A DNA stretch of 64,000 bases from Cellulophaga baltica (GTDB taxonomy: Bacteria > Bacteroidota > Bacteroidia > Flavobacteriales > Flavobacteriaceae), in the NCBI RefSeq assembly GCF_018861125.1, contig NZ_JAHKQN010000020.1, positions 33,920 through 97,919 of the forward strand, given 5' to 3'. Under the pieces are notes generated by a model, which saw only the letters and a list, made by a program, of their open reading frames with translations, was not told where the DNA came from and did not search any database. Shown here piece after piece: positions 1 to 64,000 of this stretch. The position numbers and the translations under genes were made by a program. The first letter of the stretch is position 1. Every line of letters begins with the position of its first letter.

Positions 1-51
1 TAGCTGAAGAATTAACTTTCAAAAATCTATAAGACCTTTATATTTATTTAA

Positions 52-306
52 TTATGCCTGAGCTTGAGCGTTCATTGGTGCCCAGTGAGAACACAACATA
101 CCTGATGCAGCCTTTTGAGGATTAGCACAAGACGGACTATTAAATCTTGAACATGTTTCGCAATTTGGATCATTCTTTAATGCTACTTGCATCTCAAAAC
201 TATCACAAGTATAATGATCGTTAACTTTTACTTGGTGCGCGCTACAAAATTGTCCTTCAGTGATTTCTTGACAATTAACACAGCTATTTCCTATTCTTAT
301 TGACAT
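52..306 (-). CDS. Small cysteine-rich protein, probably metal-binding
   Basis: An 84-residue protein of unknown function. It has eight cysteines, including two CxxC pairs (CVNC near the N-terminus, CETC in the middle), and several histidines (SAHQ, DHYTC, CSHW), which suggests zinc or another metal, or an Fe-S site. There is no signal peptide or membrane segment. I start it at the ATG giving MSIRIGNSC; an in-frame ATG seven codons upstream (327) is possible but adds only a Lys-rich tail. It lies 173 bp downstream of mvaB on the same strand and may be transcribed alone. The family is not one I can name; the coding call rests on the ordered Cys pattern. Confidence 0.7.
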   Translation of the reverse strand: MSIRIGNSCVNCQEITEGQFCSAHQVKVNDHYTCDSFEMQVALKNDPNCETCSRFNSPSCANPQKAASGMLCSHWAPMNAQAQA

Positions 307-479
307 AATTTTTATTTTTAAATTCATATTAAATCTACAAATAAATCATTACACAATAAAATGTAATGTGCTGTAAAACAAGTATTTATATTTAGACTAT
401 ATTTAAATAAAAGGCTAAAAATCTTAAAAACAACAGTTTAAAAACTAACTAGAATTAATATAAATAATTTTGAAATTAT

Positions 480-1346
480 TTAATGATAAAAATGGAACAA
501 TTCAGAGGCTTTGTTATATGCCGCTTCAAAAACCATCCAGTTAACATTACTGTTTGCTTTCACTGAAGTAAAATAAGAAAGCATTTTTTCTGTAGGCATA
601 TTACCTGTTAACTCATCTTTAGCCATTGGGCAACCACCAAAACCTTGTACTGCACCATCAAACCTTCGGCACCCTGCCTTATAAGCAGCATCAACTTTTT
701 CATGCCATTTTGAAGGTGTAGTATGTAAATGCGCACCAAATTCAACATTAGGGTATTTAGGTATTAAATTTGAAAACAAATATTCAATCTCAGTTGGTGT
801 GGATGTACCGACGGTATCAGATAAAGAAAGTATATTAGCTCCCATACCAGCTAATTTCTCTGTCCACTCCCCCACGATTTCAACATTCCAAGGATCGCCA
901 TAAGGATTACCAAAGCCCATAGATATATAGGTGACTACTTTTTTATTCGCTTTAGATGCTATTGCTAAAATTTCTTCTAGAATAATTACAGACTCATCAA
1001 TAGTTTTATGCGTATTACGCATTTGAAAGTTTTCAGAAATTGAAAAAGGATAGCCCAAATAGTCTATTTTCTCTTGCTCTACAGCATCTTGAGCACCGCG
1101 AACATTAGCAACTATTGAAAGGAATTTACTTTTTGTTATTGAGGTATCAAGCAATGATAACACCTCAGCTGTGTCTGCCATTTGCGGTATCGCTTTTGGT
1201 GATACAAAACTACCAACATCTATAGTATCAAAACCACAGTTTAATAATGACTGAATGTATTTTACTTTTTCTTCCGTAGGAATAAAAGTTTTAATGCCTT
1301 GCATAGCATCTCTTGGGCATTCAATTATTTTAACTTCGTTTGACAT
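480..1346 (-). CDS. mvaB: Hydroxymethylglutaryl-CoA lyase
   Basis: A 288-residue TIM-barrel enzyme of the HMGL-like family. It cleaves HMG-CoA to acetyl-CoA and acetoacetate, the last step of leucine breakdown. Visible signatures are ECPRDAMQG at residues 9-17 (catalytic Arg and metal-binding Asp), AHLH at 205-208 (metal-binding His pair) and the HMGL signature GFGGCPMAKDELTGN around 235-249 with the active-site Cys at 239. The length is that of bacterial enzymes. It is the last gene of a likely pyrD-lysE-mvaB transcript (30-bp gap to lysE). No other leucine-degradation gene is nearby. Family assignment is firm; homocitrate synthase-like relatives lack the GGCPMA signature. Confidence 0.93.
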   Translation of the reverse strand: MSNEVKIIECPRDAMQGIKTFIPTEEKVKYIQSLLNCGFDTIDVGSFVSPKAIPQMADTAEVLSLLDTSITKSKFLSIVANVRGAQDAVEQEKIDYLGYPFSISENFQMRNTHKTIDESVIILEEILAIASKANKKVVTYISMGFGNPYGDPWNVEIVGEWTEKLAGMGANILSLSDTVGTSTPTEIEYLFSNLIPKYPNVEFGAHLHTTPSKWHEKVDAAYKAGCRRFDGAVQGFGGCPMAKDELTGNMPTEKMLSYFTSVKANSNVNWMVFEAAYNKASELFHFYH

Positions 1347-1376
1347 TCGTGTTTTACAAGTGGTATAAAATTACTA

Positions 1377-2003
1377 CTATTTATTTGAAAACAACAAGTA
1401 AAGTCCTATTCCTGTAAAAACCACTATTTGCAACCATTTTAAAAATACTCTAAAATTTTTATTCTCTTTTAAAAACTTAGCTAAACTACCCGACAAAAAA
1501 GCAATTAATGAAAACACCACAAAAGCTGTAATTATAAATATAAAACCCAATATGCCAAATTGAATAACAGTGCTTAAGCTATCACTGAAAAGGAATCCTG
1601 GAAAAAATGCAAGAAAAAATATAGCTACTTTAGGGTTCAGTAAATTCATTAAAAAACCTTGCTTATAAACTTTTAACAAGCTTTGTTTATTAACAAAACT
1701 CACTGTCATATCAATTTCTTCTGAACTTTTAAATACTTGGTAAGCTAGATAAAACAAATAAAATGCACCAAATAATTTGATTGTAAAAAATAAGATATTA
1801 CTCTCCTTAATTAAAGCAGAAACTCCGAATGCTAATAAAGCTGTATGAACTAAACAACCTGAAATAAGGCCCAATGTAGTAACAACACCATACTTTTTAC
1901 CATTTACAATACTTTGGGTAAGTACATAAATATTATCTGGCCCAGGAGCAAATGCCAACGCTATTGTTGCTACTATAAATGAATATAGAATTTCATAGTT
2001 CAC
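1377..2003 (-). CDS. LysE/RhtB-family amino-acid exporter
   Basis: A 208-residue inner-membrane protein with about six hydrophobic segments. The family hallmark FAPGPDNIYVLTQSI follows the first helix (residues 17-33), and LLNPKVAIFFLAFFPGF (about 121-137) matches the conserved NPK motif of LysE/RhtB transporters. These exporters remove amino acids or related metabolites from the cytoplasm. The substrate cannot be read from the sequence. It sits between pyrD (22-bp gap) and mvaB (30-bp gap), so co-transcription is likely, though no metabolic link is obvious. Confidence 0.9.
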   Translation of the reverse strand: MNYEILYSFIVATIALAFAPGPDNIYVLTQSIVNGKKYGVVTTLGLISGCLVHTALLAFGVSALIKESNILFFTIKLFGAFYLFYLAYQVFKSSEEIDMTVSFVNKQSLLKVYKQGFLMNLLNPKVAIFFLAFFPGFLFSDSLSTVIQFGILGFIFIITAFVVFSLIAFLSGSLAKFLKENKNFRVFLKWLQIVVFTGIGLYLLFSNK

Positions 2004-2025
2004 GCCAATAGATTTTTAAATTACA

Positions 2026-3063
2026 TTAAGACCTTTCTAATAAAGCTTTATTTATTTTTTTAACTAAAGCAGGTCCTTCGTAAATAAAACCTGTCCAAAG
2101 TTGTACTAAATCTGCACCTGCATCTAATTTTTCTAATGCATCTTCTGCTGTATTTATACCTCCAACACCTATAATTGGGAAAGCTTTATTACTCTTTTCC
2201 GATAAGAAACGGATAACTTCTGTACTTCTATTCTTCAAAGGCGCACCACTTAAACCTCCTTTTTCTTCTTGTAATAATTGGTGAGATTTTAAACCTTCTC
2301 TACTAATAGTTGTATTTGATGCTATAATACCTTCAATTTTAGTATCAGCAACAATCGTAATAATATCTAATAATTGATCATCAGTCAAATCTGGAGCAAT
2401 TTTAAGCAGAATCGGCTTCTCTTTTACATTCTTTTTTATAGCCAGTTTTGTATTCTGTGCTTTTAACTTGTTCAACAGTTTAGTTAAAGGCTCTTTATCT
2501 TGCAACTCACGCAAACCCGGAGTATTTGGTGAACTTACATTAACTACAAAATAATCAACATGATCAAAAAGACTGTCAAAACAAATAGTATAATCTAGTA
2601 TAGCTTTATCGTTTGGTGTTATTTTGTTTTTACCAATATTTCCTCCGATAATTACTCGGTGTTCTTTCTTTAATTGTTCAACAGCTTCTAAAACTCCAAG
2701 GTTATTAAAACCCATTCTGTTAATAATTGCCTTATCATCTTTTAGTCTGAATAATCTTTTTTTGGGATTTCCATCTTGAGGTTTAGGCGTAAGTGTACCT
2801 ATCTCAATAAATCCGAAGCCAAAATCAGAAAGCTGATTATACAACTTAGCATTTTTATCAAAACCAGCCGCTAAACCTACCGGATTTTTAAAATCAATAC
2901 CAAATAAATTACGTTCAAGCCTCTTATCTTCTACTAGATAAATTGATTTAAAAATCTTAGAGAACCCAATCTTATCCAAAAATTTAACCGCTCCAAAAAT
3001 AAAATAATGGACTTTTTCTGGGTCAAATAAGAATAAAACTGGACGTAATAAGTATTTGTACAT
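2026..3063 (-). CDS. pyrD: Dihydroorotate dehydrogenase (quinone), class 2
   Basis: A 345-residue FMN enzyme that oxidises dihydroorotate to orotate using the quinone pool at the inner face of the cytoplasmic membrane (pyrimidine synthesis step 4). The N-terminal amphipathic helix region (about residues 1-40) is the membrane-association module that separates class 2 from class 1. [10 protein letters not shown], the INRMGFNN segment, [10 protein letters not shown] with the catalytic Ser, and a C-terminal [13 protein letters not shown] phosphate-binding loop are all present. It is first in the pyrD-lysE-mvaB run. pyrF, which acts two steps later, is at 48.9 kb. Confidence 0.96.
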
Positions 3064-3079
3064 GATTTGGAAATTTCGT

Positions 3080-3087
3080 CAAAAATA
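3080..3087 (-). promoter_or_regulatory. Probable -7 element of the pyrD promoter
   Basis: The minus strand reads TATTTTTG, a full match to the Bacteroidota TAnnTTTG element, 17 bp upstream of the pyrD start. No clear TTG element at the usual spacing was seen. Confidence 0.5.
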
Positions 3088-3146
3088 CAAACAACGCTTG
3101 TTATCTTTAATGTTTCCAAATAATTTTATTAACACAAAAGTTAACG

Positions 3147-3560
3147 TTACTTCTCTAAAGCTCTAATTGGTGATCTACCAGCAGTATTACACAATAAAAC
3201 ATAGCGTTCATATTGCTTTTCATTAAAGGTTGAAATCAATTTTTGGTCATATTTGATAGTAGCTTCAAACATTTTATTTTCAATAGCTTTATGTTTTTGA
3301 CCTAATACTGTTAATTCTTCAGGTGTGCTTTGCGGATGATTTTCAAAAAGGTCTTTTTCTTCTTTTTCTAAAATTGTTAATTCCGCCTTTAAATCACTCT
3401 TTAATGTTTTTAAAGTTGTCAATTGCTCATCTTTCAATTGAAAATTTTCAATTATTTTATCAGAATTATTACTCCCAATATCTAAAATACATACTTGAGA
3501 TTGAGCACTTAAAAACATAAATCCAAAAAAGGACAACAATAACGCTTGTTTAATAATCAT
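3147..3560 (-). CDS. Small secreted helical protein, Spy/CpxP-like in character
   Basis: A 137-residue protein with a signal peptide (MIIKQALLLSFFGFMFLSAQS) followed by a helical, charged body of about 110 residues. Segments such as FQLKDEQLTTLKTLKSDLK and FNEKQYERYVLL resemble the LTxxQ-type helices of periplasmic Spy/CpxP or heavy-metal-resistor proteins, but I see no exact LTxxQ motif, so this is only a resemblance. There are two cysteines in the mature part. It is monocistronic, separated from pyrD by 83 bp and divergent from pepT. Function unknown. Confidence 0.72.
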   Translation of the reverse strand: MIIKQALLLSFFGFMFLSAQSQVCILDIGSNNSDKIIENFQLKDEQLTTLKTLKSDLKAELTILEKEEKDLFENHPQSTPEELTVLGQKHKAIENKMFEATIKYDQKLISTFNEKQYERYVLLCNTAGRSPIRALEK

Positions 3561-3701
3561 AACAGTAACTTAATTTTTATAAAGATTGCACTATAGCAAT
3601 AACGCAGTATTAAAAAAAAAGTATGTTTTACTACCAAGAATAGACAAATTTAAATTCATAAAACTAACTCCAAATTGTACTTTTATACAAAAAATGACAG
3701 C

Positions 3702-4931
3702 ATGCAAGATATTATAGATAGATTTTTAAGCTACGTAAAAATTGATACGCAAAGCGATCCAACATCAAAAGCAACACCAAGTACTGAAAAACAATGGGAT
3801 TTAGCACATAAACTTGTAAGTGATTTAAAGGATATTGGCATGCAAAATGTTACTATTGATGATAATGCCTATATTATGGCGACATTACCTAGCAATACTG
3901 ACGCTAAAGATGTACCAGTAATTGGTTTTATTTCGCATTTTGATACTTCTCCTGACTTTTCTGGCTCAAATATAAATCCTCAAATTATCAAAAATTATGA
4001 TGGAAAAGATATCATTTTAAATCAAGAGAAAAATATTATTCTATCTCCTGATTATTTTGATGATTTATTACAATATAAAGGCCAAACTATTATTACTACC
4101 GATGGTACAACTTTACTAGGTGCGGATGATAAAGCTGGCATTACAGAAATTATTTGCGCTATGGAGTATTTAATAAATCACCCGAAAATTAAACACGGAA
4201 CCATTAAAGTAGGTTTTACTCCTGATGAAGAAATTGGTCGTGGCGCTCATAAATTTGATGTTGAAAAATTTGGCGCAGTATACGCCTACACTATGGATGG
4301 TAGCCAGATTGGAGAATTAGAATATGAAAATTTTAACGCTGCAGGCGCAACAGTTACTATCACAGGAAAAAGTGTGCACCCAGGTTACGCAAAAGGTAAA
4401 ATGATAAATGCTGTTAGCATTGCGAATGAATTTATGTCACTTTTACCAGAAAATGAAGTACCGCAAAGAACAACGGGACGTGAAGGTTTTTTTCATATCC
4501 ATCATATTTCTGGTGAAATTGAAAATGCAAAATTAGATTTGATTGTTAGAGATCATGACAGAGAAATATTTGAAGCTCGAAAAGAGTTATTATTAAAAAT
4601 AGCAACTAAATTAAATAATACTTATGGTGAAGATTGTGTAGCGGTTACTATAAAAGATCAGTATTATAATATGAAAGAAAAAGTAGAACCTGTTTTTCAT
4701 ATTGTAGAAACTGCCAAAGAAGCTATGGAATCATTAAACATCACTCCTATTTTAAAACCGATTAGAGGTGGTACTGATGGGTCACAATTAAGTTTTATGG
4801 GTTTACCTTGCCCTAATATTTTTGCTGGCGGACATAATTTTCATGGCAAATATGAATATGTACCTGTAGAAAGTATAAAAAGTGCAATTGATGTTATTGT
4901 AAAAATATGTGAATTGACAGCTTTGAAATAA
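3702..4931 (+). CDS. pepT: Peptidase T (tripeptide aminopeptidase)
   Basis: A 409-residue cytoplasmic M20 zinc peptidase that removes the N-terminal residue from tripeptides. Metal-site motifs appear in order: GFISHFDTSPD, GADDKAGITEI, TPDEEIGRG with the catalytic Glu, and a C-terminal RGGTDGS and GGHNFHGKYE. I start at the ATG giving MQDIIDRFLSYV, which aligns with the normal N-terminus; an in-frame TTG nine codons upstream would add an unneeded tail. The gene is single and convergent with the yajC operon, sharing a terminator at 4946-4972. Confidence 0.96.
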   Translation: MQDIIDRFLSYVKIDTQSDPTSKATPSTEKQWDLAHKLVSDLKDIGMQNVTIDDNAYIMATLPSNTDAKDVPVIGFISHFDTSPDFSGSNINPQIIKNYDGKDIILNQEKNIILSPDYFDDLLQYKGQTIITTDGTTLLGADDKAGITEIICAMEYLINHPKIKHGTIKVGFTPDEEIGRGAHKFDVEKFGAVYAYTMDGSQIGELEYENFNAAGATVTITGKSVHPGYAKGKMINAVSIANEFMSLLPENEVPQRTTGREGFFHIHHISGEIENAKLDLIVRDHDREIFEARKELLLKIATKLNNTYGEDCVAVTIKDQYYNMKEKVEPVFHIVETAKEAMESLNITPILKPIRGGTDGSQLSFMGLPCPNIFAGGHNFHGKYEYVPVESIKSAIDVIVKICELTALK

Positions 4932-4945
4932 CAGTTATTTAAAAT

Positions 4946-4972
4946 AAAAAAGCACCGTAACGGTGCTTTTTT
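4946..4972 (+). terminator. Bidirectional terminator between pepT and yajC
   Basis: The inverted repeat AAAAAGCACCG-TAA-CGGTGCTTTTT is followed by a T-run on the plus strand and preceded by an A-run, so it can serve both convergent transcripts. Confidence 0.9.
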
Positions 4973-4999
4973 TTTATTTTGTGAAAAAGGAAAAGTATA

Positions 5000-5296
5000 T
5001 TATTTCTTTTCAGTTACAGGGGCATTAAGCTTAGCACTCATTTCCATTGAAAGAGCTGAACGATCAAACTTAATTTTACCAGCCATAGTTTCAATAACAA
5101 CAGACGCATCTTTGTCATTTAATTCTACAACCTTTCCGTGCATACCACTTTTAGTAACTACTTTATCTCCTCTTTTTAGTTCTTCCGAAAATTTCTTTTC
5201 TTGTTTTTGACGCTTTCTTTGAGGCATTAACATAAAAAAGTAAAAAACAGCAAAAATTGCTAAAATTGGAAGAAACTGTGTAATATTCTCTGACAT
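5000..5296 (-). CDS. yajC: Preprotein translocase subunit YajC
   Basis: A 98-residue single-pass membrane protein, the accessory partner of SecDF in protein export. The N-terminal helix (LPILAIFAVFYFFMLMPQRK) runs into the conserved PQRKRQKQ sequence, then a small cytoplasmic domain (LKRGDKVVTKSGMHGKVVEL, residues about 40-60) typical of YajC. It is the last gene of the nusB-DUF1573-yajC operon, with 4 bp to the DUF1573 gene. Confidence 0.95.
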   Translation of the reverse strand: MSENITQFLPILAIFAVFYFFMLMPQRKRQKQEKKFSEELKRGDKVVTKSGMHGKVVELNDKDASVVIETMAGKIKFDRSALSMEMSAKLNAPVTEKK

Positions 5297-5300
5297 AAAA

Positions 5301-5777
5301 TTATGAATTTTTCAATGGCCCTACTGGCGCACTATCTTTAGGTGTAACAAATGCTTTAATTTTCAATTGCTCTGTACCTTTTGCTGTATTTGCTGATACT
5401 GTAATAACTTTAGTTACAGCATTTTTACCTGAACCGTTAAATTTAACTAACAGCTCACCAGTTTCACCTGGAGCGATTGGTCCTTCTGGTTTTTCAGGAA
5501 CTGTACAACCACATGTACTTTTTGCATTTGTAATAATTAAAGGTGCATCACCAGTATTCGTAAATTTAAATACCGTTTCTTGTGGTGTACTTTGAATAAT
5601 ATTTCCGAAATCATGCTCAACTTTTTCAAAAGTCATAACAGGAAGTTTTTTAGCGGCATCATCTCTTTCTGCTGCTGCTTGTACGTTTGTAGTATTAACT
5701 TTGCTTTTAGCATCGTCTTTACATGAAACTAAAGCAATTAATAGTAATACGTTTAATGTGATAACTATTTTTCTCAT
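5301..5777 (-). CDS. DUF1573 lipoprotein
   Basis: A 158-residue lipoprotein. The signal sequence ends in a lipobox (LLIALVSC, Cys at about 19). The mature domain is an Ig-like DUF1573 fold: FEKVEHDFGNI, FKFTNTGDAPLII, then the family's STCGCTVPE and IAPGETGELLVKF. This family is common in Bacteroidota envelopes, and its biochemical role is not established to my knowledge. It sits between nusB (49-bp gap) and yajC (4-bp gap). The link to YajC suggests envelope biogenesis but proves nothing. Confidence 0.92.
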   Translation of the reverse strand: MRKIVITLNVLLLIALVSCKDDAKSKVNTTNVQAAAERDDAAKKLPVMTFEKVEHDFGNIIQSTPQETVFKFTNTGDAPLIITNAKSTCGCTVPEKPEGPIAPGETGELLVKFNGSGKNAVTKVITVSANTAKGTEQLKIKAFVTPKDSAPVGPLKNS

Positions 5778-5826
5778 AACAGTTTTTAAATTATTTTATT
5801 AAATTTTAGAGTAAATGTAACAATAT

Positions 5827-6774
5827 TTACAATAAGCCTCTACCCATTTTATTGAGTTTGCCATTTTTTTGGTATTCTTTAACAAGTTTATCCAAAATTC
5901 CGTTTATGAAAGTGCTACTTTTTGGGGTACTATACTCCTTTGCTAGCTCTAAATACTCATTAATAGTAACTCTTTCAGGTATTGATGGGAAGTATAACAA
6001 TTCTGCAATTGCCATTTTCAATAAAATACCATCAATATCTGCAATCCTATCTTTATCCCAGTTAGGTGTTTTGCCTTCAATTTCTGATATTAAAGATTCA
6101 TTATTCAATAATGTTTTTGATAATAATCTTTTTGAAAACTCAATATCATCTTGGTCTTTTACCAATGGTGGTAAAAAGTACGATGCTACAGTATCGGGCT
6201 TTGCTTTTTTTAATAATTTTAAAATGAATGTATTTACTAATGGTATATCATCTACCCAGGTTAGTTTATCATCTTCAAAATAATCGTAGATTTTTTCGTT
6301 TGGTGCTATAATTGTTTTAAACACATCTAAAACAAACTGCTTATCTTCTTCAAAAGTAGAAGCGCCAGAGTCCATATACTTCATATACAAATCACTCGCG
6401 ATAATTTCTTTATAAAGTAACTTAACATACTCTTCGTTTAAATACCAGTTTTCTAACTTACGTATTTTAAACTCTTCTATTAAAACCTCATTTTCAGAAA
6501 TTAGTTTTAAAAATCTGTTTTTCACAAACTTTTTGTCATCTTCAAAACTCTTAGTAGAATTTTTAATGTATTTTTTTGATGACAATTCAACTTGTTCTTT
6601 AGTTAAATCATGAATTTCTTTTAAAAGACTCATCATCAACAAGTACAAATTGTACGTGTTTTCAATACTGAACTTTAAAAATTTTTGTTGTTTTTCTAAA
6701 GAATCATCTTTAGAACGGTTTAATGCATAGATACCTTGCATTACTTTTACGCGCACATGCCTTCTTGTAAGCAT
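5827..6774 (-). CDS. nusB: Transcription antitermination factor NusB, long form
   Basis: A 315-residue protein in which the NusB domain occupies roughly the last 130 residues (KLLKKAKPD..., NWDKDRIADIDGILLKMAIAE, RVTINEYLELAKEYSTPKS, FINGILDKL). The domain binds boxA RNA with NusE in rRNA antitermination. The first residues (MLTRRHVRVKVMQGIYAL) also match the NusB N-terminus, so a helical region of about 150 residues is inserted or extended compared with the roughly 140-residue E. coli protein. This long form is, as I recall, usual in Flavobacteria. It is first in the operon with DUF1573 and yajC. Confidence 0.92.
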   Translation of the reverse strand: MLTRRHVRVKVMQGIYALNRSKDDSLEKQQKFLKFSIENTYNLYLLMMSLLKEIHDLTKEQVELSSKKYIKNSTKSFEDDKKFVKNRFLKLISENEVLIEEFKIRKLENWYLNEEYVKLLYKEIIASDLYMKYMDSGASTFEEDKQFVLDVFKTIIAPNEKIYDYFEDDKLTWVDDIPLVNTFILKLLKKAKPDTVASYFLPPLVKDQDDIEFSKRLLSKTLLNNESLISEIEGKTPNWDKDRIADIDGILLKMAIAELLYFPSIPERVTINEYLELAKEYSTPKSSTFINGILDKLVKEYQKNGKLNKMGRGLL

Positions 6775-6808
6775 TTTTAAAGAACTTAATTGGTTAAACT
6801 TGAAGTTG

Positions 6809-6816
6809 CAAAAGTA
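6809..6816 (-). promoter_or_regulatory. Probable -7 element of the nusB operon
   Basis: The minus strand reads TACTTTTG, a perfect TAnnTTTG match, 34 bp upstream of the nusB start codon. Confidence 0.6.
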
Positions 6817-6894
6817 GAACTATATTTTTAAAAGTATGTAATGCTTTGATTATATCTTATCAGTTTTATAACATTTAGGTTTCTATTAATAAAT

Positions 6895-6902
6895 TATCTT
6901 TG
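6895..6902 (+). promoter_or_regulatory. -7 element of the ABC exporter promoter
   Basis: TATCTTTG matches TAnnTTTG, followed by GC, giving the common flavobacterial TATCTTTGC. It lies 46 bp upstream of the exporter start, implying a leader of about 40 nt. Confidence 0.65.
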
Positions 6903-6948
6903 CATGATAATTTATCAAACTCAACTATATTATTAGGTTAACCGCTAT

Positions 6949-8703
6949 ATGAAGGAATTAAAGTATATTAATAAATATTTAAAAAAATACGCTGTACAAC
7001 TACTTCTTGGACTAACTATCACTGTCATTGCTCGAGTTTTTTCACTTTTCACCCCTTCGTTTGTAAAAAAATCTATTAAAGTTGTTGAAGATTATGGTAA
7101 AGATTTAATTTCAAAAGACGAAGCCAAAGAACTTTTATTAGAGAATATATTTATTATTTTAGGTACTGCAATTTTGGCCGCTCTTTTTACTTTTTTAATG
7201 CGCCAAACTATTATTAAAGTATCAAGATACATTGAATATGATTTAAAAAATGAGATTTTTGACCATTATCAGTTCTTAAGTTTAAACTTCTACAAAAAAA
7301 ATAGAACTGGAGATTTAATGAACAGAATTAGTGAAGATGTTGGTCAAGTACGTATGTATTCAGGTCCGGCAATTATGTATGGTATGAATACCGTTACCAT
7401 GTTTTCATGCATTGTCCCTCTAATGTTTTTAACAGCTCCTAAATTGGCTGCTTACACTTTAATACCACTACCTATTTTATCGGTTTTAATATATCAAATC
7501 AGTAAAGTAATACACAAGCGTAGTACTATCGTACAAGAATACTTATCTAAATTATCAACTTTTACCCAAGAATCTTTCTCAGGCATATCAGTAATTAAAG
7601 CTTACGGATTAGAAGATAATATTAATAAAGAGCTTGAAGAACTAGCCATTGAAGGTAAAATTAAAAGCATGAATTTAGCAAAAGTTAATGCTTGGTTCTT
7701 TCCTTTAATGATTTTACTTATTGGTATTAGCAACATATTTGTAATTTATATTGGTGGCCAACAATACATTAATGGCGAAATTGATTCTATTGGTGTTATC
7801 GCTGAATTTGTAATTTATGTAAATATGCTTACTTGGCCTGTTGCTGTCGTAGGTTGGCTAACATCAATTGTGCAACGTGCAGAAGCATCTCAAAAAAGAA
7901 TAAATGAGTTTTTAGATGTGCAACCAGAAATTATTAATGAAGTAACTGAAAGTACACCTATAAATGGAAAAATTGAGTTTCGGAATGTTACGTTCACCTA
8001 TGATGACACTGAAATTACTGCTCTTAAAAACATATCATTTACCATTGAAGCAGGTGAAACTGTTGCCTTTATAGGCAAAACAGGTTCTGGAAAATCTACC
8101 ATTTTAGATCTTGTTGCTCGTTTGTATGATGTTACCTCTGGTGAAATTCTACTTGACGATGTTCCTATTAAAAAGTTGAATTTAAATAGTGTTCGTAATG
8201 AAATTGGCGCTGTACCACAAGATGCTTTTCTATTCTCTGACACTATAAAGAATAATATAAAGTTTGGTAAAAAAGATGCTACTGACGAAGAGGTCATTAA
8301 TGTAGCCAAAAAAGCAGTAGTTCATAAAAACATTAAAGAATTTGCTAACAAATACGATACCATTTTAGGTGAAAGAGGTATTACACTTAGTGGTGGTCAA
8401 AAACAAAGAGTTTCGATTGCTCGTGCCCTATTAAAAGATCCTAAAATATACTTGTTTGATGATTGTTTATCTGCTGTTGATACTGAAACAGAAGAGAAAA
8501 TATTAAACAATTTAAAGAATGCTTCTGAAAACAAAACCACATTGATTGTGAGCCACAGAGTTTCTTCCGCTAAAAATGCTGATAAGATTATCGTTTTAAA
8601 AGATGGTGATATTTTACAACAAGGCATTCACAATTCGTTAATAAATACCGATGGTTATTACAAAGAACTCTATAATAACCAACTTATTGACAAAGAAAAC
8701 TAA
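6949..8703 (+). CDS. ABC exporter half-transporter (MdlA-like)
   Basis: A 584-residue type IV ABC exporter with a six-helix transmembrane domain (residues about 15-310) fused to a nucleotide-binding domain (340-580). Walker A GKTGSGKST is at 376-384, the Q-loop AVPQDAFLFSD at about 421-431, signature LSGGQKQR at 480-487, Walker B YLFDDCLSAVD at 501-511 and the H-loop VSHRVSSAKNAD near the end. The residue after the Walker B Asp is Asp rather than the catalytic Glu, as in the degenerate half of heterodimeric exporters such as MdlA. No partner gene is adjacent. Substrate unknown (lipid, peptide or drug are all possible). Confidence 0.92.
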   Translation: MKELKYINKYLKKYAVQLLLGLTITVIARVFSLFTPSFVKKSIKVVEDYGKDLISKDEAKELLLENIFIILGTAILAALFTFLMRQTIIKVSRYIEYDLKNEIFDHYQFLSLNFYKKNRTGDLMNRISEDVGQVRMYSGPAIMYGMNTVTMFSCIVPLMFLTAPKLAAYTLIPLPILSVLIYQISKVIHKRSTIVQEYLSKLSTFTQESFSGISVIKAYGLEDNINKELEELAIEGKIKSMNLAKVNAWFFPLMILLIGISNIFVIYIGGQQYINGEIDSIGVIAEFVIYVNMLTWPVAVVGWLTSIVQRAEASQKRINEFLDVQPEIINEVTESTPINGKIEFRNVTFTYDDTEITALKNISFTIEAGETVAFIGKTGSGKSTILDLVARLYDVTSGEILLDDVPIKKLNLNSVRNEIGAVPQDAFLFSDTIKNNIKFGKKDATDEEVINVAKKAVVHKNIKEFANKYDTILGERGITLSGGQKQRVSIARALLKDPKIYLFDDCLSAVDTETEEKILNNLKNASENKTTLIVSHRVSSAKNADKIIVLKDGDILQQGIHNSLINTDGYYKELYNNQLIDKEN

Positions 8704-8777
8704 AAAAAGTTGTCAGATTAGCTTTTTTTTTTCACTTTTGAAAGATACACTAATTATAACTATAGAATATTTTGCAA

Positions 8778-9143
8778 ATGGGGGGAAAAGATTCAATAGA
8801 ACAAGAGGAAATTTACTCTAAAGTTCTAAGAGCTGGAAGAAGAACTTATTTTTTTGATGTTAGAAGCACAAAGGCTGGTGATTACTACCTAACAGTAACT
8901 GAAAGTAAAAAGTTCACAAATGATGACGGATCATTTCATTACAAAAAGCACAAAATTTATCTTTACAAGGAAGATTTTTCTGCTTTTAAAGACAACTTAG
9001 ATGACATGATGAATTACATTATTGATGAAAAAGGTGAAGAAGTGATATCGGAACGACACCAAAAAGACTTTAAAAAAGAGGATGAAGTTCAAAAAGTTGA
9101 AACTACAGAAAGTTTTACAAATGTAAGTTTTGACGATATATAA
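8778..9143 (+). CDS. DUF3276 (PUR-alpha-like) nucleic-acid-binding protein
   Basis: A 121-residue cytoplasmic protein of the DUF3276 family, whose fold resembles the PUR repeat and binds single-stranded nucleic acid. The family core is clear: IYSKVLRAGRRTYFFDVRS, DYYLTVTESKK and KHKIYLYKEDFSAF, followed by an acidic, variable tail. I start at the ATG reading MGGKDSIEQEE; an in-frame TTG two codons upstream is less likely. It lies 74 bp after the ABC exporter, and a strong terminator follows it. Confidence 0.92.
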   Translation: MGGKDSIEQEEIYSKVLRAGRRTYFFDVRSTKAGDYYLTVTESKKFTNDDGSFHYKKHKIYLYKEDFSAFKDNLDDMMNYIIDEKGEEVISERHQKDFKKEDEVQKVETTESFTNVSFDDI

Positions 9144-9167
9144 CGTATTCTTTCTTAAATTATTTAT

Positions 9168-9198
9168 AACGGCTCTTATTTTTAAGAGCCGTTTTTTA
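9168..9198 (+). terminator. Rho-independent terminator after DUF3276
   Basis: An 11-bp stem, AACGGCTCTTA with its complement around a TTTT loop, is followed directly by a T-run. Confidence 0.92.
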
Positions 9199-9229
9199 TT
9201 TTTATAAAAAACTAATCTAAAACTCAAAA

Positions 9230-11749
9230 ATGAAAAAACTGCTCTTACTCGCTCTTGTCTTAGTTACTATAACATTACAGGCGCAAGAAAACTTATCACT
9301 TAACTATTACCTACCTGATAATGTTAGTTACAATAAAAGCATTCCTACTCCTGCCTCAATTATTGGGCATGAGGTTGGTGAATGGCACGTAACACATGAT
9401 AAATTAGTTTTTTACATGAAAGCTTTAGCAGCTTCAAGTGACCGGATTTCTATTGAGAATAGAGGAGAAACTTATGAAGGTAGGCCATTGTTATTACTAA
9501 CTGTTAGTTCTCCTAACAACTTAAAAAATATAAATCAAATACAAAAAGAACATCTTGCTATTACAACTAATGAAGGCTACAGTAACGATGTTAATGACCT
9601 ACCAATTGTAGTATATCAGGGTTTTTCAATTCATGGTAATGAAGCTAGCGGTTCAAATGCCGCTTTAGCTTACGCCTATTACCTAGCCGCTGTTGAAGGT
9701 CCTGAAATTGAAGACTTATTAGCTCATACAGTAATACTTTTAGACCCTTCATTTAATCCTGATGGTTTACAACGTTTTTCATACTGGGCAAACACAAACA
9801 AAAGCAACAATTTAAATGCTGACAATAACGATAGAGAATATCATGAAGTTTGGCCTGGTGGCAGAACTAATCACTATTGGTTTGATATGAACAGAGATTG
9901 GTTGCCCGTACAGTTACCTGAAAGTAGAGCAAGAATTACAACTTTTCATAAATGGATGCCTAATATTTTGACTGATCACCATGAAATGGGAACAAATTCT
10001 ACCTTCTTTTTTCAACCAGGTGAACCAACAAGAGTACACCCTTTGACACCCAAAATAAATCAAGAATTAACTGGCGAAATAAGTACTTTTCACTCAAAAG
10101 CATTAGATAAAATTGGTTCACTTTATTTTTCCGAAGAGAATTATGACGATTATTATTATGGTAAAGGTTCAACTTTTCCTGATGTTAATGGTGGTATAGG
10201 TATTTTATTTGAACAGGCAAGTTCTCGTGGTCATATTCAAGAAAGTGACAATGGTATACTTACATTCCCTTTTACCATTCGCAATCAATTTACAACAGCT
10301 ATATCAACAATTGAAGCTGCAAAAAACATGCGTGTAAAATTATTACAATATCAGCAAAATTTTTTTAAAGATGCAGCTATTGAAAATTCTAAAAATAAAA
10401 CAAAAGCAATCATTTTTGGAGACTCTAAAGATGCTGCTAAAGCATGGCACTTGGCAGAGATATTACAACGTCAGAAAATTAAATTTCAAAAATTAAATAA
10501 AGATGTTGTTATAAACGGTAAGTCTTTTAAAAAAGAAACTAGTTACGTAATACCTAGCAATCAAAGAAACAGTCGTTTGGTTAAAGCAATGTTTGAAAAA
10601 AGAACTACGTTCACTGACAGTCTTTTTTATGACATTTCAGGCTGGACATTTCCTTTGGCTTTTAATTTAGATTATACTGAAGTTAACTCGTTATCAAATG
10701 CTGGTGATGAAGTAACAGATTTACAGCCTTTGACTGGGAGCATTGAAACTAAAACTAATTATGCTTATTTATTTGAGTGGAATGAGTATTATACACCCAA
10801 AGCATTAAATAAAATATTAAATAAAGGCATTAGAGCTAAAGTTGGCGAAAAGCCTTTTACTGTTGGGGGTAGAACTTTTGATTACGGAACTATTATGATT
10901 CCAGTACAAAACCAAAACTTAAGTACAGACGAGCTTTATACTTTTTTAACCGAAGTTGCCAAAGAAAATCATATTATTATTTCTTCCGTAGGAACTGGTC
11001 ATACATTAGGTATTGATTTAGGAAGTGGAAAGTTTAACACTATAAAAAAACAAAAAGTTGCAGTTATTGTTGGTAATGGAATTACATCGTATGATGCTGG
11101 AGAGGTTTGGCATTTATTTGACCAACGTTATGACATTAACATTACCAAGCTTGATACAGATTATTTTAGCAGAGCAGATTTAAGTAGATATACGGCAATA
11201 ATCATCCCAAATTCAAGAAAAGCTTTTGATAAATCCGAAACTGAAAAACTTAGAGAATGGGTAAAAGATGGTGGTACCGTAATTGGGTACAGAAGTACTA
11301 CTGAATGGCTTTCGAAAAATGAGTTTATTGATTTAAAATTCAAGAAAGATACGTTGATAGCGAAAGATATTAGCTATGAGCAAAAAAGACAATTTTCGGG
11401 TGCTCAAGTTACTGGCGGTGCTATTTTTGAAACTAAAATAGATAGATCTCACCCAATTTCATACGGTTACAAAAATAATATGTTACCCTTTTTTAGAAAC
11501 ACTAACGTTTATATTGAGCCGAATAAAGAAAGTTATAACAACCCTATTCAATATACTAACAATCCTTTGTTAAGCGGTTACATTTCTGAAGAAAAAATCA
11601 AATTACTTAAAAATAGTGTGCCTTTTCAAACACAACATTTAGGTAAAGGAAGAGTCGTTGTTTTTACAGACAATACAAACTTTAGAGGTTTTTGGTTTGG
11701 TACCAATAAATTATTAATGAACGCAATTTTCTTTAGCGACCTCTTATAA
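9230..11749 (+). CDS. Secreted M14 zinc carboxypeptidase-like protein
   Basis: An 839-residue exported protein with a signal peptide (MKKLLLLALVLVTITLQAQ). The M14 peptidase domain follows (about 45-360) with zinc ligands His135 and Glu138 in SIHGNEASG, the third ligand in TDHHEMG (249-254) and the catalytic Glu328 in ILFEQASSRG. The C-terminal half (about 390-839) contains a class I glutamine-amidotransferase-like segment (VAVIVGNGITSYDAGEVWH ... LREWVKDGGTVIGYRS), as in large flavobacterial M14 proteins. It probably trims peptides in the periplasm or outside the cell. It is monocistronic between two terminators. Confidence 0.93.
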   Translation: MKKLLLLALVLVTITLQAQENLSLNYYLPDNVSYNKSIPTPASIIGHEVGEWHVTHDKLVFYMKALAASSDRISIENRGETYEGRPLLLLTVSSPNNLKNINQIQKEHLAITTNEGYSNDVNDLPIVVYQGFSIHGNEASGSNAALAYAYYLAAVEGPEIEDLLAHTVILLDPSFNPDGLQRFSYWANTNKSNNLNADNNDREYHEVWPGGRTNHYWFDMNRDWLPVQLPESRARITTFHKWMPNILTDHHEMGTNSTFFFQPGEPTRVHPLTPKINQELTGEISTFHSKALDKIGSLYFSEENYDDYYYGKGSTFPDVNGGIGILFEQASSRGHIQESDNGILTFPFTIRNQFTTAISTIEAAKNMRVKLLQYQQNFFKDAAIENSKNKTKAIIFGDSKDAAKAWHLAEILQRQKIKFQKLNKDVVINGKSFKKETSYVIPSNQRNSRLVKAMFEKRTTFTDSLFYDISGWTFPLAFNLDYTEVNSLSNAGDEVTDLQPLTGSIETKTNYAYLFEWNEYYTPKALNKILNKGIRAKVGEKPFTVGGRTFDYGTIMIPVQNQNLSTDELYTFLTEVAKENHIIISSVGTGHTLGIDLGSGKFNTIKKQKVAVIVGNGITSYDAGEVWHLFDQRYDINITKLDTDYFSRADLSRYTAIIIPNSRKAFDKSETEKLREWVKDGGTVIGYRSTTEWLSKNEFIDLKFKKDTLIAKDISYEQKRQFSGAQVTGGAIFETKIDRSHPISYGYKNNMLPFFRNTNVYIEPNKESYNNPIQYTNNPLLSGYISEEKIKLLKNSVPFQTQHLGKGRVVVFTDNTNFRGFWFGTNKLLMNAIFFSDLL

Positions 11750-11774
11750 TCATTTACAAAATTATAATTACAAT

Positions 11775-11801
11775 AAACGGTTCTTTTATCAAGAGCCGTT
11801 T
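11775..11801. terminator. Hairpin terminator between convergent M14 gene and csaA
   Basis: The stem AAACGGTTCTT pairs with AAGAGCCGTTT (one G-U pair) around a 5-nt loop. It is close in sequence to the terminator at 9168 and is flanked by short T and A tracts usable in both directions. Confidence 0.8.
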
Positions 11802-11818
11802 GTTGTATAATACTACCT

Positions 11819-12154
11819 TTAAGATACTTTGAGTCCGTTTTTTACTTTTAAGCCCGGATGCAGTAAAGTAACATCTTTACCCTCAACAGCACCCATCACC
11901 AAACATTCACTCATAAAGTTTGCTATTTGTTTTTTCGGGAAGTTTACAACCGCCATTATTTGCCTATTCAATAAATCTTCTTTTTTATAAAGCGTAGTTA
12001 TTTGAGCAGAAGTCTTCTTCACCCCTATTTCATCTCCAAAATCAATTTCTAATTTATAAGCAGGGTTTCGTGCTTCTGGAAAATCATTCACGCTTATTAT
12101 TGTACCTATTCTAATATCAACTTTTACAAAATCGGACCAACTAATTGTTTCCAT
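11819..12154 (-). CDS. csaA: tRNA-binding domain protein CsaA
   Basis: A 111-residue cytoplasmic OB-fold protein of the CsaA family, related to the tRNA-binding domain of MetRS and Trbp111 and described as a dimeric export-related chaperone in Bacillus. The hallmark segments are FVKVDIRIGTII, PAYKLEIDFG, TSAQITTLY, IMAVVNFPKKQIANFMSE and the C-terminal PGLKVKNGL. It is 18 bp downstream of the DinB/YfiT gene, so both are probably one transcript. Confidence 0.92.
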   Translation of the reverse strand: METISWSDFVKVDIRIGTIISVNDFPEARNPAYKLEIDFGDEIGVKKTSAQITTLYKKEDLLNRQIMAVVNFPKKQIANFMSECLVMGAVEGKDVTLLHPGLKVKNGLKVS

Positions 12155-12172
12155 AATTTTTTTATATAACTA

Positions 12173-12715
12173 TTACCAATTATTACGTGCTACGATGCCT
12201 TTTAAATGTGCTACATGATGATTACTATGCCAAGCATATCTACCAATATTTTCAGCAACAGTAACCTTTTCATTACTTTCAGGATGTATATAATATTTTT
12301 TTAAATCTGTTTTAGATAAACCCTTTAATAAATATACTAGCTTGGCGTGCAAAGCTTTCAAATAATCTAACGATAACTGTATTGGAGCCGTTTTAGCATC
12401 GAATAGTTCACTCCAATCTTTTTCTTCATACGCTTTAATTATTGGACCATCTTCAGTTAGCGCCCATTTAAAACGCGTGTAACAGTGATGATGACTATCT
12501 GCAAAATGATGCACTAATTGACGAATAGTCCAACCCCCTGGCCTATATGGTGTTTCTAATTGTTTAGCAGAAAGTGTTCCTATAGTTTCAAAAACACTTT
12601 GAGGCAACATTTCTAAAGCTGCAATCCAAATTTTAATTTGCTCTTCAGTTATAACGTCTGGGCATTTAAATTCACCTATTGGATATTTTAATTTTTCTAA
12701 AGCTAAATCTTTCAT
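12173..12715 (-). CDS. DinB/YfiT-family putative metal-dependent transferase
   Basis: A 180-residue four-helix DinB-superfamily protein of the YfiT/BstA type. Relatives are metal-dependent thiol S-transferases, with bacillithiol as co-substrate in Bacillus. GGWTIRQLVHHFADSHHH (about 75-95) and YAWHSNHHVAHL near the C-terminus supply the conserved His triad for a divalent metal. The N-terminal YPIGEFKCPDVITEE is typical of the YfiT branch. It is transcribed with csaA. Whether this organism makes bacillithiol cannot be told from this window, so the substrate is inferred. Confidence 0.87.
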   Translation of the reverse strand: MKDLALEKLKYPIGEFKCPDVITEEQIKIWIAALEMLPQSVFETIGTLSAKQLETPYRPGGWTIRQLVHHFADSHHHCYTRFKWALTEDGPIIKAYEEKDWSELFDAKTAPIQLSLDYLKALHAKLVYLLKGLSKTDLKKYYIHPESNEKVTVAENIGRYAWHSNHHVAHLKGIVARNNW

Positions 12716-12827
12716 CTCTTAAAAATAGTAAATTTTAATACATTTTTAACCTCAATTTGATGGAATAACCTTTTTAATCTACTAATTTTATAGGATAATA
12801 TAATTTTTAACTTAAAAAACATATACA

Positions 12828-13466
12828 ATGCCAACATTAAGATTAGGAGATGCTGCTCCAGATTTTACAGCAGATAGCTCAATGGGGATGATTAACCTGT
12901 ATGATTATTTAGGTGATGGCTGGGGAATTTTATTTTCACACCCTGCAGATTTCACACCTGTTTGTACGACAGAGTTAGGTACAGCTGCAAAATTTAAAGA
13001 TGAGTTTGATAAAAGAAATGTAAAAATGCTTGCACTTAGTGTTGATGGTGCCGCATCACATAAAGAGTGGATTAAAGATATTAACGAAGTTCAAAAAACC
13101 GAAGTTAATTTCCCAATCATTGCAGATGAAGATAAAAAAGTATCTGATTTGTATGACATGATTCACCCAAATGCAGATAGCACGTTAACAGTACGTTCAG
13201 TATTTATTATTGCTCCAGATAAAACTATTAAGTTAATGATTACTTACCCGGCATCAACAGGGCGTAACTTTAATGAACTTTTACGTGTAATAGATTCTTT
13301 ACAGTTAACAGCATACCATAAAGTAGCTACACCAGCAAACTGGAAAAATGGCGAAGATGTTGTAATTAGCCCTGCTATTGCTACAGATGATGCTAAAAAA
13401 ATATTTACAAAAGGGGTTGAAGAAATTAAACCATACCTACGTATGACACCGCAACCTAATTTGTAA
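12828..13466 (+). CDS. Peroxiredoxin, 1-Cys Prx6 type
   Basis: A 212-residue thiol peroxidase of the AhpC/TSA superfamily, reducing H2O2 and organic hydroperoxides in the cytoplasm. The active site is HPADFTPVCTTELG with peroxidatic Cys46; this is the only cysteine in the protein, so it must be a 1-Cys enzyme regenerated by an outside thiol. The C-terminal extension (ATPANWKNGEDVVISPAI ... KPYLRMTPQPN) is the Prx6-class domain. The gene appears monocistronic. No OxyR or PerR site was recognised upstream. Confidence 0.95.
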   Translation: MPTLRLGDAAPDFTADSSMGMINLYDYLGDGWGILFSHPADFTPVCTTELGTAAKFKDEFDKRNVKMLALSVDGAASHKEWIKDINEVQKTEVNFPIIADEDKKVSDLYDMIHPNADSTLTVRSVFIIAPDKTIKLMITYPASTGRNFNELLRVIDSLQLTAYHKVATPANWKNGEDVVISPAIATDDAKKIFTKGVEEIKPYLRMTPQPNL

Positions 13467-13544
13467 AGTGTAATCTATTGTAAATTAATGGTTAACAAAT
13501 TAAATATAACATTCAAAAAAAGACTGCGTTAAATATTAATACAC

Positions 13545-13552
13545 TACCTTTG
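13545..13552 (+). promoter_or_regulatory. -7 element of the cold-shock gene promoter
   Basis: TACCTTTG is a perfect TAnnTTTG match 30 bp before the csp start codon. The predicted leader is about 25 nt, too short for a long thermosensing 5' UTR of the E. coli cspA kind. Confidence 0.65.
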
Positions 13553-13582
13553 TGACTTAATTAATTTTTTTAATATTTTATA

Positions 13583-13774
13583 ATGAATAAAGGAACAGTA
13601 AAATTCTTCAATGATTCTAAAGGTTTTGGATTTATCACTGAAGAGGGCTCAAGCGAAGATCACTTTGTACACATCTCTGGTTTAATAGATGAAATTCGTG
13701 AAGGTGATGTTGTAGAATTTGAATTACAACAAGGTAAAAAAGGATTGAACGCAGTAAACGTTAAAGTACTTTAA
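13583..13774 (+). CDS. Cold-shock domain protein
   Basis: A 63-residue single cold-shock domain, an RNA-binding OB-fold. RNP1 reads KGFGFIT and RNP2 reads HFVHIS, in the standard order after MNKGTVKFFNDS. CSD proteins act as RNA chaperones. It is preceded by a good promoter and followed by a strong terminator at 13807, so it is a single-gene unit. Confidence 0.96.
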   Translation: MNKGTVKFFNDSKGFGFITEEGSSEDHFVHISGLIDEIREGDVVEFELQQGKKGLNAVNVKVL

Positions 13775-13806
13775 TACATACGTAACAATTTTTTTGAAAA
13801 AAATTA

Positions 13807-13836
13807 AAAGCTCAACCGCCCGGTTGGGCTTTTTTA
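13807..13836 (+). terminator. Terminator after the cold-shock gene
   Basis: GCTCAACCG pairs with CGGTTGGGC and is flanked by AAAA and a run of six Ts, a classic intrinsic terminator. Confidence 0.92.
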
Positions 13837-13979
13837 TTACACTAAACTTTAAGAAAGTACTTATCTTAAATAAATATTAAAAAAAATTACACAATAACGC
13901 AACCATTTTAGAGTTATAACATCTATATAGAAAAGCTAGTTACTCCTATTTTTATAACAAAACTAATAACTCACTCATT

Positions 13980-14078
13980 ATGGGCACATTTTTTCAGATT
14001 TTCGGATTGTTACTTTTCATTAATCTTGCATTACTTGTATTTAGCGTAAATCAAAATAAAACAAAGTCTAAAAAATAA
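13980..14078 (+). CDS. 32-residue single-pass membrane mini-protein
   Basis: A short reading frame, ATG to TAA, encoding 32 residues: a hydrophobic helix (FGLLLFINLALLVFSV) followed by a basic tail (NQNKTKSKK). Its end abuts a strong terminator. It resembles the protein at 31274-31456, sharing TFF near the start, an aligned N in the helix, LLVFSVN, then NK, K and KK. That makes chance coding unlikely. A small membrane protein of unknown role, perhaps a subunit or regulator of a larger membrane complex. Confidence 0.6.
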   Translation: MGTFFQIFGLLLFINLALLVFSVNQNKTKSKK

Positions 14079-14115
14079 AAAAAGGAGCTTCAATTTACAT
14101 TGAAGCTCCTTTTTT
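14079..14115. terminator. Bidirectional terminator between the mini-protein and the PPIase gene
   Basis: AAAAGGAGCTTCAAT pairs with ATTGAAGCTCCTTTT around a TTAC loop, with A- and T-runs at the two ends, so it can stop both convergent transcripts. Confidence 0.92.
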
Positions 14116-14136
14116 ATAAATTATTTTGAGATAGTT

Positions 14137-15069
14137 TTAGCTAACCTTCATTAACTCTACATCAAAAATTAATGTTGCATCTGGTGGAATTACACCTCCT
14201 GCACCTGCACTACCGTAAGCTAAATTAGAAGGTATTACAAACCTTGCCTTATCACCTACGCTTAATAAACAAATACCTTCATCCCATCCCGGGATTACTT
14301 GACCAACACCAACTTGAAAATCTATTGGCTCTTTTCTTTTGTAAGAAGAATCAAAAACAGTTCCATCAATTAACGAACCTTCATAATGAACAGAAACTTG
14401 CATACCAGCTTCCGCTTTTTGACCATTACCTTTTTGTACTATTTTATAGCGTAAACCACTTTCAGTTTCGTCAAAACCTGCTGCAACTTTATCTAATTCC
14501 GCGGCTTGCTTTGCTTTTTCTTCTGCTAATCTCTTTTCTCTTGAACCTTCAAATGTTCTAAAAGCTTCAACTGCATTCCACGCTTCAGCATCAGCACCAA
14601 CGCGTACAATTTCTAAAGAATCTATTTTATCTCCTTGCGCAATGGCATCAACAACATCTTGTCCTTCTGCAACTTTACCAAAAACAGTATGTTTGTTATC
14701 TAACCATGGTGTAGCTACATGTGTAATAAAAAATTGACTGCCATTAGTTCCAGGACCTGCGTTTGCCATAGAAAGAACACCAGGACCATCATGTTTTAAA
14801 TCTGTGTGAAACTCATCATCAAATTTATAACCTGCATCACCAGTACCTGTACCTTGAGGGCAACCACCTTGTACCATAAAATCAGGTATTACACGGTGAA
14901 ATTTTAAACCATCATAATAAGGTGTTCCTTGTGGTTTTACTTTATTTTCTAAGTTACCTTCTGCTAATGCAACAAAATTACCTACTGTACCAGGCGTTTT
15001 GTCATGCGTAAGTTCAACTAGTATTTCTCCTTTTGAAGTATTGAATTTTGCGTAGATTCCGTCTTTCAT
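14137..15069 (-). CDS. Dual-domain peptidyl-prolyl isomerase: cyclophilin fused to FKBP
   Basis: A 310-residue protein joining two unrelated prolyl isomerases. Residues about 5-165 are a cyclophilin: [13 protein letters not shown] (catalytic Arg59) and [20 protein letters not shown] (105-124). A charged helical linker ([19 protein letters not shown], 178-196) leads to an FKBP domain (about 204-309): [36 protein letters not shown] and [20 protein letters not shown]. There is no signal peptide, so it is probably cytoplasmic. Such dual-family immunophilins are known from a few protists and from Flavobacterium. It likely assists folding of new proteins. Single-gene unit with its own promoter. Confidence 0.95.
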
Positions 15070-15090
15070 TTTACTTTATTTTTTGTTGCG

Positions 15091-15098
15091 CAAATGTA
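15091..15098 (-). promoter_or_regulatory. -7 element of the PPIase promoter
   Basis: The minus strand reads TACATTTG, a perfect TAnnTTTG match, 21 bp upstream of the start codon. Confidence 0.6.
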
Positions 15099-15158
15099 CT
15101 ACTTTGTTTTGGCTTAGAAAACACCTGATACTTTTAACCTCCAAGTATTTATAATAAA

Positions 15159-15187
15159 AAAAGGGAATCAATTTTTGATCCCCTTTT
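15159..15187 (-). terminator. Terminator after the M13 peptidase gene
   Basis: A 13-bp stem with one mismatch (AAAAGGGAATCAA with TTGATCCCCTTTT, 3-nt loop). On the minus strand it is followed by a long T-run. It is placed 22 bp beyond the M13 stop codon. Confidence 0.85.
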
Positions 15188-15209
15188 ACTAATATTTAAT
15201 ATATTAGAA

Positions 15210-17258
15210 TTACCAAATTCTTACTCTAGCTTCTGGTGCTAAATACATTGAGTCTCCTTTTTGGATATCAAAAGCTTCATAAAAAGCATCAACATTTTGC
15301 AATGGTTGTGTAGCTCTATATCTACCAGGAGAATGTGGATCAGTTTTTACTTGCGTACGCAATGCATCTTCTCTTGATAAAGTACGCCAAACAGTTGCCC
15401 AAGACATAAAAAAGCGTTGCTCTGCTGTAAAACCATCAATTGGATCTGGCTTATCATTGTCTTTAAAATATTGCTGTAAGCCATCATATGCCCCTAAAAC
15501 ACCACCTAGATCTCCAATATTTTCGCCTAATGTAAATTTACCATTTACAAACACACTATCTAGCACTTCAATTTTATCATATTGGTCAGATAAAGCTCCA
15601 CTACGTTCTGTAAATTTAGCTAAATCTTCTTCTGTCCACCAATTTACAAGATTTCCATTAGCATCAAAACGAGAACCACTATCATCAAAAGCATGAGAAA
15701 TTTCATGTCCTATAACAGCACCTATACCTCCATAGTTAACTGCGTCATCAGCTAAATAATCATAAAAAGGTGGCTGTAATATTGCTGCTGGAAATACAAT
15801 CTCATTATTTAATGGATTAAAATATGCATTTACCGTTTGTGGAGACATTCCCCACTCAGTACGATCAACTAGCTCTCCAATTTTTTCTAAATCTTTAGCC
15901 TTATTCCACTTTTGCACTGCTAATATATTATCAAAATAACTATTGTTTTCTGTAACTTCTAAAGAAACATAATCTTCCCACTTGTCAGGATATCCTATTT
16001 TAACAGTAAACTTGTCTAACTTTTCTACAGCTTTAACTTTGGTTGAGTCACTCATCCAATCTAAAACTTTAATTCTATTTTGAAATGCAGAAATAATATT
16101 TTTAATCATTATTTCTGCTTTTTCTTTGGCTTCTGGCGGAAACATTTCATCTACATACAATTTACCTAATGCTTCACCTACAGTACCATTTACAGTTGCT
16201 AATGCTCTTTCATCTGCTGGTCTTTGTTTTTTATCTCCTCTTAAATACTTACTATAAAAATCCCAATCTGCAGTTTCAATTTCAGTTGTCAACCTACCAG
16301 TGACATTATTAAAAGTAGTCCACTCAACTAACTTTTTTATATCTTCAAAAGAGGTTTTATTTAAAAAATCATTTAATTCTTGCACATACTTAGGTTGTGT
16401 AACTATTAACGTATCAACATTTTTAGTAACCCCCATATCTTCCATCATTTTAGAAAGATCAATTGCCGGAATAAGATTTTGTGCCTGTTGTATTGTTTTA
16501 GGATTATTCAAATTTCTAGCATCACGCCTTGCTACTTTGTCTAATTTAGGTGTCGCCAACGTTGTCTCCATTGCAAGGATTTTAGTTGCAATTTTCTTTG
16601 ATTCTGCTTCATTTTCACCTATATACTTTAACATTCTTGTTATATGTTCTACATATTTTTCTCTTATTTCTTTAGATTTTTCATCTTGATCTAAATAATA
16701 ATCACGATCGGGTAAACCAAGTCTATTATCTCTTAAATAAACGGCATTCATTTTACTATTAGCTAGGTTAGCACGAATATTAATTCCTAAAAATGGTGCA
16801 CTTACAGCAGGATTAGTAACTATTAATGTTTGTAATTCAGAAATATTTTTTGTTTGATTAATTGCTTTAATTGCAGGTAATATAGGTGTAACTCCTAATT
16901 GATTTCTTTTAACTGTATCTAACTTAGATTCAAACAAATACAATGCTTTAGCCTGATCTGTAGAAGCTGCATATTTTCCACTTTTTTCGGCTTTATCTAT
17001 TATTTTTAAAACATCTGCATCGGTTGATTTTCTTAATACACTAAATCCTCCCCAAGTAGATCTATCATCAGGAATTTCAGTGTTTTTTAACCAGCTTCCG
17101 TTCACATATTTATAAAAATTATTCTTTGGACTTACTGTGGTATCCATATTTTCCAAAATAATACCTCTAGATGGTTCTTTTGATGTTTCTGTTTTTTCGT
17201 TTTTACAAGAATAAAACATACTAATGCCTACAATTGCAATAATAAACTTGTTTTTCAT
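15210..17258 (-). CDS. M13-family (neprilysin-like) zinc metallopeptidase lipoprotein
   Basis: A 682-residue exported endopeptidase related to neprilysin and PepO. The N-terminus is a lipoprotein signal (IIAIVGISMFYSC, Cys18). The M13 N-terminal lobe fills about 40-430. The catalytic lobe has the zinc motif VIGHEISHAFDDSG (HEISH at 518-522) and the third ligand Glu579 in ENIGDLGG. Before it, NAYFNPLNNEIVFPAAILQP is the substrate-positioning strand. The protein ends in VRIW, the usual M13 C-terminus. It cleaves short peptides in the periplasm or at the surface. It lies 83 bp upstream of the M28 peptidase stop, in line with it. Confidence 0.95.
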   Translation of the reverse strand: MKNKFIIAIVGISMFYSCKNEKTETSKEPSRGIILENMDTTVSPKNNFYKYVNGSWLKNTEIPDDRSTWGGFSVLRKSTDADVLKIIDKAEKSGKYAASTDQAKALYLFESKLDTVKRNQLGVTPILPAIKAINQTKNISELQTLIVTNPAVSAPFLGINIRANLANSKMNAVYLRDNRLGLPDRDYYLDQDEKSKEIREKYVEHITRMLKYIGENEAESKKIATKILAMETTLATPKLDKVARRDARNLNNPKTIQQAQNLIPAIDLSKMMEDMGVTKNVDTLIVTQPKYVQELNDFLNKTSFEDIKKLVEWTTFNNVTGRLTTEIETADWDFYSKYLRGDKKQRPADERALATVNGTVGEALGKLYVDEMFPPEAKEKAEIMIKNIISAFQNRIKVLDWMSDSTKVKAVEKLDKFTVKIGYPDKWEDYVSLEVTENNSYFDNILAVQKWNKAKDLEKIGELVDRTEWGMSPQTVNAYFNPLNNEIVFPAAILQPPFYDYLADDAVNYGGIGAVIGHEISHAFDDSGSRFDANGNLVNWWTEEDLAKFTERSGALSDQYDKIEVLDSVFVNGKFTLGENIGDLGGVLGAYDGLQQYFKDNDKPDPIDGFTAEQRFFMSWATVWRTLSREDALRTQVKTDPHSPGRYRATQPLQNVDAFYEAFDIQKGDSMYLAPEARVRIW

Positions 17259-17341
17259 TTGTTGATGTTTTTAAGTATAATTATTAGTCAAGACCAAGAT
17301 ACAGCAAATTGCCAATTTATATTTACAAACAGTTTACGTAT

Positions 17342-18727
17342 TTAATTTTCTTCAATACCATAGTTATCAAACAAATACACCAAACTTGCCATTGTAGCTG
17401 CTCCTAATTGAAGTTCACGCTTATTCACATGCTCAAAAGTATCATTTGCCGCATGATGGTGATCAAAATAGCGTTGAGAATCTGGCCTTAAACCCGCTAA
17501 AACCATTTTATCATTATTTAAAGGTCTAATATCAGCACCACTAAAACCTCTATCAAAAAGATGAATTAAATAAGGTTCAAAAAGTGATTTCCAACTTTGC
17601 ACTTTTTCAAAATTAGCATCGGTACAATTAAACGTAAAACCACGTGGAGAAAAACCACCAGCATCACTTTCTAATGCAAAAATGTGTTTCTCATTTTTAT
17701 TCTTTGCTACCTCTGCATATTTATTTCCTCCTCGTAAACCATTTTCTTCATTCATAAACAGAACTACTCTAAGTGTCCTTTTTGGCTTATAACCAGTCTC
17801 TTTTAGTAAGCGAAGCACCTCCATACTTTGTACACAACCTACTCCATCGTCATGTGAACCATCACCTAAATCCCAAGAATCTAAATGCCCACCTACAACT
17901 ATAATTTCATCTGGGTTTGTAGTTCCTTTTATCTCTCCTATCACATTGTAAGATTGCACATCATTATACTGCTGGCAATTTTGTTTAAAATAGAATTTTA
18001 TATCAGGATTTAAACTTAAAGAAATACTCAATAAATCTGCCGCATTAGTACTAATTGCTGCTGCTGGAATTCTATCTTTTACAGGAGTATCACCATAGCT
18101 CATTGAGCCTGTATGCGGAAAATCATCTTGCCTAAGATTCATTGAACGAACAATTACACCTACTGCACCATATTTAGCTGCTTCTGCTGCACCAGAATAT
18201 CGTTGGTCTACACAACCAGAATATGCGGTAAACGTAGTAATTTCCGTAGCATCCATCGGTCTGTTAAAAAAAACAATATTACCTTCTAATCGTTGTTTCC
18301 CTAAAATGGCTAAATCATCTAAGCTTTTAACTTCAACAACTTTAGTTTTTATGCCTATTGATGGTGTACTAACAGACCCTCCTAATGCACAAATTGGAAC
18401 ATTAGTAGTAATTCCTGGTTCTGTTTCAAAATAAGCAAACTCAGGTAAACCACGTGTCCATTTTGGCACCATTACAGGTTGCAACCACACGCGATCAAGC
18501 CCTACTAAGGTTTCTAGTTGACTTTTTGTATAATCTACAGCTTGTTGTGCTTGCACTGATCCTGAAAGGCGACCTCCAATTTGGTTTGATAAATGGTTTA
18601 ACCAATCATACCCTTTACCATTTGTAAGTGCTGTATCATAAATAGATTTTAATTGAGCTTCATCAGTATTCTGTGAAATAGCAGATGATATTATAAAAAA
18701 AGTAACTAAGCTTAATAATCTTTTCAT
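17342..18727 (-). CDS. Secreted M28 aminopeptidase with PA domain
   Basis: A 461-residue exported co-catalytic zinc aminopeptidase. A signal peptide (LLSLVTFFIISSAISQ) comes first. The middle (about 130-230) looks like a protease-associated insert, and the M28 core shows VVGGHLDSWDLGDGSHDDG (His and bridging Asp), FMNEENGLRGG (catalytic Glu pair), ALESDAGG and the late His in FDHHHAANDTFEHV. Members remove N-terminal residues or cleave carboxydipeptides. Its start codon overlaps the upstream ppk2 gene by 4 bp, so translation of the two is probably coupled although the functions look unrelated. Confidence 0.94.
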   Translation of the reverse strand: MKRLLSLVTFFIISSAISQNTDEAQLKSIYDTALTNGKGYDWLNHLSNQIGGRLSGSVQAQQAVDYTKSQLETLVGLDRVWLQPVMVPKWTRGLPEFAYFETEPGITTNVPICALGGSVSTPSIGIKTKVVEVKSLDDLAILGKQRLEGNIVFFNRPMDATEITTFTAYSGCVDQRYSGAAEAAKYGAVGVIVRSMNLRQDDFPHTGSMSYGDTPVKDRIPAAAISTNAADLLSISLSLNPDIKFYFKQNCQQYNDVQSYNVIGEIKGTTNPDEIIVVGGHLDSWDLGDGSHDDGVGCVQSMEVLRLLKETGYKPKRTLRVVLFMNEENGLRGGNKYAEVAKNKNEKHIFALESDAGGFSPRGFTFNCTDANFEKVQSWKSLFEPYLIHLFDRGFSGADIRPLNNDKMVLAGLRPDSQRYFDHHHAANDTFEHVNKRELQLGAATMASLVYLFDNYGIEEN

Positions 18728-19608
18728 TCTTGTTCGGTTTCTAATTGTTTTTTATAATCCTCTAAATTAGCTTTTATTTTATCGTTCAGCTCTGGTTCCT
18801 TAATATCTTTATACTTTTTTAACTCTTTTAATAAAATTTGTGCTACAATCACGCGAGCTGCTTTTTTATTGTCTGCCGGTATTACAAACCAAGGTGCATT
18901 TTTTTTTGAAGTTTTATTAATTGCTTCTTCATAACATTCTTGATACTTATCCCAAAGTTTACGTTCTTTTAAATCGCCTGGAGAAAATTTCCAGTTTTTC
19001 TCTTTTAATGCCAACCTACGCAAAAGTCTTTGGCGCTGTTCTTCTTTTGACAGATGTAAAAAGAATTTAAATACTATAGTACCATTTGCGGTTATATGCT
19101 TCTCAAAATTATTGATTTGTTCAAATCTACTTTCCCAAAACTTTTCATCTAAATCTTTAACGGAATGAATACCCGGAATATGCTCACTCAGAACATATTC
19201 TGGGTGAACCCTTGTTACCAAAACATTTTCATAATGAGTTCTATTAAACACCCCTACTTTACCTTTTGCTGGTAACGAAATATAATGACGCCATAAATAG
19301 TCATGTTTTTTTTCTAATTCTGTTGGCACCTTAAAGCTATGCACCACCACACCTCTAGCATTAAAATCTTTAAAAACCTCACGAATCAAACTATCTTTAC
19401 CAGAAGTATCCATACCCTGTAAGCATAATAAAACACTATACTTACCATGTGCATACATTGTGTCTTGAAATTCACCTAGTTCACGTCGTATTTTTTTTAA
19501 TACTTTTTTAAGCTTATCATCATCTGTGTCAAAATCTTCAAAAGTATTTATCGCCTTTAAATCAACCGGTTTGATTACCTTATATGTATCTGTATTTATT
19601 TTCTTCAT
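18724..19608 (-). CDS. ppk2: PPK2-family polyphosphate:nucleotide phosphotransferase
   Basis: A 294-residue cytoplasmic kinase transferring phosphate between inorganic polyphosphate and nucleotides. Walker A is GMDTSGKDSLIRE (about 85-97), followed by HSFKVPTELEKKHDYLWRHY, GVFNRTHYENVLVTRVHPE (lid and Walker B-like region) and RLALKEKNWKFSPGDLKER. The HDYLWR and FNR-YE-LV-RVHPE pattern is what I recall for class III enzymes, which can phosphorylate AMP and ADP, but class cannot be fixed without alignment. It is first of a two-gene unit with the M28 peptidase (4-bp overlap). Confidence 0.92.
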   Translation of the reverse strand: MKKINTDTYKVIKPVDLKAINTFEDFDTDDDKLKKVLKKIRRELGEFQDTMYAHGKYSVLLCLQGMDTSGKDSLIREVFKDFNARGVVVHSFKVPTELEKKHDYLWRHYISLPAKGKVGVFNRTHYENVLVTRVHPEYVLSEHIPGIHSVKDLDEKFWESRFEQINNFEKHITANGTIVFKFFLHLSKEEQRQRLLRRLALKEKNWKFSPGDLKERKLWDKYQECYEEAINKTSKKNAPWFVIPADNKKAARVIVAQILLKELKKYKDIKEPELNDKIKANLEDYKKQLETEQE

Positions 19609-19921
19609 CTCATGAAGATAATTTTTTTTAGAAAATAAAACTAAAAGTATACCTAAATGCTTATAAAATGTTAATTAGGGTTTCTATAACTCTTATTAAA
19701 AATAGCTATTGTAATTTTGAAAAAGTGTGAAATCACGACTTATCTGTTTTTTGTATATTTAGATTAAATAGCTTTTGATCAAATAAAGCAAAACCTCATA
19801 CTCACAAACCTGAGTTAAACTAACAACCAAGCAGTTTATCGAATAAAAAAATAAGTTTAAAACTCGCTATCTATATTTGTGGTGTAACACCCCAAATGTT
19901 ATTAAACTCAATTCTTAACCT
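19609..19921. other. 313-bp gene-less stretch between ppk2 and a secreted protein
   Basis: An intergenic region between divergent genes. It contains two plus-strand TAnnTTTG matches (19712-19719 TAATTTTG and 19872-19879 TATATTTG) and the small palindrome GGTGTAACACC at about 19881-19891. I see no open frame worth calling. Confidence 0.5.
19872..19879 (+). promoter_or_regulatory. Candidate -7 element for the 231-residue secreted protein
   Basis: TATATTTG matches TAnnTTTG. The palindrome GGTGTAACACC starts 1-2 bp downstream, at the expected transcription start, and could be an operator or the 5' hairpin of the mRNA. Confidence 0.5.
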
Positions 19922-20617
19922 ATGAAAAACAAAATCCTCCTACTTTGTTTATCGCTTTTATTTTTTTTAACATCTTTTTCTTCGGAAAAAGCATGTGAAT
20001 ATGTAGGTTCAAATATTGAGTATATTACTTCACAGACGCAAAAAGCACTACTAGAAACTGACTTAAATAAAACAAAATATCAGACCTACAAAGCTATTAA
20101 TGCCATTGAAAAAACAAAAAAACAATTGAATGACTGTGGCTGTAGCGAGGCTTCTAAAAGCTTATTTAAAGGTTTAGAAAATTTAGTAAAAGCTACCAGA
20201 ACATCAACAATAAGTGCTGCTCATGTATTATTAAACAGGGTTTTAGAAAACACATCAACAAGTTTAGAGTCATTAAACAAACACCATTTACACCAAAGCA
20301 AGTATCAAAATGATGTTTTAACTTTAAATACCACAGAGCCTGCCGAAAAAACGCCCAGCCTTTATTCTAAAATGCCTAGCGAAAGAGAAATGCATCAAAA
20401 AATTGATATTTCTCTTAAAAAATTTAAAAATTCATTAGACGAGGTTATTAAAGTTCTTGATTGTTCTAATGCCAAGGGATATATGGTAAAACTTGAAAAC
20501 GAGTGCCAAGATCAATTATTAAGACAAGACCTTACTGACAGTAAAAGATATTACAATTTAAGAACTAAAGAAATAGTAACTGATGCGCTTAAAAAATTAC
20601 CTGAATGCAATAATTAA
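19922..20617 (+). CDS. Secreted helical protein of unknown function
   Basis: A 231-residue exported protein with a signal peptide (ILLLCLSLLFFLTSFSS). The mature protein is almost all predicted helix and Lys-rich, with cysteines at CEYVGS, DCGCSE, DCSNA, ECQDQ and PECNN, which could form disulfides in the periplasm. ALLETDLNKTKYQTYKAINA suggests a helical bundle. I do not recognise the family. It is convergent with the NtrC-like regulator, with only 5 bp between stop codons and a shared hairpin. Confidence 0.72.
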   Translation: MKNKILLLCLSLLFFLTSFSSEKACEYVGSNIEYITSQTQKALLETDLNKTKYQTYKAINAIEKTKKQLNDCGCSEASKSLFKGLENLVKATRTSTISAAHVLLNRVLENTSTSLESLNKHHLHQSKYQNDVLTLNTTEPAEKTPSLYSKMPSEREMHQKIDISLKKFKNSLDEVIKVLDCSNAKGYMVKLENECQDQLLRQDLTDSKRYYNLRTKEIVTDALKKLPECNN

Positions 20618-20644
20618 ACTATTTACTTACTAGCAAATAGTTTA
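20615..20644. terminator. Hairpin spanning both stop codons of two convergent genes
   Basis: The perfect 10-bp inverted repeat TAAACTATTT / AAATAGTTTA has a 10-nt loop. It begins at the stop codon of the secreted protein and covers the stop codon of the regulator. There is no long T-run, so termination efficiency is uncertain. Confidence 0.5.
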
Positions 20645-21786
20645 ACATCATCTACATCTACTTCAGGTTTTCCTAGAATTATAAGTCTTTCAACTACGTT
20701 TCGTAGTTCGCGAATATTACCTGTCCAGTCGTACTCTTTTAGTAATGCAATAGCTTTATCACTAAATATCTTTGGTACTGAGCCCTGTTCTGAAGCTATT
20801 TTTTTTGCAAAATGCTTGATTAGTAACGGAATATCATCACGCCTATCGTTTAAAGCAGGAACTTTAACTAAAATTACAGCAAGTCTGTGGTATAAATCTT
20901 CTCTAAAACGACCTTCTTCAATTTCTAATTTTAAATCTTTGTTAGTTGCCGCTACTACTCTAACATTTACTTTTATATCCTTATCTGTACCAACTCTTGA
21001 AATTTTACTTTCTTGCAAAGCCCTTAATACTTTTGCTTGAGCAGATAAACTCATATCTCCTATTTCATCTAAAAAAATGGTTCCGTTATTAGCTGCTTCA
21101 AACTTACCTGCTCTATCTTTTACAGCTGAAGTAAATGCACCTTTAACATGTCCAAACAATTCGCTCTCTATAAGTTCAGACGGAATTGCCGCACAGTTAA
21201 CTTCTATAAATGTACCGCTACTACGTTGGCTTTTTTCATGAATCCAATGAGCCACTAACTCCTTACCTGTACCATTCGGACCTGTAATTAGTACACGAGC
21301 ATCAGTTGGGGCAACCTTCTCAATCATCTCTTTTATAGATGATATAGCATCACTCTCACCAATCATTTGGTAATTTTTACTTACCTTTTTCTTCAGAATT
21401 TTATTTTCAACAACCAATTCTTTTTTATCTAAAGCATTACGAACAGTTGTCAATAATCTATTTAAATCTGGTGGTTTAGAGATATAATCAAAAGCTCCTA
21501 AACGCATTGTATTTACGGCAGTATCTAAATCTCCATGACCAGATATCATAACAAATGGAATTTCTGGTTTTATCTTTTTACACGCTTCTAACACTTCAAC
21601 ACCATCCATTTTTGGCATTTTAATATCACAAATAACTAAGTCGTAATCCTCTTTTTTTAAAATCTCAATACCTTTTAAACCATCTTCAGCTTCATCAACA
21701 GAATAGGTGTCATTTTCTTCTGAAAGTATTTTTACTAAAACTCTTCTAATTGCTGCTTCGTCTTCTATAACTAGTATTCTTGGCAT
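20623..21786 (-). CDS. NtrC-type response regulator lacking a DNA-binding domain
   Basis: A 387-residue two-domain regulator. The receiver domain (1-120) has the phospho-acceptor Asp54 in VICDIKMPKMDG and the Lys in YISKPP. The AAA+ domain (about 140-375) has Walker A GPNGTGKE (169-176), Walker B GTIFLDE (235-241), the arginine region GRFREDLYHRL and WTGNIRELRNVVERL. The sigma-54 contact loop reads GAFTSA (216-221) instead of GAFTGA. The protein stops about 20 residues after the AAA+ lid, so the C-terminal Fis-type helix-turn-helix is absent. No sensor kinase is adjacent. The mechanosensitive channel gene is 48 bp upstream on the same strand. Confidence 0.93.
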   Translation of the reverse strand: MPRILVIEDEAAIRRVLVKILSEENDTYSVDEAEDGLKGIEILKKEDYDLVICDIKMPKMDGVEVLEACKKIKPEIPFVMISGHGDLDTAVNTMRLGAFDYISKPPDLNRLLTTVRNALDKKELVVENKILKKKVSKNYQMIGESDAISSIKEMIEKVAPTDARVLITGPNGTGKELVAHWIHEKSQRSSGTFIEVNCAAIPSELIESELFGHVKGAFTSAVKDRAGKFEAANNGTIFLDEIGDMSLSAQAKVLRALQESKISRVGTDKDIKVNVRVVAATNKDLKLEIEEGRFREDLYHRLAVILVKVPALNDRRDDIPLLIKHFAKKIASEQGSVPKIFSDKAIALLKEYDWTGNIRELRNVVERLIILGKPEVDVDDVKLFASK

Positions 21787-21834
21787 ATTTTTTATTTTAA
21801 ATTTCAGATACTTAACAGTATAAATGAAATGTGT

Positions 21835-22719
21835 TTAACTTCTTTTTATATAAACATCGCGTTGTGGAAATGGTATGCTTATATTGTTTTCTCTAAACTT
21901 GGCATCAATTTTATACCTAATAGCACTTTTTATTCTTGGGTCAGAAAAACTATCACTTATATAAAAATTGACTGCAAAAATTAAAGCTGAATCTCCAAAA
22001 TCTTCAAAAATTACAAATGGTTTAGGATTCTTTAAAACTCCCTTTTCACCAATTACAGCTTCTATAAGAAGTTTAGTGACCAAATCCACATCACTACCAT
22101 ATGCTACACCTAAGCGCACTGTTTCACGAGTTGATTTATGGTTTTGAGTGTAATTGTAAATAGTTTCACTAATAAACTTATGGTTTGGAATAATTACAAC
22201 CTTATCATCTCTAGTAATACATCGCGTTGTCCTCAATTTTATTTCAAAAACCTTACCAACTTTTCCGTTTATTTCAACAATATCACCTACACTTAATGAT
22301 TTATCTACAATTATAAAAATACCTCCAATAATATCTTGAAAAAGTTCTTGTAACGCAAGTCCTAAACCAACAAAAAGTGCTGCTGATGCTGTTAGTAAAA
22401 TAGATATATTAATACCCGCCGCACTCATGGTTACTACAATAACCACCAAATAAACTACATACCTAATAAACTTAAAAACACTTATAAATTTTAGTTTATC
22501 ATCATTTTGCATGTTACGCGTGAAAAGAACACGCAACCATTTGAGCACAAAACTGGTAAATAAAAAAGCTACAAAAAGAAGTAATATAAGACCAATGGTA
22601 ATGTGAATTTCTTTTTCACCCTTACCGAAATGAACGCCTATTTCAAGAAAATTTTTAATAGACCCCCAAATATCATTTTCTATGATCTCTTTTACTGTTT
22701 CGGCGTTATTTTGTTGCAT
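21835..22719 (-). CDS. MscS-family mechanosensitive ion channel
   Basis: A 294-residue inner-membrane channel that opens on membrane tension to release solutes after osmotic downshock. Three hydrophobic segments lie at about 38-60, 83-105 and 108-140. The pore-lining helix and MscS middle domain read LGLALQELFQDIIGGIFIIVD, then VGDIVEINGKVGKVFEIKLR and a C-terminal domain ending NISIPFPQRDVYI. It is a small MscS form. It begins 3 bp after the ABC permease stop, so it is probably co-transcribed with the Nat-type ABC genes. Confidence 0.93.
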   Translation of the reverse strand: MQQNNAETVKEIIENDIWGSIKNFLEIGVHFGKGEKEIHITIGLILLLFVAFLFTSFVLKWLRVLFTRNMQNDDKLKFISVFKFIRYVVYLVVIVVTMSAAGINISILLTASAALFVGLGLALQELFQDIIGGIFIIVDKSLSVGDIVEINGKVGKVFEIKLRTTRCITRDDKVVIIPNHKFISETIYNYTQNHKSTRETVRLGVAYGSDVDLVTKLLIEAVIGEKGVLKNPKPFVIFEDFGDSALIFAVNFYISDSFSDPRIKSAIRYKIDAKFRENNISIPFPQRDVYIKRS

Positions 22720-22722
22720 TAT

Positions 22723-24063
22723 TTAATACTTTAACCACTTGTACAATTCTTTGTAGCTAGGTTTTTTACCATACATTAAAATACCTATTCGGTATATTTT
22801 GGCTGCGAACCATACAATACCAATAAAAGTAATAATTAATAATAAAATAGATACAACTAATTGCCAAATAGGAACACCACCTTCACCTAAACCACTAGAC
22901 AAACGCATTAGCATTACAATTGGTGAGGTTAGCGGAAATAATGAAAACGCTACTGCCGTTGGACCATGTGGATTATTGAATACTGAAAAGAAACCTACGT
23001 AAATAGCCAACATTAAAGGCATTATTACTGGGAACACAAATTGCTGTGTATCAGTTTCATTATCAACCGCAGCACCAATAGCCGCATAAATTGAACTGTA
23101 AATTAAATAGCCTAACAAAAAATATACGATAAAAAAACTGATCAACATTACCCATGGAATTTTGTAAACCTCCATACCTAAAGCAATTATTTTTTCATTT
23201 ACCATACCTACAGATGGCATAGCCGCAGGAACTGCTTGAACTCCCATTTGGTTGGCAGCATCAAAACTTGATGGATCAATATCAAAAAAGAAAACAACGG
23301 CAGTTAATAATATTGATGCAGAAATAATCCAGATTGCAAATTGTGTTATACCTGCAAGTGAAGTACCAATAATTTTTCCCATCATTAACTGAAATGGTTT
23401 AACTGATGAGATGATAACTTCAATAATTCTACTTGTTTTCTCTTCAATAACGCTACGCATCACAAAACCACCATAAATAATAATAAACATCATTATTAAA
23501 TAACCAAAGCCACCACCTATAAAAGCTTTAATTTCATTAAAACCTTTTACATTAAGTTCACCGGAAAATGTTGCAGTCTGCATCGTATAAGGCTCTTGGA
23601 TGGTTGCAAATTGTTGTTTAGACACTCCAATTTCATACAACCTATCTTGTTCAAGTCTGGTTTTAAATATACTTTCTAACTTTTCTAAAACAGTAGTGCT
23701 TGGCGCCTCTTTAGTATAGAAAAAAGTTTTTATTGCAACATCTTCAATATTGGATGCTTCGGGAATATGCAACATGCCATAATAGCCCATATTTTCAGTA
23801 GAATCTATAGCTACATCTAAAGGCAAGTCTTTTAAATTTATATATGAAGTTGTTTCTGTAGTAACAAATTCATTACTAAAAAAATCACTTTCGTTTAAAA
23901 CAGTAATAATTTGTTTTTCACTGTCATTTAACTTCGTTAAAAAAGCAATTAAAACAACCATAGCTACCATTAAAAGGGGGCTTAAAAAGGTCATTATAAC
24001 AAATGATTTATTACGAACTTTAGCTAAATATTCTCTCTTAATTATAAGTAATAATTTATCCAT
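22723..24063 (-). CDS. ABC-2 type permease (NatB-like)
   Basis: A 446-residue membrane subunit. One N-terminal helix (SFVIMTFLSPLLMVAMVVLI, about 20-40) is followed by an extracytoplasmic domain of about 130 residues and then five or more helices (180-440), the layout of NatB/YhaP permeases. VMRSVIEEKTSRIIEVIISS is the conserved ABC-2 coupling segment. It overlaps the ATPase gene by 8 bp, so they form one exporter. Sodium export is the classical role of NatAB, but the substrate here is only inferred. Confidence 0.92.
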   Translation of the reverse strand: MDKLLLIIKREYLAKVRNKSFVIMTFLSPLLMVAMVVLIAFLTKLNDSEKQIITVLNESDFFSNEFVTTETTSYINLKDLPLDVAIDSTENMGYYGMLHIPEASNIEDVAIKTFFYTKEAPSTTVLEKLESIFKTRLEQDRLYEIGVSKQQFATIQEPYTMQTATFSGELNVKGFNEIKAFIGGGFGYLIMMFIIIYGGFVMRSVIEEKTSRIIEVIISSVKPFQLMMGKIIGTSLAGITQFAIWIISASILLTAVVFFFDIDPSSFDAANQMGVQAVPAAMPSVGMVNEKIIALGMEVYKIPWVMLISFFIVYFLLGYLIYSSIYAAIGAAVDNETDTQQFVFPVIMPLMLAIYVGFFSVFNNPHGPTAVAFSLFPLTSPIVMLMRLSSGLGEGGVPIWQLVVSILLLIITFIGIVWFAAKIYRIGILMYGKKPSYKELYKWLKY

Positions 24064-24991
24064 TTGAGCCTTTATTTTGGATCGTTTCTATAAAGATATC
24101 GTTTGCTGTGGGTATTTTCTCTAAAAAGTGATTAATAGGAGCTTTAGACGCTAAATGCGTTAAAATTTCTCGTGAAGTTTTAGAGACAATTTGCAAATTG
24201 AAGTTAAGTTGGTTTTCTATAGCATCAAAGCTTTCTTCAGAAATTGTAAAATGATTTTTTAAATCACTCACAATTTCTAATCCGTTTGAAGTTTGCATAC
24301 CCACTTCAAATATATTTTTCTTGTACTCTCTTTTTATATCTGTAAGTCTACCATCTAATATTTTTTCAGATTGATAAATGAGTGCTATATGTTCACATAG
24401 CTCTTCAACAGATTCCATACGGTGCGTAGAAAATATAATTGAAGTTCCTTTTTTCTTCAACTCAAGAATTTCATCTTTTATGATATTTGCATTAATTGGG
24501 TCAAAACCACTAAATGGCTCATCAAAAATTAAAAGCTTTGGCTCATGCAATACAGTAACAATAAACTGTACTTTCTGTGCCATCCCTTTTGAAAGTTCTT
24601 GTACTTTTTTATTCCACCAATCACCAATCTCAAACCTATCAAACCAATATTTAAGCTTTTTTTGAGCTTCGGTTTTAGACATGCCTTTTAATTGTGCTAA
24701 ATATAAAGCTTGCTCACCAACCTTCATACTTTTATACAAACCACGCTCTTCTGGCAAATAGCCAATCATAGCAATATGATTAGGATTTAAAAGTTCTCCG
24801 TTAAAAAAGACCTCCCCAGAATCTGGATGAGTAATTTGATTGATTATTCTTATTAGTGAAGTTTTACCTGCGCCATTAGGGCCAAGTAAACCGTAAATAC
24901 TATTTTCAGGGATTTCTAAAGAAATTTTATTTAAAGCGGTATAATCGCCATAACTTTTGCTTACTTCTTTAGTTACCAAAATATGGTTCAT
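24056..24991 (-). CDS. ABC transporter ATP-binding protein (NatA-like)
   Basis: A 311-residue ATPase subunit. Walker A is GPNGAGKTS (about 38-46), the Q-loop region is IGYLPEERGLY, the signature is LSKGMAQKVQ (LSKGM replaces LSGGQ, normal in this subfamily), Walker B is LLIFDEPFSGFDP, and the H-loop is STHRMESVEELC. A C-terminal domain of about 90 residues follows, as in NatA/CcmA-type proteins. It is first in a tight unit with the permease (8-bp overlap) and the MscS channel. Confidence 0.94.
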   Translation of the reverse strand: MNHILVTKEVSKSYGDYTALNKISLEIPENSIYGLLGPNGAGKTSLIRIINQITHPDSGEVFFNGELLNPNHIAMIGYLPEERGLYKSMKVGEQALYLAQLKGMSKTEAQKKLKYWFDRFEIGDWWNKKVQELSKGMAQKVQFIVTVLHEPKLLIFDEPFSGFDPINANIIKDEILELKKKGTSIIFSTHRMESVEELCEHIALIYQSEKILDGRLTDIKREYKKNIFEVGMQTSNGLEIVSDLKNHFTISEESFDAIENQLNFNLQIVSKTSREILTHLASKAPINHFLEKIPTANDIFIETIQNKGSNG

Positions 24992-25108
24992 GCAAACAAT
25001 TTTATCAAAGATATTGATTTGGTTTAAAAAAGGTTAACAGTTTGGTCAATTTAATTTTAAAAACACTAACCCTTTTTAAGTTAAAAATAAGTGTATTTAA
25101 AAGCAAAA

Positions 25109-25135
25109 CCCACCCTTAGTTAGATTAAGGATGGG
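25109..25135 (-). terminator. Terminator downstream of dnaJ
   Basis: CCCACCCTTA pairs with TAAGGATGGG (one mismatch, 7-nt loop). On the minus strand it is followed by TTTTGCTTTT. It lies about 90 bp beyond the dnaJ stop. Confidence 0.65.
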
Positions 25136-25162
25136 AAAAAAAATTGCTATGAAAAAGAAAAT

Positions 25163-25184
25163 TAACATTGGTTACCCAATGTTA
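25163..25184. other. Perfect 9-bp hairpin in the dnaJ 3' region
   Basis: TAACATTGG-TTAC-CCAATGTTA is a perfect inverted repeat followed by TTTT on the plus strand. It lies between the dnaJ stop and the 25109 terminator and may protect the mRNA 3' end or act as a second stop signal. Confidence 0.5.
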
Positions 25185-25226
25185 TTTTCAAATATACATT
25201 TTTTTTAATAATATTTTCTCATATTC

Positions 25227-26351
25227 TTAAGAGAACATATCTTTTACTTTTTCAAAGAAAGATTTGTCTGACTTTTCTGGACTTGGTACAAAATTTTCAT
25301 TTGTCTGCATTTTCTCAAAAAACTCTCGCTGTTCTTTATTCAAAGTTTTTGGTGTCCAGACATTTACGTGTACTAATAAATCACCAGCACCATAACCATT
25401 TAAGCTTGCAATACCTTTACCTCTTAAGCGTAATATTTTACCTGATTGAATACCTGGCTCAAGTTTAATACGAACTTTACCTGTTACAGCATCAATTTCT
25501 TTTGATGTACCTAAAACAGCTTCAGAAATACTTACATACAAATCGTAATGCAAATTATCACCTTCACGTTTTAATGTTTCATGCTCTTGCGTTTCAATAG
25601 CTACAATTAAATCACCAGGAATACCGTTGCCTGGAGCATCGTTACCTTTTCCTGAAACTTTAAGTTGCATACCATCTTCAACACCACCCGGAATTTTTAC
25701 AGAAACAGTTTCTTCTTTAACAATCATACCTTGAGCGTCTGCCTCACTAGGTCTGTTATCTATAATCTGTCCGCTACCACCACATGTAGTACAGGTAGCT
25801 GCTGTTTGCATTCTTCCTAATATTGTATTGGTAACTTTAGCTACTTGCCCTCTACCGCCACATGTTGCACAAGTTTTATAGGTCACCCCTTTTGCTTGTA
25901 CTTTTCGTTTAACTTTTATTTTCTTTTCAACACCATTAGCTACATCTTCTAATGTTAATGAAACTCGAATTTTAAGGCTACTACCTTTAGTTCTACGTTG
26001 GCCTCCGCCACCGCCGCCAAAACCACCAAAACCACCTCCGAAGCCACCGCCTCCGAAAATATCACCGAACTGGCTGAATATGTCATCCATATTCATACCA
26101 CCTCCGCCTCCGCCAAAACCACCTGAACCATCAAAGGCTTGGTGACCGTATTGGTCGTAACGCGCTTTTTTATTTTCGTCGCTTAACACTTCATAAGCTT
26201 CAGCCGCTTTTTTAAACATTTCTTCGGCTTTAGAATCTCCAGGGTTTTTATCTGGGTGATACTGTACTGCCTTTTTACGATATGCTTTTTTTATCTCTGC
26301 TGCTGTAGCACCTTTACTAATGCCTAATATGTCGTAATAATCTTCCTTCAT
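25227..26351 (-). CDS. dnaJ: Chaperone DnaJ with a half zinc domain
   Basis: A 374-residue Hsp40. The J-domain (1-70) carries HPD at 32-34. A long Gly/Phe region follows (75-118, repeated GGGFGG). The zinc region (about 150-200) has only two CxxCxGxG motifs, CATCGGRG (161-168) and CTTCGGSG (187-194), whereas E. coli DnaJ has four. The substrate-binding C-terminal domains (205-350) are normal (KIPGGVEDGMQLKVSGKGN). It delivers clients to DnaK and stimulates its ATPase. It is 9 bp downstream of grpE. No CIRCE element was seen. Confidence 0.96.
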   Translation of the reverse strand: MKEDYYDILGISKGATAAEIKKAYRKKAVQYHPDKNPGDSKAEEMFKKAAEAYEVLSDENKKARYDQYGHQAFDGSGGFGGGGGGMNMDDIFSQFGDIFGGGGFGGGFGGFGGGGGGQRRTKGSSLKIRVSLTLEDVANGVEKKIKVKRKVQAKGVTYKTCATCGGRGQVAKVTNTILGRMQTAATCTTCGGSGQIIDNRPSEADAQGMIVKEETVSVKIPGGVEDGMQLKVSGKGNDAPGNGIPGDLIVAIETQEHETLKREGDNLHYDLYVSISEAVLGTSKEIDAVTGKVRIKLEPGIQSGKILRLRGKGIASLNGYGAGDLLVHVNVWTPKTLNKEQREFFEKMQTNENFVPSPEKSDKSFFEKVKDMFS

Positions 26352-26360
26352 ACCTATTTT

Positions 26361-26906
26361 TTAATTACCAACAACCACTTTTGGATGACGGATAATTTTA
26401 TCACCTAGTTTAAAACCTTTTTCGATGACATCAATTATTTTTCCTTTCATTTTTTTATCTGGCGCTGGTATTTGAGTTATTGCATCATGAATTTCTGCAT
26501 CAAAAACATCGCCCGCTTTAGCCTCAACTTCTTCTAAACCTTTAGCTTTTAATACCTGCTTAAATTTATTTTGAATTAGCTCAACACCTTTAAACATCTC
26601 TTTATCTTCTGATTTAGCTAATTCAGGTAAAGCCCTGTCAAAATCATCAGAAACCGGTAAAAGTGCTACAATAACCTCTTGTCCTGCAGTACGGAATAAA
26701 TCCATACGTTCTTTTGAAGTTCTTTTTTTGTAGTTTTCAAATTCAGCAAAAAGTCTCAAAAATTTATCTTTTTCTTTAGCTAAATCTTCTTTTAACTGCT
26801 CTTCAACAGAAAGTTCTTCAACTTCAACTTGCTCTTCTTGAGTTTCAGGAACTTCTTGTTCTAAATTCTCGTCTACTATATCTTCTGATTTATTTTTATC
26901 GCTCAT
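26361..26906 (-). CDS. grpE: Nucleotide-exchange factor GrpE
   Basis: A 181-residue protein that releases ADP from DnaK. There is an acidic, disordered N-terminus (about 1-40, rich in Glu), a long dimerising helix (EQLKEDLAKEKDKFLRLFAEFENYKKR), and a C-terminal beta domain with the GrpE signature running from VEAKAGDVFDAEIHDAI to EKGFKLGDKIIRHPKVVV. It is first in a two-gene operon with dnaJ behind a well-formed promoter. dnaK is not in the window. Confidence 0.96.
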   Translation of the reverse strand: MSDKNKSEDIVDENLEQEVPETQEEQVEVEELSVEEQLKEDLAKEKDKFLRLFAEFENYKKRTSKERMDLFRTAGQEVIVALLPVSDDFDRALPELAKSEDKEMFKGVELIQNKFKQVLKAKGLEEVEAKAGDVFDAEIHDAITQIPAPDKKMKGKIIDVIEKGFKLGDKIIRHPKVVVGN

Positions 26907-26943
26907 TTGTGATTCAATTTTGAAATCTGCAATTTACAATTGG

Positions 26944-26975
26944 CAAAAGTACTGCCAATTCTTTAAAAATGTCAA
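26944..26975 (-). promoter_or_regulatory. grpE-dnaJ promoter
   Basis: On the minus strand a TTG element (26973-26975) is separated by 21 bp from TACTTTTG (26944-26951), a full match to the Bacteroidota vegetative promoter TTG-N17-23-TAnnTTTG. No heat-shock-specific repeat is visible. Confidence 0.7.
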
Positions 26976-27107
26976 AATGTCACCAAACTTTATGGCAAAA
27001 CATGACTATTGACTAGTTTTTGACTGAAACTAGAATTATTTAAACTTAAAAAGGAATAGAAACTAACTTTATGACACTGCTTGATAATAACACTACTTTA
27101 AACTTCC

Positions 27108-28019
27108 TTACTTACCATAAAATGAAGACAATGCATTGCAAACATTTTGATACTTAAAATCAAAACCTTCGCTAAGAATTTTTTTATTACTTACCCTTTG
27201 GCCATCTAATAATAAGGCTGACATATCACCTAAAACAATTTTTAATACTGATGCGGGAACGTTGGGTAAAAATACAGAAGTACCAAGTATCTTTGCTGTT
27301 TCTGAAACCAACTTCTCATTCGTCACTGGATTTGATGCAACACCATTAAAAACACCTTCAAGTTCATTCTCTGAAGCAAATAAAAATATACGGGCTAAAT
27401 CGTTAATATGAATCCAAGATTGCCACTGTTTACCTGAACCAAAAGGACTCCCCACATACCATTTGATTGGCTTTACCATTTCTGGTAACGCACCACCTTT
27501 ATTTGATAAAACCAAGCCTATCCTCACTTTAGCTACAGTCATATCAAAATTCTTAAAAGTATCAATTTCTTTTTCCCAAGCATTTACAACTTCAGATAAA
27601 AAACCATCAATTTCAAGCTCATCATCTTCATTATAGAGTTTAGATAATGAATTTGGATAAATTCCTATTGCTGATGCTGATACAAAAGATTTTATAGTAG
27701 AAGCATCTATTTTTTGCAAGCCTTTATTTAATACTCGTAAAGAATTTATTCTACTTGTTAATATCCTCTTTTTATAAGATTCAGTCCATCTTTTTGATAT
27801 GGTAGCCCCTGCTAAATTTATTATTGAAGTAACACCTTTAAAACAATTAGCATCAATTTCAGAATTATCAGGGTTCCAATAAAAACCTTTATAATTATCT
27901 AGAGTTTCAATTTTATCTTTACTAGTCGTTAGATAATTTACCGCAACATTATTTTTATGGCAAATAGCTACAATAGCACTACCTACTAAGCCAGTTGCAC
28001 CAGTAATCAACACTCTCAT
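27108..28019 (-). CDS. TIGR01777-family NAD(P)-binding protein (epimerase-like)
   Basis: A 303-residue extended short-chain dehydrogenase/reductase fold of the YfcH/TIGR01777 type. The cofactor loop is ITGATGLVGSAIV (about 5-17). Family segments follow: IINLAGATISKRWT, FVSASAIGIYPNS, VRIGLVLSNKGGALPEM and a C-terminal DUF1731-like domain (VFLPNVPASVLKIVLGDMSALLLDGQRV). The catalytic Tyr is the one in GIYPNS. The substrate of this family is unknown. It stands alone, 104 bp downstream of mnmD on the same strand. Confidence 0.92.
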   Translation of the reverse strand: MRVLITGATGLVGSAIVAICHKNNVAVNYLTTSKDKIETLDNYKGFYWNPDNSEIDANCFKGVTSIINLAGATISKRWTESYKKRILTSRINSLRVLNKGLQKIDASTIKSFVSASAIGIYPNSLSKLYNEDDELEIDGFLSEVVNAWEKEIDTFKNFDMTVAKVRIGLVLSNKGGALPEMVKPIKWYVGSPFGSGKQWQSWIHINDLARIFLFASENELEGVFNGVASNPVTNEKLVSETAKILGTSVFLPNVPASVLKIVLGDMSALLLDGQRVSNKKILSEGFDFKYQNVCNALSSFYGK

Positions 28020-28123
28020 AAATAATTTTTAATAAAGGTACTTTTTTTGTAGTTAGAAACTCATATTTAATGTAGGTTTAACACTAATTAAAGGCAACAT
28101 TTAAGACATTATTAATTAAATAA

Positions 28124-28801
28124 TTATCTTATATCATTTAATAATTTAGTTGCTCTAAGCATTTCTCTTTTTCCCGGAGGACCAGGCAAACGCTCTACTT
28201 GAAAACCTACTGCTTGCATTGCCCTACGTACACTACCTTTAGCAGCATAAGTTACCAAAACACCATTTTTCTTTAAAGCTTTAAACATTATTAAAAAGAT
28301 ATCTTCAGTCCATAACTCAGGTTGAACACGTGCACCAAAAGCATCAAAATAAATAAGATTATACGCATCAACATCTTTAATATCGATAAAAAATTTTTGC
28401 TGTTTTGTTAATGAAAAGGTTTCTGAAATTTCGCAAGGTTTTCCCCATTCTGATGCATGCATTTCAGTAAATTGATCTTTATAATCGGGCACATTTAATT
28501 CTTCAAGATAATTTAACTGTAAAATCTCTTCATTATTAACAGGGTATGCCTCTACTCCAACAAAATCTATTTTTAAGTTTCTTTTTTCAGATTCAATACT
28601 TGTAATTATAGCATTTAAACCTGTACCAAAACCTATCTCTAAAATAGCAATTGATTCATTTTCAAAAAGCGAAAGTCCATTTTTAATAAATACATGATAG
28701 GCTTCTTGTATTGCACCGTGAATTGAATGGTATTGTTCGTTCCAATCAACAATCTGAATTGTTGTTGAGCCATCAGATGTTTTAATTATTTTTCTTTCCA
28801 A
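28124..28801 (-). CDS. mnmD: tRNA 5-methylaminomethyl-2-thiouridine methyltransferase (MnmD)
   Basis: A 225-residue SAM-dependent methyltransferase equivalent to the N-terminal domain of E. coli MnmC. It completes mnm5s2U34 in tRNA by methylating nm5s2U. Evidence: YHSIHGAIQEAYHVFIKNGL, the SAM loop ILEIGFGTGLNA, YFDAFGARVQPELWT and the C-terminal RLPGPPGKREMLRA. The FAD oxidase half of MnmC is missing, as in other monofunctional MnmD proteins. One base separates it from the upstream DUF4920 gene, so translation is likely coupled. Confidence 0.92.
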   Translation of the reverse strand: MERKIIKTSDGSTTIQIVDWNEQYHSIHGAIQEAYHVFIKNGLSLFENESIAILEIGFGTGLNAIITSIESEKRNLKIDFVGVEAYPVNNEEILQLNYLEELNVPDYKDQFTEMHASEWGKPCEISETFSLTKQQKFFIDIKDVDAYNLIYFDAFGARVQPELWTEDIFLIMFKALKKNGVLVTYAAKGSVRRAMQAVGFQVERLPGPPGKREMLRATKLLNDIR

Positions 28802-28802
28802 A

Positions 28803-29306
28803 TTATTCTTTTAACAAAACACCATCAGCATTAAACCTAAATGTTTTTTTGGGTTTTATAATTTTAGCTATCTCTTCTTCCGATTTTCCACCATCTAAAG
28901 CATAGTGTTTTTGATCTTCAACAGACATTTGCTCAACAAAAGCCAAACCATTTACAACTACATCCTTTCCTATTATATTTTTAGGTACAAAAAAGCCATA
29001 GTCTTTAAATTTTACCATTGTAGTATTTTTATCATCTAACTGAAGTTTCATCCAACAGCCTTTAGCTTGACAAACATCGAGTACAGTTGCTGAAAAGGTA
29101 GTTTGTAACGTATCTAAAACATTTAAATTTTCATATACTTTAGACATTTCTTTCACATTACTAGAATTTTCTAAATTAAATCTAGCACCGTAAGAAGTGT
29201 ATTTCTGTTGTTCTGATACCGTTTCAACTTCTAAAGGTTTTTTAGACTGCCCTTCACAAGAGATTATAAGCAACAATAATACAAGTAAAATGTTAAATCG
29301 TTTCAT
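28803..29306 (-). CDS. DUF4920 lipoprotein
   Basis: A 167-residue exported lipoprotein (signal NILLVLLLLIISC, Cys17). The mature domain shows the DUF4920 pattern: YTSYGARFN, TFSATVLDVCQAKGCWMKLQL and FKDYGFFVPKNIIGKDVVVNGLAF. The CQAKGCWM pair suggests metal or redox chemistry. Function unknown; the domain recalls small OB-like copper or haem accessory proteins, but I cannot support more. It leads a two-gene unit with mnmD. Confidence 0.88.
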   Translation of the reverse strand: MKRFNILLVLLLLIISCEGQSKKPLEVETVSEQQKYTSYGARFNLENSSNVKEMSKVYENLNVLDTLQTTFSATVLDVCQAKGCWMKLQLDDKNTTMVKFKDYGFFVPKNIIGKDVVVNGLAFVEQMSVEDQKHYALDGGKSEEEIAKIIKPKKTFRFNADGVLLKE

Positions 29307-29412
29307 AAATATTAGTATTTACCCTTTACATACAAAGTTGCTCATTTTTATAGAAAAAATGAAGCTCAAATTACTATAATTCACTAATTTTATTCCTTTA
29401 AATAAAAAACAA

Positions 29413-30480
29413 ATGGAAACTACCGGAAAAAACTTTGTTACGGTTGAAAAAAGTACGACATCAAAAATTGACCAGATAGATTTTGATAATTTATCATTTG
29501 GGAGCGTTTTTACAGATCATATGTTAGTCTGTAATTACAAAAACGGAGCTTGGGAAGCTCCTCAAGTTGTCCCTTACGGGCCACTAACCCTTGATCCGTC
29601 TGCTAAAATTTTCCATTACGGACAATCTATTTTTGAGGGAATGAAGGCTTATAAAGATACTGAAGAAAAAGTATGGCTTTTTAGACCTTTAGACAACCAT
29701 AAAAGATTAAATATATCTGCTAAAAGATTAGCAATACCAGAAATTCCAGAAGAATTTTTCATGAAAGGATTGAAGACCCTTTTAAAAACTGATGAAAACT
29801 GGATACCTAAACAAGATGGAAGCTCCTTGTATATTAGACCTTTTATTTTTGCATCAGGTCAAGGTTTTCATGCGTCACCAGCAGATGAGTATAAATTCAT
29901 GATTTGCTTGGCTCCTTCAGGTGCTTACTTTTCAGGCAAAGTAAAAGTTTTAATTGAAGAAAAATATTCAAGATCAGCAAATGGTGGCGTTGGTTATGCT
30001 AAGGCTGGCGGTAATTATGCTGGGCAGTTTTACCCAACACAACTTGCTGTTGAAAAAGGATACAATCAAGTTATATGGACCGATGATAATACACATGAGT
30101 ATATTGAAGAAGCTGGTGCAATGAATATTTTTATTCGTATAAACGATACTTTAATTACTGGACCCACAAGTGACAGAATACTAGATGGGATTACTCGTAA
30201 AAGTATTTTAGAGATTGCTAAAGATCAAAATATAAATGTTGAAGTGCGAAAAATTACAGTTTCTGAAGTTGTTGAAGCTGCTAAAAACGGGTCTTTAAAA
30301 GAAATGTTTGGCGCTGGTACTGCAGCTGTAATATCTCCAATAGCAACATTTGGTTATAAAGGTACAGATTATGATTTACCAGAACTACCTGAAAGTTATG
30401 CCAGTTCTTTAAAAAAGTTAATTACAGATATTCAATACAATAGGTCTGAAGATAAATTTGGCTGGAGATTCGAAGCTTAA
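29413..30480 (+). CDS. ilvE: Branched-chain amino acid aminotransferase
   Basis: A 355-residue PLP fold-type IV transaminase converting Leu, Ile and Val to their 2-oxo acids and back. Landmarks are FHYGQSIFEGMKAYKD, IRPFIFASGQGFH, the lysine segment VGYAKAGGNYAG, YIEEAGAMNIFIRI and the C-terminal EMFGAGTAAVISPI. The length is that of the eukaryote-like class II BCAT. It may feed leucine carbon toward mvaB. Monocistronic, ending at a shared terminator. Confidence 0.95.
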   Translation: METTGKNFVTVEKSTTSKIDQIDFDNLSFGSVFTDHMLVCNYKNGAWEAPQVVPYGPLTLDPSAKIFHYGQSIFEGMKAYKDTEEKVWLFRPLDNHKRLNISAKRLAIPEIPEEFFMKGLKTLLKTDENWIPKQDGSSLYIRPFIFASGQGFHASPADEYKFMICLAPSGAYFSGKVKVLIEEKYSRSANGGVGYAKAGGNYAGQFYPTQLAVEKGYNQVIWTDDNTHEYIEEAGAMNIFIRINDTLITGPTSDRILDGITRKSILEIAKDQNINVEVRKITVSEVVEAAKNGSLKEMFGAGTAAVISPIATFGYKGTDYDLPELPESYASSLKKLITDIQYNRSEDKFGWRFEA

Positions 30481-30512
30481 TTTTAATTTAAACCTTTTTT
30501 ATACATAAAACT

Positions 30513-30539
30513 AAAAACCGCCTAATAGGCGGTTTTTTT
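30513..30539. terminator. Bidirectional terminator between ilvE and the MazG-like gene
   Basis: CCGCCT-AAT-AGGCGG with flanking A and T runs. The 3' T-run overlaps the stop codon of the minus-strand pyrophosphohydrolase. Confidence 0.9.
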
Positions 30540-30924
30540 ATGACTCTAATATTGATTTTATATTTGGCTTAAAATAATTAGGTCCCTTTAATATTTTACC
30601 ATCTTCCCTGTAAATAGGTTTGCCGTCTGCATCTAATTTACTCATATTACTACGTTGTATTTCATCAAATACTTCTTCTATTTTATATTCCATGCCATGT
30701 TCTAATATAGTCCCACATAAAATATACAACATATCTCCAAGTGCATCGGCAACTTCAACCATATCATTATTCTCAGCCGCATCTAAATATTCTTGATTTT
30801 CTTCTGCCATTAAATTATAACGAAGTAAATTTTTACGCGAACCTATATCTGCTTTCATTACTCTAGGAACGCCCATCCCAAAAGTTTCATGAAAAAGCGC
30901 CACAGCATCAAGTTTATTTTTCAT
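30538..30924 (-). CDS. MazG-like nucleoside triphosphate pyrophosphohydrolase
   Basis: A 128-residue all-alpha NTP-PPase. The metal-binding helices show AEENQEYLDAAENNDMVEVADALGDMLYI, with the ExxE and ExxD spacing of MazG/HisE-like enzymes. These hydrolyse (d)NTPs to NMP and PPi as house-cleaning enzymes. Its C-terminal GKILKGPNYFKPNI is typical of the stand-alone form. It is divergent from a small membrane protein gene, and there is no histidine-synthesis context, so HisE is unlikely. Confidence 0.87.
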   Translation of the reverse strand: MKNKLDAVALFHETFGMGVPRVMKADIGSRKNLLRYNLMAEENQEYLDAAENNDMVEVADALGDMLYILCGTILEHGMEYKIEEVFDEIQRSNMSKLDADGKPIYREDGKILKGPNYFKPNIKSILES

Positions 30925-30979
30925 CCTTTGTATTATTAATTTATCTTAATTAGATTATTTTCGCATAAAAATATAAAAT

Positions 30980-31168
30980 ATGTTCAGCAAAGGACAATTA
31001 ATTTTCGGTATACTATTTTTTATTGTTTTTACAATAATTACCTTTTTTACATACAGAAAAGATATTAATCTACACCGCAAAAACTATAAGGGAGTTATCT
31101 GGATTGTAGCAACATTCATATTATTCATCATAACTTTGTTCGTAATTAAAGAATTACTCAAAAATTAA
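30980..31168 (+). CDS. Small two-helix membrane protein
   Basis: A 62-residue protein with two hydrophobic helices (GILFFIVFTIITFFTY and GVIWIVATFILFIITLFVI) joined by a basic hairpin (RKDINLHRKNYK). Both ends would be on the same side of the membrane. It looks like a conserved small flavobacterial membrane protein, but I cannot name a family. Function unknown; divergent from the MazG-like gene with 55 bp between starts. Confidence 0.7.
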   Translation: MFSKGQLIFGILFFIVFTIITFFTYRKDINLHRKNYKGVIWIVATFILFIITLFVIKELLKN

Positions 31169-31238
31169 CTCATTTTTTAGACTCCTTACAAAAATCACCA
31201 CTTTTGTATTATTTTTAACTTTTACGTAAGAAAAGTCG

Positions 31239-31246
31239 TATTTTTG
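31239..31246 (+). promoter_or_regulatory. -7 element for the 60-residue membrane protein
   Basis: TATTTTTG matches TAnnTTTG, 27 bp upstream of the ATG at 31274. It argues against the in-frame TTG at 31244, which lies inside the element. Confidence 0.55.
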
Positions 31247-31273
31247 CGTTGTAACACTATAACACGTAGTTCT

Positions 31274-31456
31274 ATGGTAACGTTTTTCAGTATTTTAATG
31301 ACTTTAATTGCAGTAAATGCAATTTTATTAGTTTTTAGTGTAAATAGAAATAAATCTAAACAGAAGAAAGCTACATCTAGTTTTTCCAAATTATCTACAA
31401 CATCTCGTGTTTACCCTATGAACTACTCTGAGGCTAAATACAAGAAAGCAGTTTAA
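31274..31456 (+). CDS. 60-residue single-pass membrane protein, paralogue of 13980
   Basis: One hydrophobic helix (FFSILMTLIAVNAILLVFSV) is followed by a basic linker (NRNKSKQKK) and a polar C-terminal tail with Tyr residues. Helix and linker match the 32-residue protein at 13980 (TFF, I, L, N, LLVFSVN, NK, K, KK aligned). I start at ATG 31274 because the promoter element at 31239 excludes an earlier start. Function unknown. Confidence 0.65.
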   Translation: MVTFFSILMTLIAVNAILLVFSVNRNKSKQKKATSSFSKLSTTSRVYPMNYSEAKYKKAV

Positions 31457-32021
31457 ACATAGATTGATAAAATCTCAATAATTACACCTCATTAGTAAAA
31501 AGTTATTACTATAATTGTATAGTAAGCTTCGATTGAATGAATAGTTCAAACTTCAAGAACTTTATTTTAATTTAATGTTTTTTTACTCAGAATAAGTTTT
31601 GATAAGCTTATTTAAGTAACCAATCGTATATCCTATTAAAGTTTAAGCATAAGCACTTAATACGTAGACATATACGTAACTATACTTACGTCTATTTCTC
31701 AAATTTTAACAAAAATAGATTTTGTTACAAATAACACATTGAGTGATAGTAATTTTATTTTTTTCATTTTCTCTTCTTTTTTATCTGTTTATTAAACAAT
31801 TCTCAAAAAAACAAGTGATAAAATCTATATATACCACAATTTTCACAAAAACAACCAGAGCCTCTTTAATTAAAATTAATAAAATCGATTTTTTTTATCG
31901 ATACCCATAAAAAAAAGGGGGCTTAATTATTATAAACACAAAAATATAATATCAAACCTCTATTTTTTTAGGGTGTTAAACATTTTAACATACATTTGTT
32001 TTGTCAACAAACAAATCAATT
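31457..32021. other. 565-bp gene-less region upstream of the glnB-amt cluster
   Basis: The longest non-coding stretch in the window, very A+T-rich. It holds TACGTA twice, 12 bp apart (31661-31666, 31673-31678), with TTACGT nearby at 31686-31691; an AATAAG/CTTATT inverted repeat near 31590-31611; and the glnB promoter with its palindrome at 31975-31998. No convincing ORF or structured RNA was recognised. Confidence 0.5.
31975..31998 (+). promoter_or_regulatory. glnB promoter with an adjoining palindromic operator candidate
   Basis: The perfect inverted repeat GTTAAA-CAT-TTTAAC (31975-31989) sits one base before the -7 element TACATTTG (31991-31998), 24 bp ahead of the glnB start. A protein bound there would cover the space between the -33 and -7 elements, a repressor position. 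Confidence 0.55.
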
Positions 32022-32360
32022 ATGAAAAAAATCGAGGCAATTATCCGAAAATCAAAATTTGATGAAGTAAAAAAAGCGCTACATCAAATTGAAGTAAACT
32101 TCTTTAGTTACTGGGATGTAACTGGAGTTGGTAACGAGAAACAAGGTCATGTTTATCGTGGTATATCATACAGTACATCTGATATACAAAGAAGGTATTT
32201 AACTATTGTTGTATCTGATGAATTTCTTGAAAAAACTGTTAGCACAATTTTAGAAGCTGCTAGTACAGGTAATGTAGGCGACGGAAAAGTATTTGTTTCC
32301 GAAGTAAATGAAGCTTACAGAATCAGAACTAAAGAAAGCGGGCAAGCTGGAATAAACTAA
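32022..32360 (+). CDS. glnB: P-II nitrogen regulatory protein, copy 1
   Basis: A 112-residue P-II trimer subunit that senses 2-oxoglutarate and ATP/ADP and gates Amt. The start is MKKIEAIIRKSKFDEVKKAL, the T-loop is GVGNEKQGHVYRGISYSTS (35-53), the B-loop is TGNVGDGKVFV and the C-loop is RIRTKE. The T-loop differs from E. coli GlnB: one residue shorter, Glu at the Gln39 position and Arg in place of Lys58, the two residues that hold Mg-2-oxoglutarate in classical P-II. The tyrosine equivalent to Tyr51 is kept. I start at the MKKIEAI Met; seven extra upstream codons are unlikely. amt follows after 32 bp. Confidence 0.95.
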   Translation: MKKIEAIIRKSKFDEVKKALHQIEVNFFSYWDVTGVGNEKQGHVYRGISYSTSDIQRRYLTIVVSDEFLEKTVSTILEAASTGNVGDGKVFVSEVNEAYRIRTKESGQAGIN

Positions 32361-32392
32361 CTAACTCAAAAAATTATTAAAACACATTTATT

Positions 32393-33673
32393 ATGAATGA
32401 CGTACAACAAGAAGCATTAGACGCAGCCGTTTCAACAATAAACGGTGACATGGGAGCATTGTGGATTACCATTGCCGCAGTTTTGGTATTCTTTATGCAA
32501 GCAGGATTTACATTAGTAGAAATTGGTTTTACACGTAGTAAAAATTCTGGTAATATTATTATGAAAAATGTAATGGACCTTTGTATTGGTTCTATTATGT
32601 TTTGGGCCGTAGGTTACGGTATTATGTATGGTAGTGACCTTGTAATGGGTGGCTTCTTCAGATCTAGCCCTGCAGATCAAGGATATTTCTTTTTCTCTGC
32701 AACAGATTGGTATAACTTATTCTTCCAAACAGTATTCTGTGCAACAGCAGCAACAATTGTTTCTGGAGCTATTGCAGGAAGAACAAAATTTTCTACTTAT
32801 TTAATATTCTCTGCAATATTAACAACTATCATCTATCCAATTTCTGGTAGCTGGTACTGGCCATTTGACGATGATGCATGGTTAAATGTTGCTGGTTTTG
32901 TAGATTTCGCAGGTTCTTCAGTAGTACATGCTGTAGGTGGCGCAGCTGCCTTAGTTGCTGCTATATTAGTAGGTCCACGTATCGGAAAATACGAAGATGG
33001 AAAAGTAAACGTAATACCTGGTCACAATATGACTTATGGTGCATTAGGTGTATTAATCCTTTGGTTAGGATGGTTCGGATTTAACGGTGGTTCTCAATTA
33101 GCTTGGGGTGGTGACGATACTGTTGCTGCTGGTAGCGTAATTATAAACACAAATTTAGCTGCTGCAATTGGCGCAATGGCTGCCTTGTTCCTTACATGGA
33201 TTAAGTATGGTAAGCCAGACATCTCCATGACATTAAACGGTGCATTAGCTGGTTTAGTTGGTATTACCGCTGGTTGTGGTGCTGTAGATGCATGGGGAGC
33301 TTTAGCAATAGGTTTAGTTTGTGGTATTTTAGTAGTATTCTCTATTGAGTTTATTGATAAAAAATTAAAAATTGATGATCCAGTTGGTGCAATATCTGTA
33401 CACGGTGTATGTGGTTTTATAGGTACTGTATTAGTTGGTGTATTTGCACTTGATGGTGGTCTTTTAAATGGCGGTGGCGCTAGCTTATTAATTGTTCAAA
33501 TTTATGGATCATTAGCATACATAGTATGGGCGGCAGTAGCTTCATTCATAGTATTATTTATTCTTAAGAAAACAATAGGATTAAGAGTTACTAAAGAAGA
33601 AGAAATTGATGGTTTAGATATTCATGAGCATGATTCTAGTGCTTACCCTGAATTTACTATCAACGATAAATAA
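32393..33673 (+). CDS. amt: Ammonium transporter
   Basis: A 426-residue Amt/MEP/Rh channel with about 11 transmembrane helices, carrying ammonium into the cell. The twin-His pore pair is His179 (SSVVHAVGG) and His337 (ISVHGVCG). DFAGSSVVH and GHNMTYGALGVLILWLGWFGFN are family hallmarks. There is no clear signal peptide, so the N-terminus begins directly with the first helix region. The cytoplasmic C-terminus (KEEEIDGLDIHEHDSSAYPE) carries the sequence that P-II contacts in other species. It lies between glnB copy 1 (32 bp) and the porin gene, with a terminator after it. Confidence 0.96.
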   Translation: MNDVQQEALDAAVSTINGDMGALWITIAAVLVFFMQAGFTLVEIGFTRSKNSGNIIMKNVMDLCIGSIMFWAVGYGIMYGSDLVMGGFFRSSPADQGYFFFSATDWYNLFFQTVFCATAATIVSGAIAGRTKFSTYLIFSAILTTIIYPISGSWYWPFDDDAWLNVAGFVDFAGSSVVHAVGGAAALVAAILVGPRIGKYEDGKVNVIPGHNMTYGALGVLILWLGWFGFNGGSQLAWGGDDTVAAGSVIINTNLAAAIGAMAALFLTWIKYGKPDISMTLNGALAGLVGITAGCGAVDAWGALAIGLVCGILVVFSIEFIDKKLKIDDPVGAISVHGVCGFIGTVLVGVFALDGGLLNGGGASLLIVQIYGSLAYIVWAAVASFIVLFILKKTIGLRVTKEEEIDGLDIHEHDSSAYPEFTINDK

Positions 33674-33704
33674 AACTCAAAACTCATTATTAAACTCACT
33701 CACT

Positions 33705-33738
33705 ATAAAGGGTGTATCAACAGCACCCTTTATTTTTA
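33705..33738 (+). terminator. Terminator after amt
   Basis: The 10-bp stem ATAAAGGGTG / CACCCTTTAT with a 9-nt loop is followed by TTTTTAAT. The T-run is short and interrupted, so readthrough into the porin gene is possible. Confidence 0.7.
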
Positions 33739-33791
33739 ATATTCAATAAATCAAAAACAACAATCCCAAAGAGGGAAACAACAAATCAATT

Positions 33792-34826
33792 ATGAAAACA
33801 ATTTCAACAAAAAAATACGTAAAAAATATTTTCTTTTTAGCATTAGCATTTGTAGGTACAACAGCAGTTGCTCAAGAAGAGGAAGAAAAAAAATTAAACA
33901 TCAGTGGTAGTGTTGATGCTTATTATAGAACAAACTTAAGCACTACAGATGTAGCTGATAACGTTACTGGTGGTTTTGTTAACCCAGGTACATCTTTTGC
34001 TGATGAAACTGGATTTGCTTTAGGTATGGCTAATGTTATAGCAAGTTACGAAGGCGCTAAAACAGGTGCTGTAGCAGATTTAGCATTTGGTCCTAGAGGT
34101 CTTAGTGCTGTTGGTGGTGATACCGGAGTTTTTGTTAATCAATTGTATGCTTATTGGAATGTATCTGAAGGAACAACATTAACTCTTGGTCGCTTTAACA
34201 CTTACTTAGGATATGAGGTAATATCTCCTGTTGGAAATTTCAACTATAGTACTTCTTATTTATTCTCAAATGGACCTTTTTCACATGTTGGTTTAAAAGC
34301 TGATTTTGCTTTATCAGAAGATTTTAGCTTAATGCTTGCTATAATGAACCCAACTGATGTTAATAATAATTTTACTGGAGAGTATTCATTAGGGGCTCAA
34401 TTAGGCTACTCAGGACAATATTTAAATTTTTATTATGACAACAACACAAGTTTAGGTTTTGAAATAGACTATACTGGTGGTTTTGATTTATCAGATACTT
34501 TCTTTTTAGGACTTAATGCTGCTTATGCTGATAATGAAGGTGCTGGTTTTGCTGGTGCAGCATTATACCCGCAAGTTGCAACTTCTGATAGCTTCTCTTT
34601 AGGATTAAGAGGTGAATACTTCTCTACTTTTGATGGAGTTGATGGTACAGATGACCCTAGTGTTTTTGCTGCTACATTAACTGGTAGCTATACTGTTGAA
34701 AATTTAATCATCAAGCCAGAAATAAGATTAGATTCTTGGAGTGACGACGAGCCATATATTGATAATGACAGTGCTGCATCTAGTAGCTTATCTTCATTCT
34801 TAATTGCTGCTATTTATTCTTTCTAA
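33792..34826 (+). CDS. Outer-membrane beta-barrel porin of the ammonium cluster
   Basis: A 344-residue exported protein. The signal peptide ends near FVGTTAVAQEEEEKK, followed by a beta-rich domain with alternating aromatic strands (NISGSVDAYYRTNLST, LYAYWNVSEGTTLTLGRFN, FYYDNNTSLGFEIDYTGGF) and a C-terminal aromatic strand ending IAAIYSF, as needed for BAM insertion. It resembles Bacteroidota OmpL/porin-2-like barrels. Lying between amt and the second glnB, it is probably the outer-membrane entry route for ammonium or another small nitrogen source; that role is inferred from position. Confidence 0.88.
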   Translation: MKTISTKKYVKNIFFLALAFVGTTAVAQEEEEKKLNISGSVDAYYRTNLSTTDVADNVTGGFVNPGTSFADETGFALGMANVIASYEGAKTGAVADLAFGPRGLSAVGGDTGVFVNQLYAYWNVSEGTTLTLGRFNTYLGYEVISPVGNFNYSTSYLFSNGPFSHVGLKADFALSEDFSLMLAIMNPTDVNNNFTGEYSLGAQLGYSGQYLNFYYDNNTSLGFEIDYTGGFDLSDTFFLGLNAAYADNEGAGFAGAALYPQVATSDSFSLGLRGEYFSTFDGVDGTDDPSVFAATLTGSYTVENLIIKPEIRLDSWSDDEPYIDNDSAASSSLSSFLIAAIYSF

Positions 34827-34853
34827 GAGGTAATACAGCAATAACTTATAGTA

Positions 34854-34887
34854 AAGCGAGAGTTTCAAATGAAACTCTCGCTTTTTT
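34854..34887 (+). terminator. Terminator after the porin gene
   Basis: AGCGAGAGTTTC pairs with GAAACTCTCGCT around an AAAT loop and is followed by seven Ts. Confidence 0.92.
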
Positions 34888-34983
34888 TATGTTTGAAAAC
34901 TAAATTTATACGATATAAAAATTTTATAAGTTATATATTTAAATAAATTAACAATACTTCACTTACACCAAACACAATAAACC

Positions 34984-35319
34984 ATGAAAAAAATTGAAGC
35001 TATAATTAGAAAGTCAACATTTGATGACGTAAAAAAAGCATTAAACAGAATAGATAATATTTTTTACACTTATTGGGATGTTACTGGAGTCGGAAATGAA
35101 AAGCAGGGTCACGTTTACCGTGGTATATCCTATAGCACAAGTGAAATTCAAAGACGACAATTATCAATTGTTGTTACTGATGAATTAATGCAACGTACAG
35201 TAGATTCTATATTAGATAATGCCTATACTGGTAATTTAGGAGATGGTAAAATTTTTATTTCAGATATTCAACAAACATATCAAATAAGAACAAAAGAAAA
35301 ACTACAGGTCGTGAGCTAA
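34984..35319 (+). CDS. glnB: P-II nitrogen regulatory protein, copy 2
   Basis: A 111-residue paralogue of the protein at 32022, with nearly the same core (MKKIEAIIRKSTFDDVKKAL; T-loop GVGNEKQGHVYRGISYSTS identical over its central part; B-loop TGNLGDGKIFI; C-loop QIRTKE). The same T-loop changes are present. It differs most in helix 1-strand 2 (NRIDNIFYTYWDV) and helix 2. The terminator before it gives it a separate transcript from amt-porin. The two copies may form mixed trimers or respond to different conditions. Confidence 0.95.
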   Translation: MKKIEAIIRKSTFDDVKKALNRIDNIFYTYWDVTGVGNEKQGHVYRGISYSTSEIQRRQLSIVVTDELMQRTVDSILDNAYTGNLGDGKIFISDIQQTYQIRTKEKLQVVS

Positions 35320-35386
35320 AAATAAATCAAACTTAAAGGATCATTTATAACACACAAACTGCTTTCAAAATAAACCAAAACATATT

Positions 35387-36028
35387 CTATTTTTTAAACG
35401 CCTTTACCCCTGCTTTAATTGATACATTTAACGTATTAACCTTGGGTACAACCGGACAAGAATATTTTTTATTATAAGCACAATAAGGGTTATATGCCTT
35501 ATTAAAGTCTAATAAAATAGAATCTCCATCGGGTATTCTTAAATCAATATACCTGCCGCCAGAGTAGGTTTCTTTCCCATTAGTTTCATCTAAAAAAGGT
35601 AAAAACAAATAATCTTTAAAACCACTTCTAAGTTTTAATTGTGAATTTTGATACACTTCTAATTGATAATCATCACCTAACAATTTAAAATATAAAATAC
35701 CAAATACTACTTCTTTTGATTTTCTATTAGTGGTAGTAGGCATAAAAAAAGGTAAAGCATCGGGTGTTCTTTCAAACCTAGCCATTACCCTATATGTGGT
35801 ATCAGGTGCAAAAAAATCTAAGGATTCAAAATTCACCCTATCCTTATCATATAGAGGTGAAGTTTCAGGGTCTTTATACTCCTCATTTAACTCTTTCTGA
35901 AATTCTAGAATATCAGCAATAGCATTAGGTGTGTCTTGAGTTATTTTATTTTCAACGATATCATGGTATTTCTTTTTTCCGTTACAACCAACAATAAAAA
36001 CCGTTAAAACTATTAGTAAGAGTCTCAT
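35387..36028 (-). CDS. DUF1684 lipoprotein
   Basis: A 213-residue lipoprotein (signal MRLLLIVLTVFIVGC, Cys15) of the DUF1684 family. Family segments are DRVNFESLDFFAPDTTYRVMARFERT, LFLPFLDETNGKETYSGGRYIDL and the C-terminal LDFNKAYNPYCAYNKKYSCPVVPK, with its characteristic NPYCAYN. Function is not established. I take ATG 36028 because it begins the signal peptide; a longer frame upstream would overlap the promoter and the divergent gene. Divergent from the DJ-1-like gene with 91 bp between starts. Confidence 0.9.
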   Translation of the reverse strand: MRLLLIVLTVFIVGCNGKKKYHDIVENKITQDTPNAIADILEFQKELNEEYKDPETSPLYDKDRVNFESLDFFAPDTTYRVMARFERTPDALPFFMPTTTNRKSKEVVFGILYFKLLGDDYQLEVYQNSQLKLRSGFKDYLFLPFLDETNGKETYSGGRYIDLRIPDGDSILLDFNKAYNPYCAYNKKYSCPVVPKVNTLNVSIKAGVKAFKK

Positions 36029-36045
36029 AATTCTATATTTGATAT

Positions 36046-36053
36046 CAAAAATA
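36046..36053 (-). promoter_or_regulatory. -7 element of the DUF1684 promoter
   Basis: The minus strand reads TATTTTTG, matching TAnnTTTG, 18 bp before the DUF1684 start chosen here. Confidence 0.55.
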
Positions 36054-36119
36054 CAACATATTGTTTTTAATATATTTATCATTTGTTTGTACTTTCGAAG
36101 CAAACAATTGTCATTAAGA

Positions 36120-36845
36120 ATGAAAAGAACCACCCTACTTTTATTATTTTCATTTTGCATTCTATCATGCATGAACCCAAATGCTCGTAAAAATAAGGCT
36201 AATAAGGAATTAATTATTAAACCTGACCGCTATAATGTTGCTTTTTTAATCATGAATGGAACCTATAACACTGAGTTTACTGCCCCTTTTGATATTTTTC
36301 AGCATACACAATACCGAGAGAATATTAAAGCAATGAATGTTTTTACTGTTGCAAATACTTTAGACCCAATTACTACTTTTGAAGGTGTTAAAATATTGCC
36401 AGACTTTGATTACACTAAAAACAACATGCCCAGCATAGATATTTTAGTAGTACCAAGTGCTGAACACCATTTAGACACCGATTTGGAAGATGTTGTAATG
36501 ATTAGTTTTGTAAAAAAAGTAGATGAAAAAGCTAAATTTATGACTAGCCACTGTGACGGTGCTTTTGTTTTAGCTAAAGCGGGTTTACTTGATACAATTA
36601 TCTCAACAACTTTTCCTGGTGATTTAAATAAATATCAAAAAATGTTTCCTCAATTAAATGTGAAAAAAAACTCTCTATTTGTACATGACGGAAAATATAT
36701 TACTTCTGCCGGAGGTGCAAAAAGTTTTGAAGCTTCACTTTATTTATGCGAATATTTGTACGGTAAAGAAGTTGCACAATCGCTAGCTAAAGGCTTAGTA
36801 ATTGATTGGGATGTAAATAAAGTACCACATTTTATTGCTCAATAA
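36120..36845 (+). CDS. DJ-1/PfpI-family lipoprotein
   Basis: A 241-residue protein with a lipoprotein signal (LLLLFSFCILSC, Cys17) and a DJ-1/PfpI (GATase1-like) domain. The strand-nucleophile elbow is MTSHCDGAFVLA with Cys145, and VAFLIMNGTYNTEFTAPFDIF and ILVVPSAEHH are the expected preceding segments, as in GlxA-type N-terminal domains. No AraC domain is attached. An envelope-anchored member is unusual because most are cytoplasmic. I start at ATG 36120; 27 more in-frame codons upstream are non-coding in character. Its 3' end overlaps the convergent esterase gene by 14 bp. Confidence 0.88.
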   Translation: MKRTTLLLLFSFCILSCMNPNARKNKANKELIIKPDRYNVAFLIMNGTYNTEFTAPFDIFQHTQYRENIKAMNVFTVANTLDPITTFEGVKILPDFDYTKNNMPSIDILVVPSAEHHLDTDLEDVVMISFVKKVDEKAKFMTSHCDGAFVLAKAGLLDTIISTTFPGDLNKYQKMFPQLNVKKNSLFVHDGKYITSAGGAKSFEASLYLCEYLYGKEVAQSLAKGLVIDWDVNKVPHFIAQ

Positions 36846-38244
36846 CTTCATAACGGGCACCTTTTAAATACTTATTTATCAAAACATTATACTCAGGTGT
36901 AATTTTTAAAAGCGCAGTGTTTTCAATAGTATATAGTGATTCTTTATTTTTATAACCTGCCTTTAATAATTCTTCTAAGTAAAAAAGAGCCGTGTCGTAA
37001 TCTTCATGTTTTGCACTATATGAAATAATATTTTTATAGGCCTGAAAATCATTCGGATGAATAATTGTATTTAACATCCAAAGAAAAAGAAGTCCTTCTT
37101 CATCAAGATTTTCTTCTCCATTTAAAGTTTTTAAATTGCTATCAACCAAATAATCAACAAAACCGCTCAAGCGTTTTCCCATGTTACTAACTTGAGCATC
37201 ATTATCCGCAATAAACTTTTCTATTTCTTCTGATTGATACTTCCACCAACCTAGGTTGTTAAAATTATACGTTAAAACATCTTCATAAATCGCATAATCA
37301 AAATCTTCTCGCAACAGTACTTCTTTAAAGTAAGTATTGGTTTCAGTGCGTTTTAATGCTTTATAAGTTTTCTCTTTTTTTAAAGTTTTATATTTCGATT
37401 TAAGATCTTCAACCTCTTTTAAAGGTCTGTAAATTTCCTCAACTATCATCATTAAATCAAACGCTGCTAAAAGTTTTTTCTTTTCTACTAATTTGTTAAT
37501 TTGACTAAGATTAGTATTATATGTTTCATTAATAAATATTGAATCTTTAGCTATAACACCTTTAGCCATAGCACTCAGAGTGAAAGATTCAAAAGCCTTA
37601 TCTATTATATTGAAAACATTTAAACTTTGTTTATCGTACACATATAATTGATTTGAAAAACGTAATTTATTTAATGATTTCTCTGTTAATTGCATTTCTT
37701 GTAAATTGAAATTTTCAATACTCGAAACACCTATATAATGGAAAGGTTTATTAGGATTTAATACATCTGAATTTGAAATTGGCTCTTCGAATGATATTAC
37801 GCCGTTTAAATTTTTGATTACAATTGGTAAAATTGAAGCATACCTTGCTCCATAATCAAAACCTGCAACATAAATCCTCTTCTGATGAATAGGCAATATA
37901 GAAAAAACATTATTCATCATTCTACTTGTTACAAGTATATTTTTAGTCAATGAGATGGAATCAAACACATTATTAGTCGCCGCCAAAATATAACCGTTCT
38001 TTTCTGCACCTTGCCTGAGTTTTTTTAAAGACATACTACCCTGACCATTCACATCAAAAGCAAAAACTATTGGCCATTTTTTAGTTGTATCAAAATTTGA
38101 AGGCAGAAAAAGAGCATAACTTTCTTGTATTGTATCATTAATTATAATTGAATCAATAATCACCCCCTTTTTTAAGGTCAATTTTTGTGCATTTACAGAT
38201 AGTAAACTTGTAATAACAAATGCGTAAAAAAATAAATTTCTCAT
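36832..38244 (-). CDS. Secreted esterase-like alpha/beta-hydrolase protein
   Basis: A 470-residue exported protein with a signal peptide (FFYAFVITSLLSVNAQ). The N-terminal half (about 30-230) looks like an esterase D/feruloyl-esterase type alpha/beta hydrolase: SYALFLPSNFDTTKKWPIVFAFD and RIYVAGFDYGARYAS. At the nucleophile elbow the GxSxG serine is replaced: the sequence reads AGFDYGA, so catalytic activity is doubtful. The C-terminal half is helical and TPR-like (FYLEELLKAGYKNKESLYTIE). It may be a binding or scaffolding relative. It ends within the convergent DJ-1-like gene. Confidence 0.8.
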   Translation of the reverse strand: MRNLFFYAFVITSLLSVNAQKLTLKKGVIIDSIIINDTIQESYALFLPSNFDTTKKWPIVFAFDVNGQGSMSLKKLRQGAEKNGYILAATNNVFDSISLTKNILVTSRMMNNVFSILPIHQKRIYVAGFDYGARYASILPIVIKNLNGVISFEEPISNSDVLNPNKPFHYIGVSSIENFNLQEMQLTEKSLNKLRFSNQLYVYDKQSLNVFNIIDKAFESFTLSAMAKGVIAKDSIFINETYNTNLSQINKLVEKKKLLAAFDLMMIVEEIYRPLKEVEDLKSKYKTLKKEKTYKALKRTETNTYFKEVLLREDFDYAIYEDVLTYNFNNLGWWKYQSEEIEKFIADNDAQVSNMGKRLSGFVDYLVDSNLKTLNGEENLDEEGLLFLWMLNTIIHPNDFQAYKNIISYSAKHEDYDTALFYLEELLKAGYKNKESLYTIENTALLKITPEYNVLINKYLKGARYEVIEQ

Positions 38245-38318
38245 ATATGAACAATTATCAAAAACCTAGCCAACAACTACTTAAAACTACAAAATATAAC
38301 AAATACACTTTTACACTT

Positions 38319-38771
38319 TTATGACATTTTCTTTTTAATTGGTGCGTTAGACACAACCTCTGATAAAATTATGTGAGTTCTAGTTTCTCCATATTGAATT
38401 AATCGATCAATAAATTTTTCTAAATGAAATTGATCTTTAAGTACCACTTGCATAATAATATTTTCATCACCAGTAATTCTGTAACAATTCACCACCTCTT
38501 CATAAGTTTTAACCGCTTCTAAAAAAGGTTTTAATTTTCCCATAAATGCTCTTAAGGTTATAATTGCGGTTAATTGATAACCTGCATGTGTATGAGAAAC
38601 AATTGTTCTATAACCACTTATAACTCCTAAATCCTCCATTTTCTTTATTCGCTCCGCTACTGCAGGTGGCGTTAATCCAATTTTTCTACCAATTGTAGCA
38701 AAAGTTTCTCGAGCATTTTTTTGTAAACTTTGGAGAATACTCCAGTTAAAGTCATCTATCTTTTGTTTCAA
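38319..38771 (-). CDS. Lrp/AsnC-family transcriptional regulator
   Basis: A 150-residue regulator. The N-terminal winged helix-turn-helix (DFNWSILQSLQKNARETFATIGRKIGLTPPAVAERIKKMED) is joined to a RAM/ligand-binding domain (about 65-145; VVNCYRITGDENIIMQVVLKD). Such regulators sense amino acids and usually control transport or catabolic genes next to them. Its divergent neighbour is the four-helix-bundle gene, 112 bp away. The effector cannot be read from sequence. Confidence 0.94.
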   Translation of the reverse strand: MKQKIDDFNWSILQSLQKNARETFATIGRKIGLTPPAVAERIKKMEDLGVISGYRTIVSHTHAGYQLTAIITLRAFMGKLKPFLEAVKTYEEVVNCYRITGDENIIMQVVLKDQFHLEKFIDRLIQYGETRTHIILSEVVSNAPIKKKMS

Positions 38772-38883
38772 AGGTTTTTTTGTTTAAAAAATTAGTAATA
38801 CAAAGCTAATTTAAACATTTACCAACTAATAACAAGTTAAAAATTAAAATCTGGTCGTAATTTTATAAAAAAATTGCTCTAAA

Positions 38884-39270
38884 ATGCCTTATCGAAATTT
38901 AAGTACATTACCGGTATATCGTAAAGCTCTTGATTTATGTCATATAAGTCGAGAAATTGCAGCATACGTTTCTTATAATAAAGATCTATTACACTTATAT
39001 AAATCTAAAAGTCATAGAGATATCATCGCTGATTCTATATTGACAGATGCAATTTTAATTCCTCAAAAAATAGAATTAGCTGAAAGATCTGATTCTAAAC
39101 ACATTAGAACTTCAACTATTCACCATATAAATATAATGACAAAAAATATTTTGTCATACTGTATGGGACTTGAAAAAGATGGCTTAAAAGAAAAGGAATA
39201 TATAAACTTACTTAGGGAAGAAATAAAAATTTTTAGAAAATCATACAAAATTTGGAAACGCTCTTTATAA
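38884..39270 (+). CDS. Four-helix-bundle protein (IVP-like)
   Basis: A 128-residue, basic, all-helical protein. LPVYRKALDLCHISREIAAYV near the N-terminus and the spacing of charged helices recall the four-helix-bundle family also found as open frames inside 23S rRNA intervening sequences. Resemblance is modest and I did not align it. It is a free chromosomal gene here, with no rRNA near. Its stop codon lies within a terminator stem. Function unknown. Confidence 0.7.
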   Translation: MPYRNLSTLPVYRKALDLCHISREIAAYVSYNKDLLHLYKSKSHRDIIADSILTDAILIPQKIELAERSDSKHIRTSTIHHINIMTKNILSYCMGLEKDGLKEKEYINLLREEIKIFRKSYKIWKRSL

Positions 39271-39283
39271 GAGCGTTTTTTAT
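39256..39283 (+). terminator. Terminator overlapping the stop codon of the helix-bundle gene
   Basis: AAACGCTCTT-TAT-AAGAGCGTTT is a perfect 10-bp stem ending in a T-run. The stop codon lies in the loop and 3' arm. Confidence 0.9.
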
Positions 39284-39418
39284 TTTTAAATCAATATTTT
39301 TACCTAACCTTTCTTACCGTATTATTCATAAATATTTAAGTTGAATATCGTAAAAACAATATACTTATAAGCATTGTTGTTTTATAAAATTATAATTTAG
39401 CGATATAAACATTTACAT

Positions 39419-40270
39419 TTGAAAACTACAATACTCATACACTGCCCTGACCAATCTGGAATTATATGCACAGTAACTGGTTTTATACACATGCAAGGCG
39501 GTAATATTATCTATATAGACCAACATGTTGATAAGGAATCTGGTGAACTTTTTATGCGATTAGAGAGTGAATTTTCTGATGACATATTTTCGTTAGAAGG
39601 TTTTAAATCCAAATTTAACAATGACCTTACCGAGAAATATAGTATTGAGTGGAGTATTCATACCAGTGAGATAAAACCCAAAATGGCTCTTTTTGTTTCA
39701 AAATACAATCATTGCTTATACGATTTATTGAGTAGGTTTAATTCTGGAGAACTAGAGGTTGAGATCCCATTTATTATAAGTAACCATAAAGATTTAAGCT
39801 TTATTGCTGAGCAGTTCAATATTCCGTTTTATCATATACCTGTTACAAAAGAAACCAAAACAGAAGCAGAAACACAACAATTAAAATTACTGAAAGAGCA
39901 TCATATAGATTTTATTGTATTAGCAAGGTACATGCAAATTGTTACGAGTAGAGTAATTAATGAATACCCAAATAAAATTATCAATATTCATCATTCATTT
40001 TTACCTGCTTTTGCAGGTGCAAAGCCTTATCATGCCGCTTTTAAAAGAGGTGTCAAAATAATTGGAGCAACTGGACATTATGTAACTGAAGAATTAGATG
40101 CAGGACCAATAATCGAACAAGACACTACAACTGTAACACATACACATTCTATTGAAGACTTTGTGACTAAAGGTCGTGACTTAGAAAAGATTGTTTTATC
40201 AAGAGCAGTTAAATTACATATTAAAAGAAAAACAATGGTTTACAATAATAAAACTGTTATTTTTTCTTAA
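39419..40270 (+). CDS. purU: Formyltetrahydrofolate deformylase
   Basis: A 283-residue enzyme releasing formate from 10-formyl-THF, supplying formate for purine synthesis and balancing one-carbon pools. An N-terminal ACT domain (about 2-80; ILIHCPDQSGIICTVTGFIH) precedes a formyltransferase domain (85-280) with FIISNHKDL, HIDFIVLARYMQI, IINIHHSFLPAFAGAKPYHA (catalytic Asn and His) and GATGHYVTEELDAGPIIEQD. The start must be TTG: the first in-frame ATG lies inside the ACT domain, while TTG 39419 gives the normal N-terminus. Confidence 0.93.
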   Translation: MKTTILIHCPDQSGIICTVTGFIHMQGGNIIYIDQHVDKESGELFMRLESEFSDDIFSLEGFKSKFNNDLTEKYSIEWSIHTSEIKPKMALFVSKYNHCLYDLLSRFNSGELEVEIPFIISNHKDLSFIAEQFNIPFYHIPVTKETKTEAETQQLKLLKEHHIDFIVLARYMQIVTSRVINEYPNKIINIHHSFLPAFAGAKPYHAAFKRGVKIIGATGHYVTEELDAGPIIEQDTTTVTHTHSIEDFVTKGRDLEKIVLSRAVKLHIKRKTMVYNNKTVIFS

Positions 40271-40316
40271 AGAAATATATAAAATTAAATTTGTGAAAAA
40301 TTAATATAAATAAACT

Positions 40317-41021
40317 ATGAAAAATAAAATTTTAGCACTTAGTATTTGCTTTTTAATGTTTAGCTGTAATGAATTACAACAAGTTGTTAACCAATTACCA
40401 CAAACTACGTCTATAGGTAATGATCAAATTGCTAGTGGCTTAAGAGAAGCCTTAGAATTAGGAATTGACAAACAGGTAACCAAGCTTACACAAGAAGATG
40501 GCTTCTTCAAAAATGAATTGGTAAAAATTGCTCTACCTGAAGAGTTACAAAAAGTTGATGACGCTCTTAGAAAAATAGGTTTAAGCAGTTTAGCTGATGA
40601 AGGTCTAAAAGTTTTAAACCGTGCAGCTGAGGATGCAGTATCAGAAGCTACTCCAATTTTTGTTAATGCTGTTAAGGGAATTACTTTTAGTGATGCAAAA
40701 AACATTTTGTTAGGTGATGATAATGCTGCTACAACCTATTTAACTACTGCTACAGAAACAGATTTATACGCTTCATTTAGCCCAGTAATTAAAAATTCTT
40801 TTGATAAAGTTGGTGCCGATCAAGTTTGGAGTAATTTAATTAACAAATACAATAACATTCCTTTTGTAACTAAAGTAAATCCTGATTTAACAGATTATGT
40901 TACACAAGAGGCATTAGAAGGTGTTTATACCATGATAGCCGTTGAAGAAAAAGAAATTAGAACACAAACATCATCAAGAACAACAGATTTATTAAAGCAA
41001 GTTTTCGCTTTGCAAGATTAA
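40317..41021 (+). CDS. DUF4197 lipoprotein
   Basis: A 234-residue exported protein with a lipobox (LSICFLMFSC, Cys16). The mature part is mainly helical with the DUF4197 layout: ASGLREALELGIDKQV near 40-55, KIALPEELQKVDDALRKIGL and a C-terminal EALEGVYTMIAVEEKEIR. The family occurs in many Gram-negative envelopes and its function is not known to me. It begins 46 bp after purU and may share its transcript. Confidence 0.9.
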   Translation: MKNKILALSICFLMFSCNELQQVVNQLPQTTSIGNDQIASGLREALELGIDKQVTKLTQEDGFFKNELVKIALPEELQKVDDALRKIGLSSLADEGLKVLNRAAEDAVSEATPIFVNAVKGITFSDAKNILLGDDNAATTYLTTATETDLYASFSPVIKNSFDKVGADQVWSNLINKYNNIPFVTKVNPDLTDYVTQEALEGVYTMIAVEEKEIRTQTSSRTTDLLKQVFALQD

Positions 41022-41116
41022 TCTTACATTTTTTTATAAATAATACAATAACTTAAAAAAGGTTACGTTAAATATTATATAAGTATTTATAACAATTCCC
41101 TAAGGTTATTTTAACT

Positions 41117-41144
41117 TTGGAAAATTAAATACATATTACTTTTG
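41117..41144 (+). promoter_or_regulatory. Consensus promoter of the candidate small RNA
   Basis: TTG (41117-41119), 17 bp, then TACTTTTG (41137-41144): the full Bacteroidota vegetative consensus, among the best matches in the window. Confidence 0.75.
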
Positions 41145-41149
41145 TAATC

Positions 41150-41218
41150 AAATAATATTTGAGTTTAGTAATTTTTTGAGTTAGTTAGTCTAAAACCGGT
41201 GGGAGCACCGGTTTTTTT
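41150..41218 (+). ncRNA. Candidate small RNA, about 65-70 nt
   Basis: Expected transcript between a consensus promoter and an intrinsic terminator, with no start codon followed by a usable frame. The 3' half carries TTAGTTAGTC just before the terminator stem. It could instead be a short leader peptide-free attenuated leader for the AraC gene, but that gene has its own -7 element. Start is estimated, not seen. Confidence 0.5.
41192..41218 (+). terminator. Intrinsic terminator of the candidate small RNA
   Basis: ACCGGT-GGGAGC-ACCGGT, extended by AAA/TTT pairs, is followed by a run of Ts. Confidence 0.9.
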
Positions 41219-41301
41219 ATGCTCAAAATTTAAATAAATTTTACAAATATCACTATCTGTTAAGTTTTAGTTATAAATCAGCTAGGCTTCTTAATTATTT
41301 C

Positions 41302-41309
41302 TATTTTTG
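41302..41309 (+). promoter_or_regulatory. -7 element of the AraC regulator gene
   Basis: TATTTTTG matches TAnnTTTG and is followed by C. It is 17 bp before the TTG start codon, so the mRNA leader would be only about 10 nt. Confidence 0.6.
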
Positions 41310-41325
41310 CGGAAATTCATAAATT

Positions 41326-42630
41326 TTGAACAACAGACGTTTATTTACTTTTACCGTATTTATATTTACGCTACTATTTGCTATAAATAAGTCGTATACT
41401 ACAGTAAATAATAGTATTAAACTTATTTACAATCAAGAAAAAACAAAACAAAATTTAAATAAAAGTATATTATCTGAAAATATACAACCTTCATTTTCTA
41501 ATACTGAGAGTGCAAGTTCTGAAATTTTTAAAGAACCAGACAATAATAACCTCAAAACCTTTATAGATTGGTTATTTATGCTAAATGCACTGTTTGGCAT
41601 TTTTGTCGCTAATAAGATATTAATCAATCACTATAAAAAAGATGGTAAAAATATTTACTTCGGTATATTTTTAAATGGTGTATCATTAATGCTTTTAGAA
41701 CTATCTATATATTGGTGGAAAGGATTAAACTACAATCCCATAATTCCTCTTTTTCGTGCTCAATATTATTTTTGGCTTCCAACTTTATATTTATATCTGT
41801 CAAAAAAAAGAAATAGAAATAATCCATCATCTAAAATTACATTACATTATTTAATTCCAACTTTAATGCTATGCTTTTACATATTTATTAATTTTTATGA
41901 GAATGAATTCCTAACAGGAACACTAAATAATGTGTCTCTAAAAGCTATTTACACTGGTTTATACCTTTTATTACTAATCAAGTTATTTACAAAAAATAAA
42001 AGCCAACTAAACACTATTAACAAAAAATGGTTTATTACTATACTTACATTCACTATTATATTATTTGTAATACTTACCGCTAGGTCTTACTTTGAATATG
42101 ATGAACTTGTAAACTCTTTAACCATATATTTTATAGCAATACTTTATGCTGTAATAATTAGTTTTATAGGTTTTATATTGTTTATACAACCAAATATGCT
42201 GTTGATAGAAGACAATGAATTGAAAAATGAAGTTAACACTAAATATAAAAATTCAAGTCTAACAGATGACATGCTTAAAGCTCTTAAAACCGAATTAGAA
42301 AAATCATTATCACTTGACAAAATTTACCTTGAGAACGGATTAACTTTAGAAAAACTTGCTACAAAGCTTGATACTGATCGTTATAGTTTATCACAAACTA
42401 TAAACCAAGAGTTTGGTAAAAATTATTATGAACTAATTAATGATTACCGAATTAATGAGGCCATAAATATTATTGAAAACTCTAAAAAGGAAATAGTGGT
42501 TGCAGATTTAATTTACGAATCTGGTTTCAATAATAAAGTTTCTTTTTACAAAGCCTTCAAAAAAAGACATCAAAAGACTCCTTTAGAGTATCAAAAAGCA
42601 TTAAAAAAGTCTTTTAAACACTTCGCTTAA
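41326..42630 (+). CDS. Membrane-bound AraC-family transcriptional regulator
   Basis: A 434-residue protein. After an N-terminal hydrophobic segment (FTFTVFIFTLLFAINK) and a polar loop of about 60 residues come about seven membrane helices (roughly 85-295), then a cytoplasmic AraC helix-turn-helix domain (about 330-430): LTLEKLATKLDTDRYSLSQ, NYYELINDYRINEAINII and IYESGFNNKVSFYKAFKKRH. It probably senses a signal at the membrane and controls the adjacent susCD genes. The start is TTG 41326; the next in-frame ATG would remove the first hydrophobic segment and loop. Confidence 0.88.
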   Translation: MNNRRLFTFTVFIFTLLFAINKSYTTVNNSIKLIYNQEKTKQNLNKSILSENIQPSFSNTESASSEIFKEPDNNNLKTFIDWLFMLNALFGIFVANKILINHYKKDGKNIYFGIFLNGVSLMLLELSIYWWKGLNYNPIIPLFRAQYYFWLPTLYLYLSKKRNRNNPSSKITLHYLIPTLMLCFYIFINFYENEFLTGTLNNVSLKAIYTGLYLLLLIKLFTKNKSQLNTINKKWFITILTFTIILFVILTARSYFEYDELVNSLTIYFIAILYAVIISFIGFILFIQPNMLLIEDNELKNEVNTKYKNSSLTDDMLKALKTELEKSLSLDKIYLENGLTLEKLATKLDTDRYSLSQTINQEFGKNYYELINDYRINEAINIIENSKKEIVVADLIYESGFNNKVSFYKAFKKRHQKTPLEYQKALKKSFKHFA

Positions 42631-42717
42631 CATAAAATTAGCTTAAAATTTAACACTCTTTAAACTTCAATCCAAAAACCTGTTTAACAGTCACTTAAAC
42701 TAAAAGTTAACGTTAAT

Positions 42718-42750
42718 TTAAGTCGGGAATAGTTTACTTAGGTCGGAAAT
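42718..42750 (+). promoter_or_regulatory. Tandem 13-bp direct repeat, candidate AraC-type operator
   Basis: TTAAGTCGGGAAT (42718-42730) and TTAGGTCGGAAAT (42738-42750) agree at 11 of 13 positions and are exactly 20 bp apart, about two helical turns, the arrangement AraC-family dimers use. They lie upstream of the probable susC promoter, an activator position. Confidence 0.6.
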
Positions 42751-42801
42751 TAACAGTTAACTAACACTATTCACTTCTTTTGATAGATATAGTTGGTCAA
42801 A

Positions 42802-42895
42802 AGAGGTTAGTTAAAAAAATTATCGTAAAGTTCTTTTTACTTTGATTCGTTTTTTATTAGAATTAGTCACTCCTTAAAAAAATAGACTAACCTCT
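42802..42895. repeat. Inverted 10-bp sites flanking the susC promoter
   Basis: AGAGGTTAGT (42802-42811) and its exact complement ACTAACCTCT (42886-42895) are 84 bp apart and flank the weak -7 element at 42837-42844. They may be paired protein sites or arms of a long stem. Confidence 0.5.
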
Positions 42896-42956
42896 CACAC
42901 CTTCTATTTAGACGACTAAATATTAATTATTAACAACTAACTCAAAATTAATCTTC

Positions 42957-45900
42957 ATGAGAATTAAGTATTTATTATTTCTTAAGATTTTTCTTTTGTC
43001 CTTGATAGTTCATGGACAAGAAAAAACAGTATCTGGTGTGGTATCAGATCAAAACGGCTTACCATTACCTGGTTCAAGTATTCTTATTAAAGGTTCATCC
43101 GTAGGAACCCAAACAGATTTTGATGGTAATTATACCATCAGTGCACCACAAGGAGCAATTTTAGTCTTTTCATACATTGGACAAAAAACTGTTGAAAAAA
43201 CTGTGGGTACATCTAACAAAATTGATGTTACGCTTTTAGAAGATGCACAATCACTTGATGAAGTTGTTGTAACAGCTTTAGGAATTAAAAGAGAAAAAAA
43301 ATCTTTAGGTTATGCAACTCAAGAGGTTAAAGGTGACGCTGTCTCTAATGTAAAAAGCAACAACTTTGTTAACTCTCTATCTGGTAAAGTAGCAGGTTTA
43401 AGTATTAAAAGCTCAGGAAACCTAGGTGGATCAACAAACGTAGTCATTAGAGGTAACAATTCTATATCAGGAAACAACCAAGCTTTATTTGTAGTAGATG
43501 GTATTCCAATTGACAATGGAAACTCAAATACTGATGGTCAACAAAGTGGTACTGGTGGATACGATTATGGTAATGCTGCATCTGACATCAATCCTGACGA
43601 TATTGCTACCATTAACGTTCTTAAAGGTGCTGCTGCAACTGCATTATACGGATCAAGAGCATCAAATGGCGTTGTTATGATTACAACTAAAAAAGGTAAA
43701 AAAAATAAGGGGCTTGGAGTAACAGTCACTTCAAGTATCACTTTAGGTACTGCTGACTCATCAACATTACCAAAATACCAAAACAAATATGGTGCTGGTT
43801 ATGGTGCGTTTTATGGACCAAATGAGGATTCTTACTTTAATGAATATGACGTTAATGGAGATGGAATTGATGATTTGACCACACCTTTTACTGAAGATGC
43901 ATCTTATGGCGCTGCATTTGATGAAAATTTATTGGTATACCAATGGAACTCTATTTATCCTCAATTAGATACTTACCAAGAAGCTACTCCTTGGGTAGCA
44001 GGTGCTAATAACCCTAATTATGTTTGGGAAACTAGCACAACTGCTGTTAACTCTTTTGCATTAGATGGAGGAACAGAAACAAGTAGCTTTAGATTAGGTG
44101 TGACTAACTTAACACAAAGCGGTAATTTACCTAACAGTTCTATAAAAAGAAATACTGTCTCGTTTAGTGGTTCTCAAGATTTATCAGATAAACTTACTGC
44201 TTCTGCTTACTTCAACTTTGTAAAAACAGATGGTAAAGGTAGAAATGGTACAGGGTATAGCTCAGGTAACATTATGCAACAATTCAGACAATGGAGTCAA
44301 ATGAATGTTGATTTTGCTCAACAAAAAGAAGCTTATTTTGCCACAAGAGAGAATATTACTTGGAACCCTAATGGGCCAGAGGATTTATCACCTATCTATT
44401 CAGACAACCCTTATTGGACTTTCTATGAAAATTATGAAACGGATACAAGAAATAGATACTTTGGTAATTTCGCATTAGATTATGAGGTTACTGATTGGTT
44501 AACTGCAATAGGAAGATTCTCTTTTGATACTTATGCAGCCTTACAAGAAGAAAGAATAAATGTTGGTAGTGCTGATGTTTCTTCTTATTCTAGATTTAAC
44601 AACAATGTTGCAGAATACAATTATGATTTCATGTTAAATTTCAATAAATATCTTTCTGAAAAAATAAGCTTGGAGGGTACGGTTGGTATGAATATTAGAA
44701 GAAATAAAACCAATAGTATTTTTGCAGAAACTAACGGAGGTTTAAGTTTAGCTGGTTTCTATGCATTATCAAACAGTGTGAGTTCTATTGAAGCTCCTAC
44801 TGAATACGATGCAACATCAATGGTTGACGGTGAGTATATTAGAGCAAGTTTAGGTTATGATAATTTCGCTTATATAGAAGGGTCTTATAGAACAGATAGA
44901 TCTTCTACTTTACCTACAGCAGATAACCGATATGGTTATTTTTCTGTTTCAGGTAGTTTAATATTTTCTCAATTAATTGACGCAAATTGGTTGACCTTTG
45001 GAAAATTAAGAGCAAACTATGCAGAAGTTGGTAATGCTACAGATCCATATAATGTATTCAATACATATTCTATTGGTACTCCTTTTAATGGTAACGGAAT
45101 AGCATCTAATTCTACTACTAAATCAAATTCTGATTTATTACCAGAAAGACAAGAAAGCACTGAATTTGGACTTGAAATGGCATTTTTAGACAGAAGAGTT
45201 AGTTTTGATGTTTCTTATTATAATACCCAAAATATAAATCAAATTACCAGCATACCATTATCTTCTTCAACAGGCTATGGATCTTCTATTTTAAATGCAG
45301 GAACTATTGAAAATAAAGGATGGGAAGTGCAATTGAGTGCAACCCCTATAAAAACAGATAACTTTCAATGGGATGTAACTGCTAACTGGGCTAGAAACAG
45401 AAGTTTAGTTGTTGAATTATTAAATGGTATTGACAACCTTCAATTAGCATCTTTACAAGGTGGTGTTTCAATTAATGCAACACCAGGTGAAGCTTACGGA
45501 ACAATTAGAGGATCTGATTTTATTTATGCTGATGATGGTCAAAAAGTAATTAGCCAGACAAGTGGTGCTTACTTAAGAACATCAACTAACAATGACGTTA
45601 TTGGAGATATCAACGCTGAATGGACTGGAGGATTATACAACACTTTTAAATATAAAAACTTTAGTTTAGGTTTTTTAATTGATGTTCAAAAAGGTGGTGA
45701 CGTATTTTCATTAGATACTTGGTATGGATATGCAACTGGTTTATATGATTGGTCAGTAGCTGATAATGATTTAGGTAATCCATTAAGAAATCCTATAACA
45801 GGAACTGTAGGTAACTATGGTGCAAATTCTGGAGGTTTAATCTTAAAAGGTGTTGATGAAAATGGTAACACTAATGAAGTAAGAGCAGATTTTAGTAATT

Positions 45901-46196
45901 ATGCAAACCCTTATGGATATGCAAGAGCTCCTAATAAATTACATGTTTATGATGCTGGTTATGTAAAATTACGTGAGGTTAACTTAACTTACAACCTTAG
46001 TTCAAAAGTACTAGACCAAACACCATTCTCTAACGCTTCAATTTCATTTATTGGTAGAAATTTATGGATTATACATAAAAATGTACCATATGCTGACCCT
46101 GAAGCTGGATTAAGTTCTGGAAATGTTCAAGGATACCAATCAGGTTCTTATCCGTCAATTAGAGAAATAGGTGCAAGTATTAAATTACAGTTTTAA
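42957..46196 (+). CDS. SusC/RagA-family TonB-dependent outer-membrane transporter
   Basis: A 1079-residue TonB-dependent barrel. A signal peptide (YLLFLKIFLLSLIVHGQ) is followed by a carboxypeptidase-D-like domain (about 22-100; VSGVVSDQNGLPLPGSSILI), the SusC plug (LDEVVVTALGIKREKKSLGY, about 100-250; LKGAAATALYGSRASNGVVMI) and a 22-strand barrel ending IREIGASIKLQF. It imports large substrates together with the SusD partner that follows directly. The substrate is unknown: no glycoside hydrolase, sulfatase or peptidase is adjacent. Confidence 0.96.
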   Translation: MRIKYLLFLKIFLLSLIVHGQEKTVSGVVSDQNGLPLPGSSILIKGSSVGTQTDFDGNYTISAPQGAILVFSYIGQKTVEKTVGTSNKIDVTLLEDAQSLDEVVVTALGIKREKKSLGYATQEVKGDAVSNVKSNNFVNSLSGKVAGLSIKSSGNLGGSTNVVIRGNNSISGNNQALFVVDGIPIDNGNSNTDGQQSGTGGYDYGNAASDINPDDIATINVLKGAAATALYGSRASNGVVMITTKKGKKNKGLGVTVTSSITLGTADSSTLPKYQNKYGAGYGAFYGPNEDSYFNEYDVNGDGIDDLTTPFTEDASYGAAFDENLLVYQWNSIYPQLDTYQEATPWVAGANNPNYVWETSTTAVNSFALDGGTETSSFRLGVTNLTQSGNLPNSSIKRNTVSFSGSQDLSDKLTASAYFNFVKTDGKGRNGTGYSSGNIMQQFRQWSQMNVDFAQQKEAYFATRENITWNPNGPEDLSPIYSDNPYWTFYENYETDTRNRYFGNFALDYEVTDWLTAIGRFSFDTYAALQEERINVGSADVSSYSRFNNNVAEYNYDFMLNFNKYLSEKISLEGTVGMNIRRNKTNSIFAETNGGLSLAGFYALSNSVSSIEAPTEYDATSMVDGEYIRASLGYDNFAYIEGSYRTDRSSTLPTADNRYGYFSVSGSLIFSQLIDANWLTFGKLRANYAEVGNATDPYNVFNTYSIGTPFNGNGIASNSTTKSNSDLLPERQESTEFGLEMAFLDRRVSFDVSYYNTQNINQITSIPLSSSTGYGSSILNAGTIENKGWEVQLSATPIKTDNFQWDVTANWARNRSLVVELLNGIDNLQLASLQGGVSINATPGEAYGTIRGSDFIYADDGQKVISQTSGAYLRTSTNNDVIGDINAEWTGGLYNTFKYKNFSLGFLIDVQKGGDVFSLDTWYGYATGLYDWSVADNDLGNPLRNPITGTVGNYGANSGGLILKGVDENGNTNEVRADFSNYANPYGYARAPNKLHVYDAGYVKLREVNLTYNLSSKVLDQTPFSNASISFIGRNLWIIHKNVPYADPEAGLSSGNVQGYQSGSYPSIREIGASIKLQF

Positions 46197-46197
46197 A

Positions 46198-47649
46198 ATG
46201 AAAATTATGAAAAAAATATTAATAACCGCTCTGACTATAATTACATTAGGATCGTGTCAATCAGACGACGTTTATGAAAGCTTAAATACAGATCCAAAAA
46301 ATCCTGTTGAGGTAGAAGCGAGTTCTTTATTTAATTCTGCTACTAAAAGTTTATTTGATCAAATGACTAGCACCAGTGTAAATACTAACATTTTTAGAAT
46401 GTTAGGACAACATTGGACTGAAACTACTTATACAGATGAAGCTAATTATGATTTCACGACAAGAAGCATACCGGGTACTCATTGGTCAGAAATGTATGAA
46501 AATGTATTATTTGACTTAAAGAGTGCTAAAGAAATCGTTGATGCAGATGATGAATTAACACAAGAAGAAAAAGATTCTAGAAATGCCCAAATAGAAGTTT
46601 TAGAAATATACACATGGGCACAATTAGTAGAAACTTTTGGAGACATTCCTTATAGTCAAGCATTGAACGATAGTGAATACATTTTACCTGAGTATGATGA
46701 TGCAGTAACTATTTATAGTGATTTAATATCTCGTTTAAATACAGTAATTCCTACTATATCAGGAACAGGGTTTGATTCTTCTGATCCTATTTACTCTGGT
46801 GACGCTACTTCTTGGACTAAATTTGGATATTCATTATTATTAAGAATGGGTTTAAGAGTTATTGATGTTTCTGAAATGACAGATGAAGCTACAGATGCTA
46901 TTAATACTGCAATTAGTGGAGGTGTTTTTACTTCAAATGATGACAATGCTGAAATTACTTACGAAAGCTCTACACCTAATACCAATCCTGTTTGGGTAGA
47001 TTTAGTTCAGTCCGGCCGTTCTGATTTTGTTCCTGCTAATACATTAGTTGATTTTATGAATAATTTAAATGACCCTAGAAGAGCCTATTATTTTGACGAC
47101 AATTTAGGAGAAGACACCTATCTTGGTGGTATATATGGCGCAACTAATGCTTATACTAGTTATTCTCATATTGGTGATCCCATGCTTGATCCAGAAAACC
47201 CTGCATGTTTAATTGATTATGCTGAAGTATCATTTTATTTAGCAGATGTTGCTGAAAGAGGTATTTCGAGTTCTTCAGGTGATGCTGAAACCTTATATAA
47301 TGCAGGTATTACTGCTTCTTTTGATTATTGGGGAGCTACGAATGTTGAAGATTATTTAGCTAACGCTGATGTAGCTTATACAACTGCACCTGGAACATGG
47401 AAAGAAAAAATTGGAAATCAATTATGGATAGCGATGTACAATAGAGGTTATGAAGCATGGACTTCTTGGAGGGTTTATGACAGTCCTACATTCAATTTGC
47501 CAGGAGATGAAGATGAAAAGAGTCCTGTTCCAACTAGATATACATACCCAGTTGATGAACAAAATTTAAATGAAGCAAATTACAACGAAGCTTCCAATGC
47601 AATTGGTGGAGATACGCAAACAACAAAATTGTTTTTTGATGTTGAATAA
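46198..47649 (+). CDS. SusD-family nutrient-binding outer-membrane lipoprotein
   Basis: A 483-residue surface lipoprotein (lipobox TIITLGSC) with the SusD/RagB helical fold of the SusD-like_2 type: TDPKNPVEVEASSLFNSA, FRMLGQHWTETTYTDEANYD, YTWAQLVETFGDIPYSQAL and the C-terminal WIAMYNRGYEAWTSWR. It captures substrate for the SusC partner. The start ATG 46198 lies one base after the susC stop, so the two are translationally linked; ATG 46207 (MKKILITAL) is an equally good alternative. A strong terminator follows. Confidence 0.94.
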   Translation: MKIMKKILITALTIITLGSCQSDDVYESLNTDPKNPVEVEASSLFNSATKSLFDQMTSTSVNTNIFRMLGQHWTETTYTDEANYDFTTRSIPGTHWSEMYENVLFDLKSAKEIVDADDELTQEEKDSRNAQIEVLEIYTWAQLVETFGDIPYSQALNDSEYILPEYDDAVTIYSDLISRLNTVIPTISGTGFDSSDPIYSGDATSWTKFGYSLLLRMGLRVIDVSEMTDEATDAINTAISGGVFTSNDDNAEITYESSTPNTNPVWVDLVQSGRSDFVPANTLVDFMNNLNDPRRAYYFDDNLGEDTYLGGIYGATNAYTSYSHIGDPMLDPENPACLIDYAEVSFYLADVAERGISSSSGDAETLYNAGITASFDYWGATNVEDYLANADVAYTTAPGTWKEKIGNQLWIAMYNRGYEAWTSWRVYDSPTFNLPGDEDEKSPVPTRYTYPVDEQNLNEANYNEASNAIGGDTQTTKLFFDVE

Positions 47650-47674
47650 ACAAATCTAAAAACCAATTATATAC

Positions 47675-47707
47675 AAAACAGCCATGAAATATTTCATGGC
47701 TGTTTTT
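47675..47707. terminator. Terminator after susD, usable in both directions
   Basis: A 16-bp perfect palindrome (AAAACAGCCATGAAAT and its complement) with a T-run at one end and an A-run at the other, between convergent susD and the hydrolase gene. Confidence 0.9.
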
Positions 47708-47748
47708 ATTTATGAAGTTTTTGAATAACAAGAAAATGTTTAAGACAT

Positions 47749-48528
47749 TTAAATCTTATTTAAATACCCTATAACTTTATCATTAAATATTTGTGGTTGT
47801 TCTACATTTACAACATGACCACATTCTTCAACAATAAATAATTCAGAGCTTTCATGTGATTTTACAATTTTTTGAATTGATGGTAAAAACAAATAATCTT
47901 CTCTTCCCATAACATATAGCGTAGGAATTTTTATATCTACCATTCTAAAAAAACGTAGTAATGGATTAATTTCTGAAGTTAATTTAAACCATTTTATAAA
48001 TTCTTTTTGATACAATTTCTTAGCTTCTCGCACAAAAAGAGATCTTGACTCTTTATGGTTTTTATTAGGCATTATTATAAAAGCAAAAAACTTATATAAC
48101 CAGATATATGGTACTACCGATTTAAAAATAACTCCCAAACGTATCAACACTTGAGATCTTAAATTTAATTTCATAATAGCGCCACCCATTATCATGCTTT
48201 CAACACGATTAGGATATTTTTCTGCTAAATTTCTAATTAAAATAGTCCCCAATGAAATACCTACAAAATGTGATTTCTGAATATTTTCATGATCAATAAC
48301 ATGTAGAATATCATCCGTTATAAAATCAAAAGTATACTTATCACTAAAAGCGTCTTTTAAATTAACTTTAGAGTTTCCATGCCCTCTTAAATCTAAAAGT
48401 AAAACATTAAAATGCTTTTTAAATTCTCTTACCTGCCTAAACCAAATTGTAGAACTACCTCCTGCTCCATGAACGAAAGTCACCCATTTTGTAGACGTTT
48501 TATGAATGTGTTTGGTATAGCTTAACAA
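47749..48528 (-). CDS. Alpha/beta hydrolase
   Basis: A 259-residue cytoplasmic hydrolase. The oxyanion-hole loop is FVHGAGGSSTIW, then LLLDLRGHGNS, the nucleophile elbow FVGISLGT with the catalytic Ser, the acid in VMGREDYLF and the His in ECGHVVNVEQP, all in the order of epoxide-hydrolase/lipase-like proteins. The substrate is unknown. The start is TTG 48526-48528: there is no ATG before the first conserved loop. Not part of the susCD operon (convergent, with a terminator between). Confidence 0.87.
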   Translation of the reverse strand: MLSYTKHIHKTSTKWVTFVHGAGGSSTIWFRQVREFKKHFNVLLLDLRGHGNSKVNLKDAFSDKYTFDFITDDILHVIDHENIQKSHFVGISLGTILIRNLAEKYPNRVESMIMGGAIMKLNLRSQVLIRLGVIFKSVVPYIWLYKFFAFIIMPNKNHKESRSLFVREAKKLYQKEFIKWFKLTSEINPLLRFFRMVDIKIPTLYVMGREDYLFLPSIQKIVKSHESSELFIVEECGHVVNVEQPQIFNDKVIGYLNKI

Positions 48529-48751
48529 GTAATTAGTTTTTTGTAAATATACTCCATTTTTAAAAATAAATTAAAAAAGCTTTTACAGCAACTATTTTTC
48601 TTTTATACAAAACCTTTCATCGATACTTTTTTGCAGTTCACCAATTTAAAAAATTATTAATATCACGATAACTATTATATAACTATGTATATCGATTTTT
48701 GTAAGAAAATTACCAATTCTACATTAAATTCGAAAATAATAAAACACAATC

Positions 48752-48943
48752 ATGAAAAATCAATATTGTAAAGTAGGTGCTGTTCAACCAATTAACAGTG
48801 AAGCACAATCAATAAAGCGCATTGAAAATCTACTTCAAAATTTCACTAATAAATCAAGTAATTTGAAATATGCAAACACTAAATTAGGTGAGTTTTTTCA
48901 ATCAAAAGCAGAAAAATTTGAAAAGTTATTAAACGATTTATAG
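48752..48943 (+). CDS. Small protein of unknown function, 63 residues
   Basis: Starts MKNQYCKVGAVQ and has a helical, charged body (IKRIENLLQNF, KLGEFFQSKAEKFEKLLND). There is no signal peptide or membrane segment. I recognise no family. It ends one base before the convergent pyrF stop codon. The polar, amphipathic helices favour a real small protein, but coding status rests on composition and position only. Confidence 0.5.
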   Translation: MKNQYCKVGAVQPINSEAQSIKRIENLLQNFTNKSSNLKYANTKLGEFFQSKAEKFEKLLNDL

Positions 48944-48944
48944 T

Positions 48945-49766
48945 TTAAAATCGTGCTTTTAATTCATTTGCCATTTGTTCTTGTAATTTTTTAGCACTTG
49001 CTTTGGCTGCTTCAGCAAAATTTCCCTCATTTGAGGAATAAATGATTCCTCTTGAAGAATTTACAAGTAAACCAACGGTATCAGTCATACCATATTTAGA
49101 TACTTCAGTTAAGCTTCCACCTTGCGCACCAACACCCGGAACTAAAAGAAAACTATTTGGAACAATTGCTCTTATATCTTCTAAAAAAGTAGCCTTTGTC
49201 GCTCCCACTACATACATTAAGTTATCAGCATTCTCATACGTCTTAGAAGTCTCCAATACTTGTTTATAAAGTTCTTTTCCATCAACCTCTTTTGTTTGAA
49301 AATCAAATGCTCCTTGATTTGATGTTAGAGCCAATAGTATTGTATGTTTATTTTTAAAAGCTAAAAAAGGTTCCACAGAATCTTTACCCATATAAGGTGC
49401 TATAGTAACAGAATCAAAACCTAGGTCCTCAAAAAATGCTTTTGCATACATTGTTGATGTATTGCCTATATCACCACGTTTAGCATCAGCAATGGTATAC
49501 AAATCTGGATAATTTGTATTTAAATATTGAATTGTTTTTTCTAATGCTTGCCACCCTTTTATCCCATAGGCTTCATAAAAAGCGGTATTAGGCTTATATG
49601 CAACGCAGTGCTCGTGCGTAGCGTCAATAATGGCTTTATTAAAAGCAAAAATAGGATCTTCCTCTTCTAATAAATGTTTAGGAATTTTATTTAAGTCTAC
49701 ATCTAACCCTACACATAAAAAAGATTGTTTTTTATGAATTTGTGCTACTAACTGCTCTGTGGTCAT
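48945..49766 (-). CDS. pyrF: Orotidine 5'-phosphate decarboxylase
   Basis: A 273-residue TIM-barrel enzyme making UMP from OMP. It is the longer subfamily-2 form: [14 protein letters not shown] at the N-terminus, [20 protein letters not shown] (about 88-107, catalytic Lys/Asp pair), [15 protein letters not shown] and [12 protein letters not shown] with a late RGIIYSS. It lies 44 bp downstream of prfA on the same strand and is probably co-transcribed with it. Confidence 0.96.
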
Positions 49767-49810
49767 TACTCTGGTTTTAAACGAATATAGTTTTAATGCT
49801 AGTTTTTAGT

Positions 49811-50887
49811 TTAAAAAATCTCAGAAGCTTCTTTCAGCTTTTCTGTATTTTCCACCAACATTAATTCATCAATAATTTTTTGAATATCACCATTCATAAT
49901 ATTTGGCAAATCATATAATGTAAAACCTATTCTATGATCTGTAACCCTACCTTGTGCATAGTTATACGTTCTAATTTTAGCTGAACGGTCACCACTACTT
50001 ACTTGCGAACTACGTTTAGCAGCATCTTCTTCTTGCTTTTTCGCTAACTCTTGATCGTATAAACGAGAACGCAATACTCTAAATGCTTTTTCTTTATTTT
50101 TATGTTGAGACTTTTGATCTTGACATTGTGCAACTAACCCTGTTGGAACGTGTGTTAAACGCACCGCAGAATATGTTGTGTTTACCGATTGACCACCAGG
50201 ACCTGAAGAACAGAAAAAATCTATTCTTACATCTTTAGGATCTATTTGCACATCAAAATCTTCTGCTTCTGGCAAAACCATTACGGTTGCTGCACTTGTA
50301 TGCACACGACCTTGGGTTTCTGTTTGTGGTACACGCTGTACACGGTGTACACCTGCTTCAAATTTTAAAGTACCGTAAACATCTTCACCCGTTACTTCAA
50401 ATTGAATTTCTTTATAACCACCACTTGTACCTTCACTTAAATCTATAACGTTGGTTTTCCAACCTTTAGATTCGCAATACTTAGTATACATACGGTGTAA
50501 ATCTCCTGCAAAAATACTTGCTTCATCTCCACCAGTTCCTGCACGCACCTCAACAACCACATTCTTAGAATCTTCAGGGTCTTTTGGTATCAGCAGTAGT
50601 TTAATCTCTTCTTCTAGTTCTGGTATTGCTGATTTAGCTTCATCTAGTTGCATTTTGGCCATTTCGACCATCTCAGCATCACTACCATCGGTTATAATCT
50701 CTTGAGCTTCTTCTATATTGTTAGTGTACTCAATGTATATATCTCTTTTCTTTACAAGGTTACTTAAATCCTTATATTCTTTATTTAGCTGTACATAACG
50801 TTTTTGATCTGCAATCACATCAGGTTGAATAATCAAATCTGATACCTCATCAAAACGTTGTTTTACTATATTTAATTTATCTAACAT
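49811..50887 (-). CDS. prfA: Peptide chain release factor 1
   Basis: A 358-residue class I release factor reading UAA and UAG. The GGQ motif that triggers peptidyl-tRNA hydrolysis is in [19 protein letters not shown] (about 228-246), the codon-recognition region follows [17 protein letters not shown], and the N-terminal helical domain and C-terminal [14 protein letters not shown] segment are normal. No frameshift or truncation. First gene of prfA-pyrF. Confidence 0.97.
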
Positions 50888-50907
50888 AATCGTGCTAACA
50901 TTTTGTG

Positions 50908-50915
50908 CAAATTTA
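50908..50915 (-). promoter_or_regulatory. -7 element of the prfA-pyrF promoter
   Basis: The minus strand reads TAAATTTG, a TAnnTTTG match, 20 bp upstream of the prfA start codon. Confidence 0.55.
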
Positions 50916-50989
50916 CGATAAATACTCTCGTAATCATAGCGCTATTTTTATCGATGGGTTAAGTCACAAAAAAGCATATTTTTCACTCA

Positions 50990-52261
50990 TTAACGAACAA
51001 AAGTAGTTCCAAAACTGAAAATATAGGAATCTAAACCATCATTTCGGTCATATTTACTGAACCTAAAATCAATAATTTTTAAACCAAAGGTCAGTAATTT
51101 AGCAGTTGTAAATATGTCTTTATATCTAATTCCTAATCCATATTGGTGTGCATTAAAATTCGACAAATCATAATCCGAAGTGTAATAATCTGATGTAGAG
51201 AGTGCTACTTCTTTTGGGTAAAAATAATCAGAAGCTGATTGTGTATAAAACCTGTAATTAGGGTACAGTGTAAATAAGCTTCCTAATTTAACAGGCACTT
51301 CAACACTTGCTGTATGTGCACTAACCCCCCAATCATCTGTGTAATAACGATAATAACTTTTTATAATAAAAGTATCACTCAAATAATAGTTTAAGCGACC
51401 ACCAATTGGCAATTTAAATCGAGAATCTGGCAACTGTTCTACATTGTCTGCTAACTGAAAATCATCAATAAAAAAATCATCAACATTGGCAAAATATACT
51501 CTCTGAAAAGGTGTACTCAACAACCCATTTTGGGTAACAAAATCAACGGATATAGACCCTTGTAAGCGTTTGCTTAAAATTTGCGAAAAACCTAAAGACA
51601 ATGAATACGTGTTTCTGTTTTCATTATCAAATACGACAAAAATCGGACTATATGTACCTTCTCCTTCTATTCTGCTATCAAAAAAACCATTTTTTAGTTC
51701 CACTGGGTATTGCGGATTCCATTTATCTAAATACACTTTTATATTTGCTGATAGTTCTGTGTTTTTCTGATTAAACAAATAAGAATAACCACCACCGAAA
51801 CCTATAGAAGAATAATCATATTCTTTAGAAAAATAAGCATTTACGTTCCATATTTTATTTCGATTGTCTGAACTATGTTGGTATGTCGGGTTCACATAAG
51901 TTAAAACATCTGATTGAGATGCTCCCGATGACGCTATATAAGATGAAACTGTTGTTGAAAAATCACCATCTAATGGATTTATATTGCTTGAAGATGCTGA
52001 TGAATATGCCGAAACACCTACATCAACGGTTAAAACATCATCTTCATTTATAGGTAAACGGACTATAAGGGAAGCTGTAGTGTCATCTAATTCCTCTGTT
52101 CCTTCACCACCTGTAACTGCCGCATGTTCTCCATCTTGATTGTAATAACTAAACAATGCATCAATTTCTGTAGCTTCTAAAACACGTTTTTTATACGTAG
52201 TGTCTTGAGCTACAACTAAAAATGAAACTAATAAAAAAATTATAAAAAGTATTTTTTTCAA
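50990..52261 (-). CDS. DUF3570 outer-membrane beta-barrel protein
   Basis: A 423-residue exported protein (signal ILFIIFLLVSFLVVAQ). The body is beta-strand-rich with a C-terminal strand ending FSFGTTFVR, as in outer-membrane barrels; the DUF3570 pattern includes TEIDALFSYYNQDGEHAAVTGG near residues 31-52 and YFYPKEVALSTSDYYTSDY. SYIASSGASQSD at 107-118 has a [ST]-G-A-[ST] string reminiscent of flavinylation sites (see findings). It is last in the Rieske-thioredoxin-ApbE-DUF4266-DUF3570 operon, 36 bp after DUF4266. Function unknown. Confidence 0.87.
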   Translation of the reverse strand: MKKILFIIFLLVSFLVVAQDTTYKKRVLEATEIDALFSYYNQDGEHAAVTGGEGTEELDDTTASLIVRLPINEDDVLTVDVGVSAYSSASSSNINPLDGDFSTTVSSYIASSGASQSDVLTYVNPTYQHSSDNRNKIWNVNAYFSKEYDYSSIGFGGGYSYLFNQKNTELSANIKVYLDKWNPQYPVELKNGFFDSRIEGEGTYSPIFVVFDNENRNTYSLSLGFSQILSKRLQGSISVDFVTQNGLLSTPFQRVYFANVDDFFIDDFQLADNVEQLPDSRFKLPIGGRLNYYLSDTFIIKSYYRYYTDDWGVSAHTASVEVPVKLGSLFTLYPNYRFYTQSASDYFYPKEVALSTSDYYTSDYDLSNFNAHQYGLGIRYKDIFTTAKLLTFGLKIIDFRFSKYDRNDGLDSYIFSFGTTFVR

Positions 52262-52297
52262 AAGAAATCTTTTTCTGAATTGTCTATTTAATATTTT

Positions 52298-52507
52298 TTA
52301 ATTACAACCGCAACCGCCACCTGTTTTACCTCCGTTTGCACCAGCCGAAGCTTCTCGATACACTTGAAAATTAGTTTCAGAGCGTTCTATATTCTTTGCA
52401 GAAAGTAACATATCATCATCATTTAAATATACTTTATCATATTGTTTAACAGCTACACATGATGTACTACTAACAACTAATAATAGTATATATAACAACT
52501 TTTTCAT
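52298..52507 (-). CDS. DUF4266 small lipoprotein with GCGCN tail
   Basis: A 69-residue protein. After the lipoprotein signal (YILLLVVSSTSC) comes a short body (KQYDKVYLNDDDMLL) ending in the Gly-rich GGKTGGGCGCN, the DUF4266 hallmark with two C-terminal cysteines. I start at ATG 52507 (MKKLLYILL), the signal-peptide start, 10 bp after the ApbE stop; an upstream in-frame ATG (52564) would lie inside ApbE. The conserved CGC tail may hold a metal, a thiol switch or a modification. Function unknown. Confidence 0.85.
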   Translation of the reverse strand: MKKLLYILLLVVSSTSCVAVKQYDKVYLNDDDMLLSAKNIERSETNFQVYREASAGANGGKTGGGCGCN

Positions 52508-52517
52508 TGACTTAAAA

Positions 52518-53513
52518 TTACTGATTTTTAGTGAATTCAATACCTTCACTTTTATGAATTTCATTATTTGAATCTACAATTATAACATCAACGCCTTTTA
52601 ATTGATTAATAAACGACAAACCAGTGTCTTTTCCCATTATAAATACTGCTGTTGCTAAAGCATCACATAACTCCGCGCTTTTTGAAAAAATAGTAACACT
52701 GTTGATTCCTTTTGAAGGGTATCCTGTTCTTGGATCAATGATATGAGAATATTTCTCTCCTTTACATAGTATAAATTTCTCGTAATTACCTGATGTTGCA
52801 ACAGAAGAATCCATAATTGGCAACCAAGAAAACACTTTTTCTTTGTCTAAAGGATTTGAAATTCCTACTATCCATTTTTCGCCACTAGCCTGTTTTCCCC
52901 AAGCAGATAAGTCCCCAGATGCATTTATAATACCCGCAAAAATATTTTTTGATTTCATCAAAGCTTTTGCTTTATCAGCCGCATAGCCCTTACCAATAGC
53001 ACCAAAGCCAATCTTTACACCTTTATTTTTCAAAAAAACAGTAGATGCCTCTTTATCTAAAACAATATTTTTATAGCCAACTTTTTTTACGGATTGTTCC
53101 ATTTCTAAAGCAGTAGGAATGTTTTTCATAGTACCGTCAAACTTCCAAATTTTATCCATTGATGCGTAAGTAATATCAAAAGCACCATCTGAAATTTCAG
53201 AAATCTTAATTGCTCTCTCTATCAAACTTATTAACTCAGCACTGACTTTTACAGGTTTAATCCCTGCATTTTTATTAATTTTTGAAGTTTCAGAATCGGA
53301 ATCCCAAGAAGATATTATTTTTTCAATTCTATTAATTTCAGCAACAGCTTCTAGAATATGTTTATTTGCTTTTTCTTCGGAAGTATCAACAATAGTAATA
53401 TCAAACCTTGAACCCATTAACTTCATGGATTTCATTACAGTAACATACTTATTTTGTTGGCTATAGCTGGTGAACGACAAAATAAATACAATCAGGGGGA
53501 TAATTTTCTTCAA
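52518..53513 (-). CDS. apbE: FAD:protein FMN transferase (ApbE)
   Basis: A 331-residue exported enzyme (signal IIPLIVFILSFTSYSQ) that links FMN covalently to Thr or Ser of target proteins outside the cytoplasm. ApbE landmarks are MGSRFDITIVD, ISSWDSDSETSKINKNAG, IINASGDLSAWG, the SYSHIIDPRTGYPSKG metal-site region (Asp-containing) and the late LCDALATAVFIMG. Length is normal. It overlaps thioredoxin by 4 bp and is 10 bp from DUF4266. Its target must be elsewhere or among its neighbours; no RnfG/NqrC is in the window. Confidence 0.94.
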   Translation of the reverse strand: MKKIIPLIVFILSFTSYSQQNKYVTVMKSMKLMGSRFDITIVDTSEEKANKHILEAVAEINRIEKIISSWDSDSETSKINKNAGIKPVKVSAELISLIERAIKISEISDGAFDITYASMDKIWKFDGTMKNIPTALEMEQSVKKVGYKNIVLDKEASTVFLKNKGVKIGFGAIGKGYAADKAKALMKSKNIFAGIINASGDLSAWGKQASGEKWIVGISNPLDKEKVFSWLPIMDSSVATSGNYEKFILCKGEKYSHIIDPRTGYPSKGINSVTIFSKSAELCDALATAVFIMGKDTGLSFINQLKGVDVIIVDSNNEIHKSEGIEFTKNQ

Positions 53514-53944
53514 TCTATAAATGCATTTAAGATTGCAATATAGTCTTTAGGAATTACTTTTATATACCCCGTTTCTCCTAAAAATTCATTTTCTGAATTT
53601 AAAACCACAACTAATGGGTAATACCCTTTTGTATTGTATTTTTCTGCTAAAGCTTTGTTTACGTCCAATAAATCTTCAGGAAGTTGATTTACTTTTTTTC
53701 TTGGAAAATCTGCTTTATATAACGAATAATGCTTTTCTGCATAAACAACAAATTCTTCTGATTGCCATATTTTTCTATCTAATTTAATGCACGGAGCGCA
53801 CCAATCTGAACCAGAAAAAACAAGAATTAAAGACTTATTATTTTCTTTAGCATCAACAACTGCATCATTGTAAGTTTTATGCCAATTTTGACTGCTTACA
53901 ATATTTATTAAAAAAAGAAATATGATTGCGATTATATTTTTCAT
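53510..53944 (-). CDS. Secreted thioredoxin-fold protein
   Basis: A 144-residue exported protein (signal NIIAIIFLFLINIVSSQ) with a thioredoxin fold and active site SDWCAPCIKL, followed by KIWQSEEFVVYAEKHYSLYKADFPR, the layout of DUF255/thioredoxin-like oxidoreductases. It probably reduces disulfides in the periplasm. I start at ATG 53944 (MKNIIAIIF), which begins the signal peptide. It overlaps apbE by 4 bp and lies 36 bp after the Rieske gene. Confidence 0.92.
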   Translation of the reverse strand: MKNIIAIIFLFLINIVSSQNWHKTYNDAVVDAKENNKSLILVFSGSDWCAPCIKLDRKIWQSEEFVVYAEKHYSLYKADFPRKKVNQLPEDLLDVNKALAEKYNTKGYYPLVVVLNSENEFLGETGYIKVIPKDYIAILNAFID

Positions 53945-53980
53945 TTTTAAAGTACAGCGCATTTCAAACCTATTTGTTTC

Positions 53981-54436
53981 TTATTCAAAAACATGTAATA
54001 AATCTCCATCTAACAATTCTATATTGTATATAGTCAATGGCTTAGCTTCATTTTCGTCAACTTGATTTAATGGCGTACCATCTTGTGCAAATCGTGATCC
54101 GTGAACTGAGCAATAATAAAAAGCTTCTCCATCGTCTGTAACAAAACGGACATCTTCATTAGCTTCGTGACTACAAATTTGCGTAGCAGCAACATAGTCC
54201 CCTTCTAAATTTCGGGCTACTACTACCAAGTTCTTAAGAATAAAACCACCGTTATCAGCTAAATTTGAAGCTTCTTCTGAATTTAAGTCTATAGTAAAAT
54301 CAATATTAGTTGGTGTTTCAACTTCATCATCAATCGTACTATCTCCACTATCAGAAGAACAACCGTGTAAACAAGGGAAACTTACTGCAAATGCAGCACT
54401 TGCCCCTATTGTTTTTAAAAATGCTTTTCTATTCAT
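53981..54436 (-). CDS. Rieske 2Fe-2S lipoprotein
   Basis: A 151-residue exported protein. The N-terminus (MNRKAFLKTIGASAAFAVSF) resembles a Tat signal, although only one Arg is present, and a lipobox-like LHGC follows (Cys26). The Rieske cluster ligands are CSHE and, 17 residues later, YYCSVHGSRF, in one small domain (about 65-150). Such proteins pass single electrons. It heads the five-gene redox run, and its start codon is immediately downstream of a hairpin at 54438-54465. It lies 41 bp downstream of purM. Confidence 0.92.
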   Translation of the reverse strand: MNRKAFLKTIGASAAFAVSFPCLHGCSSDSGDSTIDDEVETPTNIDFTIDLNSEEASNLADNGGFILKNLVVVARNLEGDYVAATQICSHEANEDVRFVTDDGEAFYYCSVHGSRFAQDGTPLNQVDENEAKPLTIYNIELLDGDLLHVFE

Positions 54437-54437
54437 A

Positions 54438-54465
54438 ATCGTTGCTTATTTAAAGAAACAACGAT
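54438..54465 (-). promoter_or_regulatory. Inverted repeat abutting the Rieske start codon
   Basis: ATCGTTG and its complement CAACGAT are separated by 14 bp and end one base from the Rieske start codon. This could be an operator, a translation-controlling hairpin or a weak purM terminator. Confidence 0.45.
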
Positions 54466-54477
54466 AAACAAAAAGTA

Positions 54478-55656
54478 TTAGTATGTGAAAGTACCGTATT
54501 CGCTATTAATTGTAAGCTTTTTAGTAGATGCATCCTCTACCCTACCAATAATTTGGCCTTTTACGTTAAAGCTTGTTGCTATTTTTATAATATCTGAAGC
54601 CACAGCTTCATTTACATAAAACTCTAAACGGTGACCACAATTAAACACTTGGTACATTTCTTTCCAATCTGTTTTTGATTGTTCTTGTATTAACTTGAAC
54701 AATGGTGGCACATCAAATAGATTATCTTTTATAATGTGTAAATCTTCAACAAAGTGTAATATTTTGGTCTGCGCACCACCACTACAGTGTACCATACCGT
54801 GAATATCATCTGAATTAAATTTACTTAATACCTTTTTTACTATTGGCGCATAGGTTCTTGTTGGTGACAATACCAATTTACCTGCATCAATAGGTGAGTT
54901 TTCAACAGCATCAGTCAATTTTATATTACCAGAATACACTAAATCTTCAGGAACCTCAGCATCAAAACTTTCGGGGTATTTATCTGCTAAATATTTTGAG
55001 AAAACATCATGGCGAGCAGAAGTTAAACCGTTACTTCCCATACCGCCATTATACTCTTTTTCATAGGTAGCTTGACCAAATGATTCTAAACCAACTATAA
55101 CATCACCAGCTTTAATCTTTGCATTATCAATAACATCGGTTCTTTTTAAACGTGCTGTTACGGTAGAATCTACAATAATAGTACGTACCAAATCACCAAC
55201 ATCAGCAGTTTCACCTCCTGTTGAACGAATTGTAATTCCGTGATCATTTAAATCAGAAATCAATTCCTCTGTACCATTAATAATTGCAGAAAGCACTTCT
55301 CCTGGAATTTTATTTTTATTTCTACCAATAGTAGAAGAAAGCATAATATTATCTGTAGCACCTACACATATTAAATCATCAATATTCATAATAAGTGCAT
55401 CTTGTGCAATGCCTTTCCAAACAGAAACATCTCCTGTTTCTTTCCAATACATGTATGCTAAAGAAGATTTTGTTCCTGCACCATCTGCATGCATTACCAA
55501 ACAATAGTCATCATCATTCGTTAAATAATCTGGCACTATTTTACAGAAAGCTTGAGGAAATAATCCTTTGTCAATATTCTTAATGGCATTATGCACATCT
55601 TCCTTTGACGCAGAAACACCTCTTTGATTATACCTTTCACTATTTGATGAACTCAT
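54478..55656 (-). CDS. purM: Phosphoribosylformylglycinamidine cyclo-ligase
   Basis: A 392-residue AIR synthetase (purine step 5), ATP-dependent ring closure of FGAM. Landmarks are HADGAGTKSSLAYMYWKETGD, MNIDDLICVGATDNIML, STGGETADVGDLVRT, VGLESFGQATYEKEYNGGMGSNG and HCSGGAQTKILHF. The length is longer than E. coli PurM and typical of Bacteroidota. I start at ATG 55656 (MSSSNSERYNQRGVSASKED); 12 more in-frame codons upstream are unlikely because the -7 element lies there. Separated from glnN by a terminator. Confidence 0.93.
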   Translation of the reverse strand: MSSSNSERYNQRGVSASKEDVHNAIKNIDKGLFPQAFCKIVPDYLTNDDDYCLVMHADGAGTKSSLAYMYWKETGDVSVWKGIAQDALIMNIDDLICVGATDNIMLSSTIGRNKNKIPGEVLSAIINGTEELISDLNDHGITIRSTGGETADVGDLVRTIIVDSTVTARLKRTDVIDNAKIKAGDVIVGLESFGQATYEKEYNGGMGSNGLTSARHDVFSKYLADKYPESFDAEVPEDLVYSGNIKLTDAVENSPIDAGKLVLSPTRTYAPIVKKVLSKFNSDDIHGMVHCSGGAQTKILHFVEDLHIIKDNLFDVPPLFKLIQEQSKTDWKEMYQVFNCGHRLEFYVNEAVASDIIKIATSFNVKGQIIGRVEDASTKKLTINSEYGTFTY

Positions 55657-55674
55657 TGAAATCTTGATTTTGCA

Positions 55675-55682
55675 CAAAAATA
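55675..55682 (-). promoter_or_regulatory. -7 element of the purM promoter
   Basis: The minus strand reads TATTTTTG, matching TAnnTTTG, 18 bp before the purM start chosen here. No purine riboswitch was seen. Confidence 0.55.
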
Positions 55683-55694
55683 GTAGAATCATTA

Positions 55695-55721
55695 AAAAAG
55701 CACACGTAAATGTGTGCTTTT
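55695..55721 (-). terminator. Terminator after glutamine synthetase III
   Basis: AAAAGCACAC / GTGTGCTTTT with a 6-nt loop (GTAAAT), followed on the minus strand by a T-run; it lies 20-45 bp beyond the glnN stop. Confidence 0.88.
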
Positions 55722-55740
55722 AAATGAAAATTATTGTTTT

Positions 55741-57927
55741 TTATTTTTGGAATAATAGTTCTCTATACTTCGTTAATGGCCAAAGTCTATCATCCATTAA
55801 CCTTTCTAGTCTATCGCAATGCGATCTTATTTGATCAAAATAAGGTTTTACATTATCGCAGTATGCAAAAGCTTTTTTATTAACGTCTTTTAAACTATTT
55901 GCACTTCTACGCGCATCAATCATTAAATCAGTTAATTTTTTTAATGCTACAATATGTTCTGCAATTTGTTCTATAATTGATAATTGACCGTCTGATAATT
56001 TTTTATGAGCAGCACCATATATATCTTTTAAACCCATCACATTTTTAATTAACTCGTTTTGGTAATCAATTGCTGTTGGAATAATATAGCTATACACCAA
56101 CTCATTATACACTCTACCTTCTATTTGAATTTGAAAAATGTAGGTTTCTAAATCAACTTCTTTTCGAGCCGCTATTTCAACTTCACTCATTACTTTCATA
56201 GACTTAAACAAAGCGATGCTTTCTTTAGCTGTCATTATTTGCAATGCACTAGGTGTATTTTTATTATTACTCAGTTTTCTACGTACAGCTTCATTTTCCC
56301 ATTCTTTACTATAACCATCACCATCAAAACGAATTCTTTTTGAAGTCTTAATGTATTCACGTAAAACATTAAATACAGCCTCATCTTTTTTAAGACTCTT
56401 TTTATCTATAAGTACATCAACTTCTTTTTTAAAGTCTTGTAATTGTTTGGCTACAATTGTATTTAAAACCGTCATTGGTTTTGCACAATTTGTTTTTGCA
56501 CCAACACCACGCATTTCAAATTTATTACCTGTAAATGCAAAAGGAGAAGTTCTATTCCTATCTGTATTATCTAATAATATTTCAGGTATTTTACCCACAA
56601 CATTAAGTTTAAGCTGGGTTTTTTCTTGTGGTGATAATTTTCCTTTTGAAACTCCTTCTAATTCATCTAAAACATTGCTTAATTGAGAACCTACAAATAT
56701 TGAAAATATGGCTGGTGGAGCTTCATTTGCGCCCAACCTATGATCATTACTTGCTGAAGCTATTGATGAACGCATTAGTTCTTCATAATTATCAACCGCC
56801 TTTATCGTATTAATAAAAAAAGTTAAAAACTGAAGGTTTTTCATTGGTGTTGAACCAGGACTTAAAAGGTTAACCCCTGTATTTGTTGCTAAAGACCAGT
56901 TATTATGTTTACCTGAACCATTTATACCTGCAAATGGCTTTTCATGAAAAAGAACTTTAAAACTATGTTTATCAGCAATTTTATCCATCACATCCATCAA
57001 TAACAGATTATGATCTACCGCTAAATTTGCCTCTTCAAAAATTGGCGCTAATTCAAATTGATTAGGCGCAACCTCATTGTGTCTTGTTTTTACAGGAATA
57101 CCTAATTTAGTACATTCCTTTTCAAGATCACTCATAAAGCTCAAAACACGATCAGGAATCACTCCAAAATAATGGTCATCTAACTGTTGACCTTTAGCTG
57201 CTTTATTCCCAATTAACGTACGACCAGTCATTACAATGTCAGGTCTTGAAAAAGCCAATGCTTTATCTAACAAAAAATATTCTTGTTCCCAACCTAATGT
57301 TGCACTAACCTTAGATACATTTTTATCAAAATATTTAGCTACCGCAGTCGCTGCTTCATCAACAGCATTTAATGCTCTTAAAAGCGGAGCCTTATTATCT
57401 AAAGCCTCGCCTGTATAAGACACAAATATTGTGGGTATACATAATGTTGTACCATAAATAAAAGCTGGTGAAGTAGGATCCCAAGCAGTATAACCACGAG
57501 CCTCAAAAGTATTTCTAATACCTCCACTAGGGAAACTTGAGGCATCAGGTTCTTGTTGCACTAATTGTCCACCACCAAATTTTTCTAAAGCTCTACCATC
57601 AGGTAATAAATCAAAAAAAGCATCATGCTTTTCTGCTGTTGCCCCAGTTAAAGGTTGAAACCAATGAGTATAATGTGTTGCTCCCATTGTTATTGCCCAA
57701 GCCTTCATAGATTCAGCAACTTGATCTGCTATTTTTCTATCAATTTTAGAACCTGAAAACATTGCACTTTCTACACTCTCTAAAGCATCTTTAGTAAGGT
57801 ATTGCAACATTCTTTCTTTATTAAATACATTAACTGCAAAAAGTTCAGAACGTCTCCCTTTTTCCTCTATCGTTATACGCTCTCTCTGATAACTTTTTGA
57901 GATAGCATCGAATCTTATATTAGTCAT
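55741..57927 (-). CDS. glnN: Glutamine synthetase type III
   Basis: A 728-residue GSIII, the long form found in Bacteroidota and some cyanobacteria. The N-terminal domain includes THYTHWFQPLTGATAEKHDAF, the catalytic core reads LGWEQEYFLLDKALAF, then GKHNNWSLATNTGVNLL and DNYEELMRSSIASASNDHRLGANEAPPA. The unique long C-terminal helical domain (about 600-728) ends LWPLTKYRELLFQ. It condenses glutamate and ammonia. It faces the second glutamine synthetase across a shared 210-bp region. Confidence 0.96.
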   Translation of the reverse strand: MTNIRFDAISKSYQRERITIEEKGRRSELFAVNVFNKERMLQYLTKDALESVESAMFSGSKIDRKIADQVAESMKAWAITMGATHYTHWFQPLTGATAEKHDAFFDLLPDGRALEKFGGGQLVQQEPDASSFPSGGIRNTFEARGYTAWDPTSPAFIYGTTLCIPTIFVSYTGEALDNKAPLLRALNAVDEAATAVAKYFDKNVSKVSATLGWEQEYFLLDKALAFSRPDIVMTGRTLIGNKAAKGQQLDDHYFGVIPDRVLSFMSDLEKECTKLGIPVKTRHNEVAPNQFELAPIFEEANLAVDHNLLLMDVMDKIADKHSFKVLFHEKPFAGINGSGKHNNWSLATNTGVNLLSPGSTPMKNLQFLTFFINTIKAVDNYEELMRSSIASASNDHRLGANEAPPAIFSIFVGSQLSNVLDELEGVSKGKLSPQEKTQLKLNVVGKIPEILLDNTDRNRTSPFAFTGNKFEMRGVGAKTNCAKPMTVLNTIVAKQLQDFKKEVDVLIDKKSLKKDEAVFNVLREYIKTSKRIRFDGDGYSKEWENEAVRRKLSNNKNTPSALQIMTAKESIALFKSMKVMSEVEIAARKEVDLETYIFQIQIEGRVYNELVYSYIIPTAIDYQNELIKNVMGLKDIYGAAHKKLSDGQLSIIEQIAEHIVALKKLTDLMIDARRSANSLKDVNKKAFAYCDNVKPYFDQIRSHCDRLERLMDDRLWPLTKYRELLFQK

Positions 57928-57953
57928 AATTATTTCTCGATTATTACCGATTG

Positions 57954-57961
57954 CAAAATTA
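57954..57961 (-). promoter_or_regulatory. -7 element of the glnN promoter
   Basis: The minus strand reads TAATTTTG, matching TAnnTTTG, 27 bp before the start codon of glutamine synthetase III. Confidence 0.55.
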
Positions 57962-58094
57962 ACGATTTAATAATTTTAAGCTGATATAAATATATTAATT
58001 TCAAAATACCCCTATAAAATTATGGTCTTACAGAAATATAGTGAATAATTTAATAATAACCCCCTCAAAAACCAGAAGTAAAGTTAAAAATTTT

Positions 58095-58102
58095 TACTTT
58101 TG
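58095..58102 (+). promoter_or_regulatory. -7 element of the glnA promoter
   Basis: TACTTTTG matches TAnnTTTG, 35 bp before the start codon of the plus-strand glutamine synthetase. Confidence 0.6.
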
Positions 58103-58137
58103 ATAAAATCTAAAAGAAAAAATAATTAAAATTTATT

Positions 58138-59160
58138 ATGGCCAAAATTAAATTAGAATACATATGGTTGGATGGTTATTTTCCAACACAAAACATGCGT
58201 AGTAAAACAAAAGTTGAAGAGCATGAAGATTTTAAAGGTACACTTGAAGAACTTGGAAACTGGTCTTTTGACGGTTCTTCTACAAGACAAGCTGAAGGTG
58301 GTTCTTCTGATTGTTTATTAGTTCCAGTTGCTATTTACCCAGATCCAGCACGTATTAACGGATGGTTAGTAATGACAGAAGTTATGAATGCTGATGGTAC
58401 TCCTCACGTTTCTAATGGTAGAGCTACTATTGATGATGATGATAATGATTTCTGGTTTGGTTTTGAGCAAGAATACTTTATCATGGATACTAAAACTCAA
58501 TTACCACTAGGTTTCCCTGTTGGTGGTTACCCTGCCCCACAAGGTATGTATTACTGTTCAGTTGGCGGTAAAAATACTCACGGTAGAGGATTAGTTGAAG
58601 AACATGCTGATTTATGTATTGATGCAGGATTAAACTTTGAAGGTATTAACCAAGAGGTTGCTTCTGGTCAATGGGAATTCCAATTATTCGCTAAAGGAGC
58701 TAAAAAAGCTGGTGATGAAATTTGGATTGCTAGATACTTACTAGACCGTTTAACTGAAAAATATGGTTACTATATTGATTACCACCCAAAACCATTAGGA
58801 AAAGATATGGATTGGAATGGATCAGGTATGCATGCTAACTTCTCTAACGAAGTTTTAAGAACTTGTGGTTCTAAAGAAACTTATGAAAAAATATGTGAAG
58901 CTTTCCGTCCTGTAGTTGATGAGCACATTGCTGTATATGGTGAGTTTAATGATCAACGTTTAACTGGTGAGCACGAAACTGCTGCTATTACTGATTTCTC
59001 TTTTGGAGTTTCTGATAGAGGTGCTTCAATCCGTATTCCAATTATTACTGTTGAGAAAGGTTGGAAAGGTTGGTTAGAAGACAGAAGACCTGCTTCAAAC
59101 GGTGACCCATACAAAATTGCTGGTAGAATTATTAAAACTGTTAAATCTGCAAAGATCTAA
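58138..59160 (+). CDS. Glutamine synthetase, type II (eukaryote-like)
   Basis: A 340-residue glutamine synthetase of the short, eukaryote-like type. Typical blocks are IKLEYIWLDGYFPTQNMRSK at the start, LGNWSFDGSSTRQAEGGSSD, FWFGFEQEYFIMD, VASGQWEFQLFAKGA, MDWNGSGMHANFSN and ASIRIPIITVEKGWKGWLEDRRPASNGDPY. It lacks the adenylylation-loop region of GSI. It is divergent from GSIII, so the organism carries two unrelated glutamine synthetases side by side. A strong palindromic terminator follows. Confidence 0.95.
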   Translation: MAKIKLEYIWLDGYFPTQNMRSKTKVEEHEDFKGTLEELGNWSFDGSSTRQAEGGSSDCLLVPVAIYPDPARINGWLVMTEVMNADGTPHVSNGRATIDDDDNDFWFGFEQEYFIMDTKTQLPLGFPVGGYPAPQGMYYCSVGGKNTHGRGLVEEHADLCIDAGLNFEGINQEVASGQWEFQLFAKGAKKAGDEIWIARYLLDRLTEKYGYYIDYHPKPLGKDMDWNGSGMHANFSNEVLRTCGSKETYEKICEAFRPVVDEHIAVYGEFNDQRLTGEHETAAITDFSFGVSDRGASIRIPIITVEKGWKGWLEDRRPASNGDPYKIAGRIIKTVKSAKI

Positions 59161-59188
59161 TATAGATTTTAAATTTTTATACATACTA

Positions 59189-59226
59189 AAAAGTGCTGTT
59201 GAATATTCAACAGCACTTTTTTTATA
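59189..59226. terminator. Palindromic terminator after glutamine synthetase II
   Basis: AAAAGTGCTGTTGAAT and its exact complement form a 32-bp perfect palindrome with a T-run following, and an A-run at the other end, so it can also serve the convergent antiporter gene. Confidence 0.92.
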
Positions 59227-59245
59227 TTTCTATTTTTAAGCTTAG

Positions 59246-60187
59246 TTACTGAATAGTAAAGTAAACAAATGTGATATACGTTGCTAACAATATAACACCT
59301 TCCAACTTGCCTAGTTGCATTTTCTTCGGCACAAATACAAGAGGCAATAATAATAAAGAAATACCTAGCATCCAGAAGATATCATTATTTAGTAAACCAA
59401 GATCTACCGCTTTGATTGGTGTTATTATTGATGTAATTCCTAACACTGCAAGAATATTAAAAATATTAGACCCCAATAGATTTCCTAATGATATTGCTTT
59501 CTCTTTTTTAATTACTGCAATTATTGACGCCGCTAGCTCAGGAATACTTGTTCCAATTGAAACTACCGTAATTGCTATAACACGTTCAGTAACCCCAAAA
59601 CTTGTTGCCATACCTACAGCGCCACTAATTAATAATTCAGATCCACCCCATAAAGCTACACCACCAATTATTAAAAATAATACTGTTTTATAAGTAGGTA
59701 AAGATTCTTCTTCTTCCTCAGTTATTTCTTCCTCAACTGCCTGCTTCTGAAATTTTAATAGATAAATTAAAAATGCGCACAGAAAAACCAGCATTAATAC
59801 ACCTTCATATCTTTGAATTTCATGATCAAAAAATATAAAAACAAAAAATATTATGGATGCAATCATCATTACTGGCCAATCTGTAGTATAAAAACTCTTT
59901 TTCACATTTATCGCCCCTAATATTACTGTTATACCCAACACTAAGCCTAAGTTTGCTATGTTTGAACCTACTACATTCCCCAAAGCTAAATCAGGAAACC
60001 CATCAAGTGCTGCTTTAATACTCACTATTAATTCTGGTGCTGAAGTAGCAAAAGAAACCACCGTCATACCTATAACAATTTTTGGAATATTTAACCTAAG
60101 TGATAAAGCTACTGCCGCTTTTAGCAACCAACTACCGCCTAAAATTAATAATACGAGCCCAACAACTATAAAACCAAAATCTTGCAT
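59246..60187 (-). CDS. Calcium/sodium antiporter (CaCA superfamily)
   Basis: A 313-residue membrane protein with ten or so helices in two inverted halves. The alpha repeats are GNVVGSNIANLGLVLGITVI and GNLLGSNIFNILAVLGITSI, each preceded by VSFATSAPELIVS or VSIGTSIPELAAS. The cytoplasmic loop is short and acidic (EEEITEEEEESLP). YrbG-like exchangers remove Ca2+ against Na+ or H+. Behind a strong promoter; convergent with the glutamine synthetase II gene. Confidence 0.95.
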   Translation of the reverse strand: MQDFGFIVVGLVLLILGGSWLLKAAVALSLRLNIPKIVIGMTVVSFATSAPELIVSIKAALDGFPDLALGNVVGSNIANLGLVLGITVILGAINVKKSFYTTDWPVMMIASIIFFVFIFFDHEIQRYEGVLMLVFLCAFLIYLLKFQKQAVEEEITEEEEESLPTYKTVLFLIIGGVALWGGSELLISGAVGMATSFGVTERVIAITVVSIGTSIPELAASIIAVIKKEKAISLGNLLGSNIFNILAVLGITSIITPIKAVDLGLLNNDIFWMLGISLLLLPLVFVPKKMQLGKLEGVILLATYITFVYFTIQ

Positions 60188-60203
60188 TTTAAATACTTTT
60201 TCA

Positions 60204-60232
60204 CAAATATAAGTGAAGTCAAATTTTTACAA
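60204..60232 (-). promoter_or_regulatory. Promoter of the Ca/Na antiporter gene
   Basis: On the minus strand TTG (60230-60232), 18 bp, then TATATTTG (60204-60211). It fits the Bacteroidota consensus and lies 17 bp before the start codon. Confidence 0.68.
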
Positions 60233-60234
60233 TA

Positions 60235-60268
60235 AAAAAAGACTCTTATAACTTAGAGTCTTTTTTAA
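60235..60268 (-). terminator. Terminator after the sodium-solute symporter gene
   Basis: AAAAAAGACTCT with its complement around an ATAACT-type loop. On the minus strand a T-run follows, 20-50 bp beyond the symporter stop. Confidence 0.85.
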
Positions 60269-60286
60269 AATCATTTTTTACGTCAA

Positions 60287-61876
60287 TTAAGAAAGTGCTA
60301 TATATAAGGTTAATACTAGTCCACAAACTATAAAACCTACAGGTTTCAAATATTTCCAATTTGCAATATCAACTTGCTCTGTATAAACTTGAACATAATC
60401 TGTTTCTCTTGGTTTTACCGCACTAAATGCAAACATGATTGCTAATGCTAAAACAAATATGATTCCCATTATATGTAAAAAATGAGGGAAATATATTCCA
60501 GACTCTACAAACATTGGTTTAATAACGTATAAAGAAATTAAATAAGTAATAACACTAAATACAATTGCAATATTAGCAGCTTTACCTGTAACCTTTTTAG
60601 AAAACACACCAACAATTATGATAGCTAAGATTGGAACACTATATGAACCATTAAGTTCTTGTAAATAGGTAAAAATACCACCTTCAACACCATATAATAA
60701 AGGAGCAATAGCCATAGAAAATAAAGCCAGAACTATACCGAAAGTTTTACCTGCTTTAACAACTTGAATTTCTGATGCGTTTTTATTGATGTATTCTTTA
60801 TAAAAATCTAAACCAAACAAGGTTACAGAGCTATTTAATGCACTATTAAATGAGCTTAATATTGCACCAAACAAAACGGCTGCAAAAAAACCAATAAAAG
60901 CAGTAGGCAATATCTTTTTCACTAGCATTGGATAAGCCTCATCTGCATTGGACAAATCACCATTAAATATGTAAAAAGCTATTATACCTGGTAAGACTAC
61001 AATAATTGGACCCAATATTTTTATAAAAGCGGCTAGTAATAAACCTTTTTGACCTTCTTTTAAATTTTTAGCACCTAAAGCACGTTGTATTATAGCTTGA
61101 TTTGTTCCCCAATAATAAAAGTTGACAATAATCATACCTGTAAATAATGTCCAAAATGGAACCGAAGATTCTGGCCCACCTATAATTTCAAACTTTTCTG
61201 GCAATTCAGTGGTTAATGTATTTAAGCCAACAAAAATATTACCATCACCAATATACATCAATCCAAAAATCGGAATTAAAGATCCTCCAATAATCAAACC
61301 AATAGCATTAATAGAATCTGACACAGCAACAGCTCTTAACCCACCGAAAATTGCATAAACACTCCCTATTAACCCAATTGCCCAAACTGTAACCCATAAT
61401 GTAGCTTCAGGAGCCATGCCTAAAGATTCAGGCATATCAAACATAGTATTTATCGCTAATGCTCCTGAGTACAATACTGTAGGTAGCATTGATATTGCAT
61501 AGCCCATTAAAAATAATAATGAAACAATTGTTTTTGTTGTTTTGCCATACCTGTTTTCAAGGAATTGGGGTATGGTAGCTATTCCACTTTTTAAGTACTT
61601 AGGCAATAAAACAAATGCTGTAAATACCATTGCTATGGCTGCTAAAACTTCATAAGCAATAATTGGAAGTCCATCAGAAAAAGAAACTCCATTCATTCCA
61701 ACAATTTGCTCTGTAGACAAATTGGTAAGTAATAAAGAGCCCGCAATAACAGGGCCTGTTAGACTTCTACCTCCTAAAAAATAACCGTCAGAAGATTTTT
61801 CATCAGTCTTACGTGTAGAAAAATAAGCTATAATTGCAACAAGAAGCGTAAAGCCTATAAATGAAATAATACCCAT
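60287..61876 (-). CDS. Sodium:solute symporter (SSS/SLC5 family)
   Basis: A 529-residue transporter with about 14 helices. Family features are GSLLLTNLSTEQIVGMNGVSF, the substrate-site region YEVLAAIAMVFTAFVLLPKY, the SGIATIPQFLENRYG motif, VYAIFGGLRAVAVSDSI and GAILSSFNSALNSSVTLFGLD. It takes up a solute using the sodium gradient. SglT-like sugar symporters look closest, but the substrate cannot be fixed. It is single, with the antiporter downstream behind a terminator. Confidence 0.93.
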   Translation of the reverse strand: MGIISFIGFTLLVAIIAYFSTRKTDEKSSDGYFLGGRSLTGPVIAGSLLLTNLSTEQIVGMNGVSFSDGLPIIAYEVLAAIAMVFTAFVLLPKYLKSGIATIPQFLENRYGKTTKTIVSLLFLMGYAISMLPTVLYSGALAINTMFDMPESLGMAPEATLWVTVWAIGLIGSVYAIFGGLRAVAVSDSINAIGLIIGGSLIPIFGLMYIGDGNIFVGLNTLTTELPEKFEIIGGPESSVPFWTLFTGMIIVNFYYWGTNQAIIQRALGAKNLKEGQKGLLLAAFIKILGPIIVVLPGIIAFYIFNGDLSNADEAYPMLVKKILPTAFIGFFAAVLFGAILSSFNSALNSSVTLFGLDFYKEYINKNASEIQVVKAGKTFGIVLALFSMAIAPLLYGVEGGIFTYLQELNGSYSVPILAIIIVGVFSKKVTGKAANIAIVFSVITYLISLYVIKPMFVESGIYFPHFLHIMGIIFVLALAIMFAFSAVKPRETDYVQVYTEQVDIANWKYLKPVGFIVCGLVLTLYIALS

Positions 61877-62186
61877 AATTTGTTTTAATTTAATTAAGTT
61901 GAATTACCTAATTTACAATCTTAATGGGTTTAATTTATGTTTTTGATAAAAAAATAATACATAAACAATATTATTGCAAAAAAAGTACTCTAATTAGCAA
62001 TAATAGTATATGAATTAGCACCGTAATATGAGAAAATTTTGCAGTAATCTGAACAAACGATTTATAGGAAAAGTTGATGTATAATTTAAAAACCTATGAG
62101 CTTATATCATCTTAAAATTCTTAAAAGTTTTAATGTCTAATTTAACATTGATAGATAACGTTTTCTTAGAAAAATTTTAGAGTAAG
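61877..62186. other. 310-bp gene-less stretch between two minus-strand genes
   Basis: Very A+T-rich. I found no ORF, clear terminator, tRNA or repeat in it. It separates the flavoprotein gene from the symporter gene, both on the minus strand, and must contain the symporter promoter, which I could not pick out. Confidence 0.5.
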
Positions 62187-63428
62187 CTAATTCTCATTTA
62201 TTGCATTAACTACAGCTAAAGCAGCTTTTTCACCCGAGAGCATAGCTGCATTTAATGATCCATTCAATTGCATATCTCCTGCAAGAAATATACGAGAAGT
62301 TAATTGCGTTTCCGATGGCTCAATATCATATTCAACTGAGTCTAAATCTGGAAGTGCAAAGGGTATATTATATCGTTTTAGAAACTTACAAGAAGAAATT
62401 CCACAATAATCATCTAATTCTTTTTTGATTTCAAATATTAACTCCTCTTCAGTTAAATTGTGTTTTTTAACTATAGTCACAGATAACAATTCTTTTGTAG
62501 CTGAAGAATCTGTTTTCAAACTTGTATTATAAAATATATTATTTATCAATGCTTTTGGGTTAGGAATTAAACCAATTAAAGGTTTTTCTACAACCCTATG
62601 TTCCGTTTCAAAATACAACGTGTCGCAAGATTTCCATTTTATAGCTTGATTTTTCAAATTTGAAATTAAAGAACTTGCCTTGGTTGCAACAATAGTAAAA
62701 TCACTTTCTAATTCATTTCCGTTTTTTAAAGTAATATGTCCGTCTTTTACTGAATTGACAACTGAATTAAATTGAATATTTGTTCTATTCAAACTTTCTG
62801 CTATTTGATTAGGTATAGCCTGAATGCCAGATTTAGGTAATGCGGCATAACCCTCGCCGAACATTTTATAAATAAATTCAAACATTCTGCTCGAAGTATT
62901 CAAATTTGACTCCAAAAATATACCTGAAAAAAATGGCTTAAAAAAGCAATCTATCATCTGTGAAGAGAAACCAAAATCTATTAAATATGCTAATGTCGTT
63001 TTCTCTTTTTCTTTAAAAATTTCATCTACCGTTTTACTTTTTAAAGCTTTATTCAATCTCAAAACTTTAATTTTATCTGAGAAATTACCAATTCTAGAGA
63101 AAATTGTGGGAATCAACAATGAAGTTTCCCTAAGTGGATCACCTAGAATATTCTGCTTACCTTCATTAAAAATAACTGCCCCAGGGCTAAATTTTTGAAG
63201 ATTTAAAGCATCAATATTTAAATACTTTTTAGCAAGAGGATAAGCTGTTAGCAAAACTTGAAAACCTCTATCTAATTGATAACCCGATACAATATCTGTC
63301 TTAACTCTACCTCCAACTTTACTGGAAGCCTCTAAAATATTGGGACTGAATCCATAATCCTCTAAAACTTTTGCTGCGATTAACCCACTAACACCAGAAC
63401 CGATTATATATATATTATGGTTATTCAT
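62187..63428 (-). CDS. FAD-dependent amine-oxidase-like flavoprotein
   Basis: A 413-residue NAD(P)/FAD oxidoreductase of the protoporphyrinogen oxidase/phytoene desaturase class. The Rossmann FAD motif is IIGSGVSGLIAAKVLEDYG (about 6-24), followed by GGRVKTDIVSGYQLDRGFQVL and a C-terminal RIFLAGDMQLNGSLNAAMLSGEKAA FAD-contact region. Substrate is unknown: a bacterial protoporphyrinogen oxidase would show more conserved core motifs. Downstream (36 bp) of the DUF2452 gene, so a two-gene unit. Confidence 0.87.
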   Translation of the reverse strand: MNNHNIYIIGSGVSGLIAAKVLEDYGFSPNILEASSKVGGRVKTDIVSGYQLDRGFQVLLTAYPLAKKYLNIDALNLQKFSPGAVIFNEGKQNILGDPLRETSLLIPTIFSRIGNFSDKIKVLRLNKALKSKTVDEIFKEKEKTTLAYLIDFGFSSQMIDCFFKPFFSGIFLESNLNTSSRMFEFIYKMFGEGYAALPKSGIQAIPNQIAESLNRTNIQFNSVVNSVKDGHITLKNGNELESDFTIVATKASSLISNLKNQAIKWKSCDTLYFETEHRVVEKPLIGLIPNPKALINNIFYNTSLKTDSSATKELLSVTIVKKHNLTEEELIFEIKKELDDYCGISSCKFLKRYNIPFALPDLDSVEYDIEPSETQLTSRIFLAGDMQLNGSLNAAMLSGEKAALAVVNAINEN

Positions 63429-63464
63429 TTTTCTTTTCGTATTTAATATAACTAATATATTGAC

Positions 63465-63866
63465 TTATATTTTTTGCCAAATTTGTTCTGCATTTAAATA
63501 AAAACTACCTAAATAATTAAATTTACAATGTTCTGGCTCTATTAATGATAAAAATGTTTCACTATTATCTCTCTTGTACAAATAGTAAGTCTCCCCTATT
63601 ATTGGCTCAAAAGAAAACTTAGAATCAAAAATGAGTTGATTGTATTCAAACTCTTGTATCATTTTATCGTAAGCTAATTTTAATTCTAAAAATTTAGTCT
63701 TTACTTTATGATTAACCCTATTAATACTTCTATTTTTCCAAGCGACTGTATCTGTAACTTTAATTTTAGGAGCACTCAAGTTAGTTCCATATGGCCTTAA
63801 TGAAGCATCATATTTATCTGACTTCAAGTTAAAAACAACATTGTCTGGTTTTTTATCTTTACTCAT
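63465..63866 (-). CDS. DUF2452 protein
   Basis: A 133-residue cytoplasmic protein of the DUF2452 family: KPDNVVFNLKSDKYDASLRPYGTN near the N-terminus, W-K-NRSINRVNHK, FEPIIGETYYLY and FLSLIEPEHCKFNYLGSFYL at the C-terminus. Its function is unknown. It likely leads a two-gene unit with the amine-oxidase-like flavoprotein. The last 134 bp of the window before it hold no gene I can support. Confidence 0.85.
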   Translation of the reverse strand: MSKDKKPDNVVFNLKSDKYDASLRPYGTNLSAPKIKVTDTVAWKNRSINRVNHKVKTKFLELKLAYDKMIQEFEYNQLIFDSKFSFEPIIGETYYLYKRDNSETFLSLIEPEHCKFNYLGSFYLNAEQIWQKI

Positions 63867-64000
63867 ACTCCAAAAATTTTAATTCTACTTTTGTTTGAAT
63901 TAATACTAAAATACTTAAACAAAGTCAGCTTTTCAAATTTGAAATATTTATTATACTTTTTTTGTAAAAAAGAAAAACCTCTGTAGACAATTCTATCTAC

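Follow-up and report, generated by a model that had tools for sequence, protein, structure and literature searches.

The four-gene core of thioredoxin, ApbE, DUF4266 and DUF3570 found in Cellulophaga baltica belongs, as a representative from Flavobacteriaceae, to the published DsbD/DUF3570 flavinylation system. For the most part this system was reported in 2021; the novelty lies in an optional Rieske gene, which often accompanies the core and is able to outlive it, together with signs of a link to metals. In the window, a stretch of 64,000 nucleotides, the Rieske, thioredoxin, ApbE, DUF4266 and DUF3570 genes are all present on the minus strand at positions 50990-54436. ApbE, DUF3570, the PF13899 thioredoxin and DUF4266 score above the Pfam cut-offs and are adjacent on the same strand, and the DUF4266 product is a small exported protein with a C-terminal CXC, ending in GGGCGCN. 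According to the main text of PMC8238504, clusters of ApbE, DUF3570, thioredoxin and DUF4266, with and without DsbD, are counted in hundreds, and 316 clusters without a linked DsbD are classed as the same kind. The initial annotation knew of no described function for DUF4266 or DUF3570, which these described clusters contradict.

Gene organization and linkage of the core

The features of the locus are as follows.

54478-55692: AIRS/PurM-like gene, upstream flank (PF00586/PF02769)
53981-54436, minus strand: Rieske [2Fe-2S] lipoprotein, optional accessory (PF00355, E 1.4e-5, 25.3 bits, cut-off 20.3)
53510-53962, probable start 53944, minus strand: exported DsbH-like thioredoxin (PF13899, E 4.8e-12; WCAPC at 53789-53803)
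52518-53513, minus strand: ApbE flavin transferase (PF02424, E 1.8e-84)
52298-52507, minus strand: DUF4266 lipoprotein, ~50 mature residues (PF14086, E 1.7e-17, 65 bits, cut-off 27; CGC at 52304-52312)
50990-52261, minus strand: DUF3570, predicted outer-membrane barrel and putative ApbE substrate (TTG start; PF12094, E 1.2e-41)
51992-52003, minus strand: putative flavinylation site 1, SSAS, predicted acceptor Ser90 (51992-51994)
51917-51928, minus strand: putative flavinylation site 2, SGAS, predicted acceptor Ser115 (51917-51919)
49811-50887: RF-1 (prfA), downstream flank

The genes flanking the cluster look ordinary; we take 55741-57927 to be a glutamine synthetase-like gene and 48945-49766 to be pyrF-like. 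Pfam domains and coordinates agree with the five minus-strand genes and families first proposed, and the gaps of 36, -4, 10 and 36 bp are correct provided that translation of the thioredoxin begins at the second Met (53944) and that of DUF4266 at 52507, the reading frame of the latter being open as far as 52564. The export signals claimed for the five proteins are visible by eye in all of them; inspected in the same way, Rieske and DUF4266 also carry a lipobox-like Cys.

The initial annotation had proposed a survey of the neighbors of DUF4266. Within 7 kb of DUF4266 on the same strand, an HMM recount over 60 loci of other genomes, which are non-independent rather than one per genus, found DUF3570 in 59, ApbE in 56 and a PF13899-type thioredoxin in 45 (the thioredoxin HMM being built from rows <200 aa), so the grouping of these genes exceeds chance. 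The expected co-occurrence thus held for the core and failed for Rieske, which was present at 11/60 loci. An earlier clustering count (ApbE 55/60, thioredoxin-fold 48/60) had admitted AhpC/TSA-like redoxins of family f18 and overlooked fused ApbEs.

Candidate flavin acceptor sites on the DUF3570 barrel

Regarding the substrate of ApbE, DUF3570 of Chlorobium luteolum is flavinylated by ApbE at two motifs, as the main text of Meheust et al. 2021 (PMC8238504) describes, and DUF3570 rather than the small DUF4266 is therefore most likely the substrate here as well. Both predicted acceptors, S90 and S115, are kept in 82/82 aligned rows; S115 is absent from the more distant DUF3570 proteins of loci L065 and L071. 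Site 2 (SGAS) conforms to the [S/T]GA[S/T] motif, and site 1 reads SSAS. The ApbE itself matches solved ApbE structures from E 2.6e-49; the second ApbE of the genome sits ~3.3 kb from the sole FMN_bind gene. The analysis supports a redox module of the envelope that involves flavinylation by ApbE and has DUF3570 as a plausible end point; the tiny DUF4266 is most likely not the protein that is matured. DUF4266 was considered as a flavinylated protein and rejected: its tail reads SGAN, AGAN or VGAN, in which GA is followed by no S/T acceptor and preceded by no fixed S/T. Rieske was likewise rejected as an ApbE substrate, as inspection of a 24-row alignment by eye found no [S/T]GA[S/T] outside the signal region.

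By sequence, no related solved structure was found for DUF3570, the one match (E 0.068) being a protein of another kind. A script for amphipathic strands gives an unstable count of 11 to 24 depending on the settings; a hand-placed model of 16 strands is compatible with a barrel whose amphipathic strands are even in number and are joined by long loops on the outside and short turns on the inside. The flavins would face outward on DUF3570.

Thiol carriers and DsbD

The thiol residues of the core are kept. The thioredoxin retains WC.PC in 84/84 aligned rows, and DUF4266 ends in CGC in 93/93 ORFs of one relative set and 79/79 of a second. DsbD_TM occurs in 57/57 genomes with DUF4266; because it also occurs in 10/14 control genomes, the presence of DsbD proves little. 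In family f18, DsbD_TM lies ~5 kb or less from DUF4266 in 5/6 cases by coordinates, with the domain confirmed in L086. The window genome has a single DsbD_TM gene on contig C4, unlinked to the cluster on contig C18.

The optional Rieske gene

The Rieske protein has the CxH...CxxH ligand pattern (CSH and CSVH), comprising C88 (54173-54175), H90 (54167-54169), C109 (54110-54112) and H112 (54101-54103), and these four ligands are intact in 55/55 rows of the same-locus set. R3 and F6 of its RK-x-F start, presumably Tat-like, are invariant across 24 rows. Rieske is the immediate upstream neighbor of the core at 37/80 loci in one relative set and at the above 11/60 in another (four families).

It is conceivable, although unlikely, that Rieske is a chance or syntenic neighbor, which in Flavobacteriaceae shares a transcript with the AIRS/PurM-like gene and has no functional link to the module. 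In the clade of the window, Rieske indeed keeps its place between prfA and the AIRS-like gene regardless of the fate of the other genes. However, families f3, f9 and f10 and genus f1g2 show the same adjacency on one strand amid different flanks, and the core tree requires at least 7 changes of Rieske state. Adjacency in four families with different flanks, together with these changes, suggests a real functional tie of Rieske to the core.

The same observations could be taken to favor one obligatory pathway of all five genes, as initially annotated, in which Rieske trades single electrons with the DUF3570 flavins and loci with Rieske only are disappearing relics. This is distinctly improbable, considering that Rieske is missing from most DUF4266 loci and that, at the same chromosomal spot, it keeps its four ligands in 15 genomes without DUF4266/DUF3570 (7/15 without any DUF3570). 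In 8 of these 15, ApbE is present without thioredoxin and is mostly decaying. At these 8 Rieske-ApbE loci, which are not independent of one another, ApbE has a median of 23 of ~128 near-fixed positions broken, compared with 1 position across the 37 full loci; the corresponding values are 1 of 41 for Rieske and, as controls, 2.5 of 262 for PrfA and 3.5 of 108 for the AIRS-like protein. Among the 8, locus L183 has 8 broken ApbE positions, the same number as the window's own ApbE. At 4 Rieske-thioredoxin-ApbE loci, Rieske is somewhat more divergent (median 4.5 of 41) and ApbE is mostly intact, so that no simple rule fits. Since ApbE decays and the Rieske ligands stay when DUF4266/DUF3570 are lost, ApbE appears to be tied to DUF3570 and Rieske to have a further role. 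Rieske is a separable accessory that probably also has a partner outside the module; on a tree of the flanking genes, DUF4266 and DUF3570 require 6 changes each and Rieske 1. The loci lacking DUF4266/DUF3570 thereby provide evolutionary support, independent of biochemistry, for ApbE serving these two proteins.

The word "Rieske" is absent from the main text of PMC8238504, the supplementary gene tables of which may list Rieske neighbors. Among open-licence PMC papers, Rieske, flavinylation and ApbE were not found together, and DUF4266, DUF3570 or their Pfam accessions were found only in PMC8238504.

Metal-related neighbors and the proposed electron route

Of the 33 genomes having VIT1, 19 carry it no more than 11 kb from DUF4266 (5 families; ~0.2 expected), a limit picked after the data were seen, with 12/33 at 3 kb; 11 of the 19 belong to one genus. 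VIT1 is not near DUF4266 in the remaining 14/33, and it is absent from the window genome and from all loci of the 80-locus relative set. A regulator and kinase occur at 14/60 DUF4266 loci and CusA/CzcA at 10/60; CopRS-like and CusA/CzcA genes recur near related cores, not beside the window's copy. These neighbors hint at a role of related clusters in handling metals.

The core is probably an envelope electron route for metal redox, with Rieske as an accessory carrier, a reading for which the support within this analysis is gene linkage, the kept acceptor and thiol residues, ApbE decay without DUF4266/DUF3570 and Rieske separability. DsbD, encoded elsewhere in the genome, would reduce the exported thioredoxin, which in turn would reduce the Cys-Gly-Cys at the C-terminus of the lipoprotein DUF4266. 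The latter may then pass electrons to two FMNs on the DUF3570 outer-membrane barrel, fixed there by ApbE probably ahead of barrel insertion, and from these the electrons would move on to a final acceptor, in all likelihood metal ions, located at the outer membrane or outside it. In several lineages the module would be joined by the Rieske lipoprotein, acting as an accessory carrier of single electrons.

A thiol-repair or disulfide-reduction module for envelope proteins, in which the DUF3570 flavins would form a sensor or a side branch and the link to metals would be incidental, is quite unlikely: the thioredoxin is closest to DsbH-type reductases and DsbD commonly feeds thiol repair according to the main text of PMC8238504, yet this reading does not account for a pair of flavins fixed to a barrel of the outer membrane, the recurrent neighbors are metal genes, and no thiol-repair gene was found among the annotated part of the recurrent neighbor clusters.

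The electron-route reading can be sharpened, tentatively and with rather low confidence, by viewing DUF3570 as a haem-free outer-membrane electron conduit, in which two FMNs, attached by ApbE to the unfolded periplasmic chain, sit on conserved outer loops and are recharged from DsbD via thioredoxin and a thread-like DUF4266 CGC tail. If true, this would be a Bacteroidota thiol-to-flavin route for cell-surface metal reduction, and in several lineages the Rieske lipoprotein would couple the conduit to a one-electron pool in the envelope.

Comparison with known systems

The DsbD/DUF3570 clusters in the main text of PMC8238504 share ApbE, DUF3570, a PF13899 thioredoxin, DUF4266 with a C-terminal CXC and a DsbD in the genome with the cluster described here, which differs in that a Rieske lipoprotein heads it, DsbD is unlinked and site 1 is SSAS instead of [S/T]GA[S/T]. 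The 2021 description, as given there, left the acceptor and wiring of the core open; with the VIT1, CusA/CzcA and CopRS-like neighbors, a function labelled uncertain becomes a metal-redox hypothesis that can be tested. With the DsbH disulfide reductase, the thioredoxin shares export, the thioredoxin fold and WCAPC, and NCBIfam DsbH and the structure 2ju5 (E 7.9e-16) are its best matches, although its DsbH score of 81.3 bits is under the curated equivalog cut-off of 190. Na+-NQR (NqrC, with its own ApbE) also has an ApbE-made covalent FMN in the envelope and occurs in the same genome, where we take the FMN_bind gene by the second ApbE to be NQR; it is, in contrast, an inner-membrane complex with an FMN_bind domain and no barrel. 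In Mtr-type porin-cytochrome conduits, a barrel carries electrons to the outer membrane. The module is not a member of this group and would be a functional likeness if the electron reading is right, in which flavins bound covalently to the barrel, along with a small CGC lipoprotein, take the place of the multihaem cytochromes.

Organization and conservation of the cluster

The initial annotation described five minus-strand genes in a row, encoding a Rieske protein, an exported thioredoxin, ApbE, DUF4266 and DUF3570, and their order, strand and gaps were borne out in the window sequence.

Pfam matches of the five gene products, in the order of the genes (all minus strand)
Rieske protein: Rieske, 25.3 bits (cut-off 20.3)
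Exported thioredoxin: Thioredoxin_7, 46.3 bits
FMN transferase: ApbE, 283.9 bits
Small protein: DUF4266, 64.5 bits
Predicted outer-membrane barrel: DUF3570, 143 bits

The genome carrying the window is 3.9 Mb, and the closest relatives of its DUF3570, among the best 80 of at least 571, are from Cellulophaga (73 and 71% identity). DUF4266 is present in 113 of the 395 genomes sampled from the phylum. Sixty loci were examined, namely every place outside f18, an over-represented family (54, window excluded), and six f18 places, counting same-strand genes within 7 kb as neighbors. The co-occurrence anticipated by the initial annotation was found for DUF3570 (59/60), ApbE (56/60) and the window-type thioredoxin (45/60), but the Rieske gene is a neighbor in only 11/60; outside f18, the corresponding counts are 53, 52, 45 and 11 of 54. 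The Rieske gene lies immediately upstream of the thioredoxin gene in 10 of the 11 loci, the exception being L066, where Rieske is followed by an ApbE of 504 residues that gave no thioredoxin call. Downstream of DUF3570, an ApbE gene is located in the mapped loci of families f16 and f35 and in part of f18. Family f18 also includes a locus with four DUF3570 genes, and clusters in which some genes encode Ig-like Big_5 or SWM-repeat proteins (L090:3457-11734; L089:10839-12551). Between DUF3570 and ApbE, L080 (7056-7760) and L084 (7213-7884), as well as L081 and L085, encode a protein that has a NusG_II domain and an export-like start.

A second set was collected by DUF3570 similarity and comprises the 80 top-scoring loci from at least 571 that encode a relative. 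All four core genes (thioredoxin to DUF3570) occur in 73 of these 80, and the core with a Rieske gene upstream on the same strand in 37; 36 of the 37 show the plain five-gene order, and L170 has a second Rieske gene elsewhere. Within the set of 80, a contig end truncates L117, and the sequence of L138, L139 and L157 extends only a short way upstream. On a tree of ApbE and DUF3570 from 69 loci (48 survey loci including the window, and 21 picked from the second set; families f16, f18, f20 and f35 omitted), Rieske presence (20 rows) requires at least seven changes, six of them forced by starred branches.

The Rieske gene as a separable component

A Rieske profile of 24 rows was searched in 199 Flavobacteriaceae genomes, 76 of which contain DUF4266. 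Matches at E <= 0.001 were obtained in 68 genomes, and matches above 150 bits at only 31 places in 29 genomes. By coordinates, 15 of these strong places (the window's included) lie within 3 kb of DUF4266 and 16 do not; the latter were examined together with four weaker matches. All of the 16 except L181 occupy the same spot as the window locus, between an AIRS/PurM-like gene and prfA; in L191, the one visible flank is that of the AIRS and glutamine synthetase-like genes. These 15 loci comprise Rieske-thioredoxin-ApbE (four), Rieske-ApbE (eight) and Rieske alone (three), and neither DUF4266 nor DUF3570 was found there. Seven of the 15 genomes lack any DUF3570, and the other eight have it elsewhere with an ApbE gene adjoining it. 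On a quick tree of four flanking genes from 52 loci, the minimum changes are six each for DUF4266 and DUF3570, four for thioredoxin, three for ApbE and one for Rieske, which are minimum events that may be gains or losses and not rates, as the loci were picked for DUF3570 or for unlinked Rieske genes. The reading we prefer is that the five-gene order is ancestral and that genes were lost later, because adjacency of Rieske and core recurs in families f3, f9 and f10 and in genus f1g2.

The CHCH Rieske ligands are retained in 55/55 same-locus rows. In the Rieske homolog adjoining the module in L066 (6814-7311), SPNH replaces CxxH, so that one cluster ligand (Cys) is lost. A cytochrome b561 gene occurs in 6/60 survey loci, all in f3, near the cluster of each of the six f3 loci (L070-L075); five of the six carry Rieske, and the cytochrome is a possible inner-membrane partner.

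Decay of ApbE at loci lacking DUF4266 and DUF3570

Decay was scored by counting changed residues at positions with at least 97% identity across the full loci; no row contributed to the reference against which it was itself scored. About 128 ApbE positions qualify, and the eight Rieske-ApbE loci break 23 of them at the median (range 8-74), versus a median of 1 (0-8) for 37 full loci (p 5e-6 by Mann-Whitney test of 8 versus 38 rows, which are not independent). L183 breaks eight positions, no worse than the window itself, and fixed motifs are struck, as in L187 (SVATSGNYEKF to SVAITGTQERY). For the same eight loci, the medians are 1/41 for Rieske and, as controls, 2.5/262 for PrfA and 3.5/108 for the AIRS-like protein; among the full loci, short ORFs in three (L146, L125 and L096) account for the large control maxima (88; 210 and 115). 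In the four Rieske-thioredoxin-ApbE loci, ApbE is mostly intact (median 2.5; 13 in L180) and Rieske has diverged somewhat further than its full-locus counterparts (median 4.5/41, p 0.012), a combination that fits no simple rule. We read the decay pattern as indicating that the window-type ApbE serves DUF4266/DUF3570, and that Rieske does not depend on them. Consistent with this role of ApbE, the window genome encodes a single DUF3570, and its one further ApbE gene lies about 3.3 kb from the sole FMN_bind gene of the genome. In L189, whose genome has no DUF3570, ApbE matches only as fragments next to an intact Rieske gene.

Candidate flavin sites of DUF3570 and the DUF4266 tail

The window DUF3570 has the motifs SSAS (site 1) and SGAS (site 2), and the last Ser, which is the acceptor in ApbE motifs (PMC12052999, a 2025 ApbE review), is kept at both sites in all 82 aligned rows. 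Among distant members outside the alignments, site 2 is missing in L065, L071 and some f18 proteins, and site 1 in L082 and L083. SSAS is a plausible candidate flavinylation site, since replacing the motif Gly with Ala only halves flavinylation and Asp to Ala has nearly no effect (PMC12052999). A crude amphipathicity script gave 11 to 24 strands and located the sites behind strand two, three or four, both results varying with the settings. In a hand-placed 16-strand model, the outer loops have 16, 29, 2, 36, 36, 4, 27 and 9 residues and hold 26 of 46 invariant residues; the inner turns (2-6 residues) hold none. This hypothetical, hand-drawn topology would place both flavin sites in outer loop 2. 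DUF3570 produced in Escherichia coli was mostly pelleted and purified denatured, and was flavinylated nonetheless (PMC8238504), which suggests that unfolded DUF3570 is an ApbE substrate; a periplasmic ApbE could then flavinylate a loop that later faces outward.

The mature DUF4266 peptide has about 50 residues. Its C-terminal CGC is present in 93/93 ORFs of the survey set (window's genes included) and 79/79 of the DUF3570-found set. GGGCGCN terminates 84/84 rows of the same-locus and DUF3570-found sets, preceded by an almost unchanged YRE...GANGG. This conservation exceeds the need of a plain thiol relay. In the window, the last 20 residues (52301-52360) are near-fixed among relatives, beyond CXC alone.

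Metal-related neighbors and proposed electron route

VIT1 lies near the core in 13/60 survey loci from five families. OmpR-type response regulators and histidine kinases each occur in 14/60 (families f1 and f3), with CopR and CopS as nearest models at scores below cut-off; an RND protein exceeding the curated CusA/CzcA cut-off (TIGR00914) is found in 10/60 and an adaptor protein in 5/60. In L196 and L198 (genus f1g2), the order is DUF3570, regulator, kinase, 1444-residue RND, adaptor and VIT1, the cluster running on into a CopRS-like pair, CusA/CzcA pump, CusB-like adaptor and VIT1 (L196:1988-10703, L198:1221-9562). VIT1 of L196 (9585-10703) has about 150 extra N-terminal residues, with no Pfam match at E 0.001, and in L199 a haem-binding-domain protein (PF14376; 3101-3562) lies between DUF3570 and VIT1. 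Full VIT1 occurs in 33 of 57 genomes searched, within 11 kb of DUF4266 in 19 of the 33 (12 within 3 kb; about 0.23 expected at random). The 19 cases represent five families and seven genera, with 11 in one genus; counting against the link, VIT1 is not near DUF4266 in 14 of the 33. Also against it, no VIT1 was found in the window genome or in the best-80 DUF3570-found loci, where regulators (7), kinases (6), RND proteins (8) and adaptors (5) belong to lineages other than the window's. DsbD_TM is present in 57/57 genomes, yet also in 10/14 controls.

Electrons may pass from DsbD to thioredoxin, the DUF4266 CGC and the FMNs of DUF3570, and from there probably to metal ions at the outer membrane; we infer the transfer order, outward flavins and metal acceptor. 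ApbE would act as the maturation enzyme, and Rieske would serve particular lineages as a one-electron accessory besides having a second role.

Relationship to known flavinylation systems

A text search of the open-licence literature for DUF4266 or DUF3570 found only Meheust et al. 2021 (PMC8238504), which called the function of the system uncertain. When Chlorobium luteolum DUF3570 was produced in E. coli together with its ApbE, it was flavinylated, and this was abolished only when both [S/T]GA[S/T] serines were replaced. The authors counted 285 DsbD-containing flavinylation clusters (DUF3570 in 227, PF13899 thioredoxin in 183, DUF4266 in 221), 316 ApbE/DUF3570/thioredoxin/DUF4266 clusters without adjoining DsbD, and VIT1 in 25 clusters; they noted that the CXC at the DUF4266 C-terminus may be redox-active and suggested input from DsbD for some bacteria (PMC8238504). 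DsbD and thioredoxin are absent from PMC11334425 (2024). The word "Rieske" is absent from the main texts of PMC8238504 and PMC12052999, and open-licence main texts yielded no account of the Rieske gene of the cluster. The core of the finding is already published, since PMC8238504 describes both DUF3570 flavinylation and clusters of the four core genes, and it is close to certain that the core of the window locus belongs to this DsbD/DUF3570 flavinylation class. The window locus is a Rieske-bearing variant of the published cluster.
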